Part shown: piece after piece, positions 1 through 64,000 of the stretch | How the letters are laid out: the number at the start of each line of letters is the position of its first letter | How positions within the stretch are numbered: the stretch's first letter is position 1 | Assembly: GCA_009838765.1 (NCBI GenBank) | Contig: VXQX01000086.1 | Span: 1-64,000, forward strand | Source of the DNA: Gemmatimonadales bacterium | GTDB taxonomy: Bacteria; Gemmatimonadota; Gemmatimonadetes; Palauibacterales; Palauibacteraceae | Reading direction: 5' to 3' | Length of the DNA stretch: 64,000 bases | Program-made: the position numbers and the translations under genes | The notes under the pieces: generated by a model | What the model was told of the DNA's origin: nothing | The model's input: only the letters and a program-made list of their open reading frames with translations | Database searches by the model: none

Positions 1-21
1 CCCCCCCCCCCCCCCCCCCCC
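1..21. repeat. Poly-C homopolymer at the window edge
   Basis: The first 21 bases are all C, followed by mixed GC-rich sequence. On the minus strand this would encode a run of glycines inside the sulfotransferase domain, which is not expected there. It may be an assembly or sequencing artefact at a contig end rather than genuine coding sequence. Confidence 0.8.
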
Positions 22-1184
22 GGGCGGCGGAGGAAGCGGGCGAGATAGCGGAGACGATCGATTCCATCCCGCGCCGATCCGCTCGGGGCCGGCGGGCCGA
101 GCTTGCGGTCGAAGAAGTGAATCTCCTTGCGGTCCATCCGTATCTGCGGGTGCTCCGAGAGCCGCGCCGCCACCCAACTCGTGCCCGCGCGCGTGGCGCC
201 GATCCCGAGGAAACGAGGCATCCAGCGCGACAGGGCGCGCTTGTGCACCGGACGCCTGTCAGCCGGACGCTCGCTGCACGGGGATCTGCCTGGCCGCGCT
301 CTGCCGGATTCGCGTCGCCCCGCCACATCGAGCTGGTCATCGAGGAAGGTCGCCGGCAGGCGACGCACCGCGCCCATGTCGGCGTCGTCCGCTCCCCCGC
401 CGCGCAGCCGCTGGAATGTCGCCCATTCCCGCCGCTTGCGGGGCGAGGGAAACTCAGCCGTCGACCAGTGATCGAACTCCTCCTCGTCCAGGAACTTCAG
501 CTCGTGAAAACAGACGGGCGCAAAGTGGCGCGTGCGTAGCCAGCGGGGTCGGATGAGCTGCTCCCAGTGCTCCCGCTTGTGGAACCTGGTGGGGTAACCG
601 CAGGGGGCGATCCGCACCTCCCGGTTCACCTCGCCTCGCGGGGCCAGAAACGACCCCTGGGACGCCCGATACACCGTCTGTCCGGCGAGCGACCAGGCGG
701 CCGGCCACCCGCTTCCGAGCCCGGACAGCATGCTGGCGAAAGCGTCCCTCTGCTCGCGGGCAAGCACCATGTCCGCGTCCCACTTGCAGGCGTAGCGCCG
801 CGTGCAGCGGGACAGCGCCCAGTTCGTGAAGTAGACGAGAGAGTGCAGCGAGTCGGCGGGGGTCTCGTCGTGTTCGGGCCCGAATCGCCCCACCCGGAAG
901 GGATACGAATGAAGCTGAATCTTCGCCTCACCGTCGCTCGACGCCTGCACGCGCCGCACGATCCCGGCCGTGTCGTCCCGACTGCCGTTGTCGATGACAT
1001 GGATCTCGTCGAACACCGGAAGGATCGAGCGCAGGCAGTGTTCGATCTTCGTCTCCTCGTCCCTCGCCCGAACGAAGGCGCTGGTCCCCGGCGCACGATT
1101 CCGGCGCGGGAGAGAGAACGCGTACTCCTCGTTCCCCTCCCGATTCCGAAACTCCATCCGCCTGAGACGTGGTAAGAGTGACAT
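1..1184 (-). CDS. Glycosyltransferase family 2 / sulfotransferase fusion, 3' end off window
   Basis: A single open frame runs from an ATG at 1184 to the left edge (about 394 codons visible) without a stop. Residues about 35-145 look like a GT-A family 2 glycosyltransferase: FVRARDEE, then IDNGSRDDT (about 64-72) and a DxD-like KWDADM (about 134-139). From about residue 322 a P-loop sulfotransferase begins (MPRFLGIGATRAGTSW, with GATRAGTSW as the PAPS-binding 5'-phosphosulfate loop, then KEIHFFD). The likely role is adding and sulfating sugars on a surface polysaccharide or lipid; acceptor unknown. A separate sulfotransferase gene starting at 248 or 221 is an alternative, but no stop separates the halves. 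The C-terminus and any 3'-phosphate-binding motif lie outside, and the last residues run into the poly-C tract. Confidence 0.72.
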   Translation of the reverse strand, partial: MSLLPRLRRMEFRNREGNEEYAFSLPRRNRAPGTSAFVRARDEETKIEHCLRSILPVFDEIHVIDNGSRDDTAGIVRRVQASSDGEAKIQLHSYPFRVGRFGPEHDETPADSLHSLVYFTNWALSRCTRRYACKWDADMVLAREQRDAFASMLSGLGSGWPAAWSLAGQTVYRASQGSFLAPRGEVNREVRIAPCGYPTRFHKREHWEQLIRPRWLRTRHFAPVCFHELKFLDEEEFDHWSTAEFPSPRKRREWATFQRLRGGGADDADMGAVRRLPATFLDDQLDVAGRRESGRARPGRSPCSERPADRRPVHKRALSRWMPRFLGIGATRAGTSWVAARLSEHPQIRMDRKEIHFFDRKLGPPAPSGSARDGIDRLRYLARFLRRPGGGGGG

Positions 1185-1338
1185 GAATCCGTTGAACCCC
1201 GTTCAGGAACTCCCAGCGACCGCGGCCGCCATGGGCGCATTGCTCTCGAATCCGCAGCGGGAATATGCTCACCCGGAGCAGAAAGCGAGTCGAATGCGAC
1301 GGAAGAGACAACCAATGCACAGTTCCGGAGATACCCCC

Positions 1339-2253
1339 ATGCGACGAGTCCCCATGCGACGAGCGGTGGTCCACGCGATTTGGCTGGCGGTGCTGGCGGG
1401 TTCGGTACAGGCCGGCGCGGCGCAGGCGAATCCGGGCATCCTCGTGAGCGGCGATTGGCTCGTCCAACACCGGGACGACGCCGATATCGTCGTGCTGCAC
1501 GTCGGGATGGGCCGCATGGCGCCCCTCGAGGAATACGTGCGGGGGGCGCGCTTTCTCGAGTACCACGACATCGCCGTCGAGCGGAACGACCTCATCACCG
1601 AGCTCGCGCCGGTCGAGGACCTCGTCGAGGTCTTCCGCGGCGCGGGCGTCTCCAATGACAGCCACGTGGTCGTGGTGGGGGACCCCGGCCTCCACGCGGC
1701 CCGCGTCTTCATGACGCTGGATTACCTGGGTCACGGCGACCGTACCTCGGTGCTCGATGGGGGGCTGGCGGCGTGGAAGGCGGCGGGTGGCGAAGTCGCC
1801 GCCGAGCCGGCGGCGCCCAGCCGCGGCGACTTCGAGGCGGATGTCCGGGAAGACATGATCGTGACGGCGGAATGGATCCACGAGCGGCTCGACGACCCGA
1901 ACGTCACGCTGATCGATGCCCGGCCGGAGAACGAGTACACGGGCGAGCGGCCGGGGCGGGACTTCCTGCGCGGCGGGCACATCCCCGGTGCCTACAACCT
2001 CTACTGGCAGGATCTCACGAGCGAGAACATCCCCACGCTCATCGACCTCGCCGAGGTTGAGGCGCGCTTCGAGGAAGCGGGGGCGACGAAGGACGGCGTC
2101 GTCGTCAGCTACTGCCTCATCGGCATGCGCGCGAGCTACACCTACATGATCTCGAAATATCTCGGCTACGACACGAAGTTCTACGACGCCTCATGGAACG
2201 ACTGGGGCCGGCGGGAGGATCTCCCGCTCGTCACCGGCCGCGCCCGCCGGTAG
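1339..2253 (+). CDS. Secreted sulfurtransferase with two rhodanese domains
   Basis: 304-residue thiosulfate/3-mercaptopyruvate sulfurtransferase-type protein. A signal peptide covers about residues 1-30 (RR-rich start, then a hydrophobic stretch ending AGAAQA), so it probably acts in the periplasm. The first rhodanese domain (about 35-150) lacks a catalytic cysteine (VVGDPGLHAA occupies the loop). The second (about 165-300) carries the active-site loop SYCLIGMRAS with Cys259, and the family's typical GGHIPGAYNL motif is present. The ATG at 1339 is chosen because GGAG lies 8 bases upstream; in-frame ATGs at 1315 and 1354 are alternatives. Nothing nearby fixes the substrate. Confidence 0.85.
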   Translation: MRRVPMRRAVVHAIWLAVLAGSVQAGAAQANPGILVSGDWLVQHRDDADIVVLHVGMGRMAPLEEYVRGARFLEYHDIAVERNDLITELAPVEDLVEVFRGAGVSNDSHVVVVGDPGLHAARVFMTLDYLGHGDRTSVLDGGLAAWKAAGGEVAAEPAAPSRGDFEADVREDMIVTAEWIHERLDDPNVTLIDARPENEYTGERPGRDFLRGGHIPGAYNLYWQDLTSENIPTLIDLAEVEARFEEAGATKDGVVVSYCLIGMRASYTYMISKYLGYDTKFYDASWNDWGRREDLPLVTGRARR

Positions 2254-2339
2254 CTTGCGAAGTCGGGTGGTACGTCGGGTGGTACAAGGGGTTCGCGTGC
2301 GGCGGACCCCGGTGGTTTGACGCTGTTGGAGGTTGCGAG

Positions 2340-3881
2340 ATGAAGACCCTCTCCGGAGTACTTGGCGCACTCGTCGTTGCCGCGGCGGCGGTGCTCGTTC
2401 TTGTCGGCACGGACCGCAGCGAGGCAGCCGCCACGGAGGCTCCGCCCTCGGCCGCCGCCGTCGAATCTTCGTCGGCCGCGGTGTCTCTCGTCTCGCCGGC
2501 CCCGCACTCGACCGAAGCCGGTCCCGAGTCGCCGGTCGAACTCGCGCTCGCGCAGCCGCTCGATCCCGGCGATTTCGATCCGTCGGCGCTGTCCGTGTTC
2601 GGCCGCTGGAGCGGCGTGATGACCGGCTCCGTGCAGCTCTCCGACGATGGCCGGCGCATCCGCTTCGAGCCCGGCGCTTCCTTCCACGCCGGCGAGTCGG
2701 TCACGGCTTCGCTGCGTGCCGGGGAGAAGCTCGCGGCCGGTGGCGCCATGGAGACGGGTTTCGCGTGGAACTTCTGGATCCGGCCCCAGGCGGGCTCGCT
2801 CGACATGATCGACCGCGGCTCGCGGATCGTGCTCGACGACGGGGAAAAGCACGTTCAGCCGTACGGGGCCTACGCCGGCGACTTCAACGGCGACGGCTAT
2901 CCCGACATTGCGATCCCCAACGAGGTCTCCGCGGACGTTCGCGTGATGTTCAACGACGGCAAAGGGGACTACAGCGAGTTCCGCGTCCTCGACATCCCGG
3001 GCGGGAGCTGGCCGAGCCCGAACGAAGGGGCGGACTTCAACGGCGACGGCCTCACGGATTTCGTGGTCGGGAACGCCGGCAACGACCTCGTGTCCGTCTT
3101 CCTCGCCGACGGGGAAGGCTGGTTCGAACTGGGGAGCAACATCGAGTCCGGGCAGAACGTCCGCGGCGTGTGCATCGGCGACTTCGACCAGGACGGGTGG
3201 CCGGACGTGGCGGCGGTGAACATGTCCGTCGGTCCGGAGGAATCGCGCGGCAACGTGGCCATGCTGCTCAACAACGCGGATGGTACGGGCGATCTGCGCC
3301 GCGCCTCCGAGATCGCTTCGCCGGGCCAGGGCGAGAAGACGTGCGCGACGGCCGACGTGAACAACGACGGCCTGCCCGACCTGCTCGTCGGAGCCTACTT
3401 CACCGACGAAGTCCTCACCTACCTGGGCGACGGGCGCGGCAACCTCGAGCTGGGCACGCGCGTGCGCGCCGGCGGCAAGCCGTGGATGATCGTGGCGGGC
3501 GATGTGAACGGCGACGGGAACGTCGACGTGATGTCCGCGAACCGTGAGGGGAACAACGTGGGCGTCCTCATCGGCGATGGCGCGGGCGGCTTCGCGGATC
3601 CCGTCGAGTACGAGACGGGCGAGTCGCCGCTGGCGGTCGATGTGGGCGACATCGACGGCGACGGCGACCTGGATGTCGTCACGAGCGACTTCGAGGGCAA
3701 CAGCTTCACCGTACACGAGAACGCGGGCGACGGAACGCTCGTGAACCCCCGCTCGTACGCCGCGAGCACGAACGGCTCGTGCGTCGTCATCCACGATCGC
3801 GACCTGGACGGGGATCTCGATCTCACCGGCGTGGACGAAACGGACGACAAGATCTTCATTTTGGAGAACCCCGGGGGCTGA
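2340..3881 (+). CDS. Secreted FG-GAP/VCBS-repeat protein with N-terminal Ig-like domain
   Basis: 513-residue exported protein. Residues 1-29 form a signal peptide. Residues about 50-150 resemble the SbsA-type Big_5 Ig-like domain (PVELALAQPLDPGDFDPSAL, later RIRFEPGASFHAGESV). From about 175 to the end there are about seven FG-GAP/VCBS repeats, each with an acidic Ca2+-binding loop such as DFNGDGYPD, DFNGDGLTD, DFDQDGWPD, DVNNDGLPD, DVNGDGNVD and DIDGDGDLD, which would fold as an integrin-like beta propeller. The function is unknown; such proteins are usually surface or periplasmic and adhesive or ligand-binding. It stands alone between the sulfurtransferase and msrB. Confidence 0.85.
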   Translation: MKTLSGVLGALVVAAAAVLVLVGTDRSEAAATEAPPSAAAVESSSAAVSLVSPAPHSTEAGPESPVELALAQPLDPGDFDPSALSVFGRWSGVMTGSVQLSDDGRRIRFEPGASFHAGESVTASLRAGEKLAAGGAMETGFAWNFWIRPQAGSLDMIDRGSRIVLDDGEKHVQPYGAYAGDFNGDGYPDIAIPNEVSADVRVMFNDGKGDYSEFRVLDIPGGSWPSPNEGADFNGDGLTDFVVGNAGNDLVSVFLADGEGWFELGSNIESGQNVRGVCIGDFDQDGWPDVAAVNMSVGPEESRGNVAMLLNNADGTGDLRRASEIASPGQGEKTCATADVNNDGLPDLLVGAYFTDEVLTYLGDGRGNLELGTRVRAGGKPWMIVAGDVNGDGNVDVMSANREGNNVGVLIGDGAGGFADPVEYETGESPLAVDVGDIDGDGDLDVVTSDFEGNSFTVHENAGDGTLVNPRSYAASTNGSCVVIHDRDLDGDLDLTGVDETDDKIFILENPGG

Positions 3882-3906
3882 CCCGGTAGACGGGGAAGAT
3901 GGGAAG

Positions 3907-4314
3907 ATGGGGAAGATAGACAGGAAGGCGAAGGAGGAGTGGCGGCAGAAGCTTCCCGAGCAGGCCTACAAGGTGCTGTTCGAGGAAGCGACCGAACGCG
4001 CCGGGACGAGTCCGCTGAACGATGAGAAGCGTCCCGGCACGTTCGCGTGCGCGGCGTGCGGGGAGGCGCTGTTCACGACCGATATGAAGTACGACAGCGG
4101 AACGGGGTGGCCGAGTTTCTTCGAGACGCTGCCCAACGTCCTCGAGACGAAACGCGACTTCAAGCTCATCCTGCCGCGGACCGAATACCACTGCGCCCGC
4201 TGCGGCGGCCACCAGGGTCACGTCTTCAACGACGGCCCCGAGCCCACGGGCAAGCGCTTCTGCAACAACGGCGTGGCCCTCCGGTTCATCCCTGACGAGG
4301 CTGACGAGGACTGA
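3907..4314 (+). CDS. msrB: Peptide-methionine (R)-S-oxide reductase MsrB
   Basis: 135 residues, normal for cytosolic MsrB, with no signal peptide. It reduces methionine-R-sulfoxide in proteins using thioredoxin. The zinc site is complete: Cys48 and Cys51 (CAAC) and Cys96 and Cys99 (CARC). The substrate motif DSGTGWPSFF is at about 63-72, followed by GGHQGHVFNDGP. The catalytic cysteine is Cys119 in RFCNNGVALRF; the usual form is RYCxNSxxL, so the serine after Asn is glycine here. The ATG at 3907 follows a GGGAAG stretch. Confidence 0.95.
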   Translation: MGKIDRKAKEEWRQKLPEQAYKVLFEEATERAGTSPLNDEKRPGTFACAACGEALFTTDMKYDSGTGWPSFFETLPNVLETKRDFKLILPRTEYHCARCGGHQGHVFNDGPEPTGKRFCNNGVALRFIPDEADED

Positions 4315-4354
4315 ACCGGGCATCCCGGCGGAGCGCGTGGACGTGCGGGGCGAA

Positions 4355-6634
4355 ATGCGCGCACTGATCCGGGGGACGGGGTTCGTGGCCGGGGCCCTCG
4401 CCCTGTTGGCGACCCCGACCGGAGCAGAGGGCCAGCTTCCGGGCTCCAGCGGCGCCTGCGAGGCGCGGGCCGCGGAGACGCGCGCCGCCGGGGCTGCGGG
4501 TGCGCTCACGGACACGCCGGCGGGCCGGGTGGCGGCCGACCTCCATTGCATCAGCCTCTTCTCGACGGCGCGGGGCGGCGACGCGCAGGGGTTCGTCGAA
4601 CTCGGGCGGGTGCCGTCGCCGTTCGGCGTGACGGTGACGCCGTCCGGCCACCACGTCCGCGCGCTGACCGCGCACATCGAGGGCCTCCCGCCGCCCTCCA
4701 GCCTGGGGCCGTACACAGTCTACATGGCGTGGGCGACGCCGCTCGAGCTGGCTCCCGTGGTGCCGCTGGGGCCGGTCGGGAACGGCGAGCACGGGCTGGG
4801 GCGCGTCGCGTTCAACAAGTTCCTCGTGATGGTCAGCGCGGAGGCGTCGGCCGATGTGGAGGCGCGCGAGGGGCCGCTCGTGCTGCGCGGGCGCTCGCCG
4901 TCCGCGCTCATGGAGGCGCACGACCTCCTGGCCCTCGCGCCGTCGGCGACGCGGCGGGCGGCCGACCGGGCCCCGACGCGCTGGGACGCGCCGCCCGCGT
5001 ACCCCGGCATCGCCATGCTGCCCGGCGTGATGGACCTCGAACCGCGCGCCCGACCCGCAAGCCTCCGAAGCGCGGCGGACCTGCCCCCGTGGGAGACGCT
5101 CCCCGAGGCCGCCGCGCGCCAGCTCGTCGACCTCCCCGATGGGGGCACGCTCGACCTCGAGGCGACCATCGTCCGCCGCGAGATCGAAGGCCGCCGCCTC
5201 GTCATGCTCGCCTTCAACGGCCAGCACCCCGGACCTCTCATCCGCGTCCCCGAGAAGTCCACCATCTTCGTGAACTTCACGAACCGCACCCCGTATCCGA
5301 CGGCGGTGCACTGGCACGGCATCCGGCTCGACAACGCGTTCGACGGCGTCCCCGGCCTCACCCAGGACCCCGTCGCCCCCGGTGAGTCGTTCCGGTACCG
5401 GATCTACTTCCGCGACGCGGGCATCTACTGGTACCACCCGCACCACCGCGAGGACGTCCAGCAGGAACTCGGCCTGTACGGAAACCTCCTCGTCGACCCC
5501 GCCGACCCCGACTACTACGGGCCCGCGAACCGCGAGGAAGTCCTCATCCTCGACGACATCCTCCTCGACGACGACGGACTCGTGGACTTCGGCGAGGAAT
5601 CGGCGAACTACATGCTCATGGGCCGGTTCGGGAACCGGGCCCTCGTCAACGGCGAGCCGGTCTACTCACTGGGGGTCGACCGGGGCGAGGTCGTCCGCTT
5701 CCACTTCACGAACGCCTCCAACACGCGCACCTTCAATCTCTCGTTTGTGGACACGGAACGCGGCGGGCTGCCCGATCCCGACCAGCGCGTCGCGGATCCC
5801 GGCGCGGCGGATCCGAATCGTCTTCCGCTCAAGGTCGTCGCGTCGGATGTGGGCCGCTTCGAGCGCGAGGAGTGGACCAGAAGCGTGGTCCTGGCGCCTG
5901 CGGAGCGCTACGTGATCGACGTCCGCTTCGACCGGCCCGGCACGCACGCGCTCGTCAACCACGTACAGGGGATCAACCACCGGCTGGGCGTCTTCCGGGC
6001 CGAACTCCGGACGCTGGGCAACGTGACGGTCGCACCACGGGCCGCCGCCGACGACCACGGGGCCGCGTTCGGGACGCTGCGCGAGCACGCGGACGTCATC
6101 GTGGACATCGACCGCTACCGGCCGCGCTTCGACGACGCGGCCGACCACGAACTCGTGATGACGCTCGAGACGGAGGATCTCCCGCTCCCCATCGAGCGCT
6201 CGATGGCCTACGACTGGGTCTACTTCAACCCGGTGGAATGGACCGGGACGATGCCGCGCATGAACTGGGCCACGACCGGCCGCGAGATCCGCTGGGTCCT
6301 GCGGGAGACGGACACCGGCCGGGAGAACGAGGAGATCGAGTGGAATTTCGCCGTCGGAGATGTGGTGAAGATCCGCGTCGTCAACGACCGCGGCGCCTTC
6401 CACGCCATGCAGCACCCGCTCCACATCCATGGCCAGCGCTTCCTCGTCCTGTCGCAGAACGGGGTGCCGAACCCGAACCTGGTGTGGAAGGACACGGTCC
6501 TGTTGCCCGCTGCATCGACGACGGACATCCTGCTGGAACTGTCGAACCCCGGCCGCTGGATGATCCACTGCCACATCGCGGAACACCTCGAAGCCGGCAT
6601 GAAGATGACGATGAACGTCGCCGACGCCCCGTGA
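4355..6634 (+). CDS. Secreted multicopper oxidase with a novel-looking N-terminal domain
   Basis: About 759 residues: signal peptide (about 1-27), an unassigned region of about 200 residues, then three cupredoxin domains. All copper ligand motifs are visible: HWHG (about 318), HPHH (about 361), HPLHIHG (about 688) and HCHIAEHLEAGM (about 739), giving type 1 Cys/His/Met plus a trinuclear centre. It should oxidise a phenolic or metal substrate with O2 in the periplasm. Motifs DNAFDGVPGLTQDPVAPG and HREDVQQELGLYG are laccase/CotA-like. The N-terminal region (about 55-190) looks like a small beta domain seen in anti-sigma-like proteins, but this is uncertain. A GTG at 4337 is an alternative start. 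Confidence 0.9.
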   Translation: MRALIRGTGFVAGALALLATPTGAEGQLPGSSGACEARAAETRAAGAAGALTDTPAGRVAADLHCISLFSTARGGDAQGFVELGRVPSPFGVTVTPSGHHVRALTAHIEGLPPPSSLGPYTVYMAWATPLELAPVVPLGPVGNGEHGLGRVAFNKFLVMVSAEASADVEAREGPLVLRGRSPSALMEAHDLLALAPSATRRAADRAPTRWDAPPAYPGIAMLPGVMDLEPRARPASLRSAADLPPWETLPEAAARQLVDLPDGGTLDLEATIVRREIEGRRLVMLAFNGQHPGPLIRVPEKSTIFVNFTNRTPYPTAVHWHGIRLDNAFDGVPGLTQDPVAPGESFRYRIYFRDAGIYWYHPHHREDVQQELGLYGNLLVDPADPDYYGPANREEVLILDDILLDDDGLVDFGEESANYMLMGRFGNRALVNGEPVYSLGVDRGEVVRFHFTNASNTRTFNLSFVDTERGGLPDPDQRVADPGAADPNRLPLKVVASDVGRFEREEWTRSVVLAPAERYVIDVRFDRPGTHALVNHVQGINHRLGVFRAELRTLGNVTVAPRAAADDHGAAFGTLREHADVIVDIDRYRPRFDDAADHELVMTLETEDLPLPIERSMAYDWVYFNPVEWTGTMPRMNWATTGREIRWVLRETDTGRENEEIEWNFAVGDVVKIRVVNDRGAFHAMQHPLHIHGQRFLVLSQNGVPNPNLVWKDTVLLPAASTTDILLELSNPGRWMIHCHIAEHLEAGMKMTMNVADAP

Positions 6635-6672
6635 CGGAAGGGTCTTCCGGAAAGGGCTCAAGGGTTGATGGC

Positions 6673-6843
6673 ATGAGAACGGCGCGAAGCGAACTCCACG
6701 CGACTGCGGTGGCCGAATCCGCGGCGAAACAGCGCAGCGAAGACATCACTGGGAGGCTGAATGCCGTGTACGCGGACCTTTCCGACGAAGTCGATCCCGC
6801 TCTCCGCCGGGCGCAGGCCCGATCCGTCGCTGAAGAATGGTAG
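6673..6843 (+). pseudogene. C-terminal remnant of a MazE/CopG-like antitoxin
   Basis: A 56-codon frame, MRTARSEL... to ...ARSVAEEW. The last 40 residues (SEDITGRLNAVYADL, DPALRRAQARSVAEEW) match the C-terminal pattern of MazE-type ribbon-helix-helix antitoxins (ITERLNxVYAE...LDPxLxxxQxxSLxxEEW). The DNA-binding ribbon-helix-helix half that should precede it is missing, and no MazF/PemK toxin follows; the next gene encodes a secreted protein. I read it as a decayed toxin-antitoxin relic, though a short expressed protein cannot be excluded. Confidence 0.5.
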
Positions 6844-6874
6844 GAGACGCCCAGCAGTGAGAAAGGAAGTTGTC

Positions 6875-7450
6875 ATGATGATCGCCCGCGGCCGCTCCCT
6901 CTTTGCCTTCGCTTTGGCGCCGGCCGCCGGGGCACTGCTGTCCTCTCCCGAGGAAACGGCTGGGCAGGATGTGATCATAGCCGTTGACGACGCTATGCCC
7001 GAAATTCGAGTGACCACATCCTTGGCTGATGCGCAGGGGATCTTGTCGGTTGCGGGCTACGATGAGATTCGAGTGTCGGTCTCTCGAGACAGCGCGGTGA
7101 GTCTCGTGACCGAGATCACGCACATCCTTAGCGCGGCGAACCGCGTGGCTTTTGTGGACACGCAAGATACGCTCGGCTATGAGGCTGTTCTCGTGATGAG
7201 AGACGGCGACATCGGCGAGTTGCGGCTGCGCCCAATGGACCAGCGGCATTTTGCGCAGACCATCACGGCCATCATGCCCGTCGCTGTCGACGTGGTTGTA
7301 GATCCGGAGACACCGTTGAGCACCGTAGCCTGGATCCAGGATCAACTCGTCAACGGGGGTGTCGGACAAGTGTACGTTCGCATGCGCGCGAGACAGCAAC
7401 ACTCTACGGTGCCCATGATGCTGGAGCCGTCGAACCGGACCAACGAATGA
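6875..7450 (+). CDS. Predicted secreted protein of unknown function (ExbD-like periplasmic fold possible)
   Basis: 191 residues with a signal peptide (MMIARGRSLFAFALAPAAGA). The remainder is an alternating alpha/beta pattern with no catalytic motif that I recognise. The ending VDPETPLSTVAWIQDQLVNGG... resembles the periplasmic part of ExbD/TolR-type proteins, where a VxxDxxxPxxxV-like strand is followed by a helix, but there is no conserved Asp in a transmembrane segment. The start at 6875 is supported by AGGAAG at 6864-6869. No close functional neighbours; the amidohydrolase begins 31 bases downstream. Confidence 0.6.
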   Translation: MMIARGRSLFAFALAPAAGALLSSPEETAGQDVIIAVDDAMPEIRVTTSLADAQGILSVAGYDEIRVSVSRDSAVSLVTEITHILSAANRVAFVDTQDTLGYEAVLVMRDGDIGELRLRPMDQRHFAQTITAIMPVAVDVVVDPETPLSTVAWIQDQLVNGGVGQVYVRMRARQQHSTVPMMLEPSNRTNE

Positions 7451-7481
7451 TCCCACGGCCACGCCGCGAAAGGACGCCTCG

Positions 7482-8930
7482 ATGACTTACGCCCGTCTCC
7501 GCTGCAACCCGCTCCTCGCACTTGCCGCGACCATCCCGTGCCTCGGGGCCAGTATACCCTCTGCGGCGCGAGCCCAGGAGGCGATGGAGGACTTCATTGC
7601 GGTGCAGGCGCCGACCGTGGCGCTCGCGAACGTCAAGGTGATCGACGGCACCGGCGGCCCGGCTCGCGAGGGGCAGACCATCGTCATCCGGGACGGCCGC
7701 ATCGCCGACATCGGCGCCGCCGACGAGGTGGCGGACCGGATCCGGAACGCGCAGGTGCTCGACCTCTCCGGGCATACCGTCATCCCCGGTCTCATCGGGC
7801 TGCACAACCACAGCTACTACACGGGCGGGAACGGACGCGCGGCGCAGCTCTCCTTCTCCGGGTCGCGGCTCTATCTCGCTTCCGGCGTGACGACGATCCG
7901 GACGACGGGGGCGCGCGCGCCGTACGAGGAGATCAACCTCAAGCGCGCGATCGACGAGGGGCGCACCATCGGCCCGAACATGTTCACGACCGGTCCCTAC
8001 CTCACGGGGCAGGAGGGTTCGCAGTCGATGGCGCAGCTCGAGGGGCCGGAGCAGGCCCGCCGTCTCGTCCGCTACTGGGCGGAGGAGGGCGTGCCCTGGT
8101 TCAAGGCCTACACCTGGATCAGCCGCGAGGAACTCGGCGCGGCCATCGACGAGGCGCACCGGCACGGCGTGAAGGTGACGGCCCACCTCTGCTCTGTCGG
8201 ATACCGGGAGGCGGTAGCGCTCGGGATCGACAACGTGGAGCATGGCTTGCTCGCGAACAGCGAGTACTTCCCGGGCAAGGAGCCGGACGACTGCCCGTCG
8301 GGGTTCCGGAACGGTTACGCCGACCTCGACGTGAACTCCGAGGAGGTGCAGGAGACGTTCCGCATGATGATCGAGAACGACGTCGCGATGACCTCGACGC
8401 TGGCTGTTTACGAGATCTCGGTGCCGGGGCGGGGCCCGATCGACGAGCGCATCTATGACATCCTCGCCCCCGAAATCGCCGCGGAGGTGCGGGAGATCGC
8501 GGACCTGCGCCGGAACGCGACGCTCGATTCCGGGATCGGGATCCACCCCGATGTCTACCGGAAGGCGCTCGAGTACGAATACGCCTTCGTGCAGGCGGGG
8601 GGCACGCTCGCGGCCGGGGTCGACCCGACCGGGTACGGCGCGGCGCCCCCGGGCTACGGGGACCAGAAGAACTATGAACTGCTGCTCGAGGCCGGGTTCA
8701 CGCCCGCCGAGGTCGTGCAGATCATGAGCGCGAACGGCGCGAGCGTGCTGGGAATCGACGACGAGACGGGGACGATCGAGGTCGGCAAGATCGCGGATCT
8801 CGTGGTGCTGGAGGGCGACCCCGAGGCGGACGGTCACATCCGCGAGACCCGCATCGTGTTCAAGGGCGGCATCGGCTGGGATGCGCCGAAGCTCATCGAC
8901 TCGGTCCGCGGCATCGTCGGCATCCGCTGA
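7482..8930 (+). CDS. Secreted amidohydrolase (imidazolonepropionase/prolidase-like)
   Basis: 482 residues. A signal peptide ends near ARAQEA (about 30). The amidohydrolase superfamily metal site can be followed: HNH in LHNHSYY (about 107), the likely carbamylated lysine in WFKAYTW (about 208), His in VTAHLCS, His in VEHGLL and Asp in AGVDPTGYG. The C-terminal IEVGKIADLVVLEGDP is the usual return of the small beta domain. The substrate is probably a peptide or cyclic amide; specificity cannot be read. The start at 7482 has AGGA upstream. Confidence 0.88.
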   Translation: MTYARLRCNPLLALAATIPCLGASIPSAARAQEAMEDFIAVQAPTVALANVKVIDGTGGPAREGQTIVIRDGRIADIGAADEVADRIRNAQVLDLSGHTVIPGLIGLHNHSYYTGGNGRAAQLSFSGSRLYLASGVTTIRTTGARAPYEEINLKRAIDEGRTIGPNMFTTGPYLTGQEGSQSMAQLEGPEQARRLVRYWAEEGVPWFKAYTWISREELGAAIDEAHRHGVKVTAHLCSVGYREAVALGIDNVEHGLLANSEYFPGKEPDDCPSGFRNGYADLDVNSEEVQETFRMMIENDVAMTSTLAVYEISVPGRGPIDERIYDILAPEIAAEVREIADLRRNATLDSGIGIHPDVYRKALEYEYAFVQAGGTLAAGVDPTGYGAAPPGYGDQKNYELLLEAGFTPAEVVQIMSANGASVLGIDDETGTIEVGKIADLVVLEGDPEADGHIRETRIVFKGGIGWDAPKLIDSVRGIVGIR

Positions 8931-8943
8931 CGGGCCGTCCTCG

Positions 8944-10164
8944 GTGAACTCGCGAGGAGAGGTGCGGGTCCGGCTCTCGGGCCTGACGATCATCGCGCTC
9001 CTGGCGGCGGCCCTCGGCGGCCTGCGGCCCGCCGCCGCCCAGCTGACCGCGGCGGACTCCGCAGCCGTGCTCGTCGCGACGGCGGCCGATTTCGAGGAGC
9101 GCGGCGAACTCGAGGTCGCCCGGGCCCTGTATGAGGAGGTCGTCCGCCGCTACCCCGGCACTCCGGGTGCGGCGCTGGCCCGGGCTCGGCTGGAAGGGTT
9201 GGGGGCTCCGGCGGGGGCTGTACCGGCGGGGCTGGGGCAGGGCGGCGTCCTCCAGGACCGGCGCGGGGATACGGAGTTCCGCGTCTGGTCGACGCTCTAC
9301 GGGCTGTGGCTGGGGGGCGTGGCGGTGCCCATGCTGGCGGATGCGCGCAGTTCGGAGTCGCACGGCGTCGGTCTGCTGCTCGGCGGGCCGGTCGGTTACC
9401 TCGCTGGCCGCGTGTTCTCTCCTTCCCTCTCGGTGGGGCGGTCGCGCACGATCAGCTGGACCGGCACGTGGGGCACCTGGCAGGGCGTGGGCTGGGCGCA
9501 CGCGCTGAATCTGGGCGTCGATCCGGACTGCGAGTACTGCGATCCGGATGACCAGGAGGCCTTCACTGCGGCAGTGGCCGGCGGACTGGCCGGCATCGCC
9601 ACGGCCGCGCTCCTCGCGCGCGACACTTCGGAGGGTACGGCGTCGGCGACGTACCTCGGCAGCCTGTGGGGGACGTGGTTTGGCCTCGGGGGAGCGGTTG
9701 CGCTGGACCTGGAGGACGACGCGATGTGGGCGAGCACGCTGCTCGTGGGCAATGCGGGCCTGATCGCCGGCGCGCTGGCCGGGAGCCGATTCGACCTGTC
9801 CTCCCGTCGCGCGCACATGATCAGCCTCGGAGGTCTGATCGGTGGTTTCGGCGGAGTCGGCATCGCGCTCATTGCAAAGCCGGACAGCGACAGCGGCGCC
9901 TTCGCGATTCCGCTCGCGGCGAGCCTCGCGGGTCTGGGCCTGGGGGTCCTGCTGACCCCGGAGGACGACGGCGCTCCGGAGGGAGAGTCGAGCGCGGCCG
10001 GCGCGGCGTCCGGTTCGTTGTCGCCGGCCCTTCTGAACTGGTCGGACGGAGGGCGGCTCGAGGTCGGCCTCCCGCTACCGTTCGCCACGACCGTCGTCGA
10101 CCCGCGGCGGAACGGGCAGCGGCACACCGCCTGGAACGTCCCGCTCGTCAGCCTGCGCTTCTGA
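8944..10164 (+). CDS. Secreted or envelope protein, short TPR-like start plus glycine-rich hydrophobic domain
   Basis: About 406 residues. A signal peptide (about 10-32, ending RPAAAQ) precedes one TPR-like helix pair (AAVLVATAADFEERGELEVA, then YEEVVRRYPGTPGAALARARL). A long Gly/Ala-rich part follows with repeated hydrophobic segments (YGLWLGGVAVP, LLLGGPVGYLAG, LGGLIGGFGGVGIALI), probably a beta-barrel or membrane-associated domain. No family recognised. The start is uncertain: GTG at 8944 or 8962, the latter closer to GAGGAGA. It ends five bases before the SDR gene, so the two may be co-transcribed. Confidence 0.7.
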   Translation: MNSRGEVRVRLSGLTIIALLAAALGGLRPAAAQLTAADSAAVLVATAADFEERGELEVARALYEEVVRRYPGTPGAALARARLEGLGAPAGAVPAGLGQGGVLQDRRGDTEFRVWSTLYGLWLGGVAVPMLADARSSESHGVGLLLGGPVGYLAGRVFSPSLSVGRSRTISWTGTWGTWQGVGWAHALNLGVDPDCEYCDPDDQEAFTAAVAGGLAGIATAALLARDTSEGTASATYLGSLWGTWFGLGGAVALDLEDDAMWASTLLVGNAGLIAGALAGSRFDLSSRRAHMISLGGLIGGFGGVGIALIAKPDSDSGAFAIPLAASLAGLGLGVLLTPEDDGAPEGESSAAGAASGSLSPALLNWSDGGRLEVGLPLPFATTVVDPRRNGQRHTAWNVPLVSLRF

Positions 10165-10169
10165 GCCGT

Positions 10170-11177
10170 ATGCCGGACCGTCCGCTGAAAGACCGGGTGG
10201 CCGTCGTCGCCGGCGCGACGCGCGGCGCTGGGCGCGGCATCGCCCGCATGCTCGGCGAGGCGGGCGCCACCGTCTACTGCACCGGCCGCAGCGTCCGGCG
10301 CCATCCCGCCACGCCGGGACGCCCCGAGACGCTGGAGGAGACGGCGGAAATGGTGACGGCGGAGGGCGGCCGGGGGATCGCCGTCCGCACCGACCACACG
10401 GTCGAACCCGAGGTCGAGCGCCTCTTCGCCCGCGTCCGCGACGAGGCGGGCCGCCTCGACGTCCTCGTGAACGACATCTGGGGCGGCGACGCGCTGACCG
10501 AGTGGGGAAAGCCCTTCTGGGAACTCTCCGTCGCGCAGGGGGCGCAACTGCTGGAGCGTGCCGTCCACACCCACATCATCACGAGCCGGCACGGCGCCCC
10601 GCTGATGGTCGAGCGCAACGCCGGCCTCATCGTCGAAGTCACCGACGGCGACACGTTCGGCTACCGCGGCAACCTCATCTACGACCTGGCGAAGAACGCG
10701 GTCGTCCGGCTCGCCTACGCCATGGCCGCCGACCTCCACGCCCACGGCGTCACCGCGCTCGCGATCACCCCCGGCTTCCTGCGCTCCGAGGCGGTGCTCG
10801 ACCACTTCGGCGTCACCGAGGCCGGCTGGCGCGACGCGATCGAGAAGGACGAGTACTTCGCCGAGTCCGAGACGCCGTGCTACGTCGGCCGCGCGATCGC
10901 CGCCCTCGCGGCCGACCCGAACGTCGCGTCCAAGGCGGGCGGACTGTTCTCGAGCTGGACCCTGGCGAAAGAGTACGGCTTCACCGACGTCGACGGCCGC
11001 CGACCCGATTGGGGCACGTTCTTCCTCAGGAAGGTCGAAGAACTCCTCGAAAGGGACGCGCCGCCGAACGAGATGGATGTCTTCGTCATCCGCAGCCGGC
11101 TCTACCAGGCGGAACTCGACCCGTCCGCCAGTGACGAGGCCGACCGCCTCCGCGCCTGGCTCGCCCGCCACGAGTAG
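10170..11177 (+). CDS. Short-chain dehydrogenase/reductase
   Basis: 335 residues, longer than the usual 250 because of a C-terminal extension of about 70 residues. The Rossmann NAD(P) motif GATRGAGRGIA is near the N-terminus, followed by TGRS (NADP-type) and a modified NNAG region (VNDIWGG). The catalytic pair is in YDLAKNAV (YxxxK). The FFLRKVEELLERD tail seems specific to a subfamily found in many bacteria. Cytosolic; substrate unknown. The ATG at 10170 begins six bases after the previous stop. Confidence 0.88.
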   Translation: MPDRPLKDRVAVVAGATRGAGRGIARMLGEAGATVYCTGRSVRRHPATPGRPETLEETAEMVTAEGGRGIAVRTDHTVEPEVERLFARVRDEAGRLDVLVNDIWGGDALTEWGKPFWELSVAQGAQLLERAVHTHIITSRHGAPLMVERNAGLIVEVTDGDTFGYRGNLIYDLAKNAVVRLAYAMAADLHAHGVTALAITPGFLRSEAVLDHFGVTEAGWRDAIEKDEYFAESETPCYVGRAIAALAADPNVASKAGGLFSSWTLAKEYGFTDVDGRRPDWGTFFLRKVEELLERDAPPNEMDVFVIRSRLYQAELDPSASDEADRLRAWLARHE

Positions 11178-11232
11178 CGGATCTTCCGACCACGTTCCCG
11201 CGGGAACGCGCCGGAGCCGCTTGCGAGTCCAG

Positions 11233-11649
11233 CTACGAGACGGTCGGCGCTTCGAGTCCCGCCGCTCGTGCCGCGTCCCCGAGAGCCCGATCCAGCGTGG
11301 CAAGCGGCAATCGCATCCGGATGGCCAGTTCCAGATACATGGCATCGTAGACGGAGAGCCTGTGCGTATGGGCGACTTCGAGCACTGGTCCACGGATGCG
11401 GGATGTGGAAGCGGGATCGATCGTGAGCGGCAGCGCTTCCAGGTTTCGCCAGATCCGCGGCCAGTCGGTTTCGGCGATCCGCCCTCGGCGCGTACCGACG
11501 AGCAGCACGTTCGCGACCTCGACCGGCCACAGGGACGGAACGAACGCTCGGCCCTCCCTCAGGGCATCCCGGAGCCGAGCGGTCTCCTCGGTCGCCTCGT
11601 CCGGGAACACCCAGGCCATCGTGACGGAACAGTCGAGCACGAACGTCAA
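11233..11649 (-). CDS. vapC: PIN-domain ribonuclease toxin, VapC family
   Basis: 138 residues, normal for VapC. The PIN acidic residues are visible: Asp6 (FVLDCSV), Glu in WPVEVANVLL, Asp in SVYDAMYLELA and Asp in LATLDRAL. These bind Mg2+/Mn2+ for cleavage of RNA, typically tRNA or rRNA. The gene overlaps the antitoxin stop by four bases (ATGA), so translation is coupled. Toxicity would be neutralised by the upstream antitoxin. Confidence 0.93.
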   Translation of the reverse strand: MTFVLDCSVTMAWVFPDEATEETARLRDALREGRAFVPSLWPVEVANVLLVGTRRGRIAETDWPRIWRNLEALPLTIDPASTSRIRGPVLEVAHTHRLSVYDAMYLELAIRMRLPLATLDRALGDAARAAGLEAPTVS

Positions 11650-11888
11650 CGCCGGCGACCCTCCTCGATCATATCCCGAACGGAGAGCCCGCCGAGACTG
11701 TGCGTCTCCTGGAACGCCTTCAGGTCGTCGATCGCCGCTTGAACCTTGTCCGGGTCGGTCGGACGGAAGGGGATCAACTCCGCAACCGGACGGCCGTGTC
11801 TCGTGATGACGAAGCGCTCCCCCGTCTGCACGCGCCGCAGGAGGCGGGGCAGGTGCGTCTTGGCTTCAAAGGCGCCGATGTCCGGCAT
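11646..11888 (-). CDS. vapB: Phd/YefM-type antitoxin of the VapC toxin
   Basis: 80 residues from the ATG at 11888, which has GAGAGGGAAC upstream. MPDIGAFEAKTHLPRLLRRV and GERFVITRHGRPVAELIP are typical of the Phd/YefM DNA-binding fold, and the C-terminal half (LGGLSVRDMIEEGRR) is the toxin-binding tail. It represses its own operon and inhibits VapC. An in-frame start at 11921 would place the start inside the putative operator, so it is disfavoured. Confidence 0.9.
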   Translation of the reverse strand: MPDIGAFEAKTHLPRLLRRVQTGERFVITRHGRPVAELIPFRPTDPDKVQAAIDDLKAFQETHSLGGLSVRDMIEEGRRR

Positions 11889-11920
11889 GACGTGTTCCCT
11901 CTCTCGAAATCCAGATTCCA

Positions 11921-11937
11921 ACTAGACTGATACTAGT
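11921..11937 (-). promoter_or_regulatory. Candidate operator of the vapBC operon
   Basis: An inverted repeat ACTAG-N7-CTAGT, overlapping the palindrome ACTAGT, lies 33 bases upstream of the antitoxin start in an AT-richer patch. Autoregulation through such a site is usual for Phd-family antitoxins; that this particular repeat is the operator is inferred. Confidence 0.45.
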
Positions 11938-12255
11938 CCGAATTGGCGAGACCACGCAACGTTCCCGCGTGGCGCACGCACCCCATTCTGGCTCCGGCGC
12001 GACGTTGACGCAGAATGCTTCAGCCCGCCCGACCAGGACATCGCGGGTGCCACGCGGCCTCGGCAGTTCTGAACGGTGGAAAGTCGCCGTCACCCGACAA
12101 CTACGCACCGGGAAACGACATTGCATGCGGTCCGGCTCTGCCCCAACGTGTCACACAATCCGGCAGGGCCAGCACGATGTCCTCGTTCCGCCGGAACGGA
12201 TTGCCGGGCGAGCCGTCGCTGACCGACCACGACAGGACGACGATCATGGATCATA
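11938..12255. other. Gene-free stretch between vapBC and the peptide island
   Basis: No convincing coding frame, RNA or mobile-element end was seen. Short open frames here have no recognisable sequence and no ribosome-binding site. Together with 12256-12331 it forms the largest gene-free gap in the window and marks the switch from GC-rich flank to the less GC-rich island. Confidence 0.6.
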
Positions 12256-12290
12256 CGAATCGAGCGATAATCGCTATGCGAATCGAGGCT
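12256..12290 (+). promoter_or_regulatory. Repeated CGAATCGAG motif and palindrome upstream of the peptide operon
   Basis: CGAATCGAG occurs at 12256-12264 and again at 12279-12287, 23 bases apart. Between them is the palindrome GCGATAATCGC, whose GATAAT resembles a -10 box. The C39 peptidase gene starts about 45 bases downstream. The same motif occurs once more at 16396-16404, just before the AraC-type regulator, suggesting a shared operator. Confidence 0.45.
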
Positions 12291-12331
12291 AACCGACCGG
12301 CCCTAGTTGTTGCGACTACGGAAGCATAGAA

Positions 12332-12922
12332 GTGCGCCTCCGTCGGAAGACGCTCGCCGTATTGTTCCTCGCTGGGATCGGATCTGCTTCCGCCGGGGCT
12401 GCTGGGATGTCGTCGGATCCGCTTGTGCTGTGGAGGTCCATGGCCTTCGTCAAGGCAAAGGTTGGTGGCGCCGACTTCAGGCCGTCCCGGGATGTGATTC
12501 GCCAACGGTCATTCCACGACTGCGGCCCGGCGGCACTCGTGAACTACCTGACAGTACTGGGCGCAGCCTCAATACCCGCACCGGACTCCATCGCTGCTGT
12601 AGCAGGCACCACTTATTCAGGAACCGCTTTACGCGGGCTGGTCGTGGCAGCTCAGGAAGTTCTGGGGTTCAGACCGGTGGTGGGACGCTTGGATCCTTCA
12701 CGGATCGGAGTAGACCATTTGCCTCTACTTGCGTGGTTTGATAAGCGCCACTTCGTCGTCGTCGCCGATCGCGACGCCGATGGGCGCTTCACCGTTCTCG
12801 ACCCGTTGCTGGGACGCTATGTGCTCTCCCCAGACAAACTGACGCGCCGATGGACCGGCGAGGCCATGTGGGTGCCGCCGGAGCATACACGTGTTCGGGG
12901 TTCACCGTTCCCTTCATCGTAG
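12332..12922 (+). CDS. Secreted C39-family cysteine peptidase
   Basis: 196 residues from GTG 12332 (GGAAG upstream). A signal peptide (about 1-24) is followed by a C39 domain: oxyanion Gln58 and nucleophile Cys64 in QRSFHDCGPAAL, catalytic His140 in DKRHFVVVADRD and Asp157 in FTVLDP. C39 domains normally form the N-terminus of bacteriocin exporters and cut leader peptides. Here the domain stands alone and is exported, so it would act in the periplasm or outside. It is the first gene of a run with two small peptides, a thioredoxin-like protein and an ABC transporter. Processing of those peptides is inferred from position. Confidence 0.85.
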   Translation: MRLRRKTLAVLFLAGIGSASAGAAGMSSDPLVLWRSMAFVKAKVGGADFRPSRDVIRQRSFHDCGPAALVNYLTVLGAASIPAPDSIAAVAGTTYSGTALRGLVVAAQEVLGFRPVVGRLDPSRIGVDHLPLLAWFDKRHFVVVADRDADGRFTVLDPLLGRYVLSPDKLTRRWTGEAMWVPPEHTRVRGSPFPSS

Positions 12923-12933
12923 GAGGCAACAGA

Positions 12934-13215
12934 ATGAAAAGAACAATGATCGCCTTGGCCCTCACCCTCACCTCGGTGGTGGGATCCATGAAGGAGCAAC
13001 CGGTGGCTCCGGCGACACCGATGCCTACCCCCACCCCAGAGGTCGTGGGCACGGGTTGGGTGGCCGCCATGGCCTGCGCCGGGTGCGTGAGCGTCGCCGG
13101 TCTAACCGTTGCTAGTGGCGGCTGGATAGCCTTGGCGGCCGCCGCCATCACAAATCCGAAGGGATTGGCCGTAACGGCAGGATGCATCGGTGCGTGCGTC
13201 CGAGCGTTTGATTGA
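12934..13215 (+). CDS. Small secreted four-cysteine peptide A (candidate bacteriocin-like precursor)
   Basis: 93 residues from ATG 12934, with a perfect AGGAGG seven bases upstream. A Sec-type signal (about 1-18) is followed by a Pro/Thr-rich spacer (APATPMPTPTPE), then VVGTGW at 37-42. The hydrophobic Gly/Ala-rich core has Cys48, Cys51, Cys84 and Cys88, with NPKG before the last pair. Peptide B, encoded next, shares VVGTGW-x5-C-x-G-C and the CxxC...CxxxC layout. I know no named family; the look is that of a hydrophobic disulfide-stabilised bacteriocin, somewhat like halocin C8-type peptides, but this is a comparison only. It lies 11 bases after the C39 gene. Confidence 0.8.
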   Translation: MKRTMIALALTLTSVVGSMKEQPVAPATPMPTPTPEVVGTGWVAAMACAGCVSVAGLTVASGGWIALAAAAITNPKGLAVTAGCIGACVRAFD

Positions 13216-13249
13216 GAAGCTTGACCGAAGGACTTGAGGAGGGTGTATC

Positions 13250-13564
13250 GTGAAGAAGATTACGCGTGGAATTGCAACCCTGTTTCTCTGTGCGACGTTG
13301 ACCGCTACTTTCGTCGCAGTGCCGCCGGTTACGGGGAGCACAGGACAAGTCTTGACCGATCTACCGGCGCTTGCGGAGGCGGCGTCCGGAGGCGACGAGG
13401 TCGTTGGTACCGGCTGGCTGGATAAGCTTGCCTGCATCGGTTGCATGGCTGGCATCGGCTTCGTGTCGGGTGGGACCGTAGTGGGCTTCCTGGCAGTTGC
13501 TACGATCTTTCCTGAGGGAGTCGTAGCCTGTGCGATGGGGTGCTATCTCGCATACAAGGAATGA
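13250..13564 (+). CDS. Small secreted four-cysteine peptide B (paired with peptide A)
   Basis: 104 residues from GTG 13250, with GAGGAGGG upstream. The signal peptide (about 1-30) ends VTGS, like VVGS in peptide A. A spacer (LTDLPALAEAASGGDE) precedes VVGTGW at 51-56. The core has Cys62, Cys65, Cys94 and Cys98, plus FPEG before the last pair; an additional Cys14 lies in the signal. It contains a GG before the core, but peptide A does not, so a classical double-glycine leader shared by both is unlikely. The two peptides probably arose by duplication and may act together. Confidence 0.8.
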   Translation: MKKITRGIATLFLCATLTATFVAVPPVTGSTGQVLTDLPALAEAASGGDEVVGTGWLDKLACIGCMAGIGFVSGGTVVGFLAVATIFPEGVVACAMGCYLAYKE

Positions 13565-13596
13565 CTAGCTGAGCCTTCAACAAATCGCTCATTTCC

Positions 13597-14154
13597 GTGA
13601 CGGTGGAGCGTCGTTTGGCGGCGGTTGGCCCTACGCTACCGGTCTGGCAGCCGAGGGCCGCCGCCTTGGGCGTCATCACTGGAGTAATAGCTCTCGCTGT
13701 GTCCTCCCTCTGGCTTGGCCGCAGCTCCATTGCGGCTCGGACTCCCGACGCACCGCCGGTGCTGTCCCGTCAGGTCACGCCGAACGTCATCGAACTGGCA
13801 CTCGATGAAGAACCTGCGGGGCTCACAATTCTGCTCTACGTTACGGAGGAATGTCCGTATTGCCGTGAAGAACTTCAGCTCTGGAGTGAGATGCACGCTC
13901 CCGGACGCAAAGGCGTGCCGCGCATCATCATTGTGTCGCCATCGCCGCTTCCCGCCTCGCATCGACTGCCACCGGCGAAGCTGGTTACCGATACGTCCGG
14001 CCTCCTGGGTCGTGAGTTGGGCGTGCGGGCGGTGCCCTCGCTCTTCGTCGTGGACGCCACGGGCACCGTGATTGAGGCTCGCGCCGGTGTCAGCAAGCCC
14101 GGCAGGATCAAGGCTCTCCTGCACGGCACGACCTTCCACCAGCATCTGCCATAG
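13597..14154 (+). CDS. Membrane-anchored thioredoxin-like protein (TlpA/MauD type)
   Basis: 185 residues from GTG 13597. One transmembrane anchor (about 22-40) is followed by a periplasmic thioredoxin fold with active site Cys86-Pro-Tyr-Cys89 (EECPYCREEL) and the cis-proline region VRAVPSLFVVD. It would form, reduce or shuffle disulfides outside the cytoplasm. It lies 32 bases after peptide B, so the four-cysteine peptides are its most likely substrates (inference). CPYC is also seen in glutaredoxins; the rest fits TlpA/MauD better. Confidence 0.85.
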   Translation: MTVERRLAAVGPTLPVWQPRAAALGVITGVIALAVSSLWLGRSSIAARTPDAPPVLSRQVTPNVIELALDEEPAGLTILLYVTEECPYCREELQLWSEMHAPGRKGVPRIIIVSPSPLPASHRLPPAKLVTDTSGLLGRELGVRAVPSLFVVDATGTVIEARAGVSKPGRIKALLHGTTFHQHLP

Positions 14155-14162
14155 CGACCTCG

Positions 14163-14813
14163 ATGGGTAGGCCGTCTCCGTCTCCGTTGCGACGCATTAG
14201 GCGTCAACTCCTCTACATCGTACCGGATCCGGCGGATATCCAGAGCAGCGCCCCGGTACTTGTGCCGTTCTTGATCGTCGTCATTATGAACTTCATTGGT
14301 GCTCGGGCCGTCCGCAATCTAGTTGCTCCGCCGGGTCAGTCAGCGACGGCTATTGACCTGTTGTTCAATCTGTTAGCCTTCCTTAGTCCTATCATAATCC
14401 TGGTTAAGGCCCTAGCAGCTACCACCGTCACCTGGGCGGTCCTCACGCTGATGTCGGTACGGGCGCGGCTTCGCACTCTCATGTCGATTCACATGTACTG
14501 TGCCATGCCATTAGCCCTCCCTCCAATTGTAATGACGCTGTTTGTCCGTTATGGGGGCGCGGGATCGTCAGAGCTTCAGAATCTCCGCATTCCCTTAGGC
14601 TTGGATTTGCTTCTTGATCCTGGCCTCAGTCCCGCGGCCGTCGCCCTCGTACAACAAGTGACGTTTTTTCACGTCCTATGGGCGATTCTGCTGTGCTGGT
14701 TGCTCCGCCGGGGCGCGGACGTCCCGGGTAGGACAGCACTCGTCGTCGCTTTGGCTCTTTGGGGACTCGGCACCGGATTTGCCGTAATCAGGGCAATGGC
14801 GTTACCTGCTTGA
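14163..14813 (+). CDS. Polytopic membrane protein of the peptide island
   Basis: 216 residues with about five hydrophobic segments, for example VLVPFLIVVIMNFIGA, LLFNLLAFLSPIIILVKALA and VLWAILLCWLL. No family was recognised; the topology recalls Yip1-like or ABC-accessory proteins. It starts eight bases after the thioredoxin-like gene and 30 bases before the ABC ATPase, so a role in export or immunity with that transporter is likely. The DNA is clearly less GC-rich than the flanks. Confidence 0.7.
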   Translation: MGRPSPSPLRRIRRQLLYIVPDPADIQSSAPVLVPFLIVVIMNFIGARAVRNLVAPPGQSATAIDLLFNLLAFLSPIIILVKALAATTVTWAVLTLMSVRARLRTLMSIHMYCAMPLALPPIVMTLFVRYGGAGSSELQNLRIPLGLDLLLDPGLSPAAVALVQQVTFFHVLWAILLCWLLRRGADVPGRTALVVALALWGLGTGFAVIRAMALPA

Positions 14814-14843
14814 CGTTCAACATCCGCTATTCTCGGAGAAGTC

Positions 14844-15563
14844 ATGATCACCGATGACGTCAGGATCGAACTGCGATCAGTATCCGTGAAGTATCCGCTG
14901 TTCGAACTCCAGCCTCTCGACCTTCACCTTGCGGCGGGGGAGCGGGTGGCCCTAGTGGGTCCAAACGGGGCCGGGAAGACCACGATCCTTCGAGCGCTTG
15001 CTGGCCGACTCCCGTCATATGGGGGTGAGATTCTATTCGATAATGTAGAGGCCCGCACGCTGCTGCGTCGCCTCAAGAACCACGTCGGGGTCATGCCGGA
15101 AAATCTCCTCTGCTATGGCTGGATGACCGTCCGGCAACACTTCGACTTCATGACGCAGTTCTTTGATGAGTGGGATCGCGAATATGAGACCGCACTAATA
15201 GACCGATTCGAGATTCCAGAGAAGGGAGTTCTGGCGCAACTGTCAAACGGCACGCGAGCCAAAGTCGCCTTCGTGTCGGCCGAGGCCTTCCGGCCTCCCG
15301 TCCTGCTCCTTGACGAGCCGACGGCGGGTCTGGATCCGGTCATGCGTCGGACTCTCATTGATGCAGTAATCGATATCGTCGACGCGGATCGGCGGAGGCT
15401 CGTCCTGTTCTCGACTCACATCCTTGAAGATGTCGAATGGCTCGCTGAGCGTGTGCTGGTAATGATTGAGGGACATCTCAAGGCTGACTGCTCGGTGGAT
15501 GAAATACGAACAAACGGCCCGACCCTACCAGCGGCGCTGTATACACTCCTGGAGACTGAATGA
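14844..15563 (+). CDS. ABC transporter ATP-binding protein
   Basis: 239 residues, one nucleotide-binding domain. Walker A is GPNGAGKT (39-46), Walker B is LLLDEP with TAGLDP following, and the switch histidine is in STHILED. The signature motif is LSNGTRAK instead of LSGGQ, with Asn and Thr at positions usually Gly and Gln; this is common in the multidrug/bacteriocin-immunity (CcmA/YtrB) group. The stop overlaps the permease start by four bases. It may export or protect against peptides A and B. Confidence 0.92.
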   Translation: MITDDVRIELRSVSVKYPLFELQPLDLHLAAGERVALVGPNGAGKTTILRALAGRLPSYGGEILFDNVEARTLLRRLKNHVGVMPENLLCYGWMTVRQHFDFMTQFFDEWDREYETALIDRFEIPEKGVLAQLSNGTRAKVAFVSAEAFRPPVLLLDEPTAGLDPVMRRTLIDAVIDIVDADRRRLVLFSTHILEDVEWLAERVLVMIEGHLKADCSVDEIRTNGPTLPAALYTLLETE

Positions 15564-16267
15564 ACCTGCGACACGTTAGCACTCTGGTTCACTTAGAGGG
15601 TCGTCGGGGCGGACGCCTGTTAGCCCGCATGTATCTGTTTGGATTGGCGCTGATGGTCGTCTTCGCGGTGCTCGGGAGAGCCTCGGGGGAAAATATTTTG
15701 GCCGTCATCATGGGAGGGACCATCGGAACGGTCCTGCTGATCCCGCTCACAGTCGGCCGCGACAAGGTTGAGCGGACGCTGGAATTCCTGCTATCTCTGC
15801 CGGTGACTGTACAGGAACTTGTGGCGGCCAGATTCGCCGCCGCCGCGCTTAGCCTCCTTCCTGGATCAGTGGCGACGGGCGTGGCACTCGCGCTGCTCCC
15901 GCTTCCCCTTGAACTCGGATTCATGGAGGGAATCCCGGCATTCGCAATAGCTTTCGCGTTCTGGATGCTCTTGACAGTTGTGGCCTGGATCCTGGCTGCG
16001 TTCGCTGCGGCTTTCGATCTGTCGACTGCGGTCGGCTGGCCGCTGGGTATTTTCGTGGGCCTTTGCCTAATCTTACCTTGGACTATTCGTACGTTCGGTC
16101 CGAGTGATCCTGGTCAGGCGCTCGTGTGGTTTCTTCTGCAACCGTTCGCGGGAGCGGTGCTTGCTGCCGTGGCGACGGTGGCGTTGATTGCGACCTCGGT
16201 GGCCGCGTTCTTGCTCGCGTGCAGGGGGTTTGTAACCTACACGGAGCGTGGCGAGACACCTCTGTGA
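15560..16267 (+). CDS. ABC-2 type transporter permease
   Basis: 235 residues with six hydrophobic segments, translationally coupled to the ATPase gene. The loop GRDKVERTLEFLLSLPVTVQELVAARFAA is split between the first and second helix groups as in ABC-2 permeases, where the ERTLEFLLSLPV pattern is typical. Together with the ATPase, and perhaps the membrane protein at 14163, it forms one transporter for export or self-immunity. Confidence 0.88.
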   Translation: MNLRHVSTLVHLEGRRGGRLLARMYLFGLALMVVFAVLGRASGENILAVIMGGTIGTVLLIPLTVGRDKVERTLEFLLSLPVTVQELVAARFAAAALSLLPGSVATGVALALLPLPLELGFMEGIPAFAIAFAFWMLLTVVAWILAAFAAAFDLSTAVGWPLGIFVGLCLILPWTIRTFGPSDPGQALVWFLLQPFAGAVLAAVATVALIATSVAAFLLACRGFVTYTERGETPL

Positions 16268-16394
16268 TGTGCGGCATTGGCGGCCAGACACGATGGATCG
16301 GTTCGTCGTTTGCAGCCGGTCCTACTAGGCGGAGCTCGGCCGGTCCGCCGCCATCGCAACCTGATCCGAGTCGAGTGTATCCGGGTGCGACCCC

Positions 16395-16407
16395 GCGAAT
16401 CGAGGCT
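16395..16407 (+). repeat. Second copy of a 13-bp repeat bounding the peptide island
   Basis: GCGAATCGAGGCT occurs here and at 12278-12290, in direct orientation, one copy just upstream of the peptide operon and one just before the AraC-type gene. It contains the 9-bp CGAATCGAG motif. It could be a regulator-binding site or a target duplication left by insertion of the island; the sequence alone cannot decide. Confidence 0.5.
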
Positions 16408-16415
16408 GATACCAC

Positions 16416-16934
16416 ATGATCCCCCGTCCGAATCCCCCGACCTTCCTTGACGTCGTGCACCCGTTTCTTGAGGCATGCCCCGGACCGACTGCGGCCGCTC
16501 GGGGCTTGAGGATTGCCGCCCTCCAGCCGATCAAGGGAGTTCCCGGTTTGTCGGCGACGGGAAGAAACGGCTTTTCAACTGACAAGTTGGGGACTTTGGA
16601 CGGTAGGCAATACCTCCGCACGCTGGGAGATATAGCCCAACACGTTCCGTGCAAGCCCGAGTACTTGTCCGAAGCGGCGCGGCGAAGAGGGTACAGGTAC
16701 TCCCACGCTCTCCGCTGGATCCGCTTTTTGCATTTCATGGCGCTCAAGGCCGAGGGGTATCCCACGCAGCAAATCGTGTACCCGCTCGGTTTCTCGGATG
16801 CCGCGAGCGTGACCCGGTTCGTGAAGCGCCTCCATGGCCGCACTCTCCGCCAGTTGCCGTCCGTGCCGCTCTCCTTCTGGGTCCGGCGCGCCGTTGAAGA
16901 CGTGTTCCTAGACCTCCGCCGGTCAGGCGCGTAG
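16416..16934 (+). CDS. AraC-type helix-turn-helix protein
   Basis: 172 residues. The C-terminal half contains one recognisable AraC-type helix-turn-helix (ALRWIRFLHFMALKAEGYPT, then IVYPLGFSDAASVTRFVKRL, then G and P). The N-terminal half is not recognised and is short for a ligand domain. It follows the ABC genes on the same strand after a 148-base gap, and a CGAATCGAG motif precedes it, so it is the likely local regulator. Confidence 0.7.
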   Translation: MIPRPNPPTFLDVVHPFLEACPGPTAAARGLRIAALQPIKGVPGLSATGRNGFSTDKLGTLDGRQYLRTLGDIAQHVPCKPEYLSEAARRRGYRYSHALRWIRFLHFMALKAEGYPTQQIVYPLGFSDAASVTRFVKRLHGRTLRQLPSVPLSFWVRRAVEDVFLDLRRSGA

Positions 16935-16998
16935 TGAGGCACGGCACCGAAAGCTCCTGGGACGGCGGACAGCGATTGGCATGACCTGTGGCTCCCAT

Positions 16999-19167
16999 TC
17001 AGAAGCCGATGGACCTGGACACCTTCGCGGCGAAGACGCGCTCGACGGTCATGCCGGCGGCCATGTCGCGACGCTCGGTGTAGACGAGGAAGACGTCGCT
17101 GAGCGGTGAATACAGGTAGTTGAAGCGCACGTTCGTCACGAACTGGTCCTCGGCCGCATTGTACTGGACGAAGGCGCTCGCGAAGACCTTCGTCGAGAGG
17201 CCGTAGTCGACCCGACCCCCGAAGACGTCCGCCGTGAACGCCCCGTCCGGGAGCGAAATGTCGTTGTGGTTCGCCGAGAGATCGACGGAGAGGTGATGGC
17301 TCGGCCGCCACATGAGGCCGCCCGACAGCGACGTCAGCGTCCCGTCGAAGAACCCGCCGCGCTCGACCCGGACGAATCCCGTCAACGCCCGGCCCGGCGC
17401 CGACCGGTACTGCACCGAACCCGAACCGAAGTTGTAGCGCCCGATGGGAACCGTCCCGTCCGATGAAACGCGAAACGGCTGCCGCAGGAGTTCGAACCGG
17501 TCCGTGTAGTCCAGCGTGAGCCCGCTCCCGTTCAGGAACGAGACCCCGAACCCCGCCGTCCGCCTCCGGGTCACGAGGACGGACGCGAGGTCCTGGACGT
17601 AGTCGACCTCGACCCAGGGATTGACCTCCTGCACGCCGGGCACGGGAGGCCGCGGGTGGAGACCCACCGTCGCGTAGCTCTGACGGATGTCGCGCCGGCG
17701 CACGAAACCCACCGTGGGGTTGAAATCCTCTCCCACGTGGCGCCACAGCGCGGACACGTCCCACAGTTCGTCGCGCCAGCCGGCCCACATCCGGCCCGCG
17801 ACGGCGTTCCCGTCGGCATCCGGCGAGTCGGTCCAGGCGAGGAACGGGGCGAGGAGCAGCGACGGGAGCGGCCTCAGGTTCGCATCGAACCCCACGTTGC
17901 GGTTGAAGTCGGGATAACCCTCGATGTCCGAGCCCGTCGCCTCCCGGTTGATGAAGATCGCCCCCACGTCCGACGTCCCGAACACGCTGCGGCGCGCCCG
18001 CATGACCGAGAAGTTCTCGGCCGGGAGGCCGCGGCCGGACCGGGTCTGGAGGTTCATGAGGCCGACCTCGAACCCGCCCGTCCGGCCCGTGAGCCGCGCC
18101 CCGCCGAGGATCGGTATGGGCTCCCCCCGCCCCGTGAGTCCGATGCGGCGCGAGTGGAAGAGGGTGAGGTCGCGCAGCGAGACGCCGGTCCGGTAGCTGC
18201 GCTCCGACTGGTCGCCGAAGGCGAAGGTGCCGGAGTTCTCGACGAAGAAGTCCCGTTTCTCCGGAAAGAAGAGCGGGAAACGGGTCAGGTTGACCTGCTC
18301 CTGGTCGACCTCCACCTGGGCGAAATCCGTGTTGTACGTGAGGTCGAGCGCCAGCCCCGGTGTGACCCCGAACTTGATGTCGAACCCGATGTCGGCCTGG
18401 TTGCCGGCGCGCCCTTCGTCGATCAGCGTCCCGGTCTGGTCCTGCGCGAGGGCGTAGGGCTTCACCCGCAGGTTGAGTCCCGGCCCCACGCCCCGAAATC
18501 CGGTCAGCGTCCCGGCCTTCGACATCTTGTGGATCTGGTCGCGCCGGTCGAGCGGGGCCCAGAACGTGTCCTCCGCCTTGCGCCGGATGCGGCGCAGGAT
18601 CTGGAGTCCCCACGTCTGGTCCTCCTCCGAAGGGTTGAAGCGGAGCGTGGAGAAGGGGATCTCGATCTCCACCGTCCACCCCTCGTCGTCTCGGGCCGTC
18701 TCGACGCGGATGGGGCCTTCCCACGCCTGGTTCTCGGAGCGGCTGTCGTCGAAGAGCTGGACGTCCTTGAGCGCCCCGCCGGGGTTCACGAGGAACATGA
18801 ACCCGTTGCGGCGGTCGAGGTACGTATCGAGCGCCACGCCGAAGACGTCCGACGATCCGCTGTTGAAGTCCTGCTTCAGGCTGGAGATGAAGTAGCGCTC
18901 GGGCTCGGAGTCGTGGCAGATCGCGCCGATGTAGAGGGCCCGGTCGTCGTAAGCGAAGTAGACGACGGTGTTCTCGGTCGCGGGCGCCCCGGTGTCGGGA
19001 CGGGACTGGACGAAGCCGGTGAGGGGCTGAGCCTGCCGCCAGACGGGATCGTCGAGGCGGCCGTCCACGGTGGGCGGCGCATCGGTGCGCAGGGCCGCAG
19101 CGGTCGGGCGGGGCGCGGACTCCACCGCGATCCGGGCGGGCCCCTCCCGACTCGGCTCCTGTGCCAT
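16999..19167 (-). CDS. DUF5916 outer-membrane protein with N-terminal CBM9-like domain
   Basis: 722 residues from ATG 19167. Residues about 20-220 form a carbohydrate-binding family 9-like domain (TVDGRLDDPVWRQAQPLTGF, DDRALYIGAICHDSEP, FMFLVNPGGALKDVQ, WTVEIEIPFSTLRF), followed by a DUF5916 beta-barrel-like region ending in an aromatic residue (SRSIGF), typical for outer-membrane insertion. Upstream of the ATG the frame remains open and encodes what looks like a signal peptide (SLRFVPLILLPGSLAPAGAMA), but no ATG, GTG or TTG precedes it before the upstream gene's stop. The true start may therefore be a CTG near 19278. Ligand unknown. Confidence 0.85.
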   Translation of the reverse strand: MAQEPSREGPARIAVESAPRPTAAALRTDAPPTVDGRLDDPVWRQAQPLTGFVQSRPDTGAPATENTVVYFAYDDRALYIGAICHDSEPERYFISSLKQDFNSGSSDVFGVALDTYLDRRNGFMFLVNPGGALKDVQLFDDSRSENQAWEGPIRVETARDDEGWTVEIEIPFSTLRFNPSEEDQTWGLQILRRIRRKAEDTFWAPLDRRDQIHKMSKAGTLTGFRGVGPGLNLRVKPYALAQDQTGTLIDEGRAGNQADIGFDIKFGVTPGLALDLTYNTDFAQVEVDQEQVNLTRFPLFFPEKRDFFVENSGTFAFGDQSERSYRTGVSLRDLTLFHSRRIGLTGRGEPIPILGGARLTGRTGGFEVGLMNLQTRSGRGLPAENFSVMRARRSVFGTSDVGAIFINREATGSDIEGYPDFNRNVGFDANLRPLPSLLLAPFLAWTDSPDADGNAVAGRMWAGWRDELWDVSALWRHVGEDFNPTVGFVRRRDIRQSYATVGLHPRPPVPGVQEVNPWVEVDYVQDLASVLVTRRRTAGFGVSFLNGSGLTLDYTDRFELLRQPFRVSSDGTVPIGRYNFGSGSVQYRSAPGRALTGFVRVERGGFFDGTLTSLSGGLMWRPSHHLSVDLSANHNDISLPDGAFTADVFGGRVDYGLSTKVFASAFVQYNAAEDQFVTNVRFNYLYSPLSDVFLVYTERRDMAAGMTVERVFAAKVSRSIGF

Positions 19168-19274
19168 GGCGCCCGCCGGCGCCAGCGATCCGGGCAGGAG
19201 GATGAGCGGAACGAAGCGAAGGCTGCTTCCGCCCGCGAAGCGGGGCGCGCGGGGACTGCTCGGCGGCGACCCGT

Positions 19275-20261
19275 TCAGTTCCAGCTCAGCCCCCGCAACT
19301 GTTCGACGTCGAGGTTCCCGCCGCTGAGGACGCAGGCGACCTTCGTCCCCGGCGGCGCGTCGATGAGACCGTGCAGGACCGCGGCGACCGACGCCGCGGC
19401 CGCGCCCTCGGTCACGAGCTTCGCCCGGGTCATGAGCCACAGCATGGCGTCGAAGATGTCCTCGTCGGGAAGGGTCACGACGCGCTCCACGAAACGGCTC
19501 ACGACGGACGCCGTGTTGTCGCCCACCCGCATCACCTTGAGCCCGTCGATCGCGCAGTCCACGGTCTCGAGAGTGACCATCTCTCCGGACTCGACCGTGC
19601 GCTTCATGGCGGGCGCCCCCGATGATTCCACTCCGATCACGCGGATGTCGGGGTTCGCGCCCTTCAGCGCCATCGAATTGCCGGAGATGAGGCCGCCCCC
19701 GCCGATGGGGATGACGACGACTTCGACCTCCGGCCAGTCCTCCAGGATCTCGAGGCCGAGCGTCCCCTGGCCCGCGATCAGCCGCGGGTTGTCGAACGGG
19801 TGCACGTACGTGAGTCCGCGCTCCTCGACGAGTTCCAGCGCCCGCTCGTTCGCCTCGTCCCAGATCGATCCGTGGAGCACGACCTCCGCGCCGTATCCCT
19901 CGGTGGCCGCGACCTTGGCCGGAGTCGCATTCTCCGCCATCACGACGACGGCGGGAATCCCGTACAGGCGGGCCGCCAGCGCGACGCCCTGCGCGTGGTT
20001 CCCGGCGGAGGAGCAGATGATCCCCCGCGCCTTCTCCTCCTCGCTCATGTGGGCCATCACGTTCAGCGGCCCCCGCACCTTGTACGAACCCCCGCGCTGG
20101 AAGAGTTCGGCCTTGAGCCGGATGTCGAACCCGGAGGCTTCGCTCAGCGAGCGCGACGTGAGAAGCGGGGTGTGGTAGACGTGCGGCGCGACGTGCTCTC
20201 GCGCGCGCTCGAAGTCCTCGAGGGTCAGCGCGAGTCCGGGGATCTCGACGTGTGGCGTCAC
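19275..20261 (-). CDS. Catabolic-type threonine/serine dehydratase (PLP)
   Basis: 328 residues from GTG 20261. The fold-type II PLP motifs are present: SYKVRG with the Schiff-base lysine, SAGNHAQG for phosphate/substrate and GGGGLISG for the phosphate of PLP. There is no C-terminal ACT domain, so it fits the catabolic or serine racemase/threo-hydroxyaspartate dehydratase group rather than feedback-regulated IlvA. It converts L-threonine to 2-oxobutanoate plus ammonia (or serine to pyruvate). The frame is open upstream to 20429, but that stretch is not family-like. GAGAGAGA precedes the chosen start. Confidence 0.88.
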   Translation of the reverse strand: MTPHVEIPGLALTLEDFERAREHVAPHVYHTPLLTSRSLSEASGFDIRLKAELFQRGGSYKVRGPLNVMAHMSEEEKARGIICSSAGNHAQGVALAARLYGIPAVVVMAENATPAKVAATEGYGAEVVLHGSIWDEANERALELVEERGLTYVHPFDNPRLIAGQGTLGLEILEDWPEVEVVVIPIGGGGLISGNSMALKGANPDIRVIGVESSGAPAMKRTVESGEMVTLETVDCAIDGLKVMRVGDNTASVVSRFVERVVTLPDEDIFDAMLWLMTRAKLVTEGAAAASVAAVLHGLIDAPPGTKVACVLSGGNLDVEQLRGLSWN

Positions 20262-20531
20262 TCGGCCGTCTCTCTCGGATGGGTGTGGGCTGGCGACCCG
20301 GTCTTCGTCCGGATCCGTCTCCGGGTCCGCCGGAACGTGGTCGATAATCCCCCACCCGAAGCCGAACACGCAACCGGCAGAGCGCGCAATTTTGCATTCC
20401 GAATGCAAATCTGCACAGGAGAGCGACAATTGCCCCGCCTGGAAGACGCATCAACCTTGCGGTCGGAGCCGGCGCCCGACGACACTTGAGCCCGCCTCTC
20501 CCACACGACTTTCGGCCCGAGGATCCGCGAT

Positions 20532-21878
20532 TTGAACCAGCCTCAGGACGCCCCGAAATCCGTTCGCGAGCGCTTCGGCACCCGTGCCGGTTTCGTGCTC
20601 GCCGCAGTGGGGTCCGCGGTCGGGCTGGGGAACATGTGGCGCTTCCCCTACCAGACCGCCGAGGGCGGCGGCGCGGCCTTCCTGGTGGCGTACGTCTGCA
20701 TGGCGTTCCTCATCGGCGTGCCCATGATGCTGGCCGAGTTCGCGGTGGGTCGGCGCGCGCGCCGGTCCGCGATCGGCGCCCTGCGCGCGGTCGGCGGCAG
20801 ACGCTGGGCGGCGGCGGGGCTCCTCTTCCTCGTGACGTCGACCGTGATCATGGCCTACCTGTCGGTCATCACGGGCTGGGCCCTCCGCTACGCCCTCGAC
20901 GGGCTCACCACCGGATTCCCCGCCGACGCCGCGGGGCGCTACGCGTCGGTCGCGTCCGGCCCCTCGGCGGTCGTCTTCCACCTGGTGTCCATCGGCGCGA
21001 CGGTCGGGATCGTGGCGTTCGGCGTCCGCAGGGGGATCGAGCGGGCCAGCATGCTGCTCATGCCGCTCCTCTTCCTCCTCCTCCTCGGACTCGCCATCTG
21101 GGCCGCGACCCTGCCGGGCGCCGCGGACGGATACCGCTTCTATCTCTCCCCGTCGCTGGGTGAACTGCTGGATCCCGTCGTACTGCAGGGCGCGGCCGCC
21201 CACGCCTTCTATTCGCTGAGCGTGGGGATGGGGATCATGGTCACCTATTCCTCCTACCTCTCGAAGCGCACGAATCTCGGCCGCGAAAGCGCCGTGATCG
21301 CGCTCTCGGATTTCTCGGTCGCCTTCGTAGCCGGCCTCGTCGTCTTTCCGATCGTCTTCGGACTCGGGCTTTCGGAGGACGTGGGGGAGAGCACGCTGGG
21401 CGTCCTCTTCATCTCGCTCCCGAGCGCGTTCGCGCAGATGGAGGCGCTGGGCAGGGTCGTGGGGACGGCGTTCTTCATCGCAGTGATCGTGGCGGCGATC
21501 ACCTCCGCGGTCTCGCTGCTGGAGGTGGCGGCCTCGATCCTCATCGACGAATGGGGCTGGACCCGCCGCCGGGCAACGCTCACGTCGGGCTGCCTCATCG
21601 CCGCGATCGGGGTCGCGCCGGCGCTTTCCCTCGGCGCACTGGGAATCATGGACCAGGTGGCGGCGGAACTCCTCACCGTACTGGGCGTACTCGCCATCGC
21701 GGTGCTCGTGGGCTGGGTGATGAAACACCCGGAGGAGGAACTCCGGATCGGGGCCTCGCTCCGGTTCGAGCGCCTGATTCCGGCGGCGCGCTTCCTGATT
21801 CGTTATGTGGCGCCGCCCCTGCTGGCGTACGTGAGCTGGATCGCGCTGCGGCAGACGATCCGCGTGATCGCGGGATAG
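20532..21878 (+). CDS. Sodium-dependent transporter, SNF (neurotransmitter symporter) family
   Basis: 448 residues from TTG 20532 (GAGGA upstream), with about 11-12 hydrophobic segments. The signature of the first helix is clear: GSAVGLGNMWRFPYQTAEGG (Na+ and substrate site), then IGVPMMLAEFAVGR. Bacterial members such as LeuT and TnaT import amino acids with Na+. It precedes tyrA by 21 bases, so the transported substrate could be an aromatic amino acid (inference). Confidence 0.93.
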   Translation: MNQPQDAPKSVRERFGTRAGFVLAAVGSAVGLGNMWRFPYQTAEGGGAAFLVAYVCMAFLIGVPMMLAEFAVGRRARRSAIGALRAVGGRRWAAAGLLFLVTSTVIMAYLSVITGWALRYALDGLTTGFPADAAGRYASVASGPSAVVFHLVSIGATVGIVAFGVRRGIERASMLLMPLLFLLLLGLAIWAATLPGAADGYRFYLSPSLGELLDPVVLQGAAAHAFYSLSVGMGIMVTYSSYLSKRTNLGRESAVIALSDFSVAFVAGLVVFPIVFGLGLSEDVGESTLGVLFISLPSAFAQMEALGRVVGTAFFIAVIVAAITSAVSLLEVAASILIDEWGWTRRRATLTSGCLIAAIGVAPALSLGALGIMDQVAAELLTVLGVLAIAVLVGWVMKHPEEELRIGASLRFERLIPAARFLIRYVAPPLLAYVSWIALRQTIRVIAG

Positions 21879-21899
21879 TCGGGACCCCTGGAGCGAGAC

Positions 21900-22985
21900 G
21901 TGTCGAACCTCGATGGACTCAGAGACGAACTCGCGCGCATCGACCGCGAGTTGCTCGAACTCGTCGCCCGGCGGCAGGCCGTCTCCGCGAAGATCGGGGA
22001 GCGGAAGCGCGCCTCGCAGACGGCCCCGCGCGACTACCGGCAGGAGAAGGTCGTCATCGAGCGGGCCCGGGCCGCAGCCGCCGATCTCGGGCTCCCGCCG
22101 CGGCTGGCCGAGGATCTCGTCCTTTCCCTGATCCGTTCGTCGCTCGCCGTGCAGGAACAGGGCAGCGTGGTGGCGGCCGCAAGAGGAGGCGGGAAGCGCG
22201 CCCTCGTCATCGGCGGTTCCGGGAAGATGGGAGGGTGGTTCGTCCGCTTCCTCTCCTCCCAGGGGTTCGAGGTGGAGAACGCCGACCCCGATGGAGGGGA
22301 TCGCGTGGACTGGACGGCAACGCCGGTGGACCACGACCTGATCGTGGTGGCGACGCCCATGGTCATCGCCAACGAAGTCCTCGAGCGGCTCGCGGAGATC
22401 GGCCCCCCCGGTCTCGTGTTCGACATCGGCTCGCTCAAGAGTCCGCTGCGCTCGGGCCTGACAGCGCTGGCGGAGGCCGGGGTCCGCGTCACGTCCGTCC
22501 ACCCCATGTTCGGTCCCGACACCGAACTCCTTTCCGGAGAACACATCATCTTCGTGGACGTGGGCTGTCCGGGCGCGACGGAAGGGGCAGAGGCGCTCTT
22601 CGCCTCGACCATGGCGACGCGCGTGCGCATGGACCTGGAGAGCCACGACCGGGTGATGGGCTTTGTGCTCGGGCTCTCGCACGCCCTCAACATCGCCTTC
22701 TTCACGGCGCTGGCTCGCTCCGGCGAAAAGACCCCGCGCCTCGCGGACGTGTCGAGCACGACGTTCGAGGCGCAGTTGGACGTGGCGCGCGCGCTGGCCG
22801 GCGAGAACCCGCACATGTACTTCGAGATTCAGTCGCTGAACGAGTACGGAGACGTTGCGCTGAAGGAACTCGTGGCGGCGGCGAAACGGGTCCGCGACGC
22901 AGTTGAAGCCGGGGATGAGGACGCCTTCGTCGCCCTGATGTCGGCCGGTCGCGACTACCTGGAGTCCCGCAGTTCCCCGGAATAG
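21900..22985 (+). CDS. tyrA: Bifunctional chorismate mutase / prephenate dehydrogenase TyrA
   Basis: 361 residues from GTG 21900. Residues 1-90 form an AroQ-type chorismate mutase (LRDELARIDRELLELVARRQ, with the Arg and Lys residues of the site in KIGERKR). From about 97 a Rossmann domain follows (VIGGSGKMGGW), then SVHPMFGPD with the conserved histidine, and a C-terminal helical dehydrogenase domain (LGLSHALNIAFF). Together they turn chorismate into 4-hydroxyphenylpyruvate for tyrosine synthesis. The layout matches enterobacterial TyrA. Confidence 0.94.
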   Translation: MSNLDGLRDELARIDRELLELVARRQAVSAKIGERKRASQTAPRDYRQEKVVIERARAAAADLGLPPRLAEDLVLSLIRSSLAVQEQGSVVAAARGGGKRALVIGGSGKMGGWFVRFLSSQGFEVENADPDGGDRVDWTATPVDHDLIVVATPMVIANEVLERLAEIGPPGLVFDIGSLKSPLRSGLTALAEAGVRVTSVHPMFGPDTELLSGEHIIFVDVGCPGATEGAEALFASTMATRVRMDLESHDRVMGFVLGLSHALNIAFFTALARSGEKTPRLADVSSTTFEAQLDVARALAGENPHMYFEIQSLNEYGDVALKELVAAAKRVRDAVEAGDEDAFVALMSAGRDYLESRSSPE

Positions 22986-23130
22986 CCCCGGCCCGGTTCG
23001 ACTGGCGTTCAGCCGTCGATAATCCCTATCTTGCACAGGCTGGATGCGGGGAGGGGGTATTGCGTCCAAACGCCGCGCCCGGTCGCGGTGTTTGCCCGGT
23101 TGGATCGGGCGACAGCCGGTGAGGGTCCAC

Positions 23131-25560
23131 ATGAAGAAGTTCGCGATCGCGGCTCTGGGAACGACGGCGCTGTATCTCGCCGTCACGGGCAAGGATGCGC
23201 CGTCCGGCGCGCCCTCGCATGCCCTTGCGGCCGCTCCCGCGCCGGACACGCTGGCGAACTCGGTCATCCAGACGGTGTGCATCCGCTGCCACAACGACTC
23301 GCGCCGGGCGGGAAACCGCTCCTTCCTCGAGTTCGACGCCGACGAGCCGCAGGCCGACCCCGAGACCGCCGAGCAGATGATCCGGAGACTTCGCGCCGGC
23401 ATGATGCCGCCGCCCGGCGTCCGGCGTCCGGATGAGGCCACGCTCACCGCCGTGGTCGAGGCACTCGAGACGCGCATGGACGCGGCGGCGCATGCGAACC
23501 CGAATCCGGGGACGCGGACCTTCCAACGCCTCAACCGCGCGGAGTACCGGCGCGCGGTCCAGGATCTGCTCGATCTCGACGTCGAAATGGAGGCGTTCCT
23601 TCCGACCGAGACGATCAGCGACAACTTCGACAACATTGCCGACGTCCAGATGATGTCCGCGACGCTGATGGAGGGCTATCTGCGGGCGGCGAGCGAGATC
23701 AGCCGAATGGCGATCGGCGATCCGGAGGCAGGCCCGCGCCAGGTCACCTACAAGGTGCCGAAGACGGCGTCGCAGGCGGTCCGGGCCGAGGGCGCGCCGT
23801 TCGGTACGCGGGGCGGGATCTCCGTCATCCACGTCTTCCCGGCCGACGGGGAATACGTGTTCAAGATGGACATGCACCCGGGTCCGACGGGATTCCTGTA
23901 CGGGATGACCGCTCCGGATGAGAAGATCGAGGTTTCGATCGACGGCGCGCGCGCGGCGCTGCTCGAGATCGACCCGTTCATGTCGGAGTCCGACCCGCAG
24001 GGGATGGTGATCGAGACCGAGCCGATCCATGTGGGGGCGGGTCCGCAGCGAGTCACGGCGGCCTTCCTGCTCAACGCCGAGGGTCCGGACAACGACCTCA
24101 TCAAGCCGATCGACTACAAGCTGGCGGACTCGAACATCGGCAGCGCCTACGGCGTGACGACGCTCCCGCACCTGCGGGACTTCCTCGTCACGGGGCCGTT
24201 CACGGTCACCGGCATCTCGGAGACGCCGAGCCGCCAGCGGATCTTCTCCTGCCGGCCCACGGCGCCCGACGAGGAGCGACCGTGCGCGCGGCAGATCATC
24301 AGGGCGCTGGCGGCCAAGGCCTACCGCCGGCCGCTGGAGACCGAAGATGTCGAGGATCTGATGGTCTTCTTCGATCTCGGCGTCGAGGAGGGCGGGTTCG
24401 AGGTCGGCATTCGCACCGCGCTCCAGGCCGTGCTCGCGAGCCCGCACTTCGTCTTCCGTCTCGAGGAGATGCCGGCGGACGTGGCGCCCGGGGACATCTA
24501 CCGTCTGAGCGACGTCGACCTCGCCACCCGGCTCTCCTACTTCCTGTGGGGCACGCACCCGGACGACGAACTCGTGGCGCTGGCCGACGCGGGCCGCCTT
24601 TCGGATCCGGCGGTGCTGGAGGCTCAGGCGCGACGCATGCTCGGCGACCCGCGGGCGGAGGCCCTGGCGACGCGCTTCGCCTACCAGTGGTTCCGCCTGC
24701 AGGACCTGGAGAAGATCCACCCCGACGCGCTGCTCTACCCGTATTGGGATCATCGGCTCGTCGAGGCGATGCTTCAGGAGACGCAGCTCTTCTTCGAGCA
24801 TCTCCTGCGTTCGGAGGCGTCTTTCTTCGAACTGCTCACCGCGGACTACACGTTCGTGAACGAACGCCTCGCCCAGCACTACGGCATTCCGGGCGTGACC
24901 GGGGAAGAGTTCCGCCGCGTCGGAATCCCGGACGAGGCGCGCCGCGGACTGCTGGGCCATGGGAGCATCCTCACGCTCACCTCGCACGCGGACCGCACCT
25001 CGCCGGTCCTGCGCGGGAAATGGGTGATGGAGGTCCTGCTCGGGACTCCGCCCCCGCCGCCCCCGCCGGACGTGCCCGACCTCGAAGTGACGGACGAGGC
25101 GCGGGAGGGTCGCTTCCTCACTGTGCGGGAGCGGCTCGAGATGCACCGCTCGAATCCGGCCTGCCGGTCGTGCCACCGGGTGATCGACCCCATCGGCCTC
25201 GCGCTGGAAAACTTCGACGTCACCGGCGCCTGGCGGATCAAGGACCAGGGCCGGACCGTGGACACGACGGGCGAACTCTACGACGGGACCCCGATCATGA
25301 GTTCGGCGGATCTGAGGGCGGCATTGCTCGACCGCGAGGACTCGCTCGTGCGGACGTTCATCGAGAATCTCATGGCCTACGCGCTGGGCCGGCGGATCGA
25401 GTACTACGACATGTCCACGGTGCGTGAGATCGCACGCGTGGCGAAGGCCGATGACTATCGGATGACATCGTTCATCATGGAGGTCGTGAAGAGCGCGCCC
25501 TTCCAGACGAGCGCCGTCGAGATGGTCGCCGACGAAGATATCGACGCAGGTGGGCACTGA
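23131..25560 (+). CDS. DUF1592-type planctomycete cytochrome-like protein
   Basis: 809 residues with an N-terminal hydrophobic export segment. Order of regions: a c-type heme motif CIRCH (about 50), DUF1587 (TFQRLNRAEYRRAVQDLLDL), DUF1595 (IIRALAAKAYRRPLETEDVE), DUF1592 (YRLSDVDLATRLSYFLWGTH), DUF1588 (ADYTFVNERLAQHYGIPG, HADRTSPVLRGKWV) and DUF1585. A second CxxCH occurs in CRSCHRVIDPIGLALENFD. It is exported, probably a redox or degradative protein of unknown reaction. It is nearly always paired with a DUF1552 protein, and that partner follows after 37 bases. Confidence 0.9.
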   Translation: MKKFAIAALGTTALYLAVTGKDAPSGAPSHALAAAPAPDTLANSVIQTVCIRCHNDSRRAGNRSFLEFDADEPQADPETAEQMIRRLRAGMMPPPGVRRPDEATLTAVVEALETRMDAAAHANPNPGTRTFQRLNRAEYRRAVQDLLDLDVEMEAFLPTETISDNFDNIADVQMMSATLMEGYLRAASEISRMAIGDPEAGPRQVTYKVPKTASQAVRAEGAPFGTRGGISVIHVFPADGEYVFKMDMHPGPTGFLYGMTAPDEKIEVSIDGARAALLEIDPFMSESDPQGMVIETEPIHVGAGPQRVTAAFLLNAEGPDNDLIKPIDYKLADSNIGSAYGVTTLPHLRDFLVTGPFTVTGISETPSRQRIFSCRPTAPDEERPCARQIIRALAAKAYRRPLETEDVEDLMVFFDLGVEEGGFEVGIRTALQAVLASPHFVFRLEEMPADVAPGDIYRLSDVDLATRLSYFLWGTHPDDELVALADAGRLSDPAVLEAQARRMLGDPRAEALATRFAYQWFRLQDLEKIHPDALLYPYWDHRLVEAMLQETQLFFEHLLRSEASFFELLTADYTFVNERLAQHYGIPGVTGEEFRRVGIPDEARRGLLGHGSILTLTSHADRTSPVLRGKWVMEVLLGTPPPPPPPDVPDLEVTDEAREGRFLTVRERLEMHRSNPACRSCHRVIDPIGLALENFDVTGAWRIKDQGRTVDTTGELYDGTPIMSSADLRAALLDREDSLVRTFIENLMAYALGRRIEYYDMSTVREIARVAKADDYRMTSFIMEVVKSAPFQTSAVEMVADEDIDAGGH

Positions 25561-25597
25561 GGGAGCCGCCCGGCGGAACAGATCAGGAGGAGTGAGC

Positions 25598-26998
25598 ATG
25601 GAACTCATCACGGGTAAGCACATCTCCCGCCGCATGGCCTTGAGAGGCCTGGGGGCGACGGTGGCGTTGCCGTTCCTGGACGCGATGCTGCCGGCCGGCC
25701 GGCTGTGGGGCTCGACCCGGTCGCTCACGGACGTGAAGCGGTTCGTGGGCATCGAGATGGTGCACGGCGCCGCCGGCTGCAACGAGTGGGGCGCGTCGCA
25801 GTTCATGTGGTCGCCCGAGAAGGTGGGGCGCGACTTCGACCTCACGCCGAGCAGCCTGAGCCCGCTCGAGCCGTGGCGCGACTACCTTACGATCATCTCG
25901 AACACGGATGTCGAAAACGCGGAGGCGAAGGCGCCGAAGGAGATCGGCGGCGACCACTTCCGTTCCAGCGCCACCTTCCTCACGCAGGCGCACGCGAAGC
26001 AGACCGAGGGTTCCGACGTGTACGTCGGCACCTCGATGGACCAGCACTACGCGCAGCGCTTCGGGCAGGACACGCCGCTTCCCTCCATGCAGCTCTGCAT
26101 CGAGAACGTGGATCAGGCCGGCGGCTGCGCGTACGGCTACGCGTGCGTGTACACCGACACGATCAGCTGGGCGTCGCCGACGGAGCCGCTGCCCATGATC
26201 CGCGATCCGCGGGCCGCGTTCGACCAGTTGTTCGGGGCCGGCGGGACGTCGGAGGACCGGGCCCGGCGTCGCCGCACCGACCGCAGCATCCTCGACTGGA
26301 TCATGGGCGAGGTTGCCGGCCTGAAGCGTGATCTCGGAGCCACGGACCAGCGGCGGCTGGATCAGTACCTCGACAACATCCGCGAGATCGAGCGCCGCAT
26401 CGAGCGCATCGAGGCGCACAACACGAGCGGTGAGACGCGCGAGATTCCCGAGGCTCCGCCCGGCGTGCCGGATGACTTCGCGGAACACGTCCACCTCATG
26501 TTCGACCTGCAGGCGCTGGCCTTCCAGTCGGACCTGACGCGCGTGTTCTCGTTCAAGCTCGGCCGCGATGGGTCGGGCCGGGTATATCCGGGCAGCGGCG
26601 TGGATGCCGGCTTCCACCCGGCCTCGCACCACGGAGGCCGCGAGGACCGCGTGACGGATTACGAGAAGATCAACCGCTACCACGTGAGCATGTTGCCGTA
26701 CCTGCTCGAGAAGCTGGCCAGCATCGAGGAGCCGGACGGGAACCTGCTCGACAAGAGCATGATCCTGTACGGCTCGCCGATGGGCGACTCGAACCTGCAC
26801 AACCACAAGCGTTGCCCGCTGTTCGTGGTCGGGAAGGCCGGCGGCGAACTCGAGGGCAACATGCACATCAAGGCGCCGGACGGGACGCCGATGGCCAACG
26901 TGATGCTGAGCCTGATGCACAAGCTCGGTATCGAAGACATGACGAGCTTCGGCGACAGCACCGGCGGCTTCTCGTTCTCGGCGGTCGCGCAGGACTGA
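25598..26998 (+). CDS. DUF1552 protein with Tat-like signal
   Basis: 466 residues from ATG 25598, preceded by an excellent AGGAGGAG. The N-terminus SRRMALRGLGATVALPFLDA has twin arginines, so Tat export is likely. The rest matches DUF1552: FQSDLTRVFSFKLGRDGS, HHGGREDRVTDYEKINRYHV and a conserved LLDKSMILYGSPMGDSNLHN. Its function is unknown, but it is genetically linked to DUF1592 cytochromes. Start choice rests on the ribosome-binding site. Confidence 0.92.
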   Translation: MELITGKHISRRMALRGLGATVALPFLDAMLPAGRLWGSTRSLTDVKRFVGIEMVHGAAGCNEWGASQFMWSPEKVGRDFDLTPSSLSPLEPWRDYLTIISNTDVENAEAKAPKEIGGDHFRSSATFLTQAHAKQTEGSDVYVGTSMDQHYAQRFGQDTPLPSMQLCIENVDQAGGCAYGYACVYTDTISWASPTEPLPMIRDPRAAFDQLFGAGGTSEDRARRRRTDRSILDWIMGEVAGLKRDLGATDQRRLDQYLDNIREIERRIERIEAHNTSGETREIPEAPPGVPDDFAEHVHLMFDLQALAFQSDLTRVFSFKLGRDGSGRVYPGSGVDAGFHPASHHGGREDRVTDYEKINRYHVSMLPYLLEKLASIEEPDGNLLDKSMILYGSPMGDSNLHNHKRCPLFVVGKAGGELEGNMHIKAPDGTPMANVMLSLMHKLGIEDMTSFGDSTGGFSFSAVAQD

Positions 26999-27034
26999 GT
27001 CACGGGACCGGTCGGAGGGTCGGAGGCAAGATCG

Positions 27035-29077
27035 ATGTTGAAGAGAATCGGCAAGGCCGGGCTTCGGGCGGGGGTCCTCATCGCGTTCTGCGCGACCACG
27101 CTGTGGGCGGCCGTGGCGCTGGACGCGCCCGTCGCCGAGGCGGCGGCGCAGGGAGACCTCGAGGCGGTCCGGACCCTCCTCCGGGACGGGGCCGATGTAA
27201 ACGCGGCCCAGGGCGACGGCATGACGGCGCTCCACTGGGCGGCCCTGCGGGGCGACGCGGAGATGGTGTCGGTGCTCGTCTACGCCGGGGCCAACGTCGC
27301 GTCGACCACGCGCCTGGGCGCCTACACGCCGCTCCACCTCGCGAGCCGGGACGGCCGGGCCGGGGCGGTAGCCCTCCTGCTCGAAGCCGGAAGCGACGCG
27401 AACGCGGCAACGGCGACGGGCGCCACGCCACTCCACCTGGCCGCCGCCGGCGGCGACGTGCCGGCCCTCACGAGCCTGCTCGAGGCCGGAGCCGAGGTCG
27501 ACGCCCAGGAGGAGGCCAACGGCCAGACTCCGCTCATCTTCGCGGCCGCGGCCGGACGCCTGGAGGCGGTGAAGGCGCTGATCGCCGCCGGTGCGGACGT
27601 GTCGCTTGCGTCGAGCGTGGTGGACTTCGTCGAGAAGGCGCGCACGGACAGCGAAGCCCGGGGCCGCCGGCGAGAGGTTCTCACGGCGATTCGGAAGGCC
27701 GAAGCCGAAGCTCGCGGCGAGACCGTGGAGGTCGGGGTCACCCGCACGGACACGCCATCCGGCCAGGAGCCGACGCGGCGCGAGGCGGCGGACCGGGCGA
27801 ATCGCGACCAGACCGGGACGGCGCCCGCCACGCAGGGCGCCGGCGCGACGCCGGGCCGGGAACCCACGGCTGCCGCGCCGGATGAGACGCCGGCGGGCGA
27901 GCCTCCGCCGGGTCAGGGCGAAGATCCTCCCGAGGACGACGCGGCCCCCGCGGCCGAGGAAGCCGAAGAGGCCGAGGAAGATGCCGAGGCCGAGGAAGAT
28001 GCCGAGGACGAAGATGCCGAGGACGAAGATGCTGCCGATGAACCGGCGGAGGAGGAGCCGAAGCCCGCGCCTCGGCCGCTGAGCTACTCCGATATCGTCG
28101 GCAAGCAGGGAGGCATGACCGCGCTGCACTACGCGGTTCGCGAAGGCCACTTCGAAACGGCCATGGCTCTCGTCGCGGCGGGGGCCGATATCGATGGGCG
28201 CACCGACGGAGACATGAGCACGCCGCTCGTCGTCTCCACCGTGAACGGGCACTACGACCTCGCCGCCTGGCTGCTCGAGCAGGGGGCGGACCCGAACCTG
28301 GCCAGCGAGGACGGCGTGACGCCGCTCTATGCGACGGTCGCCAACCGCTGGGCCCCCAAGGCGCTGTACCCGCAGCCCACCGCGTTCCGGCAGCAGGACC
28401 TCGACTACATGGAGCTGATGGAGATGCTCCTCGCGGCCGGGGCGGATCCGAACGCGCGCGTGAACACGCACATCTGGTACTCGGCGTACAACTTCGACCT
28501 GCTGGGCGTGAACTTCAGCGGCGCCACGCCCTTCTGGCGCGCCGCGAAGGCGCTCGACATCCCGGCCATGGAGATGCTGGTGGCGGCCGGCGCCGACCCG
28601 CACATGCCGACCCGGAAGGTACCTGAGCGTCGCCGCCGCCGGCCCGCCGACGATGGGGAAGAGGAAGAGGATCCGAGCGGACTGCCCCCCGTCGAAGTCG
28701 GAGGTCCGGGCATCCCGCCGCTCGTCGCCGCCGCGGGGTACGGCTACGGGCGCTCACGCACGGGCAACCAGCACCGGCACCGGCCGGATGAATGGATGGC
28801 CACGGCGAGGTACCTCGTCGAGGAACTGGGCGCGGACGTGAACGGCCGCGACTCCGATGGGTTCGGCGCGCTCCACTACGCCGCCGCGCGGGGCGACAAC
28901 GAGTTGATCGAGTACCTCGTCGGAAAGGGCGCCGACCCGCTCATCGTGGCCCGCAGCGGCCAGACGACGGTCGACATGGCGAACGGCCCGATCCAGCGCG
29001 TGCAGCCGTTCTTCGAGACGATCGCCCTCCTCGAGAGCATGGGCGCGAAGAACAACCACAACTGCCTCAGCTGCTGA
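27035..29077 (+). CDS. Secreted ankyrin-repeat protein with acidic linker and CLSC tail
   Basis: 680 residues with a signal peptide (about 1-36). Two blocks of ankyrin repeats (about 37-200 and 350-650; TALHWAALRGDAEMVSVLV, TPLHLASRDGRAGAVALLL, ALHYAAARGDNELIEYLV) are separated by a Glu/Asp/Ala-rich linker of about 100 residues coded partly by a short tandem repeat at 27952-28048. The C-terminus is NCLSC. It follows the DUF1592/DUF1552 pair by 36 bases and is likely in the same operon. The fusion of two repeat blocks by an acidic linker suggests a periplasmic scaffold; binding partner unknown. Confidence 0.88.
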   Translation: MLKRIGKAGLRAGVLIAFCATTLWAAVALDAPVAEAAAQGDLEAVRTLLRDGADVNAAQGDGMTALHWAALRGDAEMVSVLVYAGANVASTTRLGAYTPLHLASRDGRAGAVALLLEAGSDANAATATGATPLHLAAAGGDVPALTSLLEAGAEVDAQEEANGQTPLIFAAAAGRLEAVKALIAAGADVSLASSVVDFVEKARTDSEARGRRREVLTAIRKAEAEARGETVEVGVTRTDTPSGQEPTRREAADRANRDQTGTAPATQGAGATPGREPTAAAPDETPAGEPPPGQGEDPPEDDAAPAAEEAEEAEEDAEAEEDAEDEDAEDEDAADEPAEEEPKPAPRPLSYSDIVGKQGGMTALHYAVREGHFETAMALVAAGADIDGRTDGDMSTPLVVSTVNGHYDLAAWLLEQGADPNLASEDGVTPLYATVANRWAPKALYPQPTAFRQQDLDYMELMEMLLAAGADPNARVNTHIWYSAYNFDLLGVNFSGATPFWRAAKALDIPAMEMLVAAGADPHMPTRKVPERRRRRPADDGEEEEDPSGLPPVEVGGPGIPPLVAAAGYGYGRSRTGNQHRHRPDEWMATARYLVEELGADVNGRDSDGFGALHYAAARGDNELIEYLVGKGADPLIVARSGQTTVDMANGPIQRVQPFFETIALLESMGAKNNHNCLSC

Positions 29078-29093
29078 TCGACCGACTCTCGAT

Positions 29094-29447
29094 CTATTCG
29101 CGGGTGGTCCGATAGGGGGCGTTGGTTCCCTCGCGTACCACACCAACGATCCAGGAGTTGATGCTCATCCCTCGTGCGGCCGCTGCCGCCGCCACCGCGG
29201 CGTGAAGCTCCGAGCCGAGTCGCACGTTCAACTTGCCGGAGAAGGGCCGCTTCGGCTCGACCCCGTCTTCCTCGCACCAGGCGAGATACTCGTCGATGGA
29301 GCGGTGAAACTCCCGGCGTAGCTGTGCAGTGTCCGTTGCCTCGAACGTCGCGATCGGGTACGCGCCGCTGTTGATCACCCGGCCGTGAAGGACGTTGCTC
29401 GAATCGTCGAACTCCACCGCAGCCAGGTATCCCCTGTATTCCATCAT
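29094..29447 (-). CDS. hicB: HicB-family antitoxin
   Basis: 117 residues. The N-terminal partial RNase H-like HicB domain (YRGYLAAVEFDDSSNVLHGRV, then ATDTAQLRREFHRSIDEYL) is followed by a ribbon-helix-helix-type C-terminus (SGKLNVRLGSELHAAVAAAA). It should neutralise the HicA toxin and repress the operon. The start ATG ATG at 29447/29444 overlaps the HicA stop. Confidence 0.93.
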   Translation of the reverse strand: MMEYRGYLAAVEFDDSSNVLHGRVINSGAYPIATFEATDTAQLRREFHRSIDEYLAWCEEDGVEPKRPFSGKLNVRLGSELHAAVAAAAAARGMSINSWIVGVVREGTNAPYRTTRE

Positions 29448-29698
29448 GGTTCCACTCCTGCCGCTCGCAAGAAGGCCGCGATGTCTCGGACGGTCTCCCG
29501 GCCCACGACGGACCGGGGATGGGGTCGATGGATCACGATCCTCTCGTTTTTCTTCCTGAGCCCAACGCGCGATCCCGACCTTTCCAAAACCTGAACGTCG
29601 CAGGCCTGTAGCATCGCCCGGACTTCGTCCCACCGGATATCCGAGGGCGTCGGCTTCCCGTGGGCGCGCTCCAGGGTCTTCCGGTGCTTGCTTCGCAT
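29444..29698 (-). CDS. hicA: HicA-family mRNA interferase toxin
   Basis: 84 residues from ATG 29698 (GTG 29704 possible). It belongs to the subgroup with RGSRV and HRPHP motifs: SKHRKTLERA, IRWDEVRAMLQ, RSGSRVGL, VIHRPHPRS and VRDIAAFLRAAGV. In this subgroup the GSH histidine of classic HicA is GSR and the later histidines are conserved. It should bind or cleave mRNA. hicA precedes hicB, with a four-base overlap. Confidence 0.92.
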   Translation of the reverse strand: MRSKHRKTLERAHGKPTPSDIRWDEVRAMLQACDVQVLERSGSRVGLRKKNERIVIHRPHPRSVVGRETVRDIAAFLRAAGVEP

Positions 29699-29714
29699 GG
29701 ACACAGAAAGTCGC

Positions 29715-29742
29715 TTGACGATGGTACCACGTCAAGTACCAT
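29715..29742 (-). promoter_or_regulatory. Nested inverted repeats upstream of hicAB
   Basis: TTGACG at 29715-29720 pairs with CGTCAA at 29730-29735, and ATGGTAC at 29721-29727 pairs with GTACCAT at 29736-29742. The block lies 17 bases upstream of hicA and is a good candidate operator for HicB. CATAAT just upstream on the minus strand could be a -10 box. Confidence 0.55.
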
Positions 29743-29794
29743 TATGCCGAGACGCAAGAATCGGCGAATTGGGCGACGAAGGCTCGCGACCCCG

Positions 29795-30199
29795 CTAGTT
29801 GGCTCGCGGGAGGCGCTGGGAGACGGAGATGGGGTAGCCATCGGGGTCGCGGAGGGTGAACTCGATCGAGCGGGCGTTCGGGTTGACGTGCGGCTCGTCG
29901 AGGCAGTCGGCTCCCATGGCGCGGGCCCGCTCGAACACGGCCCGCGCGTCCTCCGTGTAGAAGTAGAGCAGGACGCCGCGGCCGGGCGTCCCCTCCTCCG
30001 GGTCCGTCATCCCCGGGTGGGCCTTGAACTCGCGGTGGTGGAGCATGAGTTCGGTGCTCCCGTCCGGCGCGAGGAGCCGCTCGAAGTGATGGCCTCCTCG
30101 ACCGCTTACGAAACCGAAGAGTTCGACGTACCAGGCTGAACTCGCCGCCACGTCACGGACGACGAGCATGGGCGTGAGGCCCTGGCCGGTCGCGGTCAT
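29795..30199 (-). CDS. VOC-family (glyoxalase/bleomycin-resistance) protein
   Basis: 134 residues from ATG 30199. The vicinal-oxygen-chelate fold is visible as two beta-alpha-beta-beta-beta halves: LTPMLVVRDVAASSAWYVEL and LLYFYTEDARAVFERARAMG. HHFERLLAPDGSTELMLHH and RSIEFTLRDPDGYPISVSQ carry the usual metal-site region, ending in the typical FxDPDGYxI. Reaction unknown; many such proteins bind a metal and small hydrophobic ligands. Confidence 0.88.
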   Translation of the reverse strand: MTATGQGLTPMLVVRDVAASSAWYVELFGFVSGRGGHHFERLLAPDGSTELMLHHREFKAHPGMTDPEEGTPGRGVLLYFYTEDARAVFERARAMGADCLDEPHVNPNARSIEFTLRDPDGYPISVSQRLPRAN

Positions 30200-30245
30200 C
30201 GATCCGGATCTCCGGTGTGGTCTGCGGTGCCCGGCTTCCCGCCGC

Positions 30246-31643
30246 CTAGTGGTTCGAGTTGTTCGTCCGGGTTTCGGCGGCGCGCCTCGCCTCTTCACGG
30301 GCCGCCACGAGGGCTTCGAACTCCTCGGGATCGAGGTAGGTCACGTCGACCCACAGGTGCGCCATCTCGTCCACGGTCCGATCCCCGTAGCCGACCCACT
30401 GCTCGTGGTCGGGGTTGTTCGGGTTCTCGGCCGTGTTGTCGTGCCAGGCGGTGATTACGAGGGTCGTGCCGGCCGGAAGGAGCGGGGCGGCGTCTTCCTC
30501 GTAGATGTAGTTGACGTGCCAGTTCCACTGGAAGTTGTCGACCTGGTTGATCAGCTCCTTGCGGCCGTCCGGGTAGATCGCCTCGAGGGACATGGCCTTG
30601 CCGCGCATGTGCATGTGTGGCTGGAAGTTCTCCAGGCGGGCGGGCCAGCGCAGGGTGTGGAAGTCCTGCGTGACGGCGATCTCCCCCGGCGGGATGTCGA
30701 GGCCCGTCCGGCCCGTGGCGTTGTAGATCATGAGCCGTGTGCGGTTCCGGGGCTCCTCGCCCCTGGGATAGAACCAGACGCCGAGTTCGACGTAGCTGTC
30801 TTCGACGCGCTCGCCCATCGCGTGGAGGTGGACCTCCCAGCGGATCTGCGAGCCCGGCAGCATCACCTTGCCCGCGCCCTCGGGGAAGATCTCTCCCTCC
30901 TTGCCCACGGCCCACTCCATGAAGAGGTCCGGGCCGCCCATCGCGCCCCCGCGGGTGCTCGCCTCGACGATTTCGGCGCTCATGGGGCTTTCCGCCTCGT
31001 TCTGCTGGAGGAAGGCGAGGACGTGGTGCGTGATCGTACGCCCATCGTCGCCCGCAGGCCTGATTTCGATCGCCTTCACCCAGCGGGGCTCCGTGAGGCC
31101 GGTCGGCGTGACGGGCCTCCACCACTTGTCCATCGTTTCGGCTTCGAGCGTGTAGGGTTCGGACGCGATGACGAGGTCGGGCTCGCCGAAATCATCGAAA
31201 AGGCGCCACTCGTTCGGGTCGGGGAACTCGACGGGAGGCGGAAGGTGCGCGGGATCGCCCTCCACCCGGTCGCCGTCGATCCACGCGACGATCGTCGCGA
31301 TCTCTTCGCTCGACAGGCTGCGGTCGTTCCTGAACTCCTGGATCCCGACCGTGGGATCGAGGTGCCAGGGCGGCATAATGCGGTTCGAGATTTTCTCGCG
31401 GATGCTCGACGCCCAGCGGTAGGCGTCGCGGTAGGTGAGAAGCGACATCGGAGCGATCGAGCCCTCCTGGTGACACTCCTGGCATTTCGCCTGGAGGATC
31501 GGCATCACGTCCCGGTTGAAGGTCACTTCTCCGGACCCGTTCTCCTGCGCCTGCGCCGGCCCCGCGACGCTCAGCGCGCCGAGCGCCGAGCCGATCGCGA
31601 TGACCACTCGCTTGAGGGAAGTCGGATCGAACTGTCTCATCAT
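30246..31643 (-). CDS. Secreted cytochrome c / copper type II monooxygenase-like protein
   Basis: 465 residues from ATG 31643, with AGGAGAAC upstream. The signal peptide ends AGPAQA. A class I cytochrome c-like motif CQECH (about 54) lies in VMPILQAKCQECHQEG, with Met in RIMPPWHLDP. The C-terminal region (about 180-430) has the HxHM copper motif (HMHMRGKAMSLEA) and TWV-type strands of ascorbate-dependent monooxygenases, plus TAWHDNTAENP. It probably oxidises or hydroxylates a substrate in the periplasm. The following gene at 31675 is co-directional and upstream. Confidence 0.87.
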   Translation of the reverse strand: MMRQFDPTSLKRVVIAIGSALGALSVAGPAQAQENGSGEVTFNRDVMPILQAKCQECHQEGSIAPMSLLTYRDAYRWASSIREKISNRIMPPWHLDPTVGIQEFRNDRSLSSEEIATIVAWIDGDRVEGDPAHLPPPVEFPDPNEWRLFDDFGEPDLVIASEPYTLEAETMDKWWRPVTPTGLTEPRWVKAIEIRPAGDDGRTITHHVLAFLQQNEAESPMSAEIVEASTRGGAMGGPDLFMEWAVGKEGEIFPEGAGKVMLPGSQIRWEVHLHAMGERVEDSYVELGVWFYPRGEEPRNRTRLMIYNATGRTGLDIPPGEIAVTQDFHTLRWPARLENFQPHMHMRGKAMSLEAIYPDGRKELINQVDNFQWNWHVNYIYEEDAAPLLPAGTTLVITAWHDNTAENPNNPDHEQWVGYGDRTVDEMAHLWVDVTYLDPEEFEALVAAREEARRAAETRTNNSNH

Positions 31644-31674
31644 CGTTCTCCTCGAACCGCTTCGAATCCGCCCG

Positions 31675-32559
31675 TCACGGGTCGACGACGACCCGCACGA
31701 ACCCGTTCGTCCAGCAGCATTGCGCGTGGCCGGCCGCGGAGACGCCGGAACCGTCATTGGCGCGCACGCGCAGGACGTACTCGCCCGGCTGACTGAAGGT
31801 GACCGGGGTTGCGGCTTCGGCTCCGCTGGCCGGAACGCGGGCGGTGGGCTCGCCGAACGTCGCCTCGCCCGGACCCTGGTGCTTGAACCACGTGAGGTTG
31901 ACCGGTGAATCGTCTGGGCTCCCCGCCACGAAATGGCTCCGTCCCACGCCATCGTCCCGCACGTGGACGCTCACGTCGAGCGCTTCTCCGACCCGAGCGG
32001 TGAGGGCGGCTCCCCAGGCGCCGGACGGCCCTGCGCCTTCCTTGCCCGCTCTGAAACGGAGGACGGGGGGAGTGTTCCCATCTCCGGCTTCGCCCCTGAG
32101 CGCGTCGATCTGCCAATCGCGGTGCAGGTGCCCCGGGACTCGCAACGTCTGGCCGCGCATCTTCAGCGTCCAGTATACCTTCCCCTCGCCGAAATCCGCC
32201 GGGACCCGGACGACGAACACGCCGTAGTGGCGCCGCGGGGCGAACGAAGTGGGTTGGGCCCCCTGAAACTCCACCGGCTCGATCGTGTTGTCCGGTCCCA
32301 GGGGGACTTCGATCGTCTCCTCGAAGTTGCGGTTGAAGTAGCCGAAGGAGAGGGACAGCGTGCCGTCCGCGTTCCGATACCAGCCCTCGAAGGCGGGCGT
32401 CACGGTCTGCCCCCGACCGCTGGGATTGCCGAGCGGTACCTGGCCGGCAAGCGGCGGCGCCTCCGCGTACAGCAGCGCGCCGACCGCGGCGAGGGCCGGC
32501 AGCCCTTGGCGAAACCCTGCGTCGGCGCCGAGAGCGGCCCGCAGTCGGGCGGGTCTCAC
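31675..32559 (-). CDS. Predicted secreted protein (unknown function)
   Basis: 294 residues from GTG 32559, whose codon overlaps the creatininase stop. A hydrophobic segment near the N-terminus (LPALAAVGALLYA) is a likely signal. The rest is a beta-rich sequence with an Ig/PKD-like C-terminal strand (VTFSQPGEYVLRVRANDGSG) and CC near the end (HAQCCWTNGFVRVVVDP). It lies between a creatininase-like gene and the cytochrome/monooxygenase gene, all on the minus strand, so they may share a transcript. Confidence 0.78.
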   Translation of the reverse strand: MRPARLRAALGADAGFRQGLPALAAVGALLYAEAPPLAGQVPLGNPSGRGQTVTPAFEGWYRNADGTLSLSFGYFNRNFEETIEVPLGPDNTIEPVEFQGAQPTSFAPRRHYGVFVVRVPADFGEGKVYWTLKMRGQTLRVPGHLHRDWQIDALRGEAGDGNTPPVLRFRAGKEGAGPSGAWGAALTARVGEALDVSVHVRDDGVGRSHFVAGSPDDSPVNLTWFKHQGPGEATFGEPTARVPASGAEAATPVTFSQPGEYVLRVRANDGSGVSAAGHAQCCWTNGFVRVVVDP

Positions 32560-33470
32560 CGCCCCGCTTCCGCCATGCTCGCCTCGATCGAAGCCCGTAT
32601 CGCCTTTATCGTCTCATCCACCCGGAACTGGAGGAGCTTCCGGCCGGTGGCGATCGCCTCCTCCTTCGGGGCGATGGAGACGCCGTTGATGCTGGCCTTT
32701 CCCGCCGCTACGCGTTCGTCGTAGCGGACCATGGCCGGGTCCTCGACCATCATGATGGCGGTGATGACGAAATCGTCGTGGATCCCCTCCGGGTCCGTTT
32801 CGAAGATGCCGAGTTCGTCGTTCATCCACTGGTGGACGTCACGGTAGCGGTAGAACTCGGGGATGAAGTGCGCCCGAGCGTCGTACCAGCGCTCGTTCAG
32901 GCGGGCGGCTACCGCCTCCATGCCCGACTGGTTCCCGCCGCTGTCGCCGAAGAGGATGATGTGCTCGAAGCCGTGCGCCTTGAGGCTCGACGCCACGTCA
33001 TCGAGCACGGCCTCGAACGTCTCCTGCCGGAGGCTGATCGTCCCCGGATACCGCATGTGCCCGGACGGTTCGTCGATGTCGCCCTCGGGGACGAGCTTGA
33101 TGATCGGCGCGCAGAGCGCGTTCCCGAGTTCGCGGGCCACGCCCTCGCAGGCGCCCTGCAGAACATAGTTGTGCTTGCCGGTGGCGAGGTACGGTCCGTT
33201 CTGCTCGATGCCGCCGGTCGTGATGATCGCGGTGGTCTTCCCGGCCGCCATCGCGTCCCGGACCTCCATCCACGTCATTTCCTCGATCCAAATGGTGTCG
33301 AACACGTCGATCGGACGCTCGGATACAAGTTCTTCCTGCACCTGGCGCTCCCGCTCGGCCGCGAGCCGGGCGCGCTCTTCGGGCGTCATGTTCCGCTGCT
33401 GGCCCGCCAGCGCCGTGGCGGAGACCGTGAGCATCGCGAGCAGGGGGAGGATGAATCGGGACTTTCTCAT
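32556..33470 (-). CDS. Secreted creatininase-family amidohydrolase
   Basis: 304 residues from ATG 33470. The signal peptide (about 1-24, ending ALAGQ) is unusual for this mostly cytosolic family. Creatininase motifs: WMEVRDAMAAGKTTAIITTG, GGIEQNGPYLATGKHNYV with metal-binding residues, LVPEGDIDEPSGHMRYPGT and FGDSGGNQSGM. It may hydrolyse a cyclic amide or formamide of unknown identity. In Gemmatimonadota-like genomes, such exported versions appear often. Confidence 0.88.
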   Translation of the reverse strand: MRKSRFILPLLAMLTVSATALAGQQRNMTPEERARLAAERERQVQEELVSERPIDVFDTIWIEEMTWMEVRDAMAAGKTTAIITTGGIEQNGPYLATGKHNYVLQGACEGVARELGNALCAPIIKLVPEGDIDEPSGHMRYPGTISLRQETFEAVLDDVASSLKAHGFEHIILFGDSGGNQSGMEAVAARLNERWYDARAHFIPEFYRYRDVHQWMNDELGIFETDPEGIHDDFVITAIMMVEDPAMVRYDERVAAGKASINGVSIAPKEEAIATGRKLLQFRVDETIKAIRASIEASMAEAGR

Positions 33471-33667
33471 GGCACACCTCGTTTCCGGGAGCACGACAAC
33501 AACCCGACACTAGCATATTCCGCCGGTTTCCGACCAGTAGTAGGGCGCTCAGCTTCGGCTTGCGTCTGGCTCGCTTCTGCTCTCCACCCTATGGTGGCGG
33601 CATGGTGGCGGCGGTCGAAGTCGGTGGCCTCCATGTCTTCCGTGTCTCCAGCTGTCCCGAACCCGGC

Positions 33668-34792
33668 GTGAACACCTTTATCTCATCTCCACAGAGCGTG
33701 ATCGCGCGCACGGCCGTCGCAACTCCGAGGGGAGACCCGGCGGCGGTGCGGGCGCACCTCGACGCGCTGACCAAGCCGCCGGGCAGCCTCGGACGCCTCG
33801 AGGCGTTGGCGCTCCAGGTAGGCGTGGTCCTGGGCGACCCGCCGCCGCCGCTCGATGACGCGGTGGTGTTCGTTTTTGCGGCGGACCATGGAGTTGTCGC
33901 GCAGGGAGTGTCGGCGTATCCGGCCGAGGTCACCGCCCAGATGTGCGCGAACTTCTCCGGTGGCGGCGCGGCGATCAACGTGCTCGCGCGGGCGTGCGGC
34001 GCCCGGGTGCGGGTCGTTGACGTGGGCGTCGCGGGGGACGTGGGCGGGCTGGTGGGGATCGAGCACCGGAAGATCCGCGCGGGGACGGACGATCTTTCGG
34101 CGGGGCCGGCAATGACCGCGCGCGAGGTCGAAGAGGCGCTGGCGGTGGGTGTGGAGGCGGCAGGCGGTGGGGGCGGCTCCGGCGGAACGGCGCGTCCCGC
34201 CGATCCCTTGCTCGTGGGCGTGGGCGAGATGGGCATCGGGAATACCACCGCGGCAGCCACCGTGACGGCCTGCCTGACGGGGACGGCGGCGCGCGAGGTC
34301 GTCGGCCGCGGAACGGGCGTCGATGAGGCCGGGCTCGCTCGCAAACGCGACGTAGTGGAGCGCGCGGTGGCGCGGGCCGCCCGCGGCGGGGATCCCCGGG
34401 ACGACGCCGTCGCGGTGCTGAGGCAGGTGGGCGGGCTCGAGATCGCGGCCATGTCGGGCGCCATGATCGGCGCGGCGGCGCGGGGCGCCCTCGTGCTGGT
34501 GGACGGGTTCATCTCGTCGGCTGCGGCGCTGGCGGCCTGCCGCCTGTGCCCAGGCCTGTCACCGTACCTGATCGCATCGCACCGCTCAACCGAGCCGGGC
34601 CACGCCGCGGCGCTCGATGCGCTCGGGCTCGTGCCCCTGTTCGACCTCGAGATGCGGCTCGGCGAGGGGACCGGGTGCGCGCTCGCCATCCCCATCGTAC
34701 GGGCGGCCGGAGCGCTGCTCCGCGAGATGGCGACCTTCGAATCGGCCGGGATCTCGGGACCGAGCGGGGGTCCGCCGCGGGCGGGATCATGA
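33668..34792 (+). CDS. cobT: Nicotinate-nucleotide--dimethylbenzimidazole phosphoribosyltransferase CobT
   Basis: About 374 residues; it makes alpha-ribazole 5'-phosphate for the B12 lower ligand. Family motifs are LTKPPGSLGRLEALA, FAADHGVVAQGVSAYP, NFSGGGAAINVLAR, VGEMGIGNTTAAA and the C-terminal GEGTGCALAIPIV. The start is uncertain; GTG 33668 fits the family length, while an ATG at 33560 would add 36 unlike residues. Its stop overlaps the cobU start, opening a coupled cobT-cobU-cobS-cobC operon. Confidence 0.93.
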   Translation: MNTFISSPQSVIARTAVATPRGDPAAVRAHLDALTKPPGSLGRLEALALQVGVVLGDPPPPLDDAVVFVFAADHGVVAQGVSAYPAEVTAQMCANFSGGGAAINVLARACGARVRVVDVGVAGDVGGLVGIEHRKIRAGTDDLSAGPAMTAREVEEALAVGVEAAGGGGGSGGTARPADPLLVGVGEMGIGNTTAAATVTACLTGTAAREVVGRGTGVDEAGLARKRDVVERAVARAARGGDPRDDAVAVLRQVGGLEIAAMSGAMIGAAARGALVLVDGFISSAAALAACRLCPGLSPYLIASHRSTEPGHAAALDALGLVPLFDLEMRLGEGTGCALAIPIVRAAGALLREMATFESAGISGPSGGPPRAGS

Positions 34793-35322
34793 TGGAACTC
34801 ATCCTCGTGACGGGCGGCGTGCGCTCGGGCAAGAGCCGGTGGGCTCAGGACGAGGCGCTGGCGCGCGGCGGGGACGAGGTCACCGTGATCGCGACCGCGG
34901 AGGCCGTTGACGACGAGATGCGTGACAGGATCGAGGCCCACCGTCGCGATCGTCCCGCGGGCTGGCACACGGTCGAGGCGCCCGCGCGGGCGGGCGAAGC
35001 CATCCTCGCCGCTGGTACGGACACCGTCCTGCTGGATTGCGTGACCGTGTTGACCGGCATGGCGATCGGGAAATCGGGCGCCGGCGTCGAGGCAGCCGCG
35101 TTGGACGCGATGGCCGCGGAGATCGACGGGATCCTCGATGCGCGAGCGGCGCGCATCGGCGTGCTGGTCGTCGTGACGAACGAGGTGGGGTGGAGCGTGC
35201 ATCCGCCCACCGCCTTGGGGCGCTGGTATCAGGACGGGCTGGGCATCGCCAATCAGCGTCTCGCCGGCGCCGCCGATCGGGTGGTTCTCATGGTCTCCGG
35301 GCTGGAGCTGCGCTTGAAGTGA
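34789..35322 (+). CDS. cobU: Bifunctional adenosylcobinamide kinase / guanylyltransferase CobU
   Basis: 177 residues. The P-loop GGVRSGKSRWA is at the start, followed by LLDCVTVLT and the conserved TNEVGWSVHP, then ALGRWYQDGLGIANQRLA. It phosphorylates adenosylcobinamide and adds GMP. The ATGATG at 34789-34794 overlaps the cobT stop and the cobS start overlaps its stop. Confidence 0.94.
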   Translation: MMELILVTGGVRSGKSRWAQDEALARGGDEVTVIATAEAVDDEMRDRIEAHRRDRPAGWHTVEAPARAGEAILAAGTDTVLLDCVTVLTGMAIGKSGAGVEAAALDAMAAEIDGILDARAARIGVLVVVTNEVGWSVHPPTALGRWYQDGLGIANQRLAGAADRVVLMVSGLELRLK

Positions 35323-36119
35323 GGGCCTCGCTCCGAGGCGCGCGCGCCGCCTTCGTCTTCCTGACGCGTCTGCCGCTGGGCGGCTTCCCCTACTCGGCGG
35401 AGGAGTGGCGGTGGGCCTCGGCGTGGTTCCCTTTCGTCGGCATGGTGCTCGGAGGGGTGTGCGCGGCCGTGTGGGGATGGCTGGCGCCGCTGGGCCCGTG
35501 GGTGGCGGCGATGAGCGTGCTCGTCCTGTCGATCCTGCTGACGGGCGCCTTCCATGAGGATGGATTGGCCGACACGGCCGACGCGCTGGGCGGAGCGACG
35601 GACCGCGAGGGGATCTTCGTCATCCTGAAGGACTCGCGGATCGGCGCCTTCGGGGGCCTGGCGCTCGTGACGTCCATCGCGTTTCGGCTCGTGCTGCTCG
35701 CGCAGTTGGGGAGTCCGGCACGGGCATCCGCGCTCGCGGCAGCGCCCGCCGCGCTGCTCCTCGCGCACGGCCTGGCGCGGGTCGGCCCGGTTTGGCTGAT
35801 GGTCGCCCTCCCGTACGCAAGCGCCGCGGCGGCGAAGAGCGGCCACGTCGCGCGGGCCGGGGCGGCGCAGGCAGCGGTTGCGACCGTCGTCGGCGTGGCC
35901 GGCGCGGCGGCCGTGGCCGTGGCGGCGGGTGCGATCGATGCGACCGGCGCCCTCGCCGCCTTTGCCGCGATGGCCCTCGCCACCGTGCTCTGCGGTCTGA
36001 GATTCCGCGCACGCGCCGGAGGCGTGACCGGCGACTTCCTCGGCGCGACGGAGCAGGTGAACGAGATCGCGATCCTCGGTGCCCTGCTCGCGGTGCAGGT
36101 CGCGCAGGGTGCCGCGTGA
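35319..36119 (+). CDS. cobS: Adenosylcobinamide-GDP ribazoletransferase CobS (cobalamin synthase)
   Basis: 266 residues with about six transmembrane segments. FLTRLPLGGFPYSAEEWRWA and the acidic TGAFHEDGLADTADALGG (Mg-binding) are diagnostic; DSRIGAFGGLALV and GGVTGDFLGATEQVNE complete the signature. It joins adenosylcobinamide-GDP with alpha-ribazole. GTG 35319 overlaps the cobU stop. Confidence 0.94.
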   Translation: MRASLRGARAAFVFLTRLPLGGFPYSAEEWRWASAWFPFVGMVLGGVCAAVWGWLAPLGPWVAAMSVLVLSILLTGAFHEDGLADTADALGGATDREGIFVILKDSRIGAFGGLALVTSIAFRLVLLAQLGSPARASALAAAPAALLLAHGLARVGPVWLMVALPYASAAAAKSGHVARAGAAQAAVATVVGVAGAAAVAVAAGAIDATGALAAFAAMALATVLCGLRFRARAGGVTGDFLGATEQVNEIAILGALLAVQVAQGAA

Positions 36120-36646
36120 TTCGGCTGCTCGCCATCCGGCACGCGCCCGTCGCCGTCGAGGGCGTCGTCTACGGGCAGACCGACGTGCCCACGACCCTGG
36201 ACGGAGCCGCGGCCGCCGCGCGCGTCGAGCCCGTCGTGGCCGAGTTCGCCCCGGGCATCATCTGGTCGTCCGATGCCGCGCGCTGCCGCGAGCCCGCCGC
36301 GCTGCTCGCGGATCGGCTCGCAGTCCCCCATCGCGTCGACGAGCGGGTGCGCGAGATGTCCTACGGCGATTGGGAGGGCCGGGCCTGGGACGCCGTGCCG
36401 CGCACCGAACTAGACGAATGGATGGCCGCCTGGCAGACGCGGTCCCCCCCGGGCGGGGAGACCGTCGCCGGGTTCACCGAGCGGGTTGCCGCGTGGTGGC
36501 GAGACCTGGACGCCGGTCGCCACTTCCTGATGGCCCACGCCGGGGTCGTGCACTGCCTCGACGTCGTCGCCGACGGACTCGCCTGGGGCCGCGCCATCGA
36601 GCAGCGGCTCGGCTTCCTGGCGGCCAAACGGTTCACGCGGACCTGA
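36116..36646 (+). CDS. cobC: Alpha-ribazole phosphatase-type histidine phosphatase CobC
   Basis: 176 residues in the histidine phosphatase superfamily. The phosphohistidine motif is IRHAPV, with Ala where most members have Gly (RHG). The later Glu site is in EMSYGDWEGR and the second histidine is MAHAGVVHCL. It should remove the 5'-phosphate from alpha-ribazole phosphate or adenosylcobalamin phosphate. It ends the cobTUSC operon; GTG 36116 overlaps the cobS stop. Confidence 0.9.
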   Translation: MIRLLAIRHAPVAVEGVVYGQTDVPTTLDGAAAAARVEPVVAEFAPGIIWSSDAARCREPAALLADRLAVPHRVDERVREMSYGDWEGRAWDAVPRTELDEWMAAWQTRSPPGGETVAGFTERVAAWWRDLDAGRHFLMAHAGVVHCLDVVADGLAWGRAIEQRLGFLAAKRFTRT

Positions 36647-36701
36647 CCGCGGTCGAGCCGGCCCGGGTCCGGCCCGCCGGGTCCGGCCTGCGGCTTCGAG
36701 C

Positions 36702-38084
36702 CTACCGGAAACTCCTGATCTCGAGTCCCACCGGTCCCTGCCCCGCGGGGATGCTGTCGGTAAGCACCCAGGTCTCCGGAGCATAGCGGAAGATCCAGGG
36801 CGGCAGGTTCTGGCTCGCACTGCCGAAGAAGGTCTGGTAGAGCGAACCGTCCGCCGCCGTGTGCGCACCGAAGGCGCCCCGGCAACCGCCGCCGGCGAGA
36901 GGCGCGCAGATGGGGTTGGAGGCGTCCCGCACGAACGCTTTCGAGGTCGTGCTCCAGGCCACCGTCCCCGTGAAGAAGGCGGACGTAAAGAGCGTGCCGT
37001 CCTCCGACACGTGCACGTGTCCCGAACCCGCGGGGAATCCATCAACGACCTCGACAAGCTCGAGCGCGGCGGGATCGATGACCGCCAGCGTCGACGGCGC
37101 GACGTAGTTGCCGGTGTTCATCACATACAACATTCCATCGGGCCCGATGGCCCCGAACTGTGGATTGGTGCCGCCCGTCTCGATGGTCGCGGCGACGGTC
37201 ATCGTGAGCGGGTCGAGCGCGGTCACCACCCCATCGCCCGCCGGCGCATAGTTATCGTCGAGGTTCGCGGAGATGACGAAGGCGAGCGAGTTGGAGAACG
37301 GCACGATCCCGGTCGGAAACTGCGTCACCGGGATCAGGTCGCCGATGGCGCCGCCGGCCTGTCCGATCGTGAACCTGCCCACCTCATCCGTCTGCTGGTT
37401 GGCCGCCAGCACCGTTCTGTCGTCCACGAAGGCCGACCCGGTGGCGTTCCCGGACTCGAAGAGGAAATACGCGCCGATCTGTCGAGTACGGAGATCGATT
37501 ACGGCGACAGAGGCTGCGTTTCCGAGGGGGACGACGCCCGTCTCGCCGCGGATGCTGATGCCGGTGGGGGTCACCGCGCTCGACGCCCCCAGGGCGATGT
37601 CGCGGTTCTCGTCCGGATCGCCGAGTTGAAAGAGCCGCAGCGCGTTCGCGCTCGATTTCACGACGATGCCGATCTGGTCGTCGGCCACCGTTCCGTCGAG
37701 AAACTCCAGCCTCTCGACCAGCAGCGAGACCGAGGCGTTGCCGGTGTTGCCGTCGGAGTCCGTCGCCGTCAGCGTGATCGTGTGCACGCCCACCGACGGC
37801 GATTCGACCGCCAGCGGCGATCCCGTGCCCAGCGCCCCGTCGATCGAGCTCGTCCAGGCCAGAGCGGCGTTCCCCAGCGCGCCGTCCTGCGGATCCGTGG
37901 CTGTGCCGGCCAGTTGGACCGGCGTCCCTTCGCTGACCATGAGCCCGGAGGCCGGTGAAGTGATCGTCACGGAGGGCGTGCCGGGCCCGGTGGGGCCCAC
38001 GGGTTCGACGGGGGTTTCCTCGCCGCATGCGGCCCAAATGACGAGGGCGAGGAGGATGATGGGGCGAAGCGCGATTCGGGTCAT
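36702..38084 (-). CDS. Surface lipoprotein with Ig-like domain and beta-propeller, linked to btuB
   Basis: 460 residues with a lipobox (ALVIWAAC, Cys20). An Ig/PKD-like domain (about 37-125; PSVTITSPASGLMVSEGTPV) precedes a YncE-like propeller with repeated blades (GDGVVTALDPLTMTVAATIE, APSTLAVIDPAALELVEVVD). It is 52 bases downstream of the B12-riboswitch-controlled TonB receptor on the same strand, so it is probably co-regulated by cobalamin and may capture B12 on the cell surface, like lipoproteins beside Bacteroidota BtuB. The binding role is inferred. Confidence 0.85.
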   Translation of the reverse strand: MTRIALRPIILLALVIWAACGEETPVEPVGPTGPGTPSVTITSPASGLMVSEGTPVQLAGTATDPQDGALGNAALAWTSSIDGALGTGSPLAVESPSVGVHTITLTATDSDGNTGNASVSLLVERLEFLDGTVADDQIGIVVKSSANALRLFQLGDPDENRDIALGASSAVTPTGISIRGETGVVPLGNAASVAVIDLRTRQIGAYFLFESGNATGSAFVDDRTVLAANQQTDEVGRFTIGQAGGAIGDLIPVTQFPTGIVPFSNSLAFVISANLDDNYAPAGDGVVTALDPLTMTVAATIETGGTNPQFGAIGPDGMLYVMNTGNYVAPSTLAVIDPAALELVEVVDGFPAGSGHVHVSEDGTLFTSAFFTGTVAWSTTSKAFVRDASNPICAPLAGGGCRGAFGAHTAADGSLYQTFFGSASQNLPPWIFRYAPETWVLTDSIPAGQGPVGLEIRSFR

Positions 38085-38135
38085 GAGAATCCATCCATGG
38101 TTGAGGGGGTCCGGTGAACGAAGTGGACTGCGCGG

Positions 38136-40373
38136 TCATCTCGCGGTTCCGAGGCGGATCCGCGTCGACCAGCCGCGGCCCGGCAGTGGGTAGTCGACGA
38201 GCAGCGCGGCGCGTTCGTCGAGGAGGTTCGTGACGGCCAGCTCGAGCCGTCCGGCGAACCGGCCCAACTCGAAGGGCAGGGCGATGCCGGCGTTGAACAG
38301 CGTGTATGCGGCGAGCGCGTTCAGCGGCGAGCCCGGCACCGTGCGGCGCGCCCCGACGTGTGTGCCCGACGGCGTGAGCGTGAGCCCGGCCGGCAGCCCG
38401 ATGCCCAGGGCCAAATCGGCCGTGAAGCGCGGTCGGTAGGCGACCTGCCCCTCCAGGGCGGCGCCCGCGTACTCAACCTCGGACCAGGCGGCGCCGGCGG
38501 TGAAACTGTGCGTGCGTCCGAATGCGGCCAGGTCCGTCGTGGCCCCGAGTTCGAGGCCGCGGCGCGCGACGTCGTAGTTGTCCGGGCTCCACACGAACCG
38601 GTGGTCCGGGAACCAGATGATCATGCCGTCGAGATCCGCCCGGTAGGCGGTCGCGCGCAGTTCTCCGGTGGCCGGGCCGACCGACCATCGCTGGGCGAGC
38701 GTCGCGGAGAGTTCTCCCCGTACGCGCTCCGGCCCGAGGTCGGGATTCGGCTCGACGAGCACCCCCTCCTGGAAGAAGAGGTCGCCGAGTCCGGGAGGGG
38801 AGAAGCCGCGGCCCCAGCGGAGGTCGAGGGCGAGCCCGGCCCGGGTCAGGGCGGCTTCGACGGCGGGCGACAGGGTCACGCCGTCCACGAGGTCGTGCCG
38901 GTCGGCGCGGAGGGAGGCGCCCAGGTCGAGATGGAAACCGGGCCGAAGCTGCCAGCCGCGCCCGGCGTGCGCCCACGCCCCGAGCTCGTCGAGACCGACC
39001 TCGGGCGAGGTCAGCGCGTTAGACTCGACATCGAGCCGCGCCGCGTGGAGGCCGAACCGCAGGTCGAGCACTTCGCGCGACGACGGCGCCGCTTCCGGGC
39101 TCCACCATCCATCCAGAGCGAGCTCCGCCCGCCGCACTCGCGTCCGGGTATCGTAGGCACGCCCGAAGGGGGGCTCTGGATCCGCGTACTCCGCGCGCTG
39201 CCATTGGACCGAACCGCGGGCCGAGCCCCCGAGGCGCGACGCCGGGGACGCACCGTCCGATTCGACCGTGACGCCGAGCCCGTAGCGCCGGTGGCGCTGG
39301 CGACCCGTGGCGGAGGGCTGCGCGATGGTCCCCGGGCTCCCCCGCTCGATGTCGCTGAGGTGGGCACGAAGCGATGCTTCCGCGTTCCCCCGTCGGGTGA
39401 TGCGGAAGTCTCCGCCCCCGTGTGAGAAGGCGGAGTTCTCGCGGGTCGTCTCGCCGCCGCCGCGGAAGGCGGGGACGTCGTAGGTGAACGCGCCGTTCGA
39501 TCGCCGCCAGCGGGCGCCGCCGGAGACCGACCAGGTGTCCCCGAACCCGCTCGACCCGGTGATGGCCGTCTCCGCCGAAGACCAGGCGCCCATCCCGGCG
39601 GTGACAGCGGCGGTGGTCGCGCCACGGGCGCGGCTCTCCAGGAGGACGACGCCGCCGAGCGCCTGCGGTCCGTACCGAGCGGACTGCGCTCCCGGAATGA
39701 CGGCGATGCGGGAGATGGATTCGAGGTCCACCGTGCTGAGGTCCGCGATGCCGGTGAGCGGAGAGTTGATTGGCGTTCCATCGAGCAGCACCAGCACCTG
39801 GTCGCCGCCCGCGCCGCGCAATTGCAGAACGGCGGGGGCCCCCGGCCCACCCTGCCTCACCACCGTTGCCCCGGGAACGCGTTCGAGTGCGGCCGGGAGA
39901 TCCGTCACTCCAGGCGGAAGGCTGGCGGTCTCCAACACCGTCGCGCCGGCGTCCCGTTCGCGGGATGCCACCTGTACCACCAGCCCCCTGAGCCGCACCG
40001 GCGGCGGATCGAGCACGATGCTCGTTCGCGTGACCCGCCCGTTCACGGCTTCGACCTCGACCGCGGCCTCCAGGAAGCCGGGCGCCGAGATCACGAGGAC
40101 GTGCCGGCCGGGCGAGAGCCCTCGCAGGACGGCAACGCCGCGTGCGTCGGTTGTTGCCTGGAAACCCGCGCCGCGGACGGCGACGGTAGCACCCGGAACG
40201 GCGACGGCCGTACCCGCCCCAGCCGCAGCCGCGCCCGGAGCGGCCGGCGCAGTCCTCGCCGCCCGCACGGACACGTGAACGGCCGCGGCGACCTGGGAGG
40301 GGAGCGCGTGTACCGAAGTGCCCGGCAGGGCAGCTCCGGCAGTCAGGATGGCAATCGCGAACTTCGTCTTCAC
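38136..40373 (-). CDS. btuB: TonB-dependent outer-membrane receptor, BtuB-like cobalamin transporter
   Basis: 745 residues from GTG 40373. Signal peptide (about 1-24), carboxypeptidase-like regulatory domain (about 55-130; GATVAVRGAGFQATTDARGV), plug domain (about 150-260; ALERVPGATVVRQGGPGAP, VLVLLDGTPINSP, SISRIAVIPGAQSARYGP) and a 22-strand barrel ending near VTNLLDERAALLVDYPLPG and GTAR. There is no canonical aromatic C-terminus. It lies directly behind a cobalamin riboswitch, which supports B12 as substrate. Expressed when B12 is scarce. Confidence 0.93.
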   Translation of the reverse strand: MKTKFAIAILTAGAALPGTSVHALPSQVAAAVHVSVRAARTAPAAPGAAAAGAGTAVAVPGATVAVRGAGFQATTDARGVAVLRGLSPGRHVLVISAPGFLEAAVEVEAVNGRVTRTSIVLDPPPVRLRGLVVQVASRERDAGATVLETASLPPGVTDLPAALERVPGATVVRQGGPGAPAVLQLRGAGGDQVLVLLDGTPINSPLTGIADLSTVDLESISRIAVIPGAQSARYGPQALGGVVLLESRARGATTAAVTAGMGAWSSAETAITGSSGFGDTWSVSGGARWRRSNGAFTYDVPAFRGGGETTRENSAFSHGGGDFRITRRGNAEASLRAHLSDIERGSPGTIAQPSATGRQRHRRYGLGVTVESDGASPASRLGGSARGSVQWQRAEYADPEPPFGRAYDTRTRVRRAELALDGWWSPEAAPSSREVLDLRFGLHAARLDVESNALTSPEVGLDELGAWAHAGRGWQLRPGFHLDLGASLRADRHDLVDGVTLSPAVEAALTRAGLALDLRWGRGFSPPGLGDLFFQEGVLVEPNPDLGPERVRGELSATLAQRWSVGPATGELRATAYRADLDGMIIWFPDHRFVWSPDNYDVARRGLELGATTDLAAFGRTHSFTAGAAWSEVEYAGAALEGQVAYRPRFTADLALGIGLPAGLTLTPSGTHVGARRTVPGSPLNALAAYTLFNAGIALPFELGRFAGRLELAVTNLLDERAALLVDYPLPGRGWSTRIRLGTAR

Positions 40374-40471
40374 TCGACCCCGTCTTCTCCGGGACGGGGA
40401 AGAGCACGGTCGAACGTCCACGCGACGGCGTGAACGCGGGACCACGCCCTCCCGCGAGGGTGTCGATCCGA

Positions 40472-40660
40472 AGACGGAGGAGAGGTCTCCTGGCTTGGGA
40501 CGGATCCGCTCGCCTTCCCGGGCCTCCGCGGCCCAGTGGCTTCGTGAACGGAACGCTGAGGGATCGAGTCCCTCTGTCCCTTTACAGTGGCGGGGCCGCG
40601 CCGGACTTTCACCGGACTTCCGAGCGCCCCTCCGTCTATGAACTGCGATGATGGATACAG
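40472..40660 (-). promoter_or_regulatory. Cobalamin riboswitch controlling btuB
   Basis: Read on the minus strand it contains the AdoCbl aptamer hallmarks: AGTCCGGTGAAAGTCCGG, GCGGCCCCGCCACTGTAA, the P-region GGGAAGGCGAGC and the B12-box-side AAGCCAGGAGACC. It ends about 100 bases before btuB. Binding of cobalamin should shut off the receptor and the following lipoprotein. Confidence 0.93.
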
Positions 40661-41733
40661 GCTCTGTAGACAGCGTGCAAGCCAGTGTAGCGTTGCCGCG
40701 CGGTGCCTCGGTGCACCCGGCACGGCGCCCAGCCGCGGCACGCGCGGGGTCCGCGACCTGGGCCGCCCCGGCCACCTGCGGCGAACTCGTCCAGGGCTTC
40801 GGTCGCGGCCGATGGCTCCAGATCGCGGCTCCCGTCGACCTGTACCGAGCCGCCCGCGCGGAAGTCGTGTCCCCCGCCCACGCCGAAGCTGGTGCTTCTC
40901 GCCGCCACGCCAAGGTGAAGCGCGGCCTGGAGGTCCTGCTGCGCGAGCGGCCCGGCCGCGCCCTGCGCGTGATGCTCGGCGGTGACGAGTTGCCCCGGGC
41001 GAGCGGCTTCGGAAGCAGCACTGCCGACCTTGGTGCGGCGTTGCGGGCGGGCGTGGACGCCCTCGGCCTGCGGGGGTCCGACGACGCGGTCGTAAGCACC
41101 GCCCTCCAGGTCGAACCGACCGGCGGCTCCCTCCTCCCTGGGCTGGTCCTGTTCGATCATCGTCGGGGCACGATCCGGGAACCGCTCGGCCCGCCCCCGG
41201 CCCTCAACATCCTCTGCTTCAGAGTCCCCGGGGCGGTGGACACGGTGGCGTTCAACCGGGGCCTCCCGACGCGACTCCCCGAACACGTCCTGAAAGTCTG
41301 GCGCGACGCATTCCGGCTCTGCGCCGAAGGGATCGCGCACGGCGACCCCGGGAAGATTGGCGCGGCGGCAACCGCGAGTGCCGCCGCGGCCCTTCGGCTG
41401 GGGTGTTCTCCCGCCCCGCCGGGACTGGAGGTCTGTGCCCGGGAGACGACGGCGCTCGGCATCCTGCGGGCTCACTCGGGCACCGTTTGGGGACTGCTCT
41501 ACCCGAAGGACGAGACGCCGGTCCCCGGGGAGGTCTCGGAGATCCTCAACCGCGGAGGGCCTGTCACCGTGCCGGTGCTGCCCGCGCGTTCGTCTGCGAT
41601 GGTCGCGTCGCTGAGGCTGATCGGCGGCGGCTGTCGAGTTGCCCCACCCTCCGACATGCGGCTATCGTCGCAGATTGACGCGAGGGGGCCACCGGAAGTT
41701 CGGTCAGAAACCGACGCGGCCCCGCCACTGTAG
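40648..41733 (+). CDS. pduX: L-threonine kinase PduX-like GHMP kinase
   Basis: 361 residues from ATG 40648; later GTG/TTG starts near 40693-40711 also fit, because the N-terminal 30 residues look non-conserved. PATCGELVQG and the GHMP glycine-serine motif ASGFGSSTADLGAALRAG match PduX-type kinases. It phosphorylates L-threonine for the B12 aminopropanol arm. The gene sits between two cobalamin riboswitches; its 5' end touches the btuB aptamer and its last 25 codons lie inside the downstream one. C-terminal residues after about 330 may not be conserved. Confidence 0.85.
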   Translation: MMDTGSVDSVQASVALPRGASVHPARRPAAARAGSATWAAPATCGELVQGFGRGRWLQIAAPVDLYRAARAEVVSPAHAEAGASRRHAKVKRGLEVLLRERPGRALRVMLGGDELPRASGFGSSTADLGAALRAGVDALGLRGSDDAVVSTALQVEPTGGSLLPGLVLFDHRRGTIREPLGPPPALNILCFRVPGAVDTVAFNRGLPTRLPEHVLKVWRDAFRLCAEGIAHGDPGKIGAAATASAAAALRLGCSPAPPGLEVCARETTALGILRAHSGTVWGLLYPKDETPVPGEVSEILNRGGPVTVPVLPARSSAMVASLRLIGGGCRVAPPSDMRLSSQIDARGPPEVRSETDAAPPL

Positions 41734-41840
41734 GAGGTCCGGATCCCATCGGCGGATCCGAAACGACGCGCTCGACGGCCACTGGTTGATCCCGGGAAGG
41801 CGAGCGCTGTCACCTCGAGCCAGGAGACGCGGCTCCCTCG
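41655..41840 (+). promoter_or_regulatory. Second cobalamin riboswitch, controlling the btuFCD-cbiB-cobD-cobO-cobQ operon
   Basis: The plus strand contains GAAGTTCGGTCAGAAACCGA, then GCGGCCCCGCCACTGTAGG, then CCACTGG, GGGAAGGCGAGCGC and GAGCCAGGAGACGCGG, the ordered hallmarks of an AdoCbl aptamer. It ends about 35 bases before btuF. Its 5' half overlaps the 3' end of the pduX frame. Confidence 0.92.
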
Positions 41841-41875
41841 TCCTCTGAACACCATCCTTCGAGGGAGGGGACCCG

Positions 41876-42814
41876 GTGTACACGGCACACCAGGCCACGC
41901 CAGGCGCGACGGCGCCCCCGAATTACCGGTGCGCGCGGTGGATCGCCGTCCTGCTCGCCCCGGCCCTCCTGACGGCCTGTACCCCAGACGGGAATCCGGA
42001 CATGCCCGCGGTTTCCGTCACGGACGATGCGGGATACACCGTCGCGCTTACGGCGCCGGCGGGCCGCGTCTTTTCGGTGATCCCTTCGCTGACCGAATCG
42101 ATCACCGCGCTCGATCCCGGCGTCCTCGTCGCGCGTACCCGGTTCGATCGGGCGCCGGAACTCGCTCACCTCCCTTCGCTTGGCGGGACCATACAACCGA
42201 ATCTCGAGGCCCTGGCCGGTCTTGAGCCCGATCTCGTCATCGCGTGGGCCGACGCATCCCAGCGCGCGGTGGGGGAACGGGTAGACGCGCTGGGCATTCC
42301 CGTCTACCGGGCGGTAGTGCAGACGATTGACGACGTGCGCAGTCACCTGCGCCGCCTGGGCACGCTGCTCGGCCGCGAGGAACGGGCCGCCGCGCTGGTG
42401 GACTCGCTGGACCTCGCACTGGAGGGCGTGGCCGCCACGGTGCGCGGCCGCGAGCGCGTCGACGTCTACTACTCCGTCTGGCACGACCCGCCGCAGACGA
42501 CCGGGCCGGGAACCTTCATCGACCAGGTGATCGAGCACGCGGGCGGGCGAAACATCTTCAGCGATGCCACGCGCTCGTGGCCGCGGGTGTCCATCGAGGC
42601 GATCATGCGGCGCGATCCCGACGCCCTCGTCATCGCTCGACACGCGCCCGGCGCGCCGGGTGCGCCATGGCTCGAGGGGCCGGGCTGGCGGGAACTGCGG
42701 GCCGTCCGCAACGGTCGCTATCTCCTCGTCGACGGCGACCTCTTCAATCGCCCCGGACCCCAAGTGGCCGAGGCGGCGCGTCGCATGGCCCATTTCCTGC
42801 ATGGGCCGCGTTGA
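41876..42814 (+). CDS. btuF: Cobalamin ABC transporter substrate-binding lipoprotein BtuF
   Basis: 312 residues from GTG 41876 (GGGAGGGG upstream). A lipobox (APALLTAC) anchors it in the membrane. The helical-backbone metal-receptor fold shows FSVIPSLTESITALDPG, SLGGTIQPNLEALAGLEPD and LVIARHAPG. Gene order with BtuC and BtuD and the upstream riboswitch define the substrate as cobalamin. The stop is overlapped by the BtuC TTG start. Confidence 0.92.
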   Translation: MYTAHQATPGATAPPNYRCARWIAVLLAPALLTACTPDGNPDMPAVSVTDDAGYTVALTAPAGRVFSVIPSLTESITALDPGVLVARTRFDRAPELAHLPSLGGTIQPNLEALAGLEPDLVIAWADASQRAVGERVDALGIPVYRAVVQTIDDVRSHLRRLGTLLGREERAAALVDSLDLALEGVAATVRGRERVDVYYSVWHDPPQTTGPGTFIDQVIEHAGGRNIFSDATRSWPRVSIEAIMRRDPDALVIARHAPGAPGAPWLEGPGWRELRAVRNGRYLLVDGDLFNRPGPQVAEAARRMAHFLHGPR

Positions 42815-43806
42815 CGCACACCCCCCGCCGCCTCGCCCTCCTCGCGCTGGTCGTCGTGGCCGCGATCGCGCTAAGCGTCTCCTTCGGCGCCTCCGGCCTG
42901 GGTCCCGCGGACCTGTGGCGGTTTCTCGCGGGGGAAGCCGATCCCACCACCCGTTCCATCCTGCTCCAGTTGCGGCTACCGCGCGCGGTGCTCGCGGCGC
43001 TCGTCGGAGGAGCGCTCGGCCTCTGTGGCTGCACCTTCCAGGCCCTCCTCCGCAACCCGCTCGCCGAGCCCTACGTGCTGGGCGTCTCGGGCGGCGCCGC
43101 CGTCGGGGCCGTGGCGGTCGTGGTGACCGGCATCGGACTGCGCTTTCCCTGGATGCTCCCCCTGGGCGCGTTCGCGGGTGCGCTGGCCGCGATGGCGCTG
43201 GTGCTGGCGGTCGCGCGGCGGGCCTCGCCCGGGCGGATGGACACCCGCGTCCTGATCCTGTCGGGCGTGATCATCGGCGCCTTCTTCAACGCGGTGATCC
43301 TGCTTCTGCTCTCGCTCGCCGACGTGGAGTCGTTCCGCTCGGCGATCTTCTGGATGATGGGGAACCTCTCCGGCGCCGACTGGGCTTCGACCGGGCTGCT
43401 GGCCCTGCTGCTCGTGCCCGGCGCGCTGGCCGTCTTGTCGCTGGCCCGGGCCTTCAACCTTCTGTCGCGTGGAGAGGAGGTCGCGTTCTACCTGGGCGCC
43501 TCCGTGCAGCGGGTGAAGCTCACCGCCTACCTGGCCGCGTCGCTGATGGTGGCCGCGGCGGTTGCGGCCGGCGGCGTGATCGGCTTCGTCGGGCTGATCG
43601 TTCCGCACGCCGTCCGGCTCGCGTGGGGGAACGACCACCGCCTGCTCCTCCCCGCATCCTTCCTGGCCGGCACCGCCTTCCTCCTGCTCGCGGACACGGT
43701 GGCCCGGCTGGTGGTGGCGCCCGCCGAACTCCCGACCGGGGTGGTCACCGCCGTCGCGGGGGTCCCGTTCTTCGTGGCGCTGCTGCTGCGGGGGGGACGG
43801 CGTTGA
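42811..43806 (+). CDS. btuC: Cobalamin ABC transporter permease BtuC (FecCD family)
   Basis: 331 residues from TTG 42811, about ten transmembrane helices. FecCD motifs: LRLPRAVLAALVGGALGLCG, FQALLRNPLAEPYVLGVSGG, GEEVAFYLGASVQRVKL and GFVGLIVPHAVRLAWGNDHR. It forms the inner-membrane channel for B12 with the next gene. The start codon overlaps the BtuF stop. Confidence 0.94.
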   Translation: MTHTPRRLALLALVVVAAIALSVSFGASGLGPADLWRFLAGEADPTTRSILLQLRLPRAVLAALVGGALGLCGCTFQALLRNPLAEPYVLGVSGGAAVGAVAVVVTGIGLRFPWMLPLGAFAGALAAMALVLAVARRASPGRMDTRVLILSGVIIGAFFNAVILLLLSLADVESFRSAIFWMMGNLSGADWASTGLLALLLVPGALAVLSLARAFNLLSRGEEVAFYLGASVQRVKLTAYLAASLMVAAAVAAGGVIGFVGLIVPHAVRLAWGNDHRLLLPASFLAGTAFLLLADTVARLVVAPAELPTGVVTAVAGVPFFVALLLRGGRR

Positions 43807-44636
43807 GGGGAACCGCGCCCGCGCGCGACTGGCGGCCAGTGTTGGAGGGCCGGGATCTGAGCTTCACCCATCCGCGCGCGGACGCGGCCGCCGTGCGCCG
43901 GGTCTCGCTCTCGGTCTCCCCGGGGAAGCTCCTCGCGGTCGTGGGTCCCAACGGCGCCGGAAAGACGACGCTGTTGAAGCTCCTCTCCGGTTCCCTGACG
44001 CCTCAGGAGGGTGGAGTGACGCTCGACGACCGCGCACTGTCCGACCTGGGCGACCGGGACCGTGCCCTTGCGATCGCTGTGGTGCCGCAGTCCGAGTCCT
44101 CCCCCTTCCCGGTCACGGTGCGGGAGATGGTGGGGATGGGACGATACGCGCACCTCGGCCCGTGGGAGCGCTCCGGCGACGGGGACCGCGCGGTGGTGGA
44201 AGATGCGATGGCGCGCTGCGCGGTCGCGGAGTTCGCGGACCGCCACCTGGGCGAACTCTCCGGCGGCGAGCGGCAGCGGGCGCGCATCGCTCGCGCGCTT
44301 GCCCAGGAGGCGCCGGTCCTCCTCCTCGACGAACCCACTGCCGGACTCGACCTCCGCTACCGCATGGAGCTCTTCCACCTGCTGCGCGAACTCCGGGGTG
44401 CGGGCCTCGGCGTGCTGGTCATCACGCACGACCTCAACCTGGCCGCCCGGTTCGCCGACCGGCTGCTGCTGCTCGACCGCGGGCGCGCGCGGGCCCGGGG
44501 CGCCCCGGATGAAACGCTGTCGCGAGAGTCGCTGGAGGCGGTCTACGACTGGCCGCTCAGAGTCGTGCCGCACCCCGGACCCGGGAGCGACACCGGCGCA
44601 CCGCAGACTGTCCCGCTCAGGAAGGAAGACCCGTGA
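43803..44636 (+). CDS. btuD: Cobalamin ABC transporter ATPase BtuD
   Basis: 277 residues from TTG 43803. Walker A is GPNGAGKT, signature LSGGERQRARIARAL, Walker B LLLDEPTAGLD and switch His in ITHDLNLAARFADR. VVPQSESSPFPVTVREMVGM is the Q-loop region of FecE/BtuD-type ATPases. Overlaps BtuC and CbiB by four bases each. Confidence 0.94.
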   Translation: MRGTAPARDWRPVLEGRDLSFTHPRADAAAVRRVSLSVSPGKLLAVVGPNGAGKTTLLKLLSGSLTPQEGGVTLDDRALSDLGDRDRALAIAVVPQSESSPFPVTVREMVGMGRYAHLGPWERSGDGDRAVVEDAMARCAVAEFADRHLGELSGGERQRARIARALAQEAPVLLLDEPTAGLDLRYRMELFHLLRELRGAGLGVLVITHDLNLAARFADRLLLLDRGRARARGAPDETLSRESLEAVYDWPLRVVPHPGPGSDTGAPQTVPLRKEDP

Positions 44637-45628
44637 GCGCGTGGCGGCGGGCCGCACGCCCCGTGGCGCTGAGCCTGGTGGGCGCCCTCGTCCTCGATCG
44701 GGTCCTGGGCCAGCCTCGCCTTCATCCGGTGCGGGCGATCGGAGGGCTGCTGGGCGGTGCGCGCCGACTGCGGCGCAGCCGGGGACCGCTGGGAAGTCTC
44801 GTCGAAGGGGCAGCGGCGCTGGCGGTGGTGTCGGGCATCGCCGCCGCGGCCTCGCGTCCCCTGACGGCGCGCCCTGGGCGCTCCTCTCGACCGTCCTCCG
44901 GGTCCGGGCTGCCCGCCACCCTCCTGGCGGCAGGGACCGAAGCTCTGCTCCTGCATCCGGCCCTCGCCCTCGAACCGCTCGCCGAGGCGGGAGAACGGGT
45001 GGCCGCCGCGCTCGGGGCCGGAGACCTCGACGGAGCGAGACGCCACCTGGCGTGGGACCTGGTCAGCCGGGACACGAGCGCGCTCGACGCATCTCACTGC
45101 GCCTCCGCGGCGATCGAGTCGATGGCGGAAAACCTCTGCGACTCGGTGGTGGCGCCCGCTTGCGCCTACCTTGCGGCCGGCCTGCCGGGGGCTTGGGTCT
45201 ACCGGGTCGTCAACACCGCCGACGCGATGTTCGGCTACCGAACTCCCGACCTGATCTGGTACGGGAAGCCGGCGGCGCGTGCCGACGACCTCCTCAACTT
45301 CGTACCGGCCCGGCTGGCGGCCGTCCTGATCGTGATGGCCGCGGGGTCTCAACCGCTCCGCCGTGACGGGATCCGTCCGGTGCCCGACGGAGTCTTGCGT
45401 CTCCTCCCGCGTGAAGCGTCGCGCGCGGCGGGGCCCAACGCCGGGTGGCCGATGGCCGCCGCCGCGCTCGCCCTGGGAGTCCGGCTCCAGAAGCCCGGCG
45501 TCTACACGCTGAACGCCGCGGGCGCTCGACCGGACGCCGGCGACATCGACGCGGCCGCCACTCTGATCCGCCGCGCCGCCTGGCTGGGCGTCGGGCTGGT
45601 CGTGGTCGCGGGAGCATGCCGCTCATGA
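44633..45628 (+). CDS. cbiB: Adenosylcobinamide-phosphate synthase CbiB
   Basis: 331 residues from GTG 44633, about four to five hydrophobic segments. Signature motifs: LVLDRVLGQPRLHPVRAIGG, LVSRDTSALDASHCASAAIE, ESMAENLCDSVVAPACAYL, RVVNTADAMFGYRTPDLIWY and GPNAGWPMAA. It attaches (R)-1-amino-2-propanol phosphate to cobyric acid. Overlaps BtuD and CobD. Confidence 0.94.
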   Translation: MSAWRRAARPVALSLVGALVLDRVLGQPRLHPVRAIGGLLGGARRLRRSRGPLGSLVEGAAALAVVSGIAAAASRPLTARPGRSSRPSSGSGLPATLLAAGTEALLLHPALALEPLAEAGERVAAALGAGDLDGARRHLAWDLVSRDTSALDASHCASAAIESMAENLCDSVVAPACAYLAAGLPGAWVYRVVNTADAMFGYRTPDLIWYGKPAARADDLLNFVPARLAAVLIVMAAGSQPLRRDGIRPVPDGVLRLLPREASRAAGPNAGWPMAAAALALGVRLQKPGVYTLNAAGARPDAGDIDAAATLIRRAAWLGVGLVVVAGACRS

Positions 45629-46812
45629 AGAACGACGCCCCGCCCGGCAACTGGCGTCCTCCGCGCCCCGACCCCAGCCTAGCCGAGGTGCCGCCGGAGT
45701 TCCACGGCGGGCCGGGGTACGAGCAGGACGTGGAATATCCCTCCGTGACCGCCGACCTCAGCACCAACGTCAACCCGTACCTGCCGGACGAGGCCGTGCG
45801 CCGGGCCGTAGCCGGCGCCCCGATCGATGCCTATCCCGATCCGGCTTCGAGCAGGGCGCGCGCGCGGCTCGCCGGCGTCTGGGAACTCGACGCCGGACGC
45901 ATCCTGCTCGCGCCCGGAGCCTCCGAACTCATCTACCGGATCGCCCGCTGCTGGATTCGACCCGGAGACCCGGCGGTGGTCTGCGGCCCCACCTTCGGCG
46001 AGTACCGCCGCGCCGTGGCGGTCCAGGGCGGGGAGGTCCACGAGGTGCGGGGAGATGCTCCGTATTTCACGCTGCCGCTCGAACGGTTCTCCGACCGCGT
46101 TGCGCGGCTCCGGCCGCCGGTCGCTTTCCTCTGCACTCCCAACAACCCCACCGGCGAAGCACTCTCCGACGCGAGCGTCGCCCGGCTCGCGGACCGGATG
46201 CCCGCCGGGACGCTCCTGGTGATCGACGAGTCCTACCGCTCCTTCGCGGAGGGGCGCTTCGCGCCACCCCATCTTCCCGGCGACGACCGGGTCCTGCACC
46301 TGCGCTCCTTCACCAAGGATCTTGGTGTGCCCGGGCTGCGTCTCGCCGCCGCGGTCGCGGCGCCCGGGATCCTCCAGCCCCTTGCCCATGCCGCGCCACC
46401 CTGGTCCGTGTCCTCGGTCGCCCAGGCCGCGCTCCGGGCGGCGCTTGCCCCGCGCGCCCTCACCCGACTCGAGGACAGCCTCATCCGCATCGCCGCACGG
46501 CGCCGGACTCTGTCCGCGGCGCTCGCCCGCCGCGGGTGGCGTCCGGGCTCCTCCGCGACCGGCTTCATCCTCGCGGCGGTCCCCGATGCGGCCGCCACCG
46601 CACACGCCCTCAGGTTTCGGGGCGTCCGCGTGCGTCACGCGGCCTCCTTCGGGCTCTCCGGGCACATTCGTGTCTCGGTTCGGCGGCGCGCCGAGGAGGA
46701 GCGCTTCCTCGCCGCGCTCGACGAGATCGCCGCTCCGGACGGGATCGCCGCTCCGGACGGGATCGCCGCTCCGGACGGGATCGCCGCACACACAACCGCA
46801 GGAGGACCCTAG
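45625..46812 (+). CDS. cobD: L-threonine-O-3-phosphate decarboxylase CobD (class I aminotransferase fold)
   Basis: 395 residues from ATG 45625, whose ATGA overlaps the cbiB stop; ATG 45616 is an alternative. PLP fold motifs: DLSTNVNPYLPDEAV, LAPGASELIYRIARC, TPNNPTGEAL, IDESYRSFAEG and the Schiff-base lysine in LRSFTKDLGVPGLRLA. It makes aminopropanol phosphate from PduX product. Near the C-terminus the peptide IAAPDG is repeated three times, coded by 18-bp tandem repeats at about 46733-46786. Confidence 0.92.
   Translation: MKNDAPPGNWRPPRPDPSLAEVPPEFHGGPGYEQDVEYPSVTADLSTNVNPYLPDEAVRRAVAGAPIDAYPDPASSRARARLAGVWELDAGRILLAPGASELIYRIARCWIRPGDPAVVCGPTFGEYRRAVAVQGGEVHEVRGDAPYFTLPLERFSDRVARLRPPVAFLCTPNNPTGEALSDASVARLADRMPAGTLLVIDESYRSFAEGRFAPPHLPGDDRVLHLRSFTKDLGVPGLRLAAAVAAPGILQPLAHAAPPWSVSSVAQAALRAALAPRALTRLEDSLIRIAARRRTLSAALARRGWRPGSSATGFILAAVPDAAATAHALRFRGVRVRHAASFGLSGHIRVSVRRRAEEERFLAALDEIAAPDGIAAPDGIAAPDGIAAHTTAGGP
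46733..46786 (+). repeat. 18-bp tandem repeat at the 3' end of cobD
   Basis: Three near-perfect copies of GCTCCGGACGGGATCGCC in tandem encode APDGIA repeats in the last 30 codons of cobD, after the conserved domain. The array stays in frame, so repeat-number changes would only alter tail length. Confidence 0.85.
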
Positions 46813-47504
46813 TGACCCAGGACGACGAGCGGAGTTCGGACCTCCGCCGCCCACGCTGCCGCCCCGCGCCCCGGGACACCGCCGATCCGAGGTGCTCGAC
46901 CGGCGACCGGGGCGACCGGCATCCGAAGGCTCCCGTGCCGAAGCAGAGGACACCCGGGCCCTACCGCGTCCCGCCGCGCGAGAGGCGTACCGGACTCGTC
47001 ATCCTCAACACCGGCGACGGAAAGGGGAAGACGACGGCCGCGCTCGGCACGCTGCTGCGCGCCCGCGGCCGTGACATGACCGTGGCCATGATGCAGTTCC
47101 TCAAGACGGAAGGAGTGAAGCGGGGCGAGCACATCGCCGCCGAGAAGCTCGGGGTCGAGATCGTGCCGATGGGCGCGGGCTTCACCTGGCTGAGCGAGCG
47201 CATCGAGGAGGACCGCGCGCTGGCGCGCGAGTGCTGGGCGCAGTGCCGGGAGGTTCTCGACTCCGGGCGCTACGACATCGTGATCTTTGACGAGTTGACC
47301 TACCCTCTCGCATACGGCTGGCTGGACCACGACGAGGTGCTGCCCGCGATCCGCGATCGTCCGGCCGGGACGCACGTGATCATCACCGGACGCATGGCCA
47401 CGCCCGAACTCATCGAGTTCGCCGATCTCGTCACCGAGATGAAGGACGTCAAGCACCCCTATCGGACGCGCGGCATCGGGGCGCAGCCCGGGCTGGAGCT
47501 GTGA
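46812..47504 (+). CDS. cobO: Cob(I)yrinic acid a,c-diamide adenosyltransferase CobO (BtuR/CobO/CobP)
   Basis: 230 residues from GTG 46812, with GGAGGA five bases upstream. The conserved domain starts at about residue 57: LVILNTGDGKGKTTAALGTL (P-loop), MMQFLKTEG, VIFDELTYPLAYGWL and VTEMKDVKHPY. It adds the 5'-deoxyadenosyl group. The first 55 residues are Arg/Pro-rich and not conserved, which is odd for this family. The cobD stop overlaps its start. Confidence 0.93.
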   Translation: MTQDDERSSDLRRPRCRPAPRDTADPRCSTGDRGDRHPKAPVPKQRTPGPYRVPPRERRTGLVILNTGDGKGKTTAALGTLLRARGRDMTVAMMQFLKTEGVKRGEHIAAEKLGVEIVPMGAGFTWLSERIEEDRALARECWAQCREVLDSGRYDIVIFDELTYPLAYGWLDHDEVLPAIRDRPAGTHVIITGRMATPELIEFADLVTEMKDVKHPYRTRGIGAQPGLEL

Positions 47505-49042
47505 GCGCACCCGTCCTCATGCTGCAGGGCACGGGCTCGGGCGTCGGCAAGTCGCTGCTCACGGCGGCCTTCTGCCGGCTCGCCCGCCGCCGCGGGATCG
47601 CCGTCGCTCCCTTCAAGGGCCAGAACATGTCGAACAACGCCGCGGTCACGGCCGACGGCGGCGAGATCGGGCGGGCGCAGGCGCTGCAGGCGCGGGCCGC
47701 GGGTCTGGATCCGCACGTCGACATGAACCCCGTCCTCCTCAAGCCGCTCGCCGACACGCGTTCCGAGGTCGTGCGCCTGGGACGCATGGACCGCGGAGCG
47801 ACCGACCTCCCCTGGCGCGAGCGCAAGTCCCGCCTCTGGCCCGTCGTCACCGAGGCGCTCGCCCGCCTCCGCGACCGCGCCGAACTCGTGATCGCCGAGG
47901 GCGCGGGCAGCCCGGCCGAGACGAACCTGCGCGAGAGCGACATCGTCAACATGGCGGTGGCCCGCCACACGTCCGCGAACGTCGTGCTCATCGCCGACAT
48001 CGACCGGGGCGGCGCCTTCGCCTCCCTCTACGGCACCTGGGCGCTCCTCTCCGCGGCCGACCGGGCGCTCTTCCGCGGGTTCATCCTCAACCGCTTCCGC
48101 GGCGATCCGGCACTCCTCGCGCCCGCCCCGGAGACTCTGCGGGAGTGCACCGGAGTGCCCGTCCTGGGCGTCGTCCCCTGGATCGACCACAACCTCCCGG
48201 AAGAAGACGGTGGCCCGCCCCTCGATGCCGAACCCGCCGACGTCCCCGCCATCGCGGCGGCCGCCTACCCGCGCGCCTCCAACCTGGACGACCTCGACCC
48301 CCTGCGCCGTGAACCCGGCGTGCGCCTGCGCTGGGTCCGCCGCGCGCGCGATCTGGCCGCCCTCACCGCCCCGCCCGGCCTTGCCGCCATCATCCTCCCG
48401 GGCTCGCGGAACACCCTCGAAGATCTCCGCTGGATGAAGCGCACCGGCCTCGCGGACGCCATCCGCGGCCTCGCGACGGACGGCATCCCGGTGGCGGGCC
48501 TCTGCGCCGGATACCAGATCATGGGCCGCCGAATCGCGGACCCGGCCGGCATTGAGGGTGGGGGCGAGGAGCCGGGACTGCACATCCTCGATGTGCGCAC
48601 CGAACTCGCCCCCGACAAGGAGACCCGGCGGACGCGCGCGCGCATCACCGCCACACCGCCGGGCTGGCTGGAGGGCGGGGAGGGAGAGGTCGTCGCCGGC
48701 TACGAGATCCACCACGGGAGTACCCGAGCCGCGCCGGGGTTCCGACCGTGGCTCGCCGATGGGCCGCGCGACCTCGGGCACGCCGACGGCCCGCACTGGG
48801 GATGCTACCTCCACGGCGCGTTCAGAAACGACCGCCTGCGCTCGGGCTGGCTACGCTCGCTCGGTCTCCGGCCCGATGCGGCGGCCTGGGGCGGCTCGAT
48901 CGACCGCGAACTCGACCGCCTCGCCGACACCGTCGAGCGCTGCCTGAACATCGATGCCGTGTTCGATGAAGCGCTGCGGCGACCCGCCACTACCCAGTCG
49001 CCGCGAAGCGGGGCGGCCGCCGCCGGCACGACCAGCCGATAG
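47501..49042 (+). CDS. cobQ: Cobyric acid synthase CobQ
   Basis: 513 residues from GTG 47501. N-terminal ATP domain: LQGTGSGVGKSLLTAAFCRL, PFKGQNMSNNAAVT and AEGAGSPAETNLRESDIVNM. C-terminal glutaminase-like domain: GLCAGYQIMG with the nucleophile Cys, and GYEIHHGST with His. It amidates adenosylcobyrinate a,c-diamide at b, d, e and g positions. It requires a corrin made elsewhere or imported, as no ring-synthesis genes are visible. Overlaps cobO by four bases. Confidence 0.94.
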   Translation: MSAPVLMLQGTGSGVGKSLLTAAFCRLARRRGIAVAPFKGQNMSNNAAVTADGGEIGRAQALQARAAGLDPHVDMNPVLLKPLADTRSEVVRLGRMDRGATDLPWRERKSRLWPVVTEALARLRDRAELVIAEGAGSPAETNLRESDIVNMAVARHTSANVVLIADIDRGGAFASLYGTWALLSAADRALFRGFILNRFRGDPALLAPAPETLRECTGVPVLGVVPWIDHNLPEEDGGPPLDAEPADVPAIAAAAYPRASNLDDLDPLRREPGVRLRWVRRARDLAALTAPPGLAAIILPGSRNTLEDLRWMKRTGLADAIRGLATDGIPVAGLCAGYQIMGRRIADPAGIEGGGEEPGLHILDVRTELAPDKETRRTRARITATPPGWLEGGEGEVVAGYEIHHGSTRAAPGFRPWLADGPRDLGHADGPHWGCYLHGAFRNDRLRSGWLRSLGLRPDAAAWGGSIDRELDRLADTVERCLNIDAVFDEALRRPATTQSPRSGAAAAGTTSR

Positions 49043-49126
49043 CCGGTCTCGACGCCAGGTCTGGCGGGCGCCTCCCTTTCGGCGAGAAGATTCGGGTCGG
49101 ATTCTCTCGCCCACGGAGGCTTGAAG

Positions 49127-50143
49127 ATGGGTCGGCGGCTTTCTCCTCCGGTGTCTTGGCTCGCGCTTCCACTTCTCGTCGGCTGCGCGGCGACCGACGA
49201 CAACTCACCGGACCCGGCGACGAACGCGGCCGATTTCGGCGCGACCGACGCTGTCGCGGCGGGGCCGGCGACATCGGATCCCTACGCGCACGGGTTCACG
49301 GACGCCGACTACCCGAGGGTGATCGAGGTCGCGGAGGATGTGTACGCGTACGAGCAGATCCACCCGACGGGGGGCGAAATCATCACGACGGTGAGCCTCA
49401 TCGTCATCACCCCCGAGGGGGTACTCGTCGCGGACGGGCAGGAGAACCCCGAAGAGACGCAGCGGCTCGTCGACACGGTCGCGGGCCTGACCGACCAGCC
49501 GATCACGCACGTCGTCGTCGCCTCGGACCACGGGGACCACACGGGTGGGAACTCGGCCTTCCCCCCGGGCGCGCGCTTCTTCGCGCACCCGACTTCGGCC
49601 GCGCTCCTGGAGGCAACCGCGTTGAACTTCAACCCACCCGAAGGCGCACCGCCGGTCATCGTCCCGACGGAGTTGGTGGACCCCGATACGGTACTCGAAC
49701 TCGGCGGCCGCGAGATCCGGCTCCTCCACCTCGGCCGCGCCCACACGGGCGGCGACCTCGTGGTCTACGTGCCCGAGGGGAAGGTGCTGTTCATGAGCGA
49801 GACGTACCTGAAGCACATCTTCCCGGCCATGCGCTCGGCGTACCCGTCCGAGTGGGTCGCGATGCTGGACCGGGCGATCGAGATGGACGTGGACGTGTAC
49901 GTGCCTGGGCACGGAGTGATGGCGTCGCCCGCGATCCTCGAGGCGGAGCTGTTATCGTTCCGGGACGCGGTGCGGGCCGTCGTGGAGGAGGCGACGCGGC
50001 TTCACGGCGAGGGGCTGAGCGCCGAGGAGGCGGCGGAGGCGGTCTCGTTCGGCACCGTCGAGGAATGGTCGCTGCGGGACAGCCAGAAGCTGCGCGCCAT
50101 CCGGCGGGTGTATCTCGAACTGAACGGGGAGCTGCCGGGATGA
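49127..50143 (+). CDS. Metallo-beta-lactamase-fold lipoprotein
   Basis: 338 residues from ATG 49127, with GGAGG seven bases upstream. A lipobox (LPLLVGC) precedes an MBL domain. The metal motif is VVASDHGDHTGGN: the first His of HxHxDH is replaced by Ser, so one zinc site is altered. Other ligands appear in LHLGRAHTGGDLVVYV and VPGHG. It ends overlapping the next gene by four bases and both likely act outside the cytoplasm. Confidence 0.88.
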   Translation: MGRRLSPPVSWLALPLLVGCAATDDNSPDPATNAADFGATDAVAAGPATSDPYAHGFTDADYPRVIEVAEDVYAYEQIHPTGGEIITTVSLIVITPEGVLVADGQENPEETQRLVDTVAGLTDQPITHVVVASDHGDHTGGNSAFPPGARFFAHPTSAALLEATALNFNPPEGAPPVIVPTELVDPDTVLELGGREIRLLHLGRAHTGGDLVVYVPEGKVLFMSETYLKHIFPAMRSAYPSEWVAMLDRAIEMDVDVYVPGHGVMASPAILEAELLSFRDAVRAVVEEATRLHGEGLSAEEAAEAVSFGTVEEWSLRDSQKLRAIRRVYLELNGELPG

Positions 50144-52269
50144 GCGAGATCGGGGCGCGCACCAGGCGGAAGATCGGACTCGCCGCGGTGGTCGCGGGTT
50201 TCGCGCTCGCGGCGGGCTTCGCGTTGGGCGTCGGGCCGATTCAGGCGCAGACGCACGTGACCGTGGACATCGGGGCCCGGGATCCCGCCTTCTCGCCGGA
50301 CGGGTCGACGATCGCCGTCTCCATCCTGGGGAAGATCTGGACGCTTCCCGCCGAAGGCGGCACGGCGCGCCAGCTCACCGACGGGGCCTCGTGGGACACG
50401 CGCCCCGCCTGGTCGCCGGACGGCCGCTTCCTCGCCTACGCCGCAAGGTCCCGCCAGGGGGCGGACATCCTCGTCCGCAACCTGGCCACCGGCGGCGTCC
50501 GCTTCCTGCACCGCGTCCCGGGGTCGGTGGGGCACATGCAGTTCCATCCGGACGGGAGCCAACTCTTCTTCGTCGACGACCGCTCCCAGTACGAGGCGCA
50601 CGTGTGGCGGATCCCGCTGGCGGGCGGCGAAGCGGAACAGTTGACGCACACCCGGAGCTGGCACGAGTGGTCGTTCGCCCTCTCGCCGGACGGGAGTCGG
50701 ATCCTCCTCGAGACGGGGCACTTCGACGGCACGGACCTGTACGAACTCGACCTGGAGGAGATGTCGCTCGAGCGGGTCACGGACACGCCGGAGCGGGAGA
50801 TGGCGGTCGCGTGGAGCCCGGACGGCATGCGCCGCGCGCACGTGATGACGCACAACGGTTACGACGTGATCGTCGCATCGGTACCGGGGTGGCGGAAGCG
50901 GTTCCTGAGCGCCTTCGATCAGAAGCAGCTCGCCTTCCACCCGTCCGGCGAATGGCTGCTCGTCCTCGGCGGGCGGCGGATGCAGCGGCTGGACCTGGAG
51001 AGCGGGGAGTTCACGCCGATTCCCTTCGAGGCCCGGTTCGAGGTGGCCGGGGATCCGGCCGACGACCTGCTGATCACGAACGTCCGCCTGTTCGACGGCA
51101 CGGGCGACGAGGCGGTTCCCGCGTCGGCGGTCCTGGTTCAGGACGGGCGGATCGCCGAGGTCCGGACGGGTGTCGCGGCGGGGACGCCCGAGGTCGCGGC
51201 GGGGACGCCGGTCATCGATGGGGGCGGCCGCATGCTGCTCCCGGGCCTGATGGACAACCACTACCACTACTGGCAGCCCCTCGCCGGCGCCGACCTGCTG
51301 GCCGCCGGGATCACCGCGATCCGCGATCCCGGGTCGGCGATCCAGGACGCGATGGACTTCAAGGACGCGGTGCGTCTCGGCGTGCTGGCCGGGCCCGACG
51401 TGTACACGGCCGGCCCCCTGATCGACGGCCCCGCCGGCTACCACCCCCTGGTCGATGTGAGCATCGACGACCCGGCCGCCGCTCCGGCGCTCGTCCGCGC
51501 GCTGAAGGCGCAGGGCGTGGATCTGCTCAAGGCGTACTTTCTCCTCGACCCGGACGTGCTTGCGGCTATCGTGGCGGAGGCGCGCGTGCAGGAGCTCCCG
51601 GTCACCGGCCACATCGGGGTCCGCACGAGCTGGCTGGAGGCGATCGAAGCCGGCATCAGCGGGTTCAACCACATCCGGGTATGGCGCGACTTCCTCCCGC
51701 TTGAGATCCAGGTTGACGGGCGGGACATGTCGCTCGATGGCGGGCGGAACCCGGTCGGACGCATGCAGGCCGACTGGCGCGAGATCGATCCGGCGAGCCC
51801 CGAGGTCATGTCTCTCCTCGAACTCATGGCCGAGACCGAGACGGCACTCGACCCGACCCTCTACATCCAGCAGGTCGATGACGGCGACCGCTCGCGCTTC
51901 TCGCTCGAGGAGTTCCACACGGCCGGACAGGCGTACGAGCGCATGGGCGAATTCGTCCGGCGCGCGGTCGAGGCCGGCGTCCCGCTCCTCGCGGGCACGG
52001 ACAACGTGGGGCTGTTCAACGAACTCGAGGCGTACGCCGAGGCCGGGGTGCCGAACGCCGCCATCCTGCGGGCCGCGACGGCGAACGGCGCGCGCTGGCT
52101 CGGGAAGGAGGACGACTTCGGCACCGTGGAGCCGGGACGCCGCGCGCACCTCATCCTCGTGGACGGAGACCCGCTGGCCGACATTGCCGACCTGCGGAAT
52201 ATCGATCTCGTCGTGAAGGACGGCGTCATCGTCTTCGGTGCCCCGCGCACCGAACCGCTGGTCCCGTGA
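50140..52269 (+). CDS. Secreted TolB-like propeller amidohydrolase
   Basis: 709 residues from ATG 50140. The signal peptide (about 1-36) precedes five or six TolB/WD40-like blades (PAFSPDGSTIAVSILGKIWT, PAWSPDGRFLAYAARS, ALSPDGSRILLETG, AWSPDGMRRAHV). The C-terminal amidohydrolase starts near residue 305, with HYH in MDNHYHYW, carbamylated-lysine candidate in LLKAYFLL, His in VTGHIGV and FNHIRVW, and Asp in AGTDNVGL. It likely hydrolyses peptide or amide substrates in the periplasm. Overlaps the MBL and CcdA-like genes. Confidence 0.9.
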   Translation: MSEIGARTRRKIGLAAVVAGFALAAGFALGVGPIQAQTHVTVDIGARDPAFSPDGSTIAVSILGKIWTLPAEGGTARQLTDGASWDTRPAWSPDGRFLAYAARSRQGADILVRNLATGGVRFLHRVPGSVGHMQFHPDGSQLFFVDDRSQYEAHVWRIPLAGGEAEQLTHTRSWHEWSFALSPDGSRILLETGHFDGTDLYELDLEEMSLERVTDTPEREMAVAWSPDGMRRAHVMTHNGYDVIVASVPGWRKRFLSAFDQKQLAFHPSGEWLLVLGGRRMQRLDLESGEFTPIPFEARFEVAGDPADDLLITNVRLFDGTGDEAVPASAVLVQDGRIAEVRTGVAAGTPEVAAGTPVIDGGGRMLLPGLMDNHYHYWQPLAGADLLAAGITAIRDPGSAIQDAMDFKDAVRLGVLAGPDVYTAGPLIDGPAGYHPLVDVSIDDPAAAPALVRALKAQGVDLLKAYFLLDPDVLAAIVAEARVQELPVTGHIGVRTSWLEAIEAGISGFNHIRVWRDFLPLEIQVDGRDMSLDGGRNPVGRMQADWREIDPASPEVMSLLELMAETETALDPTLYIQQVDDGDRSRFSLEEFHTAGQAYERMGEFVRRAVEAGVPLLAGTDNVGLFNELEAYAEAGVPNAAILRAATANGARWLGKEDDFGTVEPGRRAHLILVDGDPLADIADLRNIDLVVKDGVIVFGAPRTEPLVP

Positions 52270-53030
52270 TCGACGCGGTCGCAACGGGAGCCGTGGAGGC
52301 GGCCACGCTCGCGGCGCTGCAGATCGAGCCGGCGGGCGGACTCCTCCCGGCGCTTTCCGACAACCCGTTCCTCGCGCTCGGTGCGCTCTTCGCGGCGGGG
52401 GTCCTCACGAGCACGAACCCGTGCATCTGGCCGATGATCCCGATCACCTTCTCGGTCATCTCGGGCACGGCGGGCGAAACCCAGTCGCGAAAGCGCACCG
52501 TCGGCCTCACGCTGACCTACGCCCTGGGACTGGCGCTCCTCTATTCCGTGCTCGGCGTCATCGCCGGGCTCAGCGGTACCGTGCTCGGGTCGATCGGGGC
52601 GAGCTTCTGGGCGCTGTTCGCGACCGGAAACCTCCTCCTCTTCTTCTCGCTGTTCATGCTCGACGTCTTCCCCGTCCCGGTGCCGAAGCGGCTCCTCGCG
52701 TGGGCGGGCAGCCGCGGCGGCGGATCCTACCGCGCCGTGTTCCTCCTCGGAGCGACCTCGGGCATCGTGGCGGCGCCGTGCGGGGCGCCCGCCTTCGCCG
52801 TGGTCCTCACCTGGGTCGTCGCCGAACAGGCGGGTCTCATGGGCTTCGTCTACCTGTTCACCTTCTCCATCGGCATGACGGCCGTGCTCATCGCCGTGGG
52901 GCTGTTCTCGGGGACGCTCGCCGTGCTGCCGAAGTCGGGGACGTGGATGATCTGGATGAAACGGGCCGCCGCCGTCATCATGATCGGGATGGCGCAGTTC
53001 TACCTCATCCGGGCGGGATACTTCATGTGA
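52266..53030 (+). CDS. CcdA/DsbD-like thiol-disulfide transmembrane protein
   Basis: 254 residues from GTG 52266 with six to eight transmembrane segments. TSTNPCIWPMIPITFS and VAAPCGAPAFAVVL hold the two intramembrane cysteines that pass electrons from cytosolic thioredoxin outward. The downstream TlpA-like protein, overlapping by four bases, is the natural acceptor. Supports cytochrome c maturation or peroxiredoxin reduction. Confidence 0.9.
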   Translation: MIDAVATGAVEAATLAALQIEPAGGLLPALSDNPFLALGALFAAGVLTSTNPCIWPMIPITFSVISGTAGETQSRKRTVGLTLTYALGLALLYSVLGVIAGLSGTVLGSIGASFWALFATGNLLLFFSLFMLDVFPVPVPKRLLAWAGSRGGGSYRAVFLLGATSGIVAAPCGAPAFAVVLTWVVAEQAGLMGFVYLFTFSIGMTAVLIAVGLFSGTLAVLPKSGTWMIWMKRAAAVIMIGMAQFYLIRAGYFM

Positions 53031-53608
53031 ACACGAAACCGGTGAACACGAAACGGGGACGGATCCCCCGCCACGCCACGGCCACAGTGTTCGCTGCGCT
53101 GGCCGCGTTCGCCGCGCTCGCCGTGGCGGCGCCTCTCCATGCGCAGGCGGGCGCGGGGCAGGTGAGCCTCGCCCCCGGGACGCAGGGTCCGGACGCCACG
53201 CTGCAGGATCTGGACGGCAACGAGGTCCAGCTTCTCGACTACGCCAATGGCAAGCCGGCGCTGTTCGAGTTCTGGGCCGCGTGGTGCGAGCAGTGCGAGG
53301 GGCTGCAACCCGAAATCGACCGGGTTCAGGCGGATTTCGGCGACCGCGTGAACGTCGTCGCGGTGGCGGTCGCGGTAGCTCAATCGCTGCGCCGCGTCCG
53401 GCGCCACGCGGAGGCGCACGGGGCGGAATACCCCTACCTGTGGGATGCGGACGGCGCCGCGGTGCGCGCCTACTCGGCGACCACGACCTCGATCGTCGTG
53501 ATCCTCGACGGGGAAGGGAAGGTGGCCTACACCGGCGTCGGCCCCGACCAGGACCTCGTCGAGGCCGTCACCGGAATCCTCGCCGCGCAGCAAGCGGGAG
53601 GAGGCTAG
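53027..53608 (+). CDS. Secreted TlpA-like thioredoxin
   Basis: 193 residues from GTG 53027 (another GTG at 53042). Signal peptide ends LHAQAG. The thioredoxin fold follows: APGTQGPDATLQDLDGNEV, active site WCEQC in FEFWAAWCEQCEGLQPE, and TTSIVVILDGEGKVAYTGVG. CEQC is an unusual but acceptable CxxC. It pairs with the CcdA-like protein and faces the selenoprotein peroxiredoxin gene on the other strand. Confidence 0.92.
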   Translation: MNTKPVNTKRGRIPRHATATVFAALAAFAALAVAAPLHAQAGAGQVSLAPGTQGPDATLQDLDGNEVQLLDYANGKPALFEFWAAWCEQCEGLQPEIDRVQADFGDRVNVVAVAVAVAQSLRRVRRHAEAHGAEYPYLWDADGAAVRAYSATTTSIVVILDGEGKVAYTGVGPDQDLVEAVTGILAAQQAGGG

Positions 53609-53617
53609 CTCCGAAGC

Positions 53618-54214
53618 CTACGGGTCCTCGGGCTCCGGGGTCACCTCGTCGATGATGGCGGCGAGTTCGTCGTAGGCGGCGGGGTCGACCTGGTTGAAGC
53701 TCGGGATCACGCCCGCCACGCGCCCGTCGGGCCCCACCACGATCACGGCGCGGCTGTCCACCGCGTTGCTGTCTCTCAATCCTCCGCCGAAGGCGACGTA
53801 CGTCCCCCCGTCGTTGTCCGCGTCGCTACCAAACAGGAAGGGGAAGTCCTCGTCCTTCAGCCATGAGGCGAGTTCGTCGACCGGGTCGTTCGAGATGCCG
53901 ACGAGGACCACGTTCCGGCCCTCGTTGAACAGACTTGCGTACTGATCACGGTACGCTCTCATCTGAACCGTTCAGCCACGCGTCCTGACTCTGAAGAAGA
54001 AGGCGAGGACGACGGTCTCACCCCGGTAGTCGCTGAGGCGGATCGGGTTCTCCAGGGCCCCGTACCGCGTCGCGCCCGGCAGCGCGAAGTCCGGCGCCAT
54101 CTCGCCCACGGCGAGCAGTTGCGAGTCCTGCGCGCTCACCGGGGCCGCGCCTCCGATGGCGAGCGTTCCGGCCAGGCCCAACGCGAGGGCCGCGGCCAGG
54201 ACAAGTCTCCGCAT
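53618..54214 (-). CDS. Selenocysteine-containing secreted peroxiredoxin (in-frame TGA at 53974-53972)
   Basis: One frame from ATG 54214 to 53618 is interrupted only by a TGA at codon 81. Before it: signal peptide (about 1-28, ending PVSAQ), then LAVGEMAPDFALPGAT and RGETVVLAFFFRVRTRG. After it, in the same frame: TVQMRAYRDQYASLFNEG, NVVLVGISNDPVDELASWL, DFPFLFGSDAD and RAVIVVGPDGRVAG. In homologous AhpC/TSA proteins a Cys stands exactly at the TGA (RTxGCTxQMRAYRDQY), the peroxidatic cysteine. Splitting at TGA would leave two non-functional halves, and a SECIS-like hairpin follows. Selenocysteine machinery is not in the window, so a fresh nonsense mutation is the alternative. AAGGA precedes the start. 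Confidence 0.8.
53927..53947 (-). promoter_or_regulatory. Candidate bacterial SECIS hairpin downstream of the in-frame TGA
   Basis: On the mRNA, GAUCAG then a bulged U, AC, loop GCAA, GU and CUGUUC fold as a stem with one U-U mismatch. The apical loop begins about 33 bases after UGA, starts with G, and the bulged U resembles that of the E. coli fdhF element. A second perfect stem, ACGGU/ACCGU, starts directly after the UGA. Folding was done by eye. Confidence 0.55.
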
Positions 54215-54346
54215 GTCTCGGTCCTTTCGTGCGGGTGGAAGACAGGTGGAAGAGCCATGCCGAAGGGTGGCGCGCCCCCCGCGTTCGCGCCAGAGTTGAG
54301 CGACGGCTCAAGTCCGATTCCAACCCCGTCCTCAAGGAGGCGCCTC

Positions 54347-55822
54347 ATGATCCGTCCGTCCCGAGGCCGTCCATGGCGTCGCGCCATCCCCTTCGTCGTC
54401 GCCGTCGTTCTCGCGACCCCCGTGTCCGGGTGCGCGCAGGGGAACGGCGATCCCGTGAACGATCCCCGCTTCGAGCAGGCGGTGGCGCTGTTCGATGCGT
54501 GGCTCGACGCGAAGATGGCGTACGAGAAGATCCCCGGCGTGTCCGCGGCGCTCGTGCACGACCAGGATCTCGTCTGGTCCCGCGGCTACGGGTACGCGCA
54601 CAAGGAGACCGGGGTCCCGGCCACGCCGTCGACGATGTATTCGGTGTGCTCGATCTCGAAGCTCTTCACCTCCATCGGCGTGATGCAGCAGCGCGACGAG
54701 GGCAAGCTGGATCTCGACGATCCCGTCTCCGCGCACCTTCCGTGGTACGACCTCGAGCAGGTGTTTCCCGACGGTCCGAACGTGAACGTGGAGGGGATCC
54801 TCACCCACTCCTCGGGGCTCCCGCGCGAATCGGCGCACCCCTACTGGACGGGCCCCGACCATCCCTTCCCGACGCGGGATGAGATCGTCGAGGGTCTCGC
54901 GGAGCAGGAGACGCTCTATCCCGGCCGCCGCTACTTCCAGTACTCGAACCTGGGGATGGCGCTGGCGGGGCAGCTGATCGAGCAGGCTTCCGGGTTGGGA
55001 TACGACGAGTACATCCGGAGCCGGATCCTGGAGCCGCTGGGGATGTCCGACACGTACACGGACATTCCCGTCGAGCACAGAGGGGGGCGCTACGCCACCG
55101 GGTACTCGCGGCTCGAGCGGGACGGCCAGCGGGCCGAGGCCCCCTTCTTCCAGGCGCTGGGGATGGCTTCCGCGGCGGGGTTCGCCTCCACCGTGGAGGA
55201 CCTGGCGCGCCTCGCCTCGTGGCAATTCCGCCTGCTGGAGGACGGCGGGACGGAGATCCTCGACGTCAACACGCTGAGGGAGATGCACCGCGTGCACTGG
55301 GTGGACCCCGACTTCGACACGATGTGGGGGCTCGGGTTCGCGGTCTCGCGCCGCGACGGGGAGCGCGCGGTGGGCCACGGCGGCAGCTGCCCGGGCTTCC
55401 GCTCGACCTTCCAGCTCCTTCCGGCGAAGAAGCTGGCGGGAGTCGTGATGATGAACGCCCTCGCCAATCCCACCGACGTGTGGACGAAGATGATGGCCAC
55501 GCTCGGCGCGGCCCTCGAGGAGATCCGGGGCGATCCCGACGGCGGGACCGCGCGCCCGGCCTCCCTGGCGGAGTACGAAGGACTGTACCAGTCCACGTGG
55601 GGAGAGACGGTCATCCTCCGGTGGGACGATGGGCTCGTGGCGCTCGGCCTTCCCAGCAACGATCCGGTCGAGGGAATGACGAAGCTGCGGCACGAGAGCG
55701 GCGATACCTTCCGGCGCATCCGGGACGACGGCGAGCCGGGAGAGGCGTACATCTTCCACCGGGAGGACGGCGCCATCGCCCGGTACAGCGTGCACGGCAA
55801 CTTCTCCAACAAGGTCCGGTAG
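54347..55822 (+). CDS. Serine hydrolase lipoprotein, beta-lactamase/PBP-like family
   Basis: 491 residues from ATG 54347, with AAGGAGG upstream. The lipobox is in PVSGC. Class C beta-lactamase-like catalytic motifs: SISK in SVCSISKLFTS (SxxK), YSN in RYFQYSNLGMAL and HGG in VGHGGSCPGFRS. It is a D-Ala-D-Ala peptidase-like or esterase-like enzyme outside the inner membrane. A C-terminal small beta domain (SLAEYEGLYQSTWGETVILR) is common in this group. Confidence 0.9.
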   Translation: MIRPSRGRPWRRAIPFVVAVVLATPVSGCAQGNGDPVNDPRFEQAVALFDAWLDAKMAYEKIPGVSAALVHDQDLVWSRGYGYAHKETGVPATPSTMYSVCSISKLFTSIGVMQQRDEGKLDLDDPVSAHLPWYDLEQVFPDGPNVNVEGILTHSSGLPRESAHPYWTGPDHPFPTRDEIVEGLAEQETLYPGRRYFQYSNLGMALAGQLIEQASGLGYDEYIRSRILEPLGMSDTYTDIPVEHRGGRYATGYSRLERDGQRAEAPFFQALGMASAAGFASTVEDLARLASWQFRLLEDGGTEILDVNTLREMHRVHWVDPDFDTMWGLGFAVSRRDGERAVGHGGSCPGFRSTFQLLPAKKLAGVVMMNALANPTDVWTKMMATLGAALEEIRGDPDGGTARPASLAEYEGLYQSTWGETVILRWDDGLVALGLPSNDPVEGMTKLRHESGDTFRRIRDDGEPGEAYIFHREDGAIARYSVHGNFSNKVR

Positions 55823-55828
55823 CGGAGG

Positions 55829-57088
55829 ATGACGACGACGATGACGACCCTTTCGGGTTCTTCCGGCAGCCTCATTCCCGAGGCGGCGGCGCGCGAGGGC
55901 AACGACCCGATCTTCGCTCTGCACGGGGAGGCGGTGCGGCGGGCCGCGGCGGGCGAGTCGATCCTGAACTCGACGCTCGGGGCGCTGATGAACGACGACG
56001 GGACCCTCGCCGTGATGCCCGCGGCCGCCGAGGCGCTGGGACGCGTGCCGCACGCGCGCGCCGCCGGCTATGCGCCGATCTCCGGAGACCCTCCGTACCT
56101 GGCCGCGGTGATCGCGGACCTGTGCGGGGAGGGCCGGCTGGCCGAGCAGGCGGTGGCCGTCGCCACGCCGGGGAGCACCGGAGCGATCCACCACGCGATC
56201 CTGAACTTCCTCGAGCCCGGGCAGGCGGCGCTCACGCCCAGCTACTACTGGGGTCCGTACCACACGATCTCGACCCATTCGGGACGCGCGGTCGAGACCT
56301 TCAACATGTTCGACGCCGGGATCCGCCTCGATGTCGAGGCGTTCCGGGCGGGGCTCGAGGGCCAGATCGAGCGGCAGGGGCGGTCGCTCGTCCTCTTCAA
56401 CTTCCCCTGCAACAACCCCACCGGCTATTCGCTCGACGAGTCGGAGTGGGAGGCCGTGGCGGAGATCGTGCGGGAGGTCGGCCGGCGGGGTCCCGTCGCG
56501 TTCCTCCTCGACCATGCCTACGCGAAGTTCGGGGATGAGGGATCGAACCGCTGGCTCAGCCATATCCCGCGGATGATGGAGTCCGCGACGGTTCTCGTGG
56601 GCTGGACCGTGTCGAAGTCGTTCGCCCTCTACGGCGCGCGGGTGGGGGCGCTGGTGGCGCTTCACCGGGAGGCGGAGGAGCGGCAGCGCATCTCGAACGC
56701 GCTCGGCTTCTCGTGCCGCGCCACGTGGTCGAACTGCAACCACCTCGGACTGCTCGGCGCCACCGAACTCCTCACGGATCCGGAGCTGCGCCGGCGCACG
56801 GAGGAGGAGCGCGCGGGGATGATCGCCCTCCTCAACGAGCGCGTCGAGGTGTTCAACGAACTGGCGGGGAGGGCCGGGCTGTCGTATCCCCGCTACGAGG
56901 GCGGCTTCTTCGTGTCGGTGTTCACGCCGGACGCGGAGGTGACGGCCGCAACCATGCGCGATGCCGGGGTGTACGTGGTCCCGATGGAGGGTGCGGTACG
57001 GATCGCGTTGTGCGCGACGCCGGCGCACTCGATTCCCCGGCTCGTCGACGCGCTGGCCGAGGGGATCGCGACCGCCCGCGCCGCGTGA
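55829..57088 (+). CDS. Class I aminotransferase (aromatic/aspartate type)
   Basis: 419 residues from ATG 55829 with GGAGG directly upstream. PLP motifs: ATPGSTGAIHHAILNF, NFPCNNPTGYSLDESEW, LLDHAYAKFGDEG and the lysine in VSKSFALYGARVG. The C-terminal EGAVRIALCATP holds the substrate-carboxylate Arg. Resembles TyrB/AspC-type enzymes; the exact amino acid is unknown. It begins six bases after the hydrolase stop. Confidence 0.9.
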   Translation: MTTTMTTLSGSSGSLIPEAAAREGNDPIFALHGEAVRRAAAGESILNSTLGALMNDDGTLAVMPAAAEALGRVPHARAAGYAPISGDPPYLAAVIADLCGEGRLAEQAVAVATPGSTGAIHHAILNFLEPGQAALTPSYYWGPYHTISTHSGRAVETFNMFDAGIRLDVEAFRAGLEGQIERQGRSLVLFNFPCNNPTGYSLDESEWEAVAEIVREVGRRGPVAFLLDHAYAKFGDEGSNRWLSHIPRMMESATVLVGWTVSKSFALYGARVGALVALHREAEERQRISNALGFSCRATWSNCNHLGLLGATELLTDPELRRRTEEERAGMIALLNERVEVFNELAGRAGLSYPRYEGGFFVSVFTPDAEVTAATMRDAGVYVVPMEGAVRIALCATPAHSIPRLVDALAEGIATARAA

Positions 57089-57131
57089 GCGGCCCGTCCG
57101 ACAGAACGACGATCTGTCCGTGAGAAAGACG

Positions 57132-57686
57132 ATGAAACGACACAAGACAGTTCCGGTTCCGGCGCCGACCCTTCTGGTTCTGGCGCCGGCCCTCGCTCTC
57201 CTCGCGGCCACCGGTTGTACCGGCCAGCCGCCGCCCGCGGACCTGTCCGACGCCGACAAGCTCGCACGCGTGGAAGAGATGGTGGAGGAAGTCGAACGCC
57301 GCTTTCCGGAGGTGGAAGCCGTCTCCGTGGAGGACGTGGGGCGGCTGCTCGAGACCGGAAGCGTCGTGCTCGTCGACGCCCGGGCGCCCCGCGAGCGCGA
57401 GGTCTCCTGGATTCCCGGCTCCATCACCTCCGAGGAGTTCGAGCAGGACCCCGGCCGCTACTCGGACCTCACCGTCGTGGCGTACTGCACGATCGGCCAC
57501 CGGAGTTCCGAGTACGCGGAGCGGCAGAACGAGCAGGGCCGCCGCGTCCTCAACCTGCGCGGGAGCCTCCTCTCATGGGCCCACGCCGGGGGGCCGATCG
57601 TGGGCCCCGATGGGCCGACCCACCGCCTGCACGTCTACGGCGAAACCTGGAACCTCGCCCCCGCCCGCTACGAAACGACCTGGTGA
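57132..57686 (+). CDS. Rhodanese-domain lipoprotein
   Basis: 184 residues from ATG 57132 (GTG 57120 possible). The lipobox is LLAATGC. One rhodanese domain follows: VSVEDVGRLLETGSVVLVDAR and active-site loop VVAYCTIGHRSSEYA with the persulfide cysteine, then LRGSLLSWAHAGGPI. A second periplasmic sulfurtransferase in the window, distinct from the one at 1339. It may move sulfane sulfur in the envelope. Confidence 0.88.
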   Translation: MKRHKTVPVPAPTLLVLAPALALLAATGCTGQPPPADLSDADKLARVEEMVEEVERRFPEVEAVSVEDVGRLLETGSVVLVDARAPREREVSWIPGSITSEEFEQDPGRYSDLTVVAYCTIGHRSSEYAERQNEQGRRVLNLRGSLLSWAHAGGPIVGPDGPTHRLHVYGETWNLAPARYETTW

Positions 57687-57804
57687 CGCCTGAAATAGAA
57701 TCTCCAGCGGGTGATTCGGACAGAACTCAACGGGTGATTCGGCAAGACGCCGAATAAGTGCCTTCGTGGAAGATGTTGCGTCTGGCCTCGGGAGATCCGC
57801 CTGG

Positions 57805-58389
57805 TCAGCCGGGGGGCTCGCCGAATCCCGGGGCGAAGATGGCGGAAAGGTCGATCGTGCCGACCTGCGTGTCGCCGAGGCGGACGGGGAGCAGGCGGCG
57901 GAAGCGCTCGGGCCTGAGGCTCACGTCCGGTTCCGCCGCGGTTCCCGAGCCGAAGCGGTACACGTCGACCCGGTTCTCGGCGAGATCCACGATCCAGTAC
58001 TCGCGCACGCCCTGGCGCTCGTAGAGCCGCCGCTTCACGCCGCGGTCGCGCTTGGCGGTGGAGGGAGAGAGGACCTCCACGACGAGGTCGGGCGCCCCCA
58101 CGAGTCCCGCCTCCTCGACGATGTGGCGCCGCTCGTTGGAGACGAAGAGGATGTCCGGCTGCACGCCCTCGCCGGTCGCGGGGAACTCGACGCCGGGCGT
58201 GGGCACGACCTCGCCGTGTCCGGGATCCTCCAACAACTCGCACAGCTTCCTCAGGAGTCGCGCGCCGACCACCTGGTGTCGCCACCTGGGAGCGGCGGTC
58301 ACGTGCAGGACCCCGCCGATCGCCTCGTAGCGATTGCCGTCGTCGGGCATCCGCTGCGCGTCCCGCCAGGTGACTTCGGTAAGTTGCAT
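57805..58389 (-). CDS. Uma2-family protein (restriction endonuclease fold)
   Basis: 194 residues from ATG 58389. Uma2/DUF820 pattern: RYEAIGGVLHVTAAPRWRHQ, VQPDILFVSNERRHIV and LVVEVLSPSTAKRDRGVKRR, LYERQGVREYWIVDLAENRV. The D-(x)n-ExL-like PD-(D/E)XK core is in PDILFV and VVEVLSPS. Members are common in Gram-negative and cyanobacterial genomes, and their role is not firmly known. Confidence 0.88.
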   Translation of the reverse strand: MQLTEVTWRDAQRMPDDGNRYEAIGGVLHVTAAPRWRHQVVGARLLRKLCELLEDPGHGEVVPTPGVEFPATGEGVQPDILFVSNERRHIVEEAGLVGAPDLVVEVLSPSTAKRDRGVKRRLYERQGVREYWIVDLAENRVDVYRFGSGTAAEPDVSLRPERFRRLLPVRLGDTQVGTIDLSAIFAPGFGEPPG

Positions 58390-58521
58390 GGTTCGCACAT
58401 CATAGCTCCGCGCTCGGCTCCGATCCAACCCTGAACCGATGATGCGCGGGGCCATCAACGCATCCTCAACGGTGCGTGGATGTTGTGGCGGGAGCTCCTC
58501 TCGTGGGCCCCCGTCGACGAT

Positions 58522-58734
58522 TCAAACCCCTGCCTTCAACACCCGCATGAGGTGTTCAGAGAGAACGAGGCGTCCCTGGCGTATACCGCTTTCGGGCCTC
58601 TCCAACTCCGTCTGATGCGCTTCTTCGAGGTGGCCAAGGATATGTCGGGCAACGTCGGGATGATCCGTCGTTAGCCAGATCACAAGGTCCGTAGCGACAT
58701 TCCTGTACCCTTCAATGATCTGATCCTTCTCCAC
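58522..58734 (-). CDS. Small protein, unknown function, divergent from the defence genes
   Basis: 70 residues from GTG 58734, with a strong GGAGGAGG six bases upstream. Sequence is alpha-helical and charged (EGYRNVATDLVIWLTTDHPD, VARHILGHLEEAHQTELERP). No family recognised. It faces the DUF5343-like gene across a short AT-rich promoter region and may be a regulator or part of the same locus, but this is unproven. Confidence 0.6.
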   Translation of the reverse strand: MEKDQIIEGYRNVATDLVIWLTTDHPDVARHILGHLEEAHQTELERPESGIRQGRLVLSEHLMRVLKAGV

Positions 58735-58765
58735 GTCGCCCTCCTCCCATCCCGATCATGAATTT

Positions 58766-58794
58766 TTGACCTCAACCACAATATATAGTATAGT
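58766..58794 (+). promoter_or_regulatory. Strong sigma-70-like promoter before the defence-like locus
   Basis: TTGACC at 58766-58771, a 17-base spacer and TATAGT at 58789-58794 match a good housekeeping promoter. It lies in the most AT-rich spot of this region, 67 bases before the ATG at 58862. Confidence 0.6.
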
Positions 58795-58861
58795 TCAAGC
58801 CCCCTCCCTACAATATGTGGGGATTCACCTCGTTTGGTTCAGAAGAAAGGTAGCAGTTTCC

Positions 58862-59554
58862 ATGGAGTCGACCCGACGTACGTATCCCGTAATCAGCCAG
58901 AAGGCGTGGTGGAGGCTGCGTAAGCAGTTTCGCCAGTCCGTTCCGGCTCAAGTGACCGCCCGCTACTTGGCCACGGTGCTGGGGGTCCAAGAGAGGTCCG
59001 CGGAGGCGAACGTGCTTATCGGTCTGCGCGCCGTAGGTCTCGTCGACAAGGACGGAACCCCGACGCCGCGCGCTAACGGCTGGCGCGACGATGAACTCTA
59101 TGCCGAGGTCTGCAAGGAAATCCGGGAAGAGGTCTACCCGCAAGAACTGCGGGACGCGGTTCCGGATACCTCCGGTGCAGGAGATGCGGCACAGGGGTGG
59201 TTCATGCGCACCACGGGCTGCGGTCAGAGCGCAGCCAGGAAGATGGCGTCCTTGTACTCCCTGCTCACCGACGCGGATCCGTCAGCCGGACAGAAGCAGA
59301 CCAGTCGTAAGCAAAAGGAGCCGTCGCGGTCACGACCCAACAAGAAGCAGCCTGCTTCCGCCGCGCCTGAGAAGAAGCAACGCTCGCAACCGAAGCAGAG
59401 CCCTTCTCCTGCTCTTCCAGACCCGGAAATGCCGGAAGTGCGTCTCAATCTCGAGATCCGGATCGATGCGAGCGTCACGCCCGATCAGATCGACCAGATC
59501 TTCGCGAGCATGGCCAAGCACATCTACCGACGTCGTAGTGATGAAGGGCAGTAA
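58862..59554 (+). CDS. DUF5343-like protein
   Basis: 230 residues from ATG 58862. The conserved core (about 5-120) reads YPVISQKAWWRLRKQFRQSV, TARYLATVLGVQERSAEANV, LRAVGLVDKDGTPTPRANGW and RDDELYAEVCKEIREEVYP, matching the DUF5343 pattern (winged-helix-like, HTH part). A Lys/Gln/Pro-rich linker (about 148-195) precedes a short C-terminal segment (VRLNLEIRIDASVTPDQIDQ). Such proteins are often found near restriction or defence genes. Its stop overlaps the next start by 14 bases, so translation is coupled. Confidence 0.75.
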   Translation: MESTRRTYPVISQKAWWRLRKQFRQSVPAQVTARYLATVLGVQERSAEANVLIGLRAVGLVDKDGTPTPRANGWRDDELYAEVCKEIREEVYPQELRDAVPDTSGAGDAAQGWFMRTTGCGQSAARKMASLYSLLTDADPSAGQKQTSRKQKEPSRSRPNKKQPASAAPEKKQRSQPKQSPSPALPDPEMPEVRLNLEIRIDASVTPDQIDQIFASMAKHIYRRRSDEGQ

Positions 59555-60068
59555 CTCCGAGGCTGCCAAGGCGGGGCTTGCCCTCTTGAAGAGCCTTGCA
59601 GCTGACACGCATGAGTTGCGGCTGCCGCCGGAGCAGGGGACGGCCTCCACGACCCAGCGGGTTCTTCCATTCTCGGTGGTGCGCGGGACGCGAAGCTATC
59701 TGGAAACGCTCACTCATCAGATCAACGGCTCGTATGAGCACGGCTGGTATGATGCGTGTGCCGTCATGATGCGACGTCTCCTCGAGAGCCTCATCATCGA
59801 GGTGTTTGAGGAGCGACAGATGGCCGACAAGATCCAGGACACTTCAGGAAACTTCCTGCCGCTCGAACGATTGGTCGGAAAGGTGACCGGCGAGCCCGCG
59901 TGGAACCTCAGCAGGGTAACCAGAAGAGCGCTGTCTGAGGTCAAGAGCCTCGGTGACAATTCGGCCCACGTGCGCCGTTTCATCGCCCACCGACGTGACA
60001 TCGACAACGTGAAGGCGGGTTTCCGAACTGCAGTCCAGGAGTTGGTTGGCGTAGGCGGACTCGGATAA
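59541..60068 (+). CDS. DUF4145/HEPN-like protein
   Basis: 175 residues from ATG 59541. The helical block TRSYLETLTHQINGSYEHGW, YDACAVMMRRLLESLIIEVF and SEVKSLGDNSAHVRRF follows the HEPN-type DUF4145 pattern, where two helices carry the conserved Arg and the NxxH-like end (DNSAHVRR). HEPN proteins are often ribonucleases or nucleotidyl-binding partners of defence systems. It is coupled with the DUF5343-like gene and precedes the helicase by about 95 bases. Confidence 0.75.
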   Translation: MKGSNSEAAKAGLALLKSLAADTHELRLPPEQGTASTTQRVLPFSVVRGTRSYLETLTHQINGSYEHGWYDACAVMMRRLLESLIIEVFEERQMADKIQDTSGNFLPLERLVGKVTGEPAWNLSRVTRRALSEVKSLGDNSAHVRRFIAHRRDIDNVKAGFRTAVQELVGVGGLG

Positions 60069-60162
60069 GGGCGCGACCTCCCCGATGGGTCGCCGTCGGC
60101 CGGCGGCGGCGCTATTTACCAAGCCGACTTGCGGCCATCTGCCGCTGCCGTTGGGAGGTGAT

Positions 60163-63100
60163 TTGAGTGACGTAACGCCGTTGAAAGCCGGACAGATTCT
60201 GACGGGAGCGCTGTTCACCGAGCCGATGCGGGTGGAGACCGTCCAGCCGAACGGCGCTGGGCTTTGGGTGGCTGGGCTGGTCGGCGTGCATTCCGAACGG
60301 TTTCGCAGGGCCACTCTGACGGCCGAGGATCTCGCGGCGCTGTCCGTTTCGGACACCTCGCCGACTTTCGATGGCGACGGGAGGCTGCTACGCCTCGGGC
60401 TCCAGGCGTACGCGCTCGGCATCGCGTACGAGTTCGACCCGTACTTCGGCCTTTCGATCTCCCGCGTGGACCCGCTGCCGCACCAGCTCGAGGCCGTCTA
60501 CGAGCATCTTGTGAAGCTCCCCAGCGTCCGCTTTCTGCTCGCCGACGATGCAGGTGCGGGGAAGACCATCATGGCGGGCCTTCTCATCCGCGAACTCAAG
60601 CTGCGGGGGCTCGTCGAGCGGATCCTCGTCGTGTGTCCCGCGAACCTGTCGTTCCAGTGGCAGCGCGAGTTGAGGGAGAAGTTCGACGAGCAGTTCCTCG
60701 TGCTCAAGGGAGCGGATATCCGGGGGCAGTTCGGCGTCAACCAGTGGCTGGAGCAGAAGCAGGTCATCACGTCGCTGGACCTCGCCAAGCGTGACGATAT
60801 CCTGCCGGGCCTCGCGCAGGTGCGGTGGGACCTCGTGATCGTCGACGAGGCGCACCGGATGTCGGCGCGGGACGAGAGCCATAAGAGCCTGCGGTACAAG
60901 CTGGGCGAACTGCTGCGCGACAACGCGGACCACATGCTCCTGCTCACGGCTACGCCGCATCGGGGCGATCCCGAGAACTTCACGCTCTTTCTGCAGTTGC
61001 TCGACCGGGACGCATACGCGGACGTCACCTCGATCCGCGAAGCCATGAACCGACGGAGCGCACCCTTCTACCTGCGCCGGACGAAGGAGGCGATGGTCTA
61101 CTTCCCGGAGCGCGAGGACGACGGCACCTGGACGGCGAAGCCCGTGTTCACGAAGCGCATCCCGCGCACGGCGAACTTCACGATCGACGACGCGGAGTGG
61201 GATCTCTACGACCGCGTGACGAAGTTTGTTAAGCGGCAGAGCGTGCGCGCGGCGGAGCGGACCGGCGACCCCCGGGCCCGGGCGGTCGGATTCCTGATGT
61301 CGCTGTACCAGCGGCGACTCGCGTCGAGCACGCACGCCATGCGCCGCTCGCTCGAGAACCGCGCAAACCGCCTGGAGACGGGTCTCCAGAACGCCCGCGA
61401 ACTGTTGCGGACAGCCCCTCCCGACCTTCCTAACATCGAGGAACTCGAGGAGTTCGAGGATGCGGAGCGGGAGCGGCTGGAACGGCTGCTGGATGCCGTC
61501 ACGCTTGCGGGGAACGAAGAGGACGTACAGGCCGAGATCGCCGAACTGCGGGAACTTGCCGAAGAGGCGAAGGGCGTGGAGGCCGCCGGACGCGAGGCGA
61601 AGCTCGCGCAGCTGGAGCGCCTTCTGCGGGAGGAGGGATTCTTCGACCGCCCGGACCAGCGACTGCTCATCTTCACGGAGTTCAGGGACACGCTCGACTA
61701 CCTCATGGACCGACTCAAGGCCTGGGGCTTCAGCGTCGGCTGCATCCATGGACAGATGCGGCCGGGGTCGCGCGACGAACCGGGTAGCCGGCTCCACGCC
61801 GAACAGCAGTTTCGAGAGGGGGCGATCCAGGTGCTCGTGGCTACCGAGGCGGCCGGCGAGGGCATCAACCTCCAGTGCTGCCACATCCTGTTCAACTACG
61901 ACATTCCGTGGAACCCGAACCGGCTCGAGCAGCGCATGGGGCGCATCCACCGCTACGGACAGCGGCACGATTGTCTCATCTTCAACTTCGTCGCCACCAA
62001 CACGATCGAGGGCCGGGTGCTGGAGCGTCTGCTGAGCAAGCTTCAGACGATCCGCGATGCGCTCGACGACGACGCGGTGTTCAACGTGGTGGGCGAGGTG
62101 CTGCCGTCCGCACATGTCGAGCGCGTGCTGCGCGACTACTACGCGGGCCGACTCGGCGATGAGGATCTTGAGGAGCGTCTCCTGCGGAACGTGGACGAGG
62201 GCCGCTTCCGCGACATCTGCCAGACGGCGCTCGAGGGGCTCGCTGCCAAGAAACTCAACCTCGACATGCTCGCCGAACGCCGGGCCCGCGCCCGAGAGCG
62301 CCGGGTCGTGCCGGAGACCATCGCTCGGTTCATGGGTGACGCGGCTCGCGAGGCCGGTCTGGAGCTGAAGCCCCTGCGCTTGCCCCACGCGTTCGAGCCC
62401 GGCCGCACCCCTTTGCGGCTAAAGAGATACGAGCGGGACCCGGACTGGAAGCTGCAGGAACTTTCCATCCGCTATCCGCGACTGTCGACAGACCGGGAGA
62501 CGGCCGACGAAAACCATCTCGAATGGATCACCCCGGGACACCCGCTGTTCGAGGCCCTGCGCCGAAACGCCTCCGACGGTTCGCGAGACGCGTTCGCGGC
62601 GGGGGCCTGCTTTCATTCCCTGGAGCACGATGCGCCGGCGCGTCTCGACTTCTACCGGGCGCGGGCTGTGGACGGGCTCGGGAACGTCATCCACGAGCGA
62701 CTCTTCACGGTCGAGTCCGCGGGCGACGACTCCCAAAGCCTGCGCGAAGCGGACATCCTGGGGAATCTCAGCCCCGCCCCTGCGCCGGACGACCCGCCGC
62801 CCGAAGCGACCCTTCCCCACCCCGACGAGTGGCTCCACGAACACGCCCTCATGCCATTCATCAAGGAAATCCGGGCGGAACGCCTGGAGCAGGTCGATCG
62901 CGTGGCCGAACACGTCGAGCTGTCGCTCACTCAAGTGCTGCAGCGCCTCGACGACGAGATCGGGAGGGCAGCCGAGGAGGTCGAGAAGGGCGGCACCGGC
63001 GCCGCGGGACGACTTGCGCAAGCGGAGACCCGTCACGCCGAGGTGGCGGCACGCCGCGAACGGCGGCGGGAGGAGTTGAAGCGGCAGCGCGCCGTGACGC

Positions 63101-63582
63101 TGCAAGGAGTCGAACGTCTGGCAAGCGCCCTCGTGCTGCCGCATCCAGAGCGCGAGTCGCCTGAAGTGCGCCGCCTGCGTCCCAACCCCGAGACTGAAAT
63201 GACCGCCATGCGGACGGTCATGGCCTACGAGGCCGCGCGAGGCTGCAAGGTCGCCGATGTGCACGAGAAGAATCTCGGCTATGACATAACCAGCTTCGAT
63301 CCCGAATCGGGCGAACTCCGCCTCATCGAGATCAAGGGCCTCGCCGCGCGAGAGGGCACGATCCTCCTCACGCCCAACGAGCGGCGCGTGGCCGAGGACC
63401 GGCGGGACTGCTATTGGCTGTACGTGGTAACGAACTGCGCTGGAGAACCGAAGCTCGAAGACCCAATCTTCGACCCGGCCGGGCAACCATGGAACGAGGT
63501 CCGCAAGGTGCAGCATTACTACCTCACGGTGGATGCTCTGACGCAACCGCTGAAGCTCCACGAACGCGGAGAGGAAGGCTAA
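60163..63582 (+). CDS. SNF2-family DEAH helicase with C-terminal DUF3883 domain (DrmD-like)
   Basis: 1139 residues from TTG 60163, which has GGGAGGTG just upstream. Helicase motifs: Walker A DDAGAGKTIM (about 130-140), DEAH in IVDEAHRMSARDE, LLLTATPHRGD, then the C-lobe with IFTEFRDTLDYLM, ATEAAGEGINLQCC and QRMGRIHRYGQ. The last 110 residues form a DUF3883 domain, a NOV-type predicted nuclease (YEAARGCKVADVHEKNLGYD, RLIEIKGLAAREGTILLTPN). This architecture, followed by a DUF1156 methylase, is how DrmD is arranged in class 1 DISARM. A long coiled-coil lies before the DUF3883 part. Confidence 0.9.
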   Translation: MSDVTPLKAGQILTGALFTEPMRVETVQPNGAGLWVAGLVGVHSERFRRATLTAEDLAALSVSDTSPTFDGDGRLLRLGLQAYALGIAYEFDPYFGLSISRVDPLPHQLEAVYEHLVKLPSVRFLLADDAGAGKTIMAGLLIRELKLRGLVERILVVCPANLSFQWQRELREKFDEQFLVLKGADIRGQFGVNQWLEQKQVITSLDLAKRDDILPGLAQVRWDLVIVDEAHRMSARDESHKSLRYKLGELLRDNADHMLLLTATPHRGDPENFTLFLQLLDRDAYADVTSIREAMNRRSAPFYLRRTKEAMVYFPEREDDGTWTAKPVFTKRIPRTANFTIDDAEWDLYDRVTKFVKRQSVRAAERTGDPRARAVGFLMSLYQRRLASSTHAMRRSLENRANRLETGLQNARELLRTAPPDLPNIEELEEFEDAERERLERLLDAVTLAGNEEDVQAEIAELRELAEEAKGVEAAGREAKLAQLERLLREEGFFDRPDQRLLIFTEFRDTLDYLMDRLKAWGFSVGCIHGQMRPGSRDEPGSRLHAEQQFREGAIQVLVATEAAGEGINLQCCHILFNYDIPWNPNRLEQRMGRIHRYGQRHDCLIFNFVATNTIEGRVLERLLSKLQTIRDALDDDAVFNVVGEVLPSAHVERVLRDYYAGRLGDEDLEERLLRNVDEGRFRDICQTALEGLAAKKLNLDMLAERRARARERRVVPETIARFMGDAAREAGLELKPLRLPHAFEPGRTPLRLKRYERDPDWKLQELSIRYPRLSTDRETADENHLEWITPGHPLFEALRRNASDGSRDAFAAGACFHSLEHDAPARLDFYRARAVDGLGNVIHERLFTVESAGDDSQSLREADILGNLSPAPAPDDPPPEATLPHPDEWLHEHALMPFIKEIRAERLEQVDRVAEHVELSLTQVLQRLDDEIGRAAEEVEKGGTGAAGRLAQAETRHAEVAARRERRREELKRQRAVTLQGVERLASALVLPHPERESPEVRRLRPNPETEMTAMRTVMAYEAARGCKVADVHEKNLGYDITSFDPESGELRLIEIKGLAAREGTILLTPNERRVAEDRRDCYWLYVVTNCAGEPKLEDPIFDPAGQPWNEVRKVQHYYLTVDALTQPLKLHERGEEG

Positions 63583-63589
63583 CCGGCCG

Positions 63590-64000
63590 GTGATCCCCAA
63601 GGAGTGTAAGCGGCTCGCGGAGGTGGATTTTCCGATCGCGGAGGTCTCCCGGCATGCGGTGCGAGAAAAGTCGATTCGGCACGGGCACCCGTCCACCCTC
63701 CACCAGTGGTGGGCGCGGAGACCGCTGGCCTCTTCTCGCGCCGTGCTCCTGGCGCTTCTGCTGCCCGACCCCTGCGACGAACATTGCCCGGAAGAGTTCA
63801 AGAAGCGCGCTTGCGGCATCCTCCGTGAGGTTCGGCAACCGCCGCGGACGGATGCCGAACTTCGCAAGGCACTGCTGTGGTTCATCGGAACGTTCGCAAA
63901 CTGGGATCTGGCGGCCGAGGCGACGTACGTGCGGGTGGCACGGAACCTGGTGAAGGCCGCGCACGGCGACCAAGCGCCGCTTGTCGTAGATCCGTTCGCG
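63590..64000 (+). CDS. DUF1156-domain DNA methylase-like protein (drmMI-like), 5' part only
   Basis: 137 residues from GTG 63590 to the window edge. The start matches the DUF1156 pattern: FPIAEVSRHAVREKSIRHGH, PSTLHQWWARRPLASSRAVL. The last visible residues, LVVDPFA, begin the DPFAGGG methyltransferase motif. DUF1156 proteins are predicted adenine methylases; in class 1 DISARM one (DrmMI) follows the SNF2 helicase. The rest lies outside the window. GAGGAAGG precedes the start with a slightly long spacing. Confidence 0.85.
   Translation, partial: MIPKECKRLAEVDFPIAEVSRHAVREKSIRHGHPSTLHQWWARRPLASSRAVLLALLLPDPCDEHCPEEFKKRACGILREVRQPPRTDAELRKALLWFIGTFANWDLAAEATYVRVARNLVKAAHGDQAPLVVDPFA

What the first reader, a model, noticed from the sequence alone, without database searches (positions are those of the whole stretch)
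12256..16934. Candidate undescribed two-peptide secreted system in a low-GC island
A single co-directional run encodes a secreted stand-alone C39 peptidase, two paralogous secreted peptides with four aligned cysteines, a membrane-anchored thioredoxin-like protein, two membrane proteins, an ABC ATPase and an AraC-type regulator. The parts fit maturation (peptidase, disulfide handling), export or immunity, and regulation of a disulfide-containing bacteriocin-like pair. The DNA is clearly less GC-rich than both flanks, suggesting transfer. No such gene set is known to me as a named system.
Basis: partly seen in the sequence, partly recalled or inferred. Interest (0 to 1): 0.92.

Follow-up and report, generated by a model that had tools for sequence, protein, structure and literature searches.

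The report
Secreted cysteine-paired two-peptide toxin cassette
A seven-gene cassette, kept in the same order in at least 18 otherwise different genomes of one poorly known bacterial phylum, appears to make, trim, cross-link and protect against a pair of small membrane-seeking peptides, probably an undescribed kind of antibacterial weapon.

Summary
Confirmed and strengthened. Window 12332-16267 holds C39 peptidase, pep1, pep2, thioredoxin-like, Yip1/YknW-like membrane protein, ABC ATPase and ABC-2 permease. Profile searches found the same order and strand in 17 further independent loci of the phylum (Gemmatimonadota where named). Two more loci are truncated or lack one peptide, two are divergent variants, and one partial relative lies in Fidelibacterota. 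All 13 close homologues of the membrane protein in 298 genomes sit in genomes that carry the peptides. The peptides match no Pfam, NCBIfam or PDB family. Their four cysteines are invariant; pep1 forms its own supported clade, while pep2-type peptides expand to 1-4 copies. Paralogues in one locus share 86-93% of the leader but 33-46% of the core. The 50-residue core is hydrophobic, neutral and predicted as three helices. Block 11985-16998 is absent from this site in five same-genus genomes, and its GC is the lowest in the window. The AraC gene lies in the insertion but is not part of the cassette. Best reading: Sec-exported two-peptide bacteriocin matured in the periplasm, with ABC plus Yip1-type self-protection. 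Killing activity is inferred, not shown. No published description was found in the library searched.

The parts
11985..16998 (.). Inserted block (genomic island) carrying the cassette; absent from the same site in same-genus genomes G046, G059, G209, G200 and G292
   Evidence: Flank searches and junction alignments: left flank ends at window 11938-11984 and right flank resumes at exactly 16999, with 0-76 bp between them in the relatives; GC 0.608 vs 0.69
12332..12922 (+). Stand-alone C39 peptidase with N-terminal signal/anchor; Q, C, H and D at the catalytic positions invariant in 11 aligned homologues
   Evidence: PF03412 1e-14; alignment A5
12934..13215 (+). pep1: 93-aa precursor, N-terminal hydrophobic signal, VVGTG junction motif, hydrophobic core with CxxC ... 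CxxxC
   Evidence: Alignment A3, four Cys invariant in 11 loci; own clade 98/86
13250..13564 (+). pep2: 104-aa precursor of the same architecture; core predicted as three helices (56-73, 77-86, 88-103)
   Evidence: Alignment A2; AlphaFold2, block means of pLDDT 84-88 over most of the core
13597..14154 (+). Membrane-anchored thioredoxin-like (TlpA/DsbE-like) protein with CPYC active site
   Evidence: Redoxin 2.2e-6; dsbE 5.2e-6, below cut-off; CxxC invariant in 12 homologues
14163..14813 (+). Multi-pass membrane protein of Yip1/YknW-like type
   Evidence: 9 of 12 homologues match NCBIfam YknW_fam, best 6.4e-12; 3 match Pfam Yip1, best 6e-6
14844..15563 (+). ABC transporter ATPase; best curated resemblance PmtA (phenol-soluble modulin exporter), below its cut-off
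   Evidence: ABC_tran 1.9e-24; NF047565 3.3e-34, 118 bits against cut-off 350
15560..16267 (+). ABC-2 type permease, overlapping the ATPase gene by 4 bp
   Evidence: PF13346 1.1e-6; alignment A8
16416..16934 (+). AraC/HTH_18 protein inside the insertion but absent from the other cassette loci
   Evidence: HTH_18 3.7e-8; no AraC match at the other cassettes; homologues elsewhere in genomes

Best explanation
A self-contained two-peptide (sometimes multi-peptide) bacteriocin-like system of Gemmatimonadota. Proposed steps: (1) pep1 and pep2 precursors leave the cytoplasm through Sec by their N-terminal signals (inferred). (2) In the periplasm the anchored thioredoxin-like protein forms or corrects two disulfides joining the CxxC of helix 1 to the CxxxC of helix 3 (the pairing is inferred; Cys and CxxC conservation is shown). 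(3) The secreted C39 peptidase removes the conserved leader at the VxGxG / VVGG motif (inferred; leader/core split and motif are shown). (4) The roughly 50-residue hydrophobic, neutral helical peptides act together on membranes of competing cells (inferred). (5) The ABC-2 transporter with its Yip1/YknW-like partner clears the peptides from the producer's own membrane, giving self-protection (inferred from YknWXYZ/SDP and Pmt analogies; export instead is kept as a rival). The cassette moves between genomes as a block (shown for this site).
For: Same seven genes, order and strand in 18 complete loci including the window. 13 of 13 strong hits of the membrane protein in 298 genomes lie in genomes found to carry the peptides (with 9, 44). 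Two peptide lines, pep1 once per locus and pep2-type 1-4 copies. Leader 86-93% vs core 33-46% identical among same-locus paralogues. All four Cys invariant in pep1 and pep2, CxxC invariant in the thioredoxin-like protein. Catalytic C39 residues invariant and no ABC domain fused to it. Core hydrophobic (mean Kyte-Doolittle about 1.4), 47-52 aa, three predicted helices. YknW_fam resemblance, and YknWXYZ protects Bacillus from SDP, a disulfide peptide toxin (PMC4887032). Patchy, horizontally moved island.
Against: No killing, processing or disulfide data. GxxxG motifs typical of class IIb peptides are not significantly enriched (P=0.056 and 0.46). Cores are neutral, not cationic. No outer-membrane export component is in the cassette. 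The window protein's YknW_fam score and the ATPase's PmtA score are far below curated cut-offs. Some extra peptides keep only one or two of the core cysteines.
Confidence: 0.6

Rival explanations
1. The ABC-2 transporter with its Yip1-like partner is the peptide exporter, and self-protection comes from another, unrecognised gene or from the extra peptides; the product is still an antibacterial peptide pair.
For: ATPase resembles PmtA, an exporter of hydrophobic peptides; no separate immunity gene is seen.
Against: Precursors carry Sec-like signals and both C39 and thioredoxin-like protein look periplasmic, so export by the ABC is not needed to reach them.
Confidence: 0.18
2. The peptides are secreted signals (pheromones) matured by C39 and sensed by kin, not toxins.
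For: Processed secreted peptides with variable cores and constant leaders also fit signalling; an AraC gene is nearby in the window.
Against: No receptor or regulator is conserved with the cassette; AraC is absent from the other loci. Very hydrophobic 50-residue cores and a dedicated ABC with a Yip1 partner fit a membrane-active product better.
Confidence: 0.1
3. The peptides build a surface structure (adhesin or fibre), with the periplasmic C39 acting as FapD does in Pseudomonas amyloid secretion.
For: FapD is a Sec-exported periplasmic C39 peptidase required for secretion (PMC5557850); the window C39 has a weak C39_FapD match, E=0.012.
Against: No FapF-like outer-membrane pore or amyloid repeats among the recurrent genes; core predicted helical, not beta; core diversification and ABC/Yip1 genes are unexplained.
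Confidence: 0.1

Closest known systems
Cdz system of Caulobacter (CdzC/CdzD, PMC5380434)
   Same: Two small hydrophobic secreted peptides encoded side by side in a Gram-negative, often on acquired islands, variable peptide number
   Different: [quoted passage not shown] here a stand-alone secreted C39, Sec-like signals, four cysteines, thioredoxin-like protein, ABC-2 plus Yip1; GxxxG not significantly enriched
SDP toxin and YknWXYZ of Bacillus (PMC4887032)
   Same: Exported peptide toxin with a disulfide; protection by an ABC transporter with a Yip1-family partner YknW
   Different: SDP is one peptide of 42 residues with one disulfide; YknXYZ is MacAB-type with a membrane-fusion protein, absent here; no C39 in that system as far as known to me
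Class IIb two-peptide bacteriocins
   Same: Two complementary small peptides with leaders, linked to a C39-type peptidase
   Different: Class IIb leaders are cut by a cytoplasmic C39 domain fused to the export ABC transporter; here C39 is separate and secreted, peptides have Sec-like signals, a GxG motif and four Cys
Fap operon of Pseudomonas, FapD (PMC5557850)
   Same: Periplasmic stand-alone C39 peptidase
   Different: Substrates are parts of an amyloid secretion system with a beta-barrel pore FapF; none recurs here
SKF operon of Bacillus (own knowledge)
   Same: Peptide toxin gene with an ABC-2 type transporter and a thioredoxin-like protein (SkfH)
   Different: SKF is made by a radical SAM enzyme; no radical SAM gene here, and SKF has no stand-alone C39 as far as known to me

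Membership tests
Class IIb two-peptide bacteriocin | Two different peptides encoded together | tested here: met
   pep1 and pep2-type peptides present together in 18 complete loci; pep1 line is a separate clade
Class IIb two-peptide bacteriocin | Double-glycine leader cut by a C39 domain fused to an ABC exporter | tested here: not met
   C39 is a separate secreted protein of 196 aa; junction is VxGxG, GG only in some copies
Class IIb two-peptide bacteriocin | GxxxG helix-packing motifs | tested here: inconclusive
   Present in 8/11 cores of each line but not above shuffles, P=0.056 and 0.46
Class IIb two-peptide bacteriocin | Both peptides needed for killing | not testable with these tools
   Needs a bench assay
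Cdz contact-dependent system | Type I secretion system CdzAB encoded with the peptides | tested here: not met
   No C39-ABC fusion or membrane-fusion gene among recurrent cassette genes
YknWXYZ transporter | Yip1-family YknW-like protein beside an ABC transporter | tested here: inconclusive
   9/12 homologues match YknW_fam (best 6.4e-12); the window protein scores 21 bits against a cut-off of 110
YknWXYZ transporter | Membrane-fusion protein YknX and MacB-type permease YknZ | tested here: not met
   Permease is ABC-2 type (PF13346), no fusion protein in cassette
Fap amyloid system | Periplasmic C39 peptidase | tested here: inconclusive
   Stand-alone with N-terminal signal/anchor; C39_FapD match only E=0.012
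Fap amyloid system | FapF pore and amyloid repeat subunits | tested here: not met
   No such gene among the recurrent genes; core predicted helical
Any named family for the peptides | Match to a curated model | tested here: not met
   35 peptides, no coherent or significant Pfam or NCBIfam match; no PDB match by sequence or fold

The most novel reading that the evidence does not exclude
A new class of antibacterial two-peptide toxins, found so far in one phylum with a trace in Fidelibacterota, in which the precursors are exported unprocessed, cross-linked by a dedicated thioredoxin-like protein and cut by a periplasmic C39 peptidase at a GxG site, with an ABC/Yip1 module as immunity, one constant partner (pep1) and a diversifying set of second partners.
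Probability: 0.5. Interest if true: 0.82.

Novelty: new variant of a known kind. Interest (0 to 1): 0.74.

Why it matters
Gemmatimonadota are widespread but hardly studied bacteria, and the literature searches here found no described system of this kind in them. The cassette gives a compact, testable set of genes, a peptide family without any curated model, a natural substrate candidate for periplasmic C39 peptidases (a class described as not yet characterised in PMC5557850), and a case of a Yip1-type protein tied to a peptide system.

Tried and rejected
AraC as part of the system: rejected, absent from the other cassettes and found elsewhere in genomes. Chance neighbourhood: rejected by 18 complete loci. 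Known peptide family: no match; fold search gave nothing. Glycine zipper: not significant. Peptide alignment too variable for a contig scan, so the C39 alignment was used; other C39 hits (Ruegeria, Planctomycetes, archaeon, Myxococcales) showed no peptides beside them. A weak Myxococcales peptide hit (L110) has no cassette genes beside it and was rejected. Searches in samples of four other phyla (Fidelibacterota, Acidobacteriota, Myxococcota and the phylum of a Ruegeria genome) found nothing beyond the one Fidelibacterota genome; the tool warns that an empty answer without a positive control is weak. More distant YknW-like proteins: in the two loci examined no linked ABC transporter was made out; not followed further.

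Full report
What is in the window. The + strand run 12332-16267 encodes a stand-alone C39 peptidase, two small secreted peptides (pep1 12934-13215, pep2 13250-13564), a membrane-anchored thioredoxin-like protein with a CPYC motif, a multi-pass membrane protein, an ABC ATPase and an ABC-2 permease, followed after 148 nt by an AraC-type gene. Gaps within the cassette are 8-34 nt, and ATPase and permease overlap by 4 bp. The peptides share EVVGTGW, CxxC and a later CxxxC.

It is a conserved unit. A pep2 search over 298 genomes of the phylum, a C39-alignment scan of GTDB contigs and a 35-peptide profile over 395 genomes gave loci whose neighbours were then scored with profiles of each gene. Eighteen independent loci including the window carry all seven genes in the same order and strand; one further locus is cut by a contig end and one shows a single peptide. 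They span at least four families by the tool's grouping and are titled Gemmatimonadetes, Gemmatimonadota, Longimicrobiales or Gemmatimonadales where named. Two loci (L107, L108) are divergent variants. A Candidatus Neomarinimicrobiota (Fidelibacterota) contig, L058, has C39 plus two peptides with nearly the same leader. In reverse, the membrane protein profile gave 13 hits with E below 1e-65 in 298 genomes, all in genomes already found to carry the peptides, then a gap to E=2e-17.

The peptides behave as processed products. All four cysteines are invariant in the aligned members of both lines. First peptides form one clade (98/86), other peptides are more varied (few columns, many open forks). 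Loci hold up to five peptides. Paralogues in one locus have nearly the same leader and different cores: L037 0.88-0.93 against 0.33-0.46, L036 0.86 against 0.33. The change falls at the VxGxG motif, which is VVGG(Q) in some copies. Cores are 47-52 residues, hydrophobic and near neutral. AlphaFold2 gives three helices for the pep2 core with block means mostly of 84-88 and low confidence for the leader; pep1 is similar with lower confidence. Disulfide pairing between helix 1 and helix 3 is my inference. No Pfam, NCBIfam or PDB match exists.

The transporter module. Nine of twelve membrane-protein homologues match NCBIfam YknW_fam and three match Yip1; the window's own protein scores 21 bits against a cut-off of 110, so it is YknW-like, not a YknW. 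In Bacillus YknWXYZ protects from SDP, a disulfide peptide toxin (PMC4887032). The ATPase's best curated match is PmtA, also below cut-off. I infer self-protection against, or less likely export of, membrane-active peptides.

It arrived by transfer. In same-genus genomes G046, G059, G209, G200 and G292 the flanks of the window's block meet with 0-76 bp between them; the right edge is exactly 16999 in all. G200 carries its own cassette on another contig. The block has GC 0.608, and its genes have GC3 0.62-0.76. The AraC gene is within the block but is missing from the other cassettes, and its relatives lie at other places, even in cassette-bearing genomes G060 and G066.

Comparison. Cdz of Caulobacter (PMC5380434) is the nearest in logic but uses type I secretion and a different immunity protein. 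FapD (PMC5557850) is the nearest precedent for a secreted C39 peptidase. No paper found describes this gene set, within an open-access library only. I therefore call it a new variant of a known kind (two-peptide bacteriocin-like systems), with function inferred.

Noticed in passing
window 11233-11921: A VapBC-like toxin-antitoxin pair (minus strand, named by eye) sits immediately left of the insertion; G162 lacks it at the same site, so this spot seems to collect insertions.
   Followed up: partly
L107 6233-12732 and L108: Divergent cassette: C39, two peptides with GGGW/GGGG junctions, a secreted protein lacking CxxC in the thioredoxin position, a membrane protein, ATPase, permease, then two MacB-like permease genes.
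   Followed up: partly
L058 7016-9985: Candidatus Neomarinimicrobiota contig with C39, two peptides of nearly the same leader (one apparently frameshifted) and a membrane protein running off the contig.
   Followed up: partly
L036 7036-7606: Two short extra peptides with the same leader and aromatic, cysteine-rich cores unlike the other peptides.
   Followed up: no
G042:C39:80165-80476 (L174): A relative of the window's AraC-type gene lies about 4 kb from the left flank of the same chromosomal site in a genome that lacks the cassette.
   Followed up: no
L036-L040, L102-L104 flanks: In one family the genes on both sides of the cassette are also shared between loci, suggesting vertical inheritance there, unlike the window's genus.
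   Followed up: partly

Follow-up and report, generated by a model that had tools for sequence, protein, structure and literature searches.

The locus described here raises a simple question: does a UGA codon lying at the catalytic position of a peroxiredoxin gene terminate translation or does it encode selenocysteine (Sec)? The window, that is the whole stretch of 64,000 nucleotides analysed from a Gemmatimonadales bacterium (contig VXQX01000086.1 of assembly GCA_009838765.1), carries on its minus strand a frame extending from 54214 to 53618 whose sole interruption is a single TGA at 53974-53972. Sequence comparisons lead us to conclude with high confidence that this gene encodes a Sec-containing peroxiredoxin, probably periplasmic, in which SelB and a hairpin would direct the insertion of Sec at residue 81 instead of a stop.

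The read-through product (53618-54214, minus strand) counts 198 amino acids, starts with MRRLV, reads RVRTRG-U-TVQMRAYRDQY around the TGA and ends with EPEDP before a TAG stop at 53620-53618. The first-pass annotation had proposed that peroxiredoxin sequence continues on both sides of the TGA, and a profile search of the read-through protein bears this out, as the Pfam AhpC-TSA match covers residues 36-167 (E 9.5e-20). Its placement of the TGA exactly at the reactive cysteine was equally correct: phmmer alignments to solved Bcp-type peroxiredoxins pair the codon (53972-53974, minus strand; U81) with the peroxidatic Cys, F74 with the Pro of the motif and R155 with the Arg in the RAVFVI segment. 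An AlphaFold2 model computed with 25 homologues as input reached a pLDDT of 88.7 and its best solved matches are peroxiredoxins, AhpE (Z 23.4) and Bcp4. Across 25 aligned rows, Thr78, Sec81 and Arg155 do not vary. The Pro of the PxxxTxxC/U motif is replaced by Phe74 in the window's protein; its membership in the peroxiredoxin superfamily therefore rests on the AhpC-TSA domain, the thioredoxin-like fold and the remaining catalytic residues, with the motif in a variant form.

ORF calling splits the frame, as anticipated for standard annotation, into fragments of 80 and 114 amino acids. This split is what a genuine stop would produce, be it in a pseudogene, through a sequencing error or for the sake of a short regulated product. 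To weigh this reading, the best 80 public loci encoding the same protein were collected, with identities as low as 41%. Of the 79 in which the codon at the site was legible, 78 have TGA and one (L101) has TGC; 20 further Cys copies were gathered, bringing the Cys set to 21. The locus displays what is expected of a bacterial selenoprotein, an in-frame UGA flanked by homologous sequence and replaced by Cys in some homologues, and the exchange between UGA and Cys occurs at the peroxidatic codon itself. Residues match and dN/dS is low on either side of the TGA, with values of 0.07-0.43 after it in seven comparisons, indicating that purifying selection continues downstream. The domain match that crosses the TGA also argues against termination, and a truncated peroxiredoxin would be devoid of its catalytic residue. 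A pseudogene or a sequencing error was rejected on the conservation of the TGA, of its flanks and of the hairpin described below, and we regard a true stop in any form as very improbable.

Alternatively, the organism could have a modified code in which UGA specifies an ordinary residue such as Trp or Gly. Nothing beyond the in-frame UGA itself speaks for such a change of code. Against it, homologues of the same gene terminate on TGA in 24 of the 79 loci, where the triplet acts as an ordinary stop, and the residue exchanged at the site is always Cys, never Trp or Gly. The genome moreover possesses the machinery dedicated to Sec. Contig C64 of the window's assembly carries selB (370.5 bits for a cut-off of 242) and a tRNA-Sec (Rfam 79.7 bits, cut-off 47) to which ARAGORN assigns the anticodon UCA, and the assembly also contains selA (490.6 bits, cut-off 267.9) and selD (369.7 bits). 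The absence of selA, selB and selC, which had been named in advance as the observation that would contradict a selenoprotein, is not what the genome presents. Reassignment was consequently discarded and appears scarcely conceivable. The selD gene (L027, G000:C43:6923-7849, minus strand) itself displays one UGA at its catalytic position (SHGAG-U-ACKL).

A hairpin predicted to act as a bacterial SECIS element lies at 53937-53956 on the minus strand. It consists of a 6-bp stem, GCGUAC/GUACGC, closing the 8-nt loop CGUGAUCA; the stem begins 15 nt and the loop 21 nt past the UGA. Published bacterial SECIS elements have loops of 3-9 nt with a G in the first two positions, stems of 4-16 bp, a distance of 16-37 nt from UGA to loop and a minimum free energy of -7.5 or lower (PMC13188914), and the hairpin found here, with its 8-nt loop, G in second position, 6-bp stem and 21-nt spacing, lies within these constraints. 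The first-pass annotation had thus rightly predicted a downstream hairpin of the bacterial type, but not its geometry: it had announced a distance of about 33 bases and a bulged U that the stem does not contain, and its G-starting apical loop is incorrect since CGUGAUCA starts with C-G-U and the G comes second. The isolated hairpin has a folding energy of -8.5 in L048 and L060; folding energy by itself is not significant (z -1.66) and was rejected as proof of a SECIS. It is conservation that sets the hairpin apart from chance: the exact stem is present at 15 nt in 118/118 UGA copies (86 distinct, the window's copy counted), with CGGGAUCA (three copies) and CGUGACCA (one copy) as loop variants, and the hairpin is absent from all 21 Cys copies. 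It is formed by codons +6 to +11, counted from the UGA (GCG TAC CGT GAT CAG TAC), whose synonymous sites are frozen in 76 distinct UGA sequences apart from rare CGG and GAC variants; the codons flanking them on either side vary freely. The stem never varies across copies and accordingly offers no covariation. The hairpin sequence occurs once in the window's genome and at most once per genome in 60 relatives. Taken with the alignments, these features make Sec insertion at the UGA very likely.

The distribution of the Sec machinery follows that of the UGA codon. Among 50 genomes harbouring homologous loci, 47 have selB over the cut-off, and these are 47 of the 49 UGA genomes tested; the other two UGA genomes give no selB match or a partial one, and selA is present in both. 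The only Cys genome of the 50, that of L101, yields an elongation-factor-like hit only for selB and no selA. In a wider sample of 395 Gemmatimonadota genomes, 282 have selB above the cut-off and 306 have the peroxiredoxin, which makes selenium use a near-phylum-wide trait of the Gemmatimonadota in this sample. The peroxiredoxin occurs without a strong selB match in 54 genomes, mostly as copies without an in-frame stop, where the codon, when read, is TGC or TGT. Full selB was missed in 13 UGA genomes, 10 of which have selA, whole or partial. The remaining three (G354, G345 and G390), which are 80-82% complete and fragmented into 320-890 contigs, yielded no full selB and no selA. Conversely, selA was detected in none of the 31 tested genomes whose peroxiredoxin copy is without UGA (the codon was read as Cys in 22). 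The Sec-less genomes G184, G366 and G338, whose rows carry the mention of one TGA, were examined as counter-examples and set aside, as each of them has TGC at the site. The proposal of a probable selenoprotein is in this way supported by the Sec machinery, by the UGA/Cys exchange and by the tracking of the UGA by both the hairpin and selA/selB.

Cys copies are almost confined to genomes without selA and selB. The exception is G006, which kept both genes and yet encodes a Cys peroxiredoxin, showing that the machinery does not force the use of Sec. This copy (L170, G006:C3) carries a near-intact relic of the SECIS hairpin (GCGTACCGGGACCAGTACGa) and reads, on the strength of that relic, as a recent Sec-to-Cys change. 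The tree requires at least four changes between Sec and Cys, and the Sec/Phe rows L106 and L107 branch just outside a Cys/Pro clade. The sameness of the hairpin favours one origin of the Sec form followed by repeated losses to Cys, each accompanied by a change to Pro at the motif position; reverse (Cys-to-Sec) or horizontal routes may be alternatives. Candidatus Palauibacter and other Gemmatimonadota MAGs come out as nearest relatives, and the window's genome is itself a MAG of this phylum. Three records titled Gammaproteobacteria (L051, L052 and L054) carry a copy 76% identical to that of the window, much like the copies of Gemmatimonadota MAGs, and are perhaps mislabelled MAGs.

The mature part of the Sec form is free of Cys in 78/78 Sec copies, which defines a 1-Sec enzyme, and the motif Pro position is occupied by Phe in 111, Tyr in five and Pro in one of 117 Sec copies; all 21 Cys copies have Pro. 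L109 and L172 are the only two Sec copies seen with the motif Pro (PKARTKG-U). According to a crystal-structure paper, this Pro acts as a solvent barrier at the active site (PMC3337327). Its replacement by Phe or Tyr in 116/117 Sec copies, combined with the loss of all Cys, might suggest that the selenoprotein is no peroxidase at all but a redox sensor, a chaperone or another oxidoreductase. The invariance of the Thr, Sec and Arg residues noted above and the superposition of the model on the 1-Cys peroxiredoxin AhpE (rmsd 1.6) weigh against such a departure, which we judge unlikely. We retain peroxidase activity as the function of the Sec protein, inferred from its family, and the Phe found at the motif Pro position is probably an accommodation to the selenolate, which is larger and more reactive. 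We further suggest, tentatively and at somewhat less than even odds, that the two positions are coupled, the Pro that is nearly universal at peroxiredoxin active sites giving way to an aromatic residue with the Sec nucleophile and Pro accompanying Cys, in a Sec-specific active site associated with a sequence-constant SECIS across the phylum. If true, this coupling would tie a Sec-specific active site to a SECIS held constant in sequence and not just in shape.

Residues 1-28 (54131-54214, minus strand) form a predicted Sec-type signal peptide, recognized by eye in the sequence and alignment, with an A-x-A type cleavage site between APVSA and QDS; the protein is probably exported to the periplasm. 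A TlpA/ResA-like thioredoxin with a WCEQC motif (53024-53608, plus strand, start codon uncertain; Pfam AhpC-TSA, Redoxin and Thioredoxin) is encoded convergently and is preceded by a gene for a CcdA/DsbD-type membrane electron carrier (52266-53030, plus strand; DsbD_TM E 5.9e-38). Both genes are convergent with the peroxiredoxin gene and do not form a single operon with it. Homologues of tlpA and ccdA lie near the peroxiredoxin at 61/80 and 60/80 loci, respectively, and TlpA/CcdA genes were not found at 19/80. The following pathway can be proposed. The hairpin located 15 nt past the UGA would recruit SelB with Sec-tRNA(UCA), and the ribosome would place Sec at residue 81 rather than terminate. 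By analogy with the family, the Sec81 selenolate, held by Thr78 and Arg155, would attack a peroxide, whether hydrogen peroxide or organic, and be converted to selenenic acid. Since the mature protein is without Cys, no internal bond is possible and a partner must reduce the oxidised Sec. The neighbouring TlpA-like thioredoxin is a candidate electron donor for this step and would in turn receive electrons across the membrane from the CcdA/DsbD-type carrier.

Several known proteins offer points of comparison. AhpE of Mycobacterium tuberculosis, a 1-Cys enzyme, is the closest solved structure (150 residues superposed, 23% identity) and similarly relies on one catalytic chalcogen residue, but has Cys where the window's protein has Sec; AhpE retains the canonical Pro in its motif. 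Bcp/PrxQ-type peroxiredoxins are Cys enzymes, many of them with a second, resolving Cys. Sulfolobus Bcp4 (3hjp) is the best Foldseek match of the model, and the Bcp/PrxQ-type family NF006960 is the best NCBIfam match, at 52.7 bits under a cut-off of 140. Sec-containing peroxiredoxins with a TxxU site belong to an established family of selenoproteins (PMC13188914; PMC1088965), and the present protein is a known kind of selenoprotein in a variant form. PrxU of Eubacterium acidaminophilum (NCBIfam NF040737) shares with it the AhpC/TSA fold, Sec at the peroxidatic TxxU site and a downstream bacterial SECIS. The window's protein nevertheless scores 38.7 bits against the PrxU cut-off of 270 and falls outside that equivalog; it differs by its predicted signal peptide, by the lack of any other Cys and by F/Y where the review gives PxxxTxxU (PMC13188914). 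Some of the 43 Sargasso Sea genes of Sec-containing peroxiredoxin (PMC1088965) may belong to the same group.

In the literature searched, no account was found of the phylum-wide, exported and Cys-free F/YxxxTxxU form. Titles and abstracts of the searched papers pairing selenoprotein with Gemmatimonadetes contain no description of Gemmatimonadota selenoproteins, the Palauibacterales paper is silent on selenium, and the searchable selenoproteome reviews do not mention Gemmatimonadota. With routine annotation the gene would appear as two separate pieces, and its homologues constitute a natural Sec/Cys series of one enzyme, in which the effect of Sec and of the Pro-to-Phe change on catalysis and on resistance to over-oxidation can be tested.

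Another group of selenoproteins, the Prx-like UxxC thiol:disulfide oxidoreductases, belongs to the same Pfam family (PF00578) but is distinguished by its UxxC motif from the window's protein, which has TxxU and no second Cys. The genome likely encodes two of them. L003 (G000:C57:107897-108295; FYRGHWUPYC), with a hairpin GCAGCUC-GGA-GAGCUGC after its UGA, would be the second selenoprotein of the genome, and L004 (G000:C49:9941-10384; FRGRWUPYC), with the hairpin GAAGAGCA-GGU-UGCUCUUC, the third. The loop of L004 is unlike that of the window's hairpin, so that a single SelB has to recognise quite dissimilar loops.
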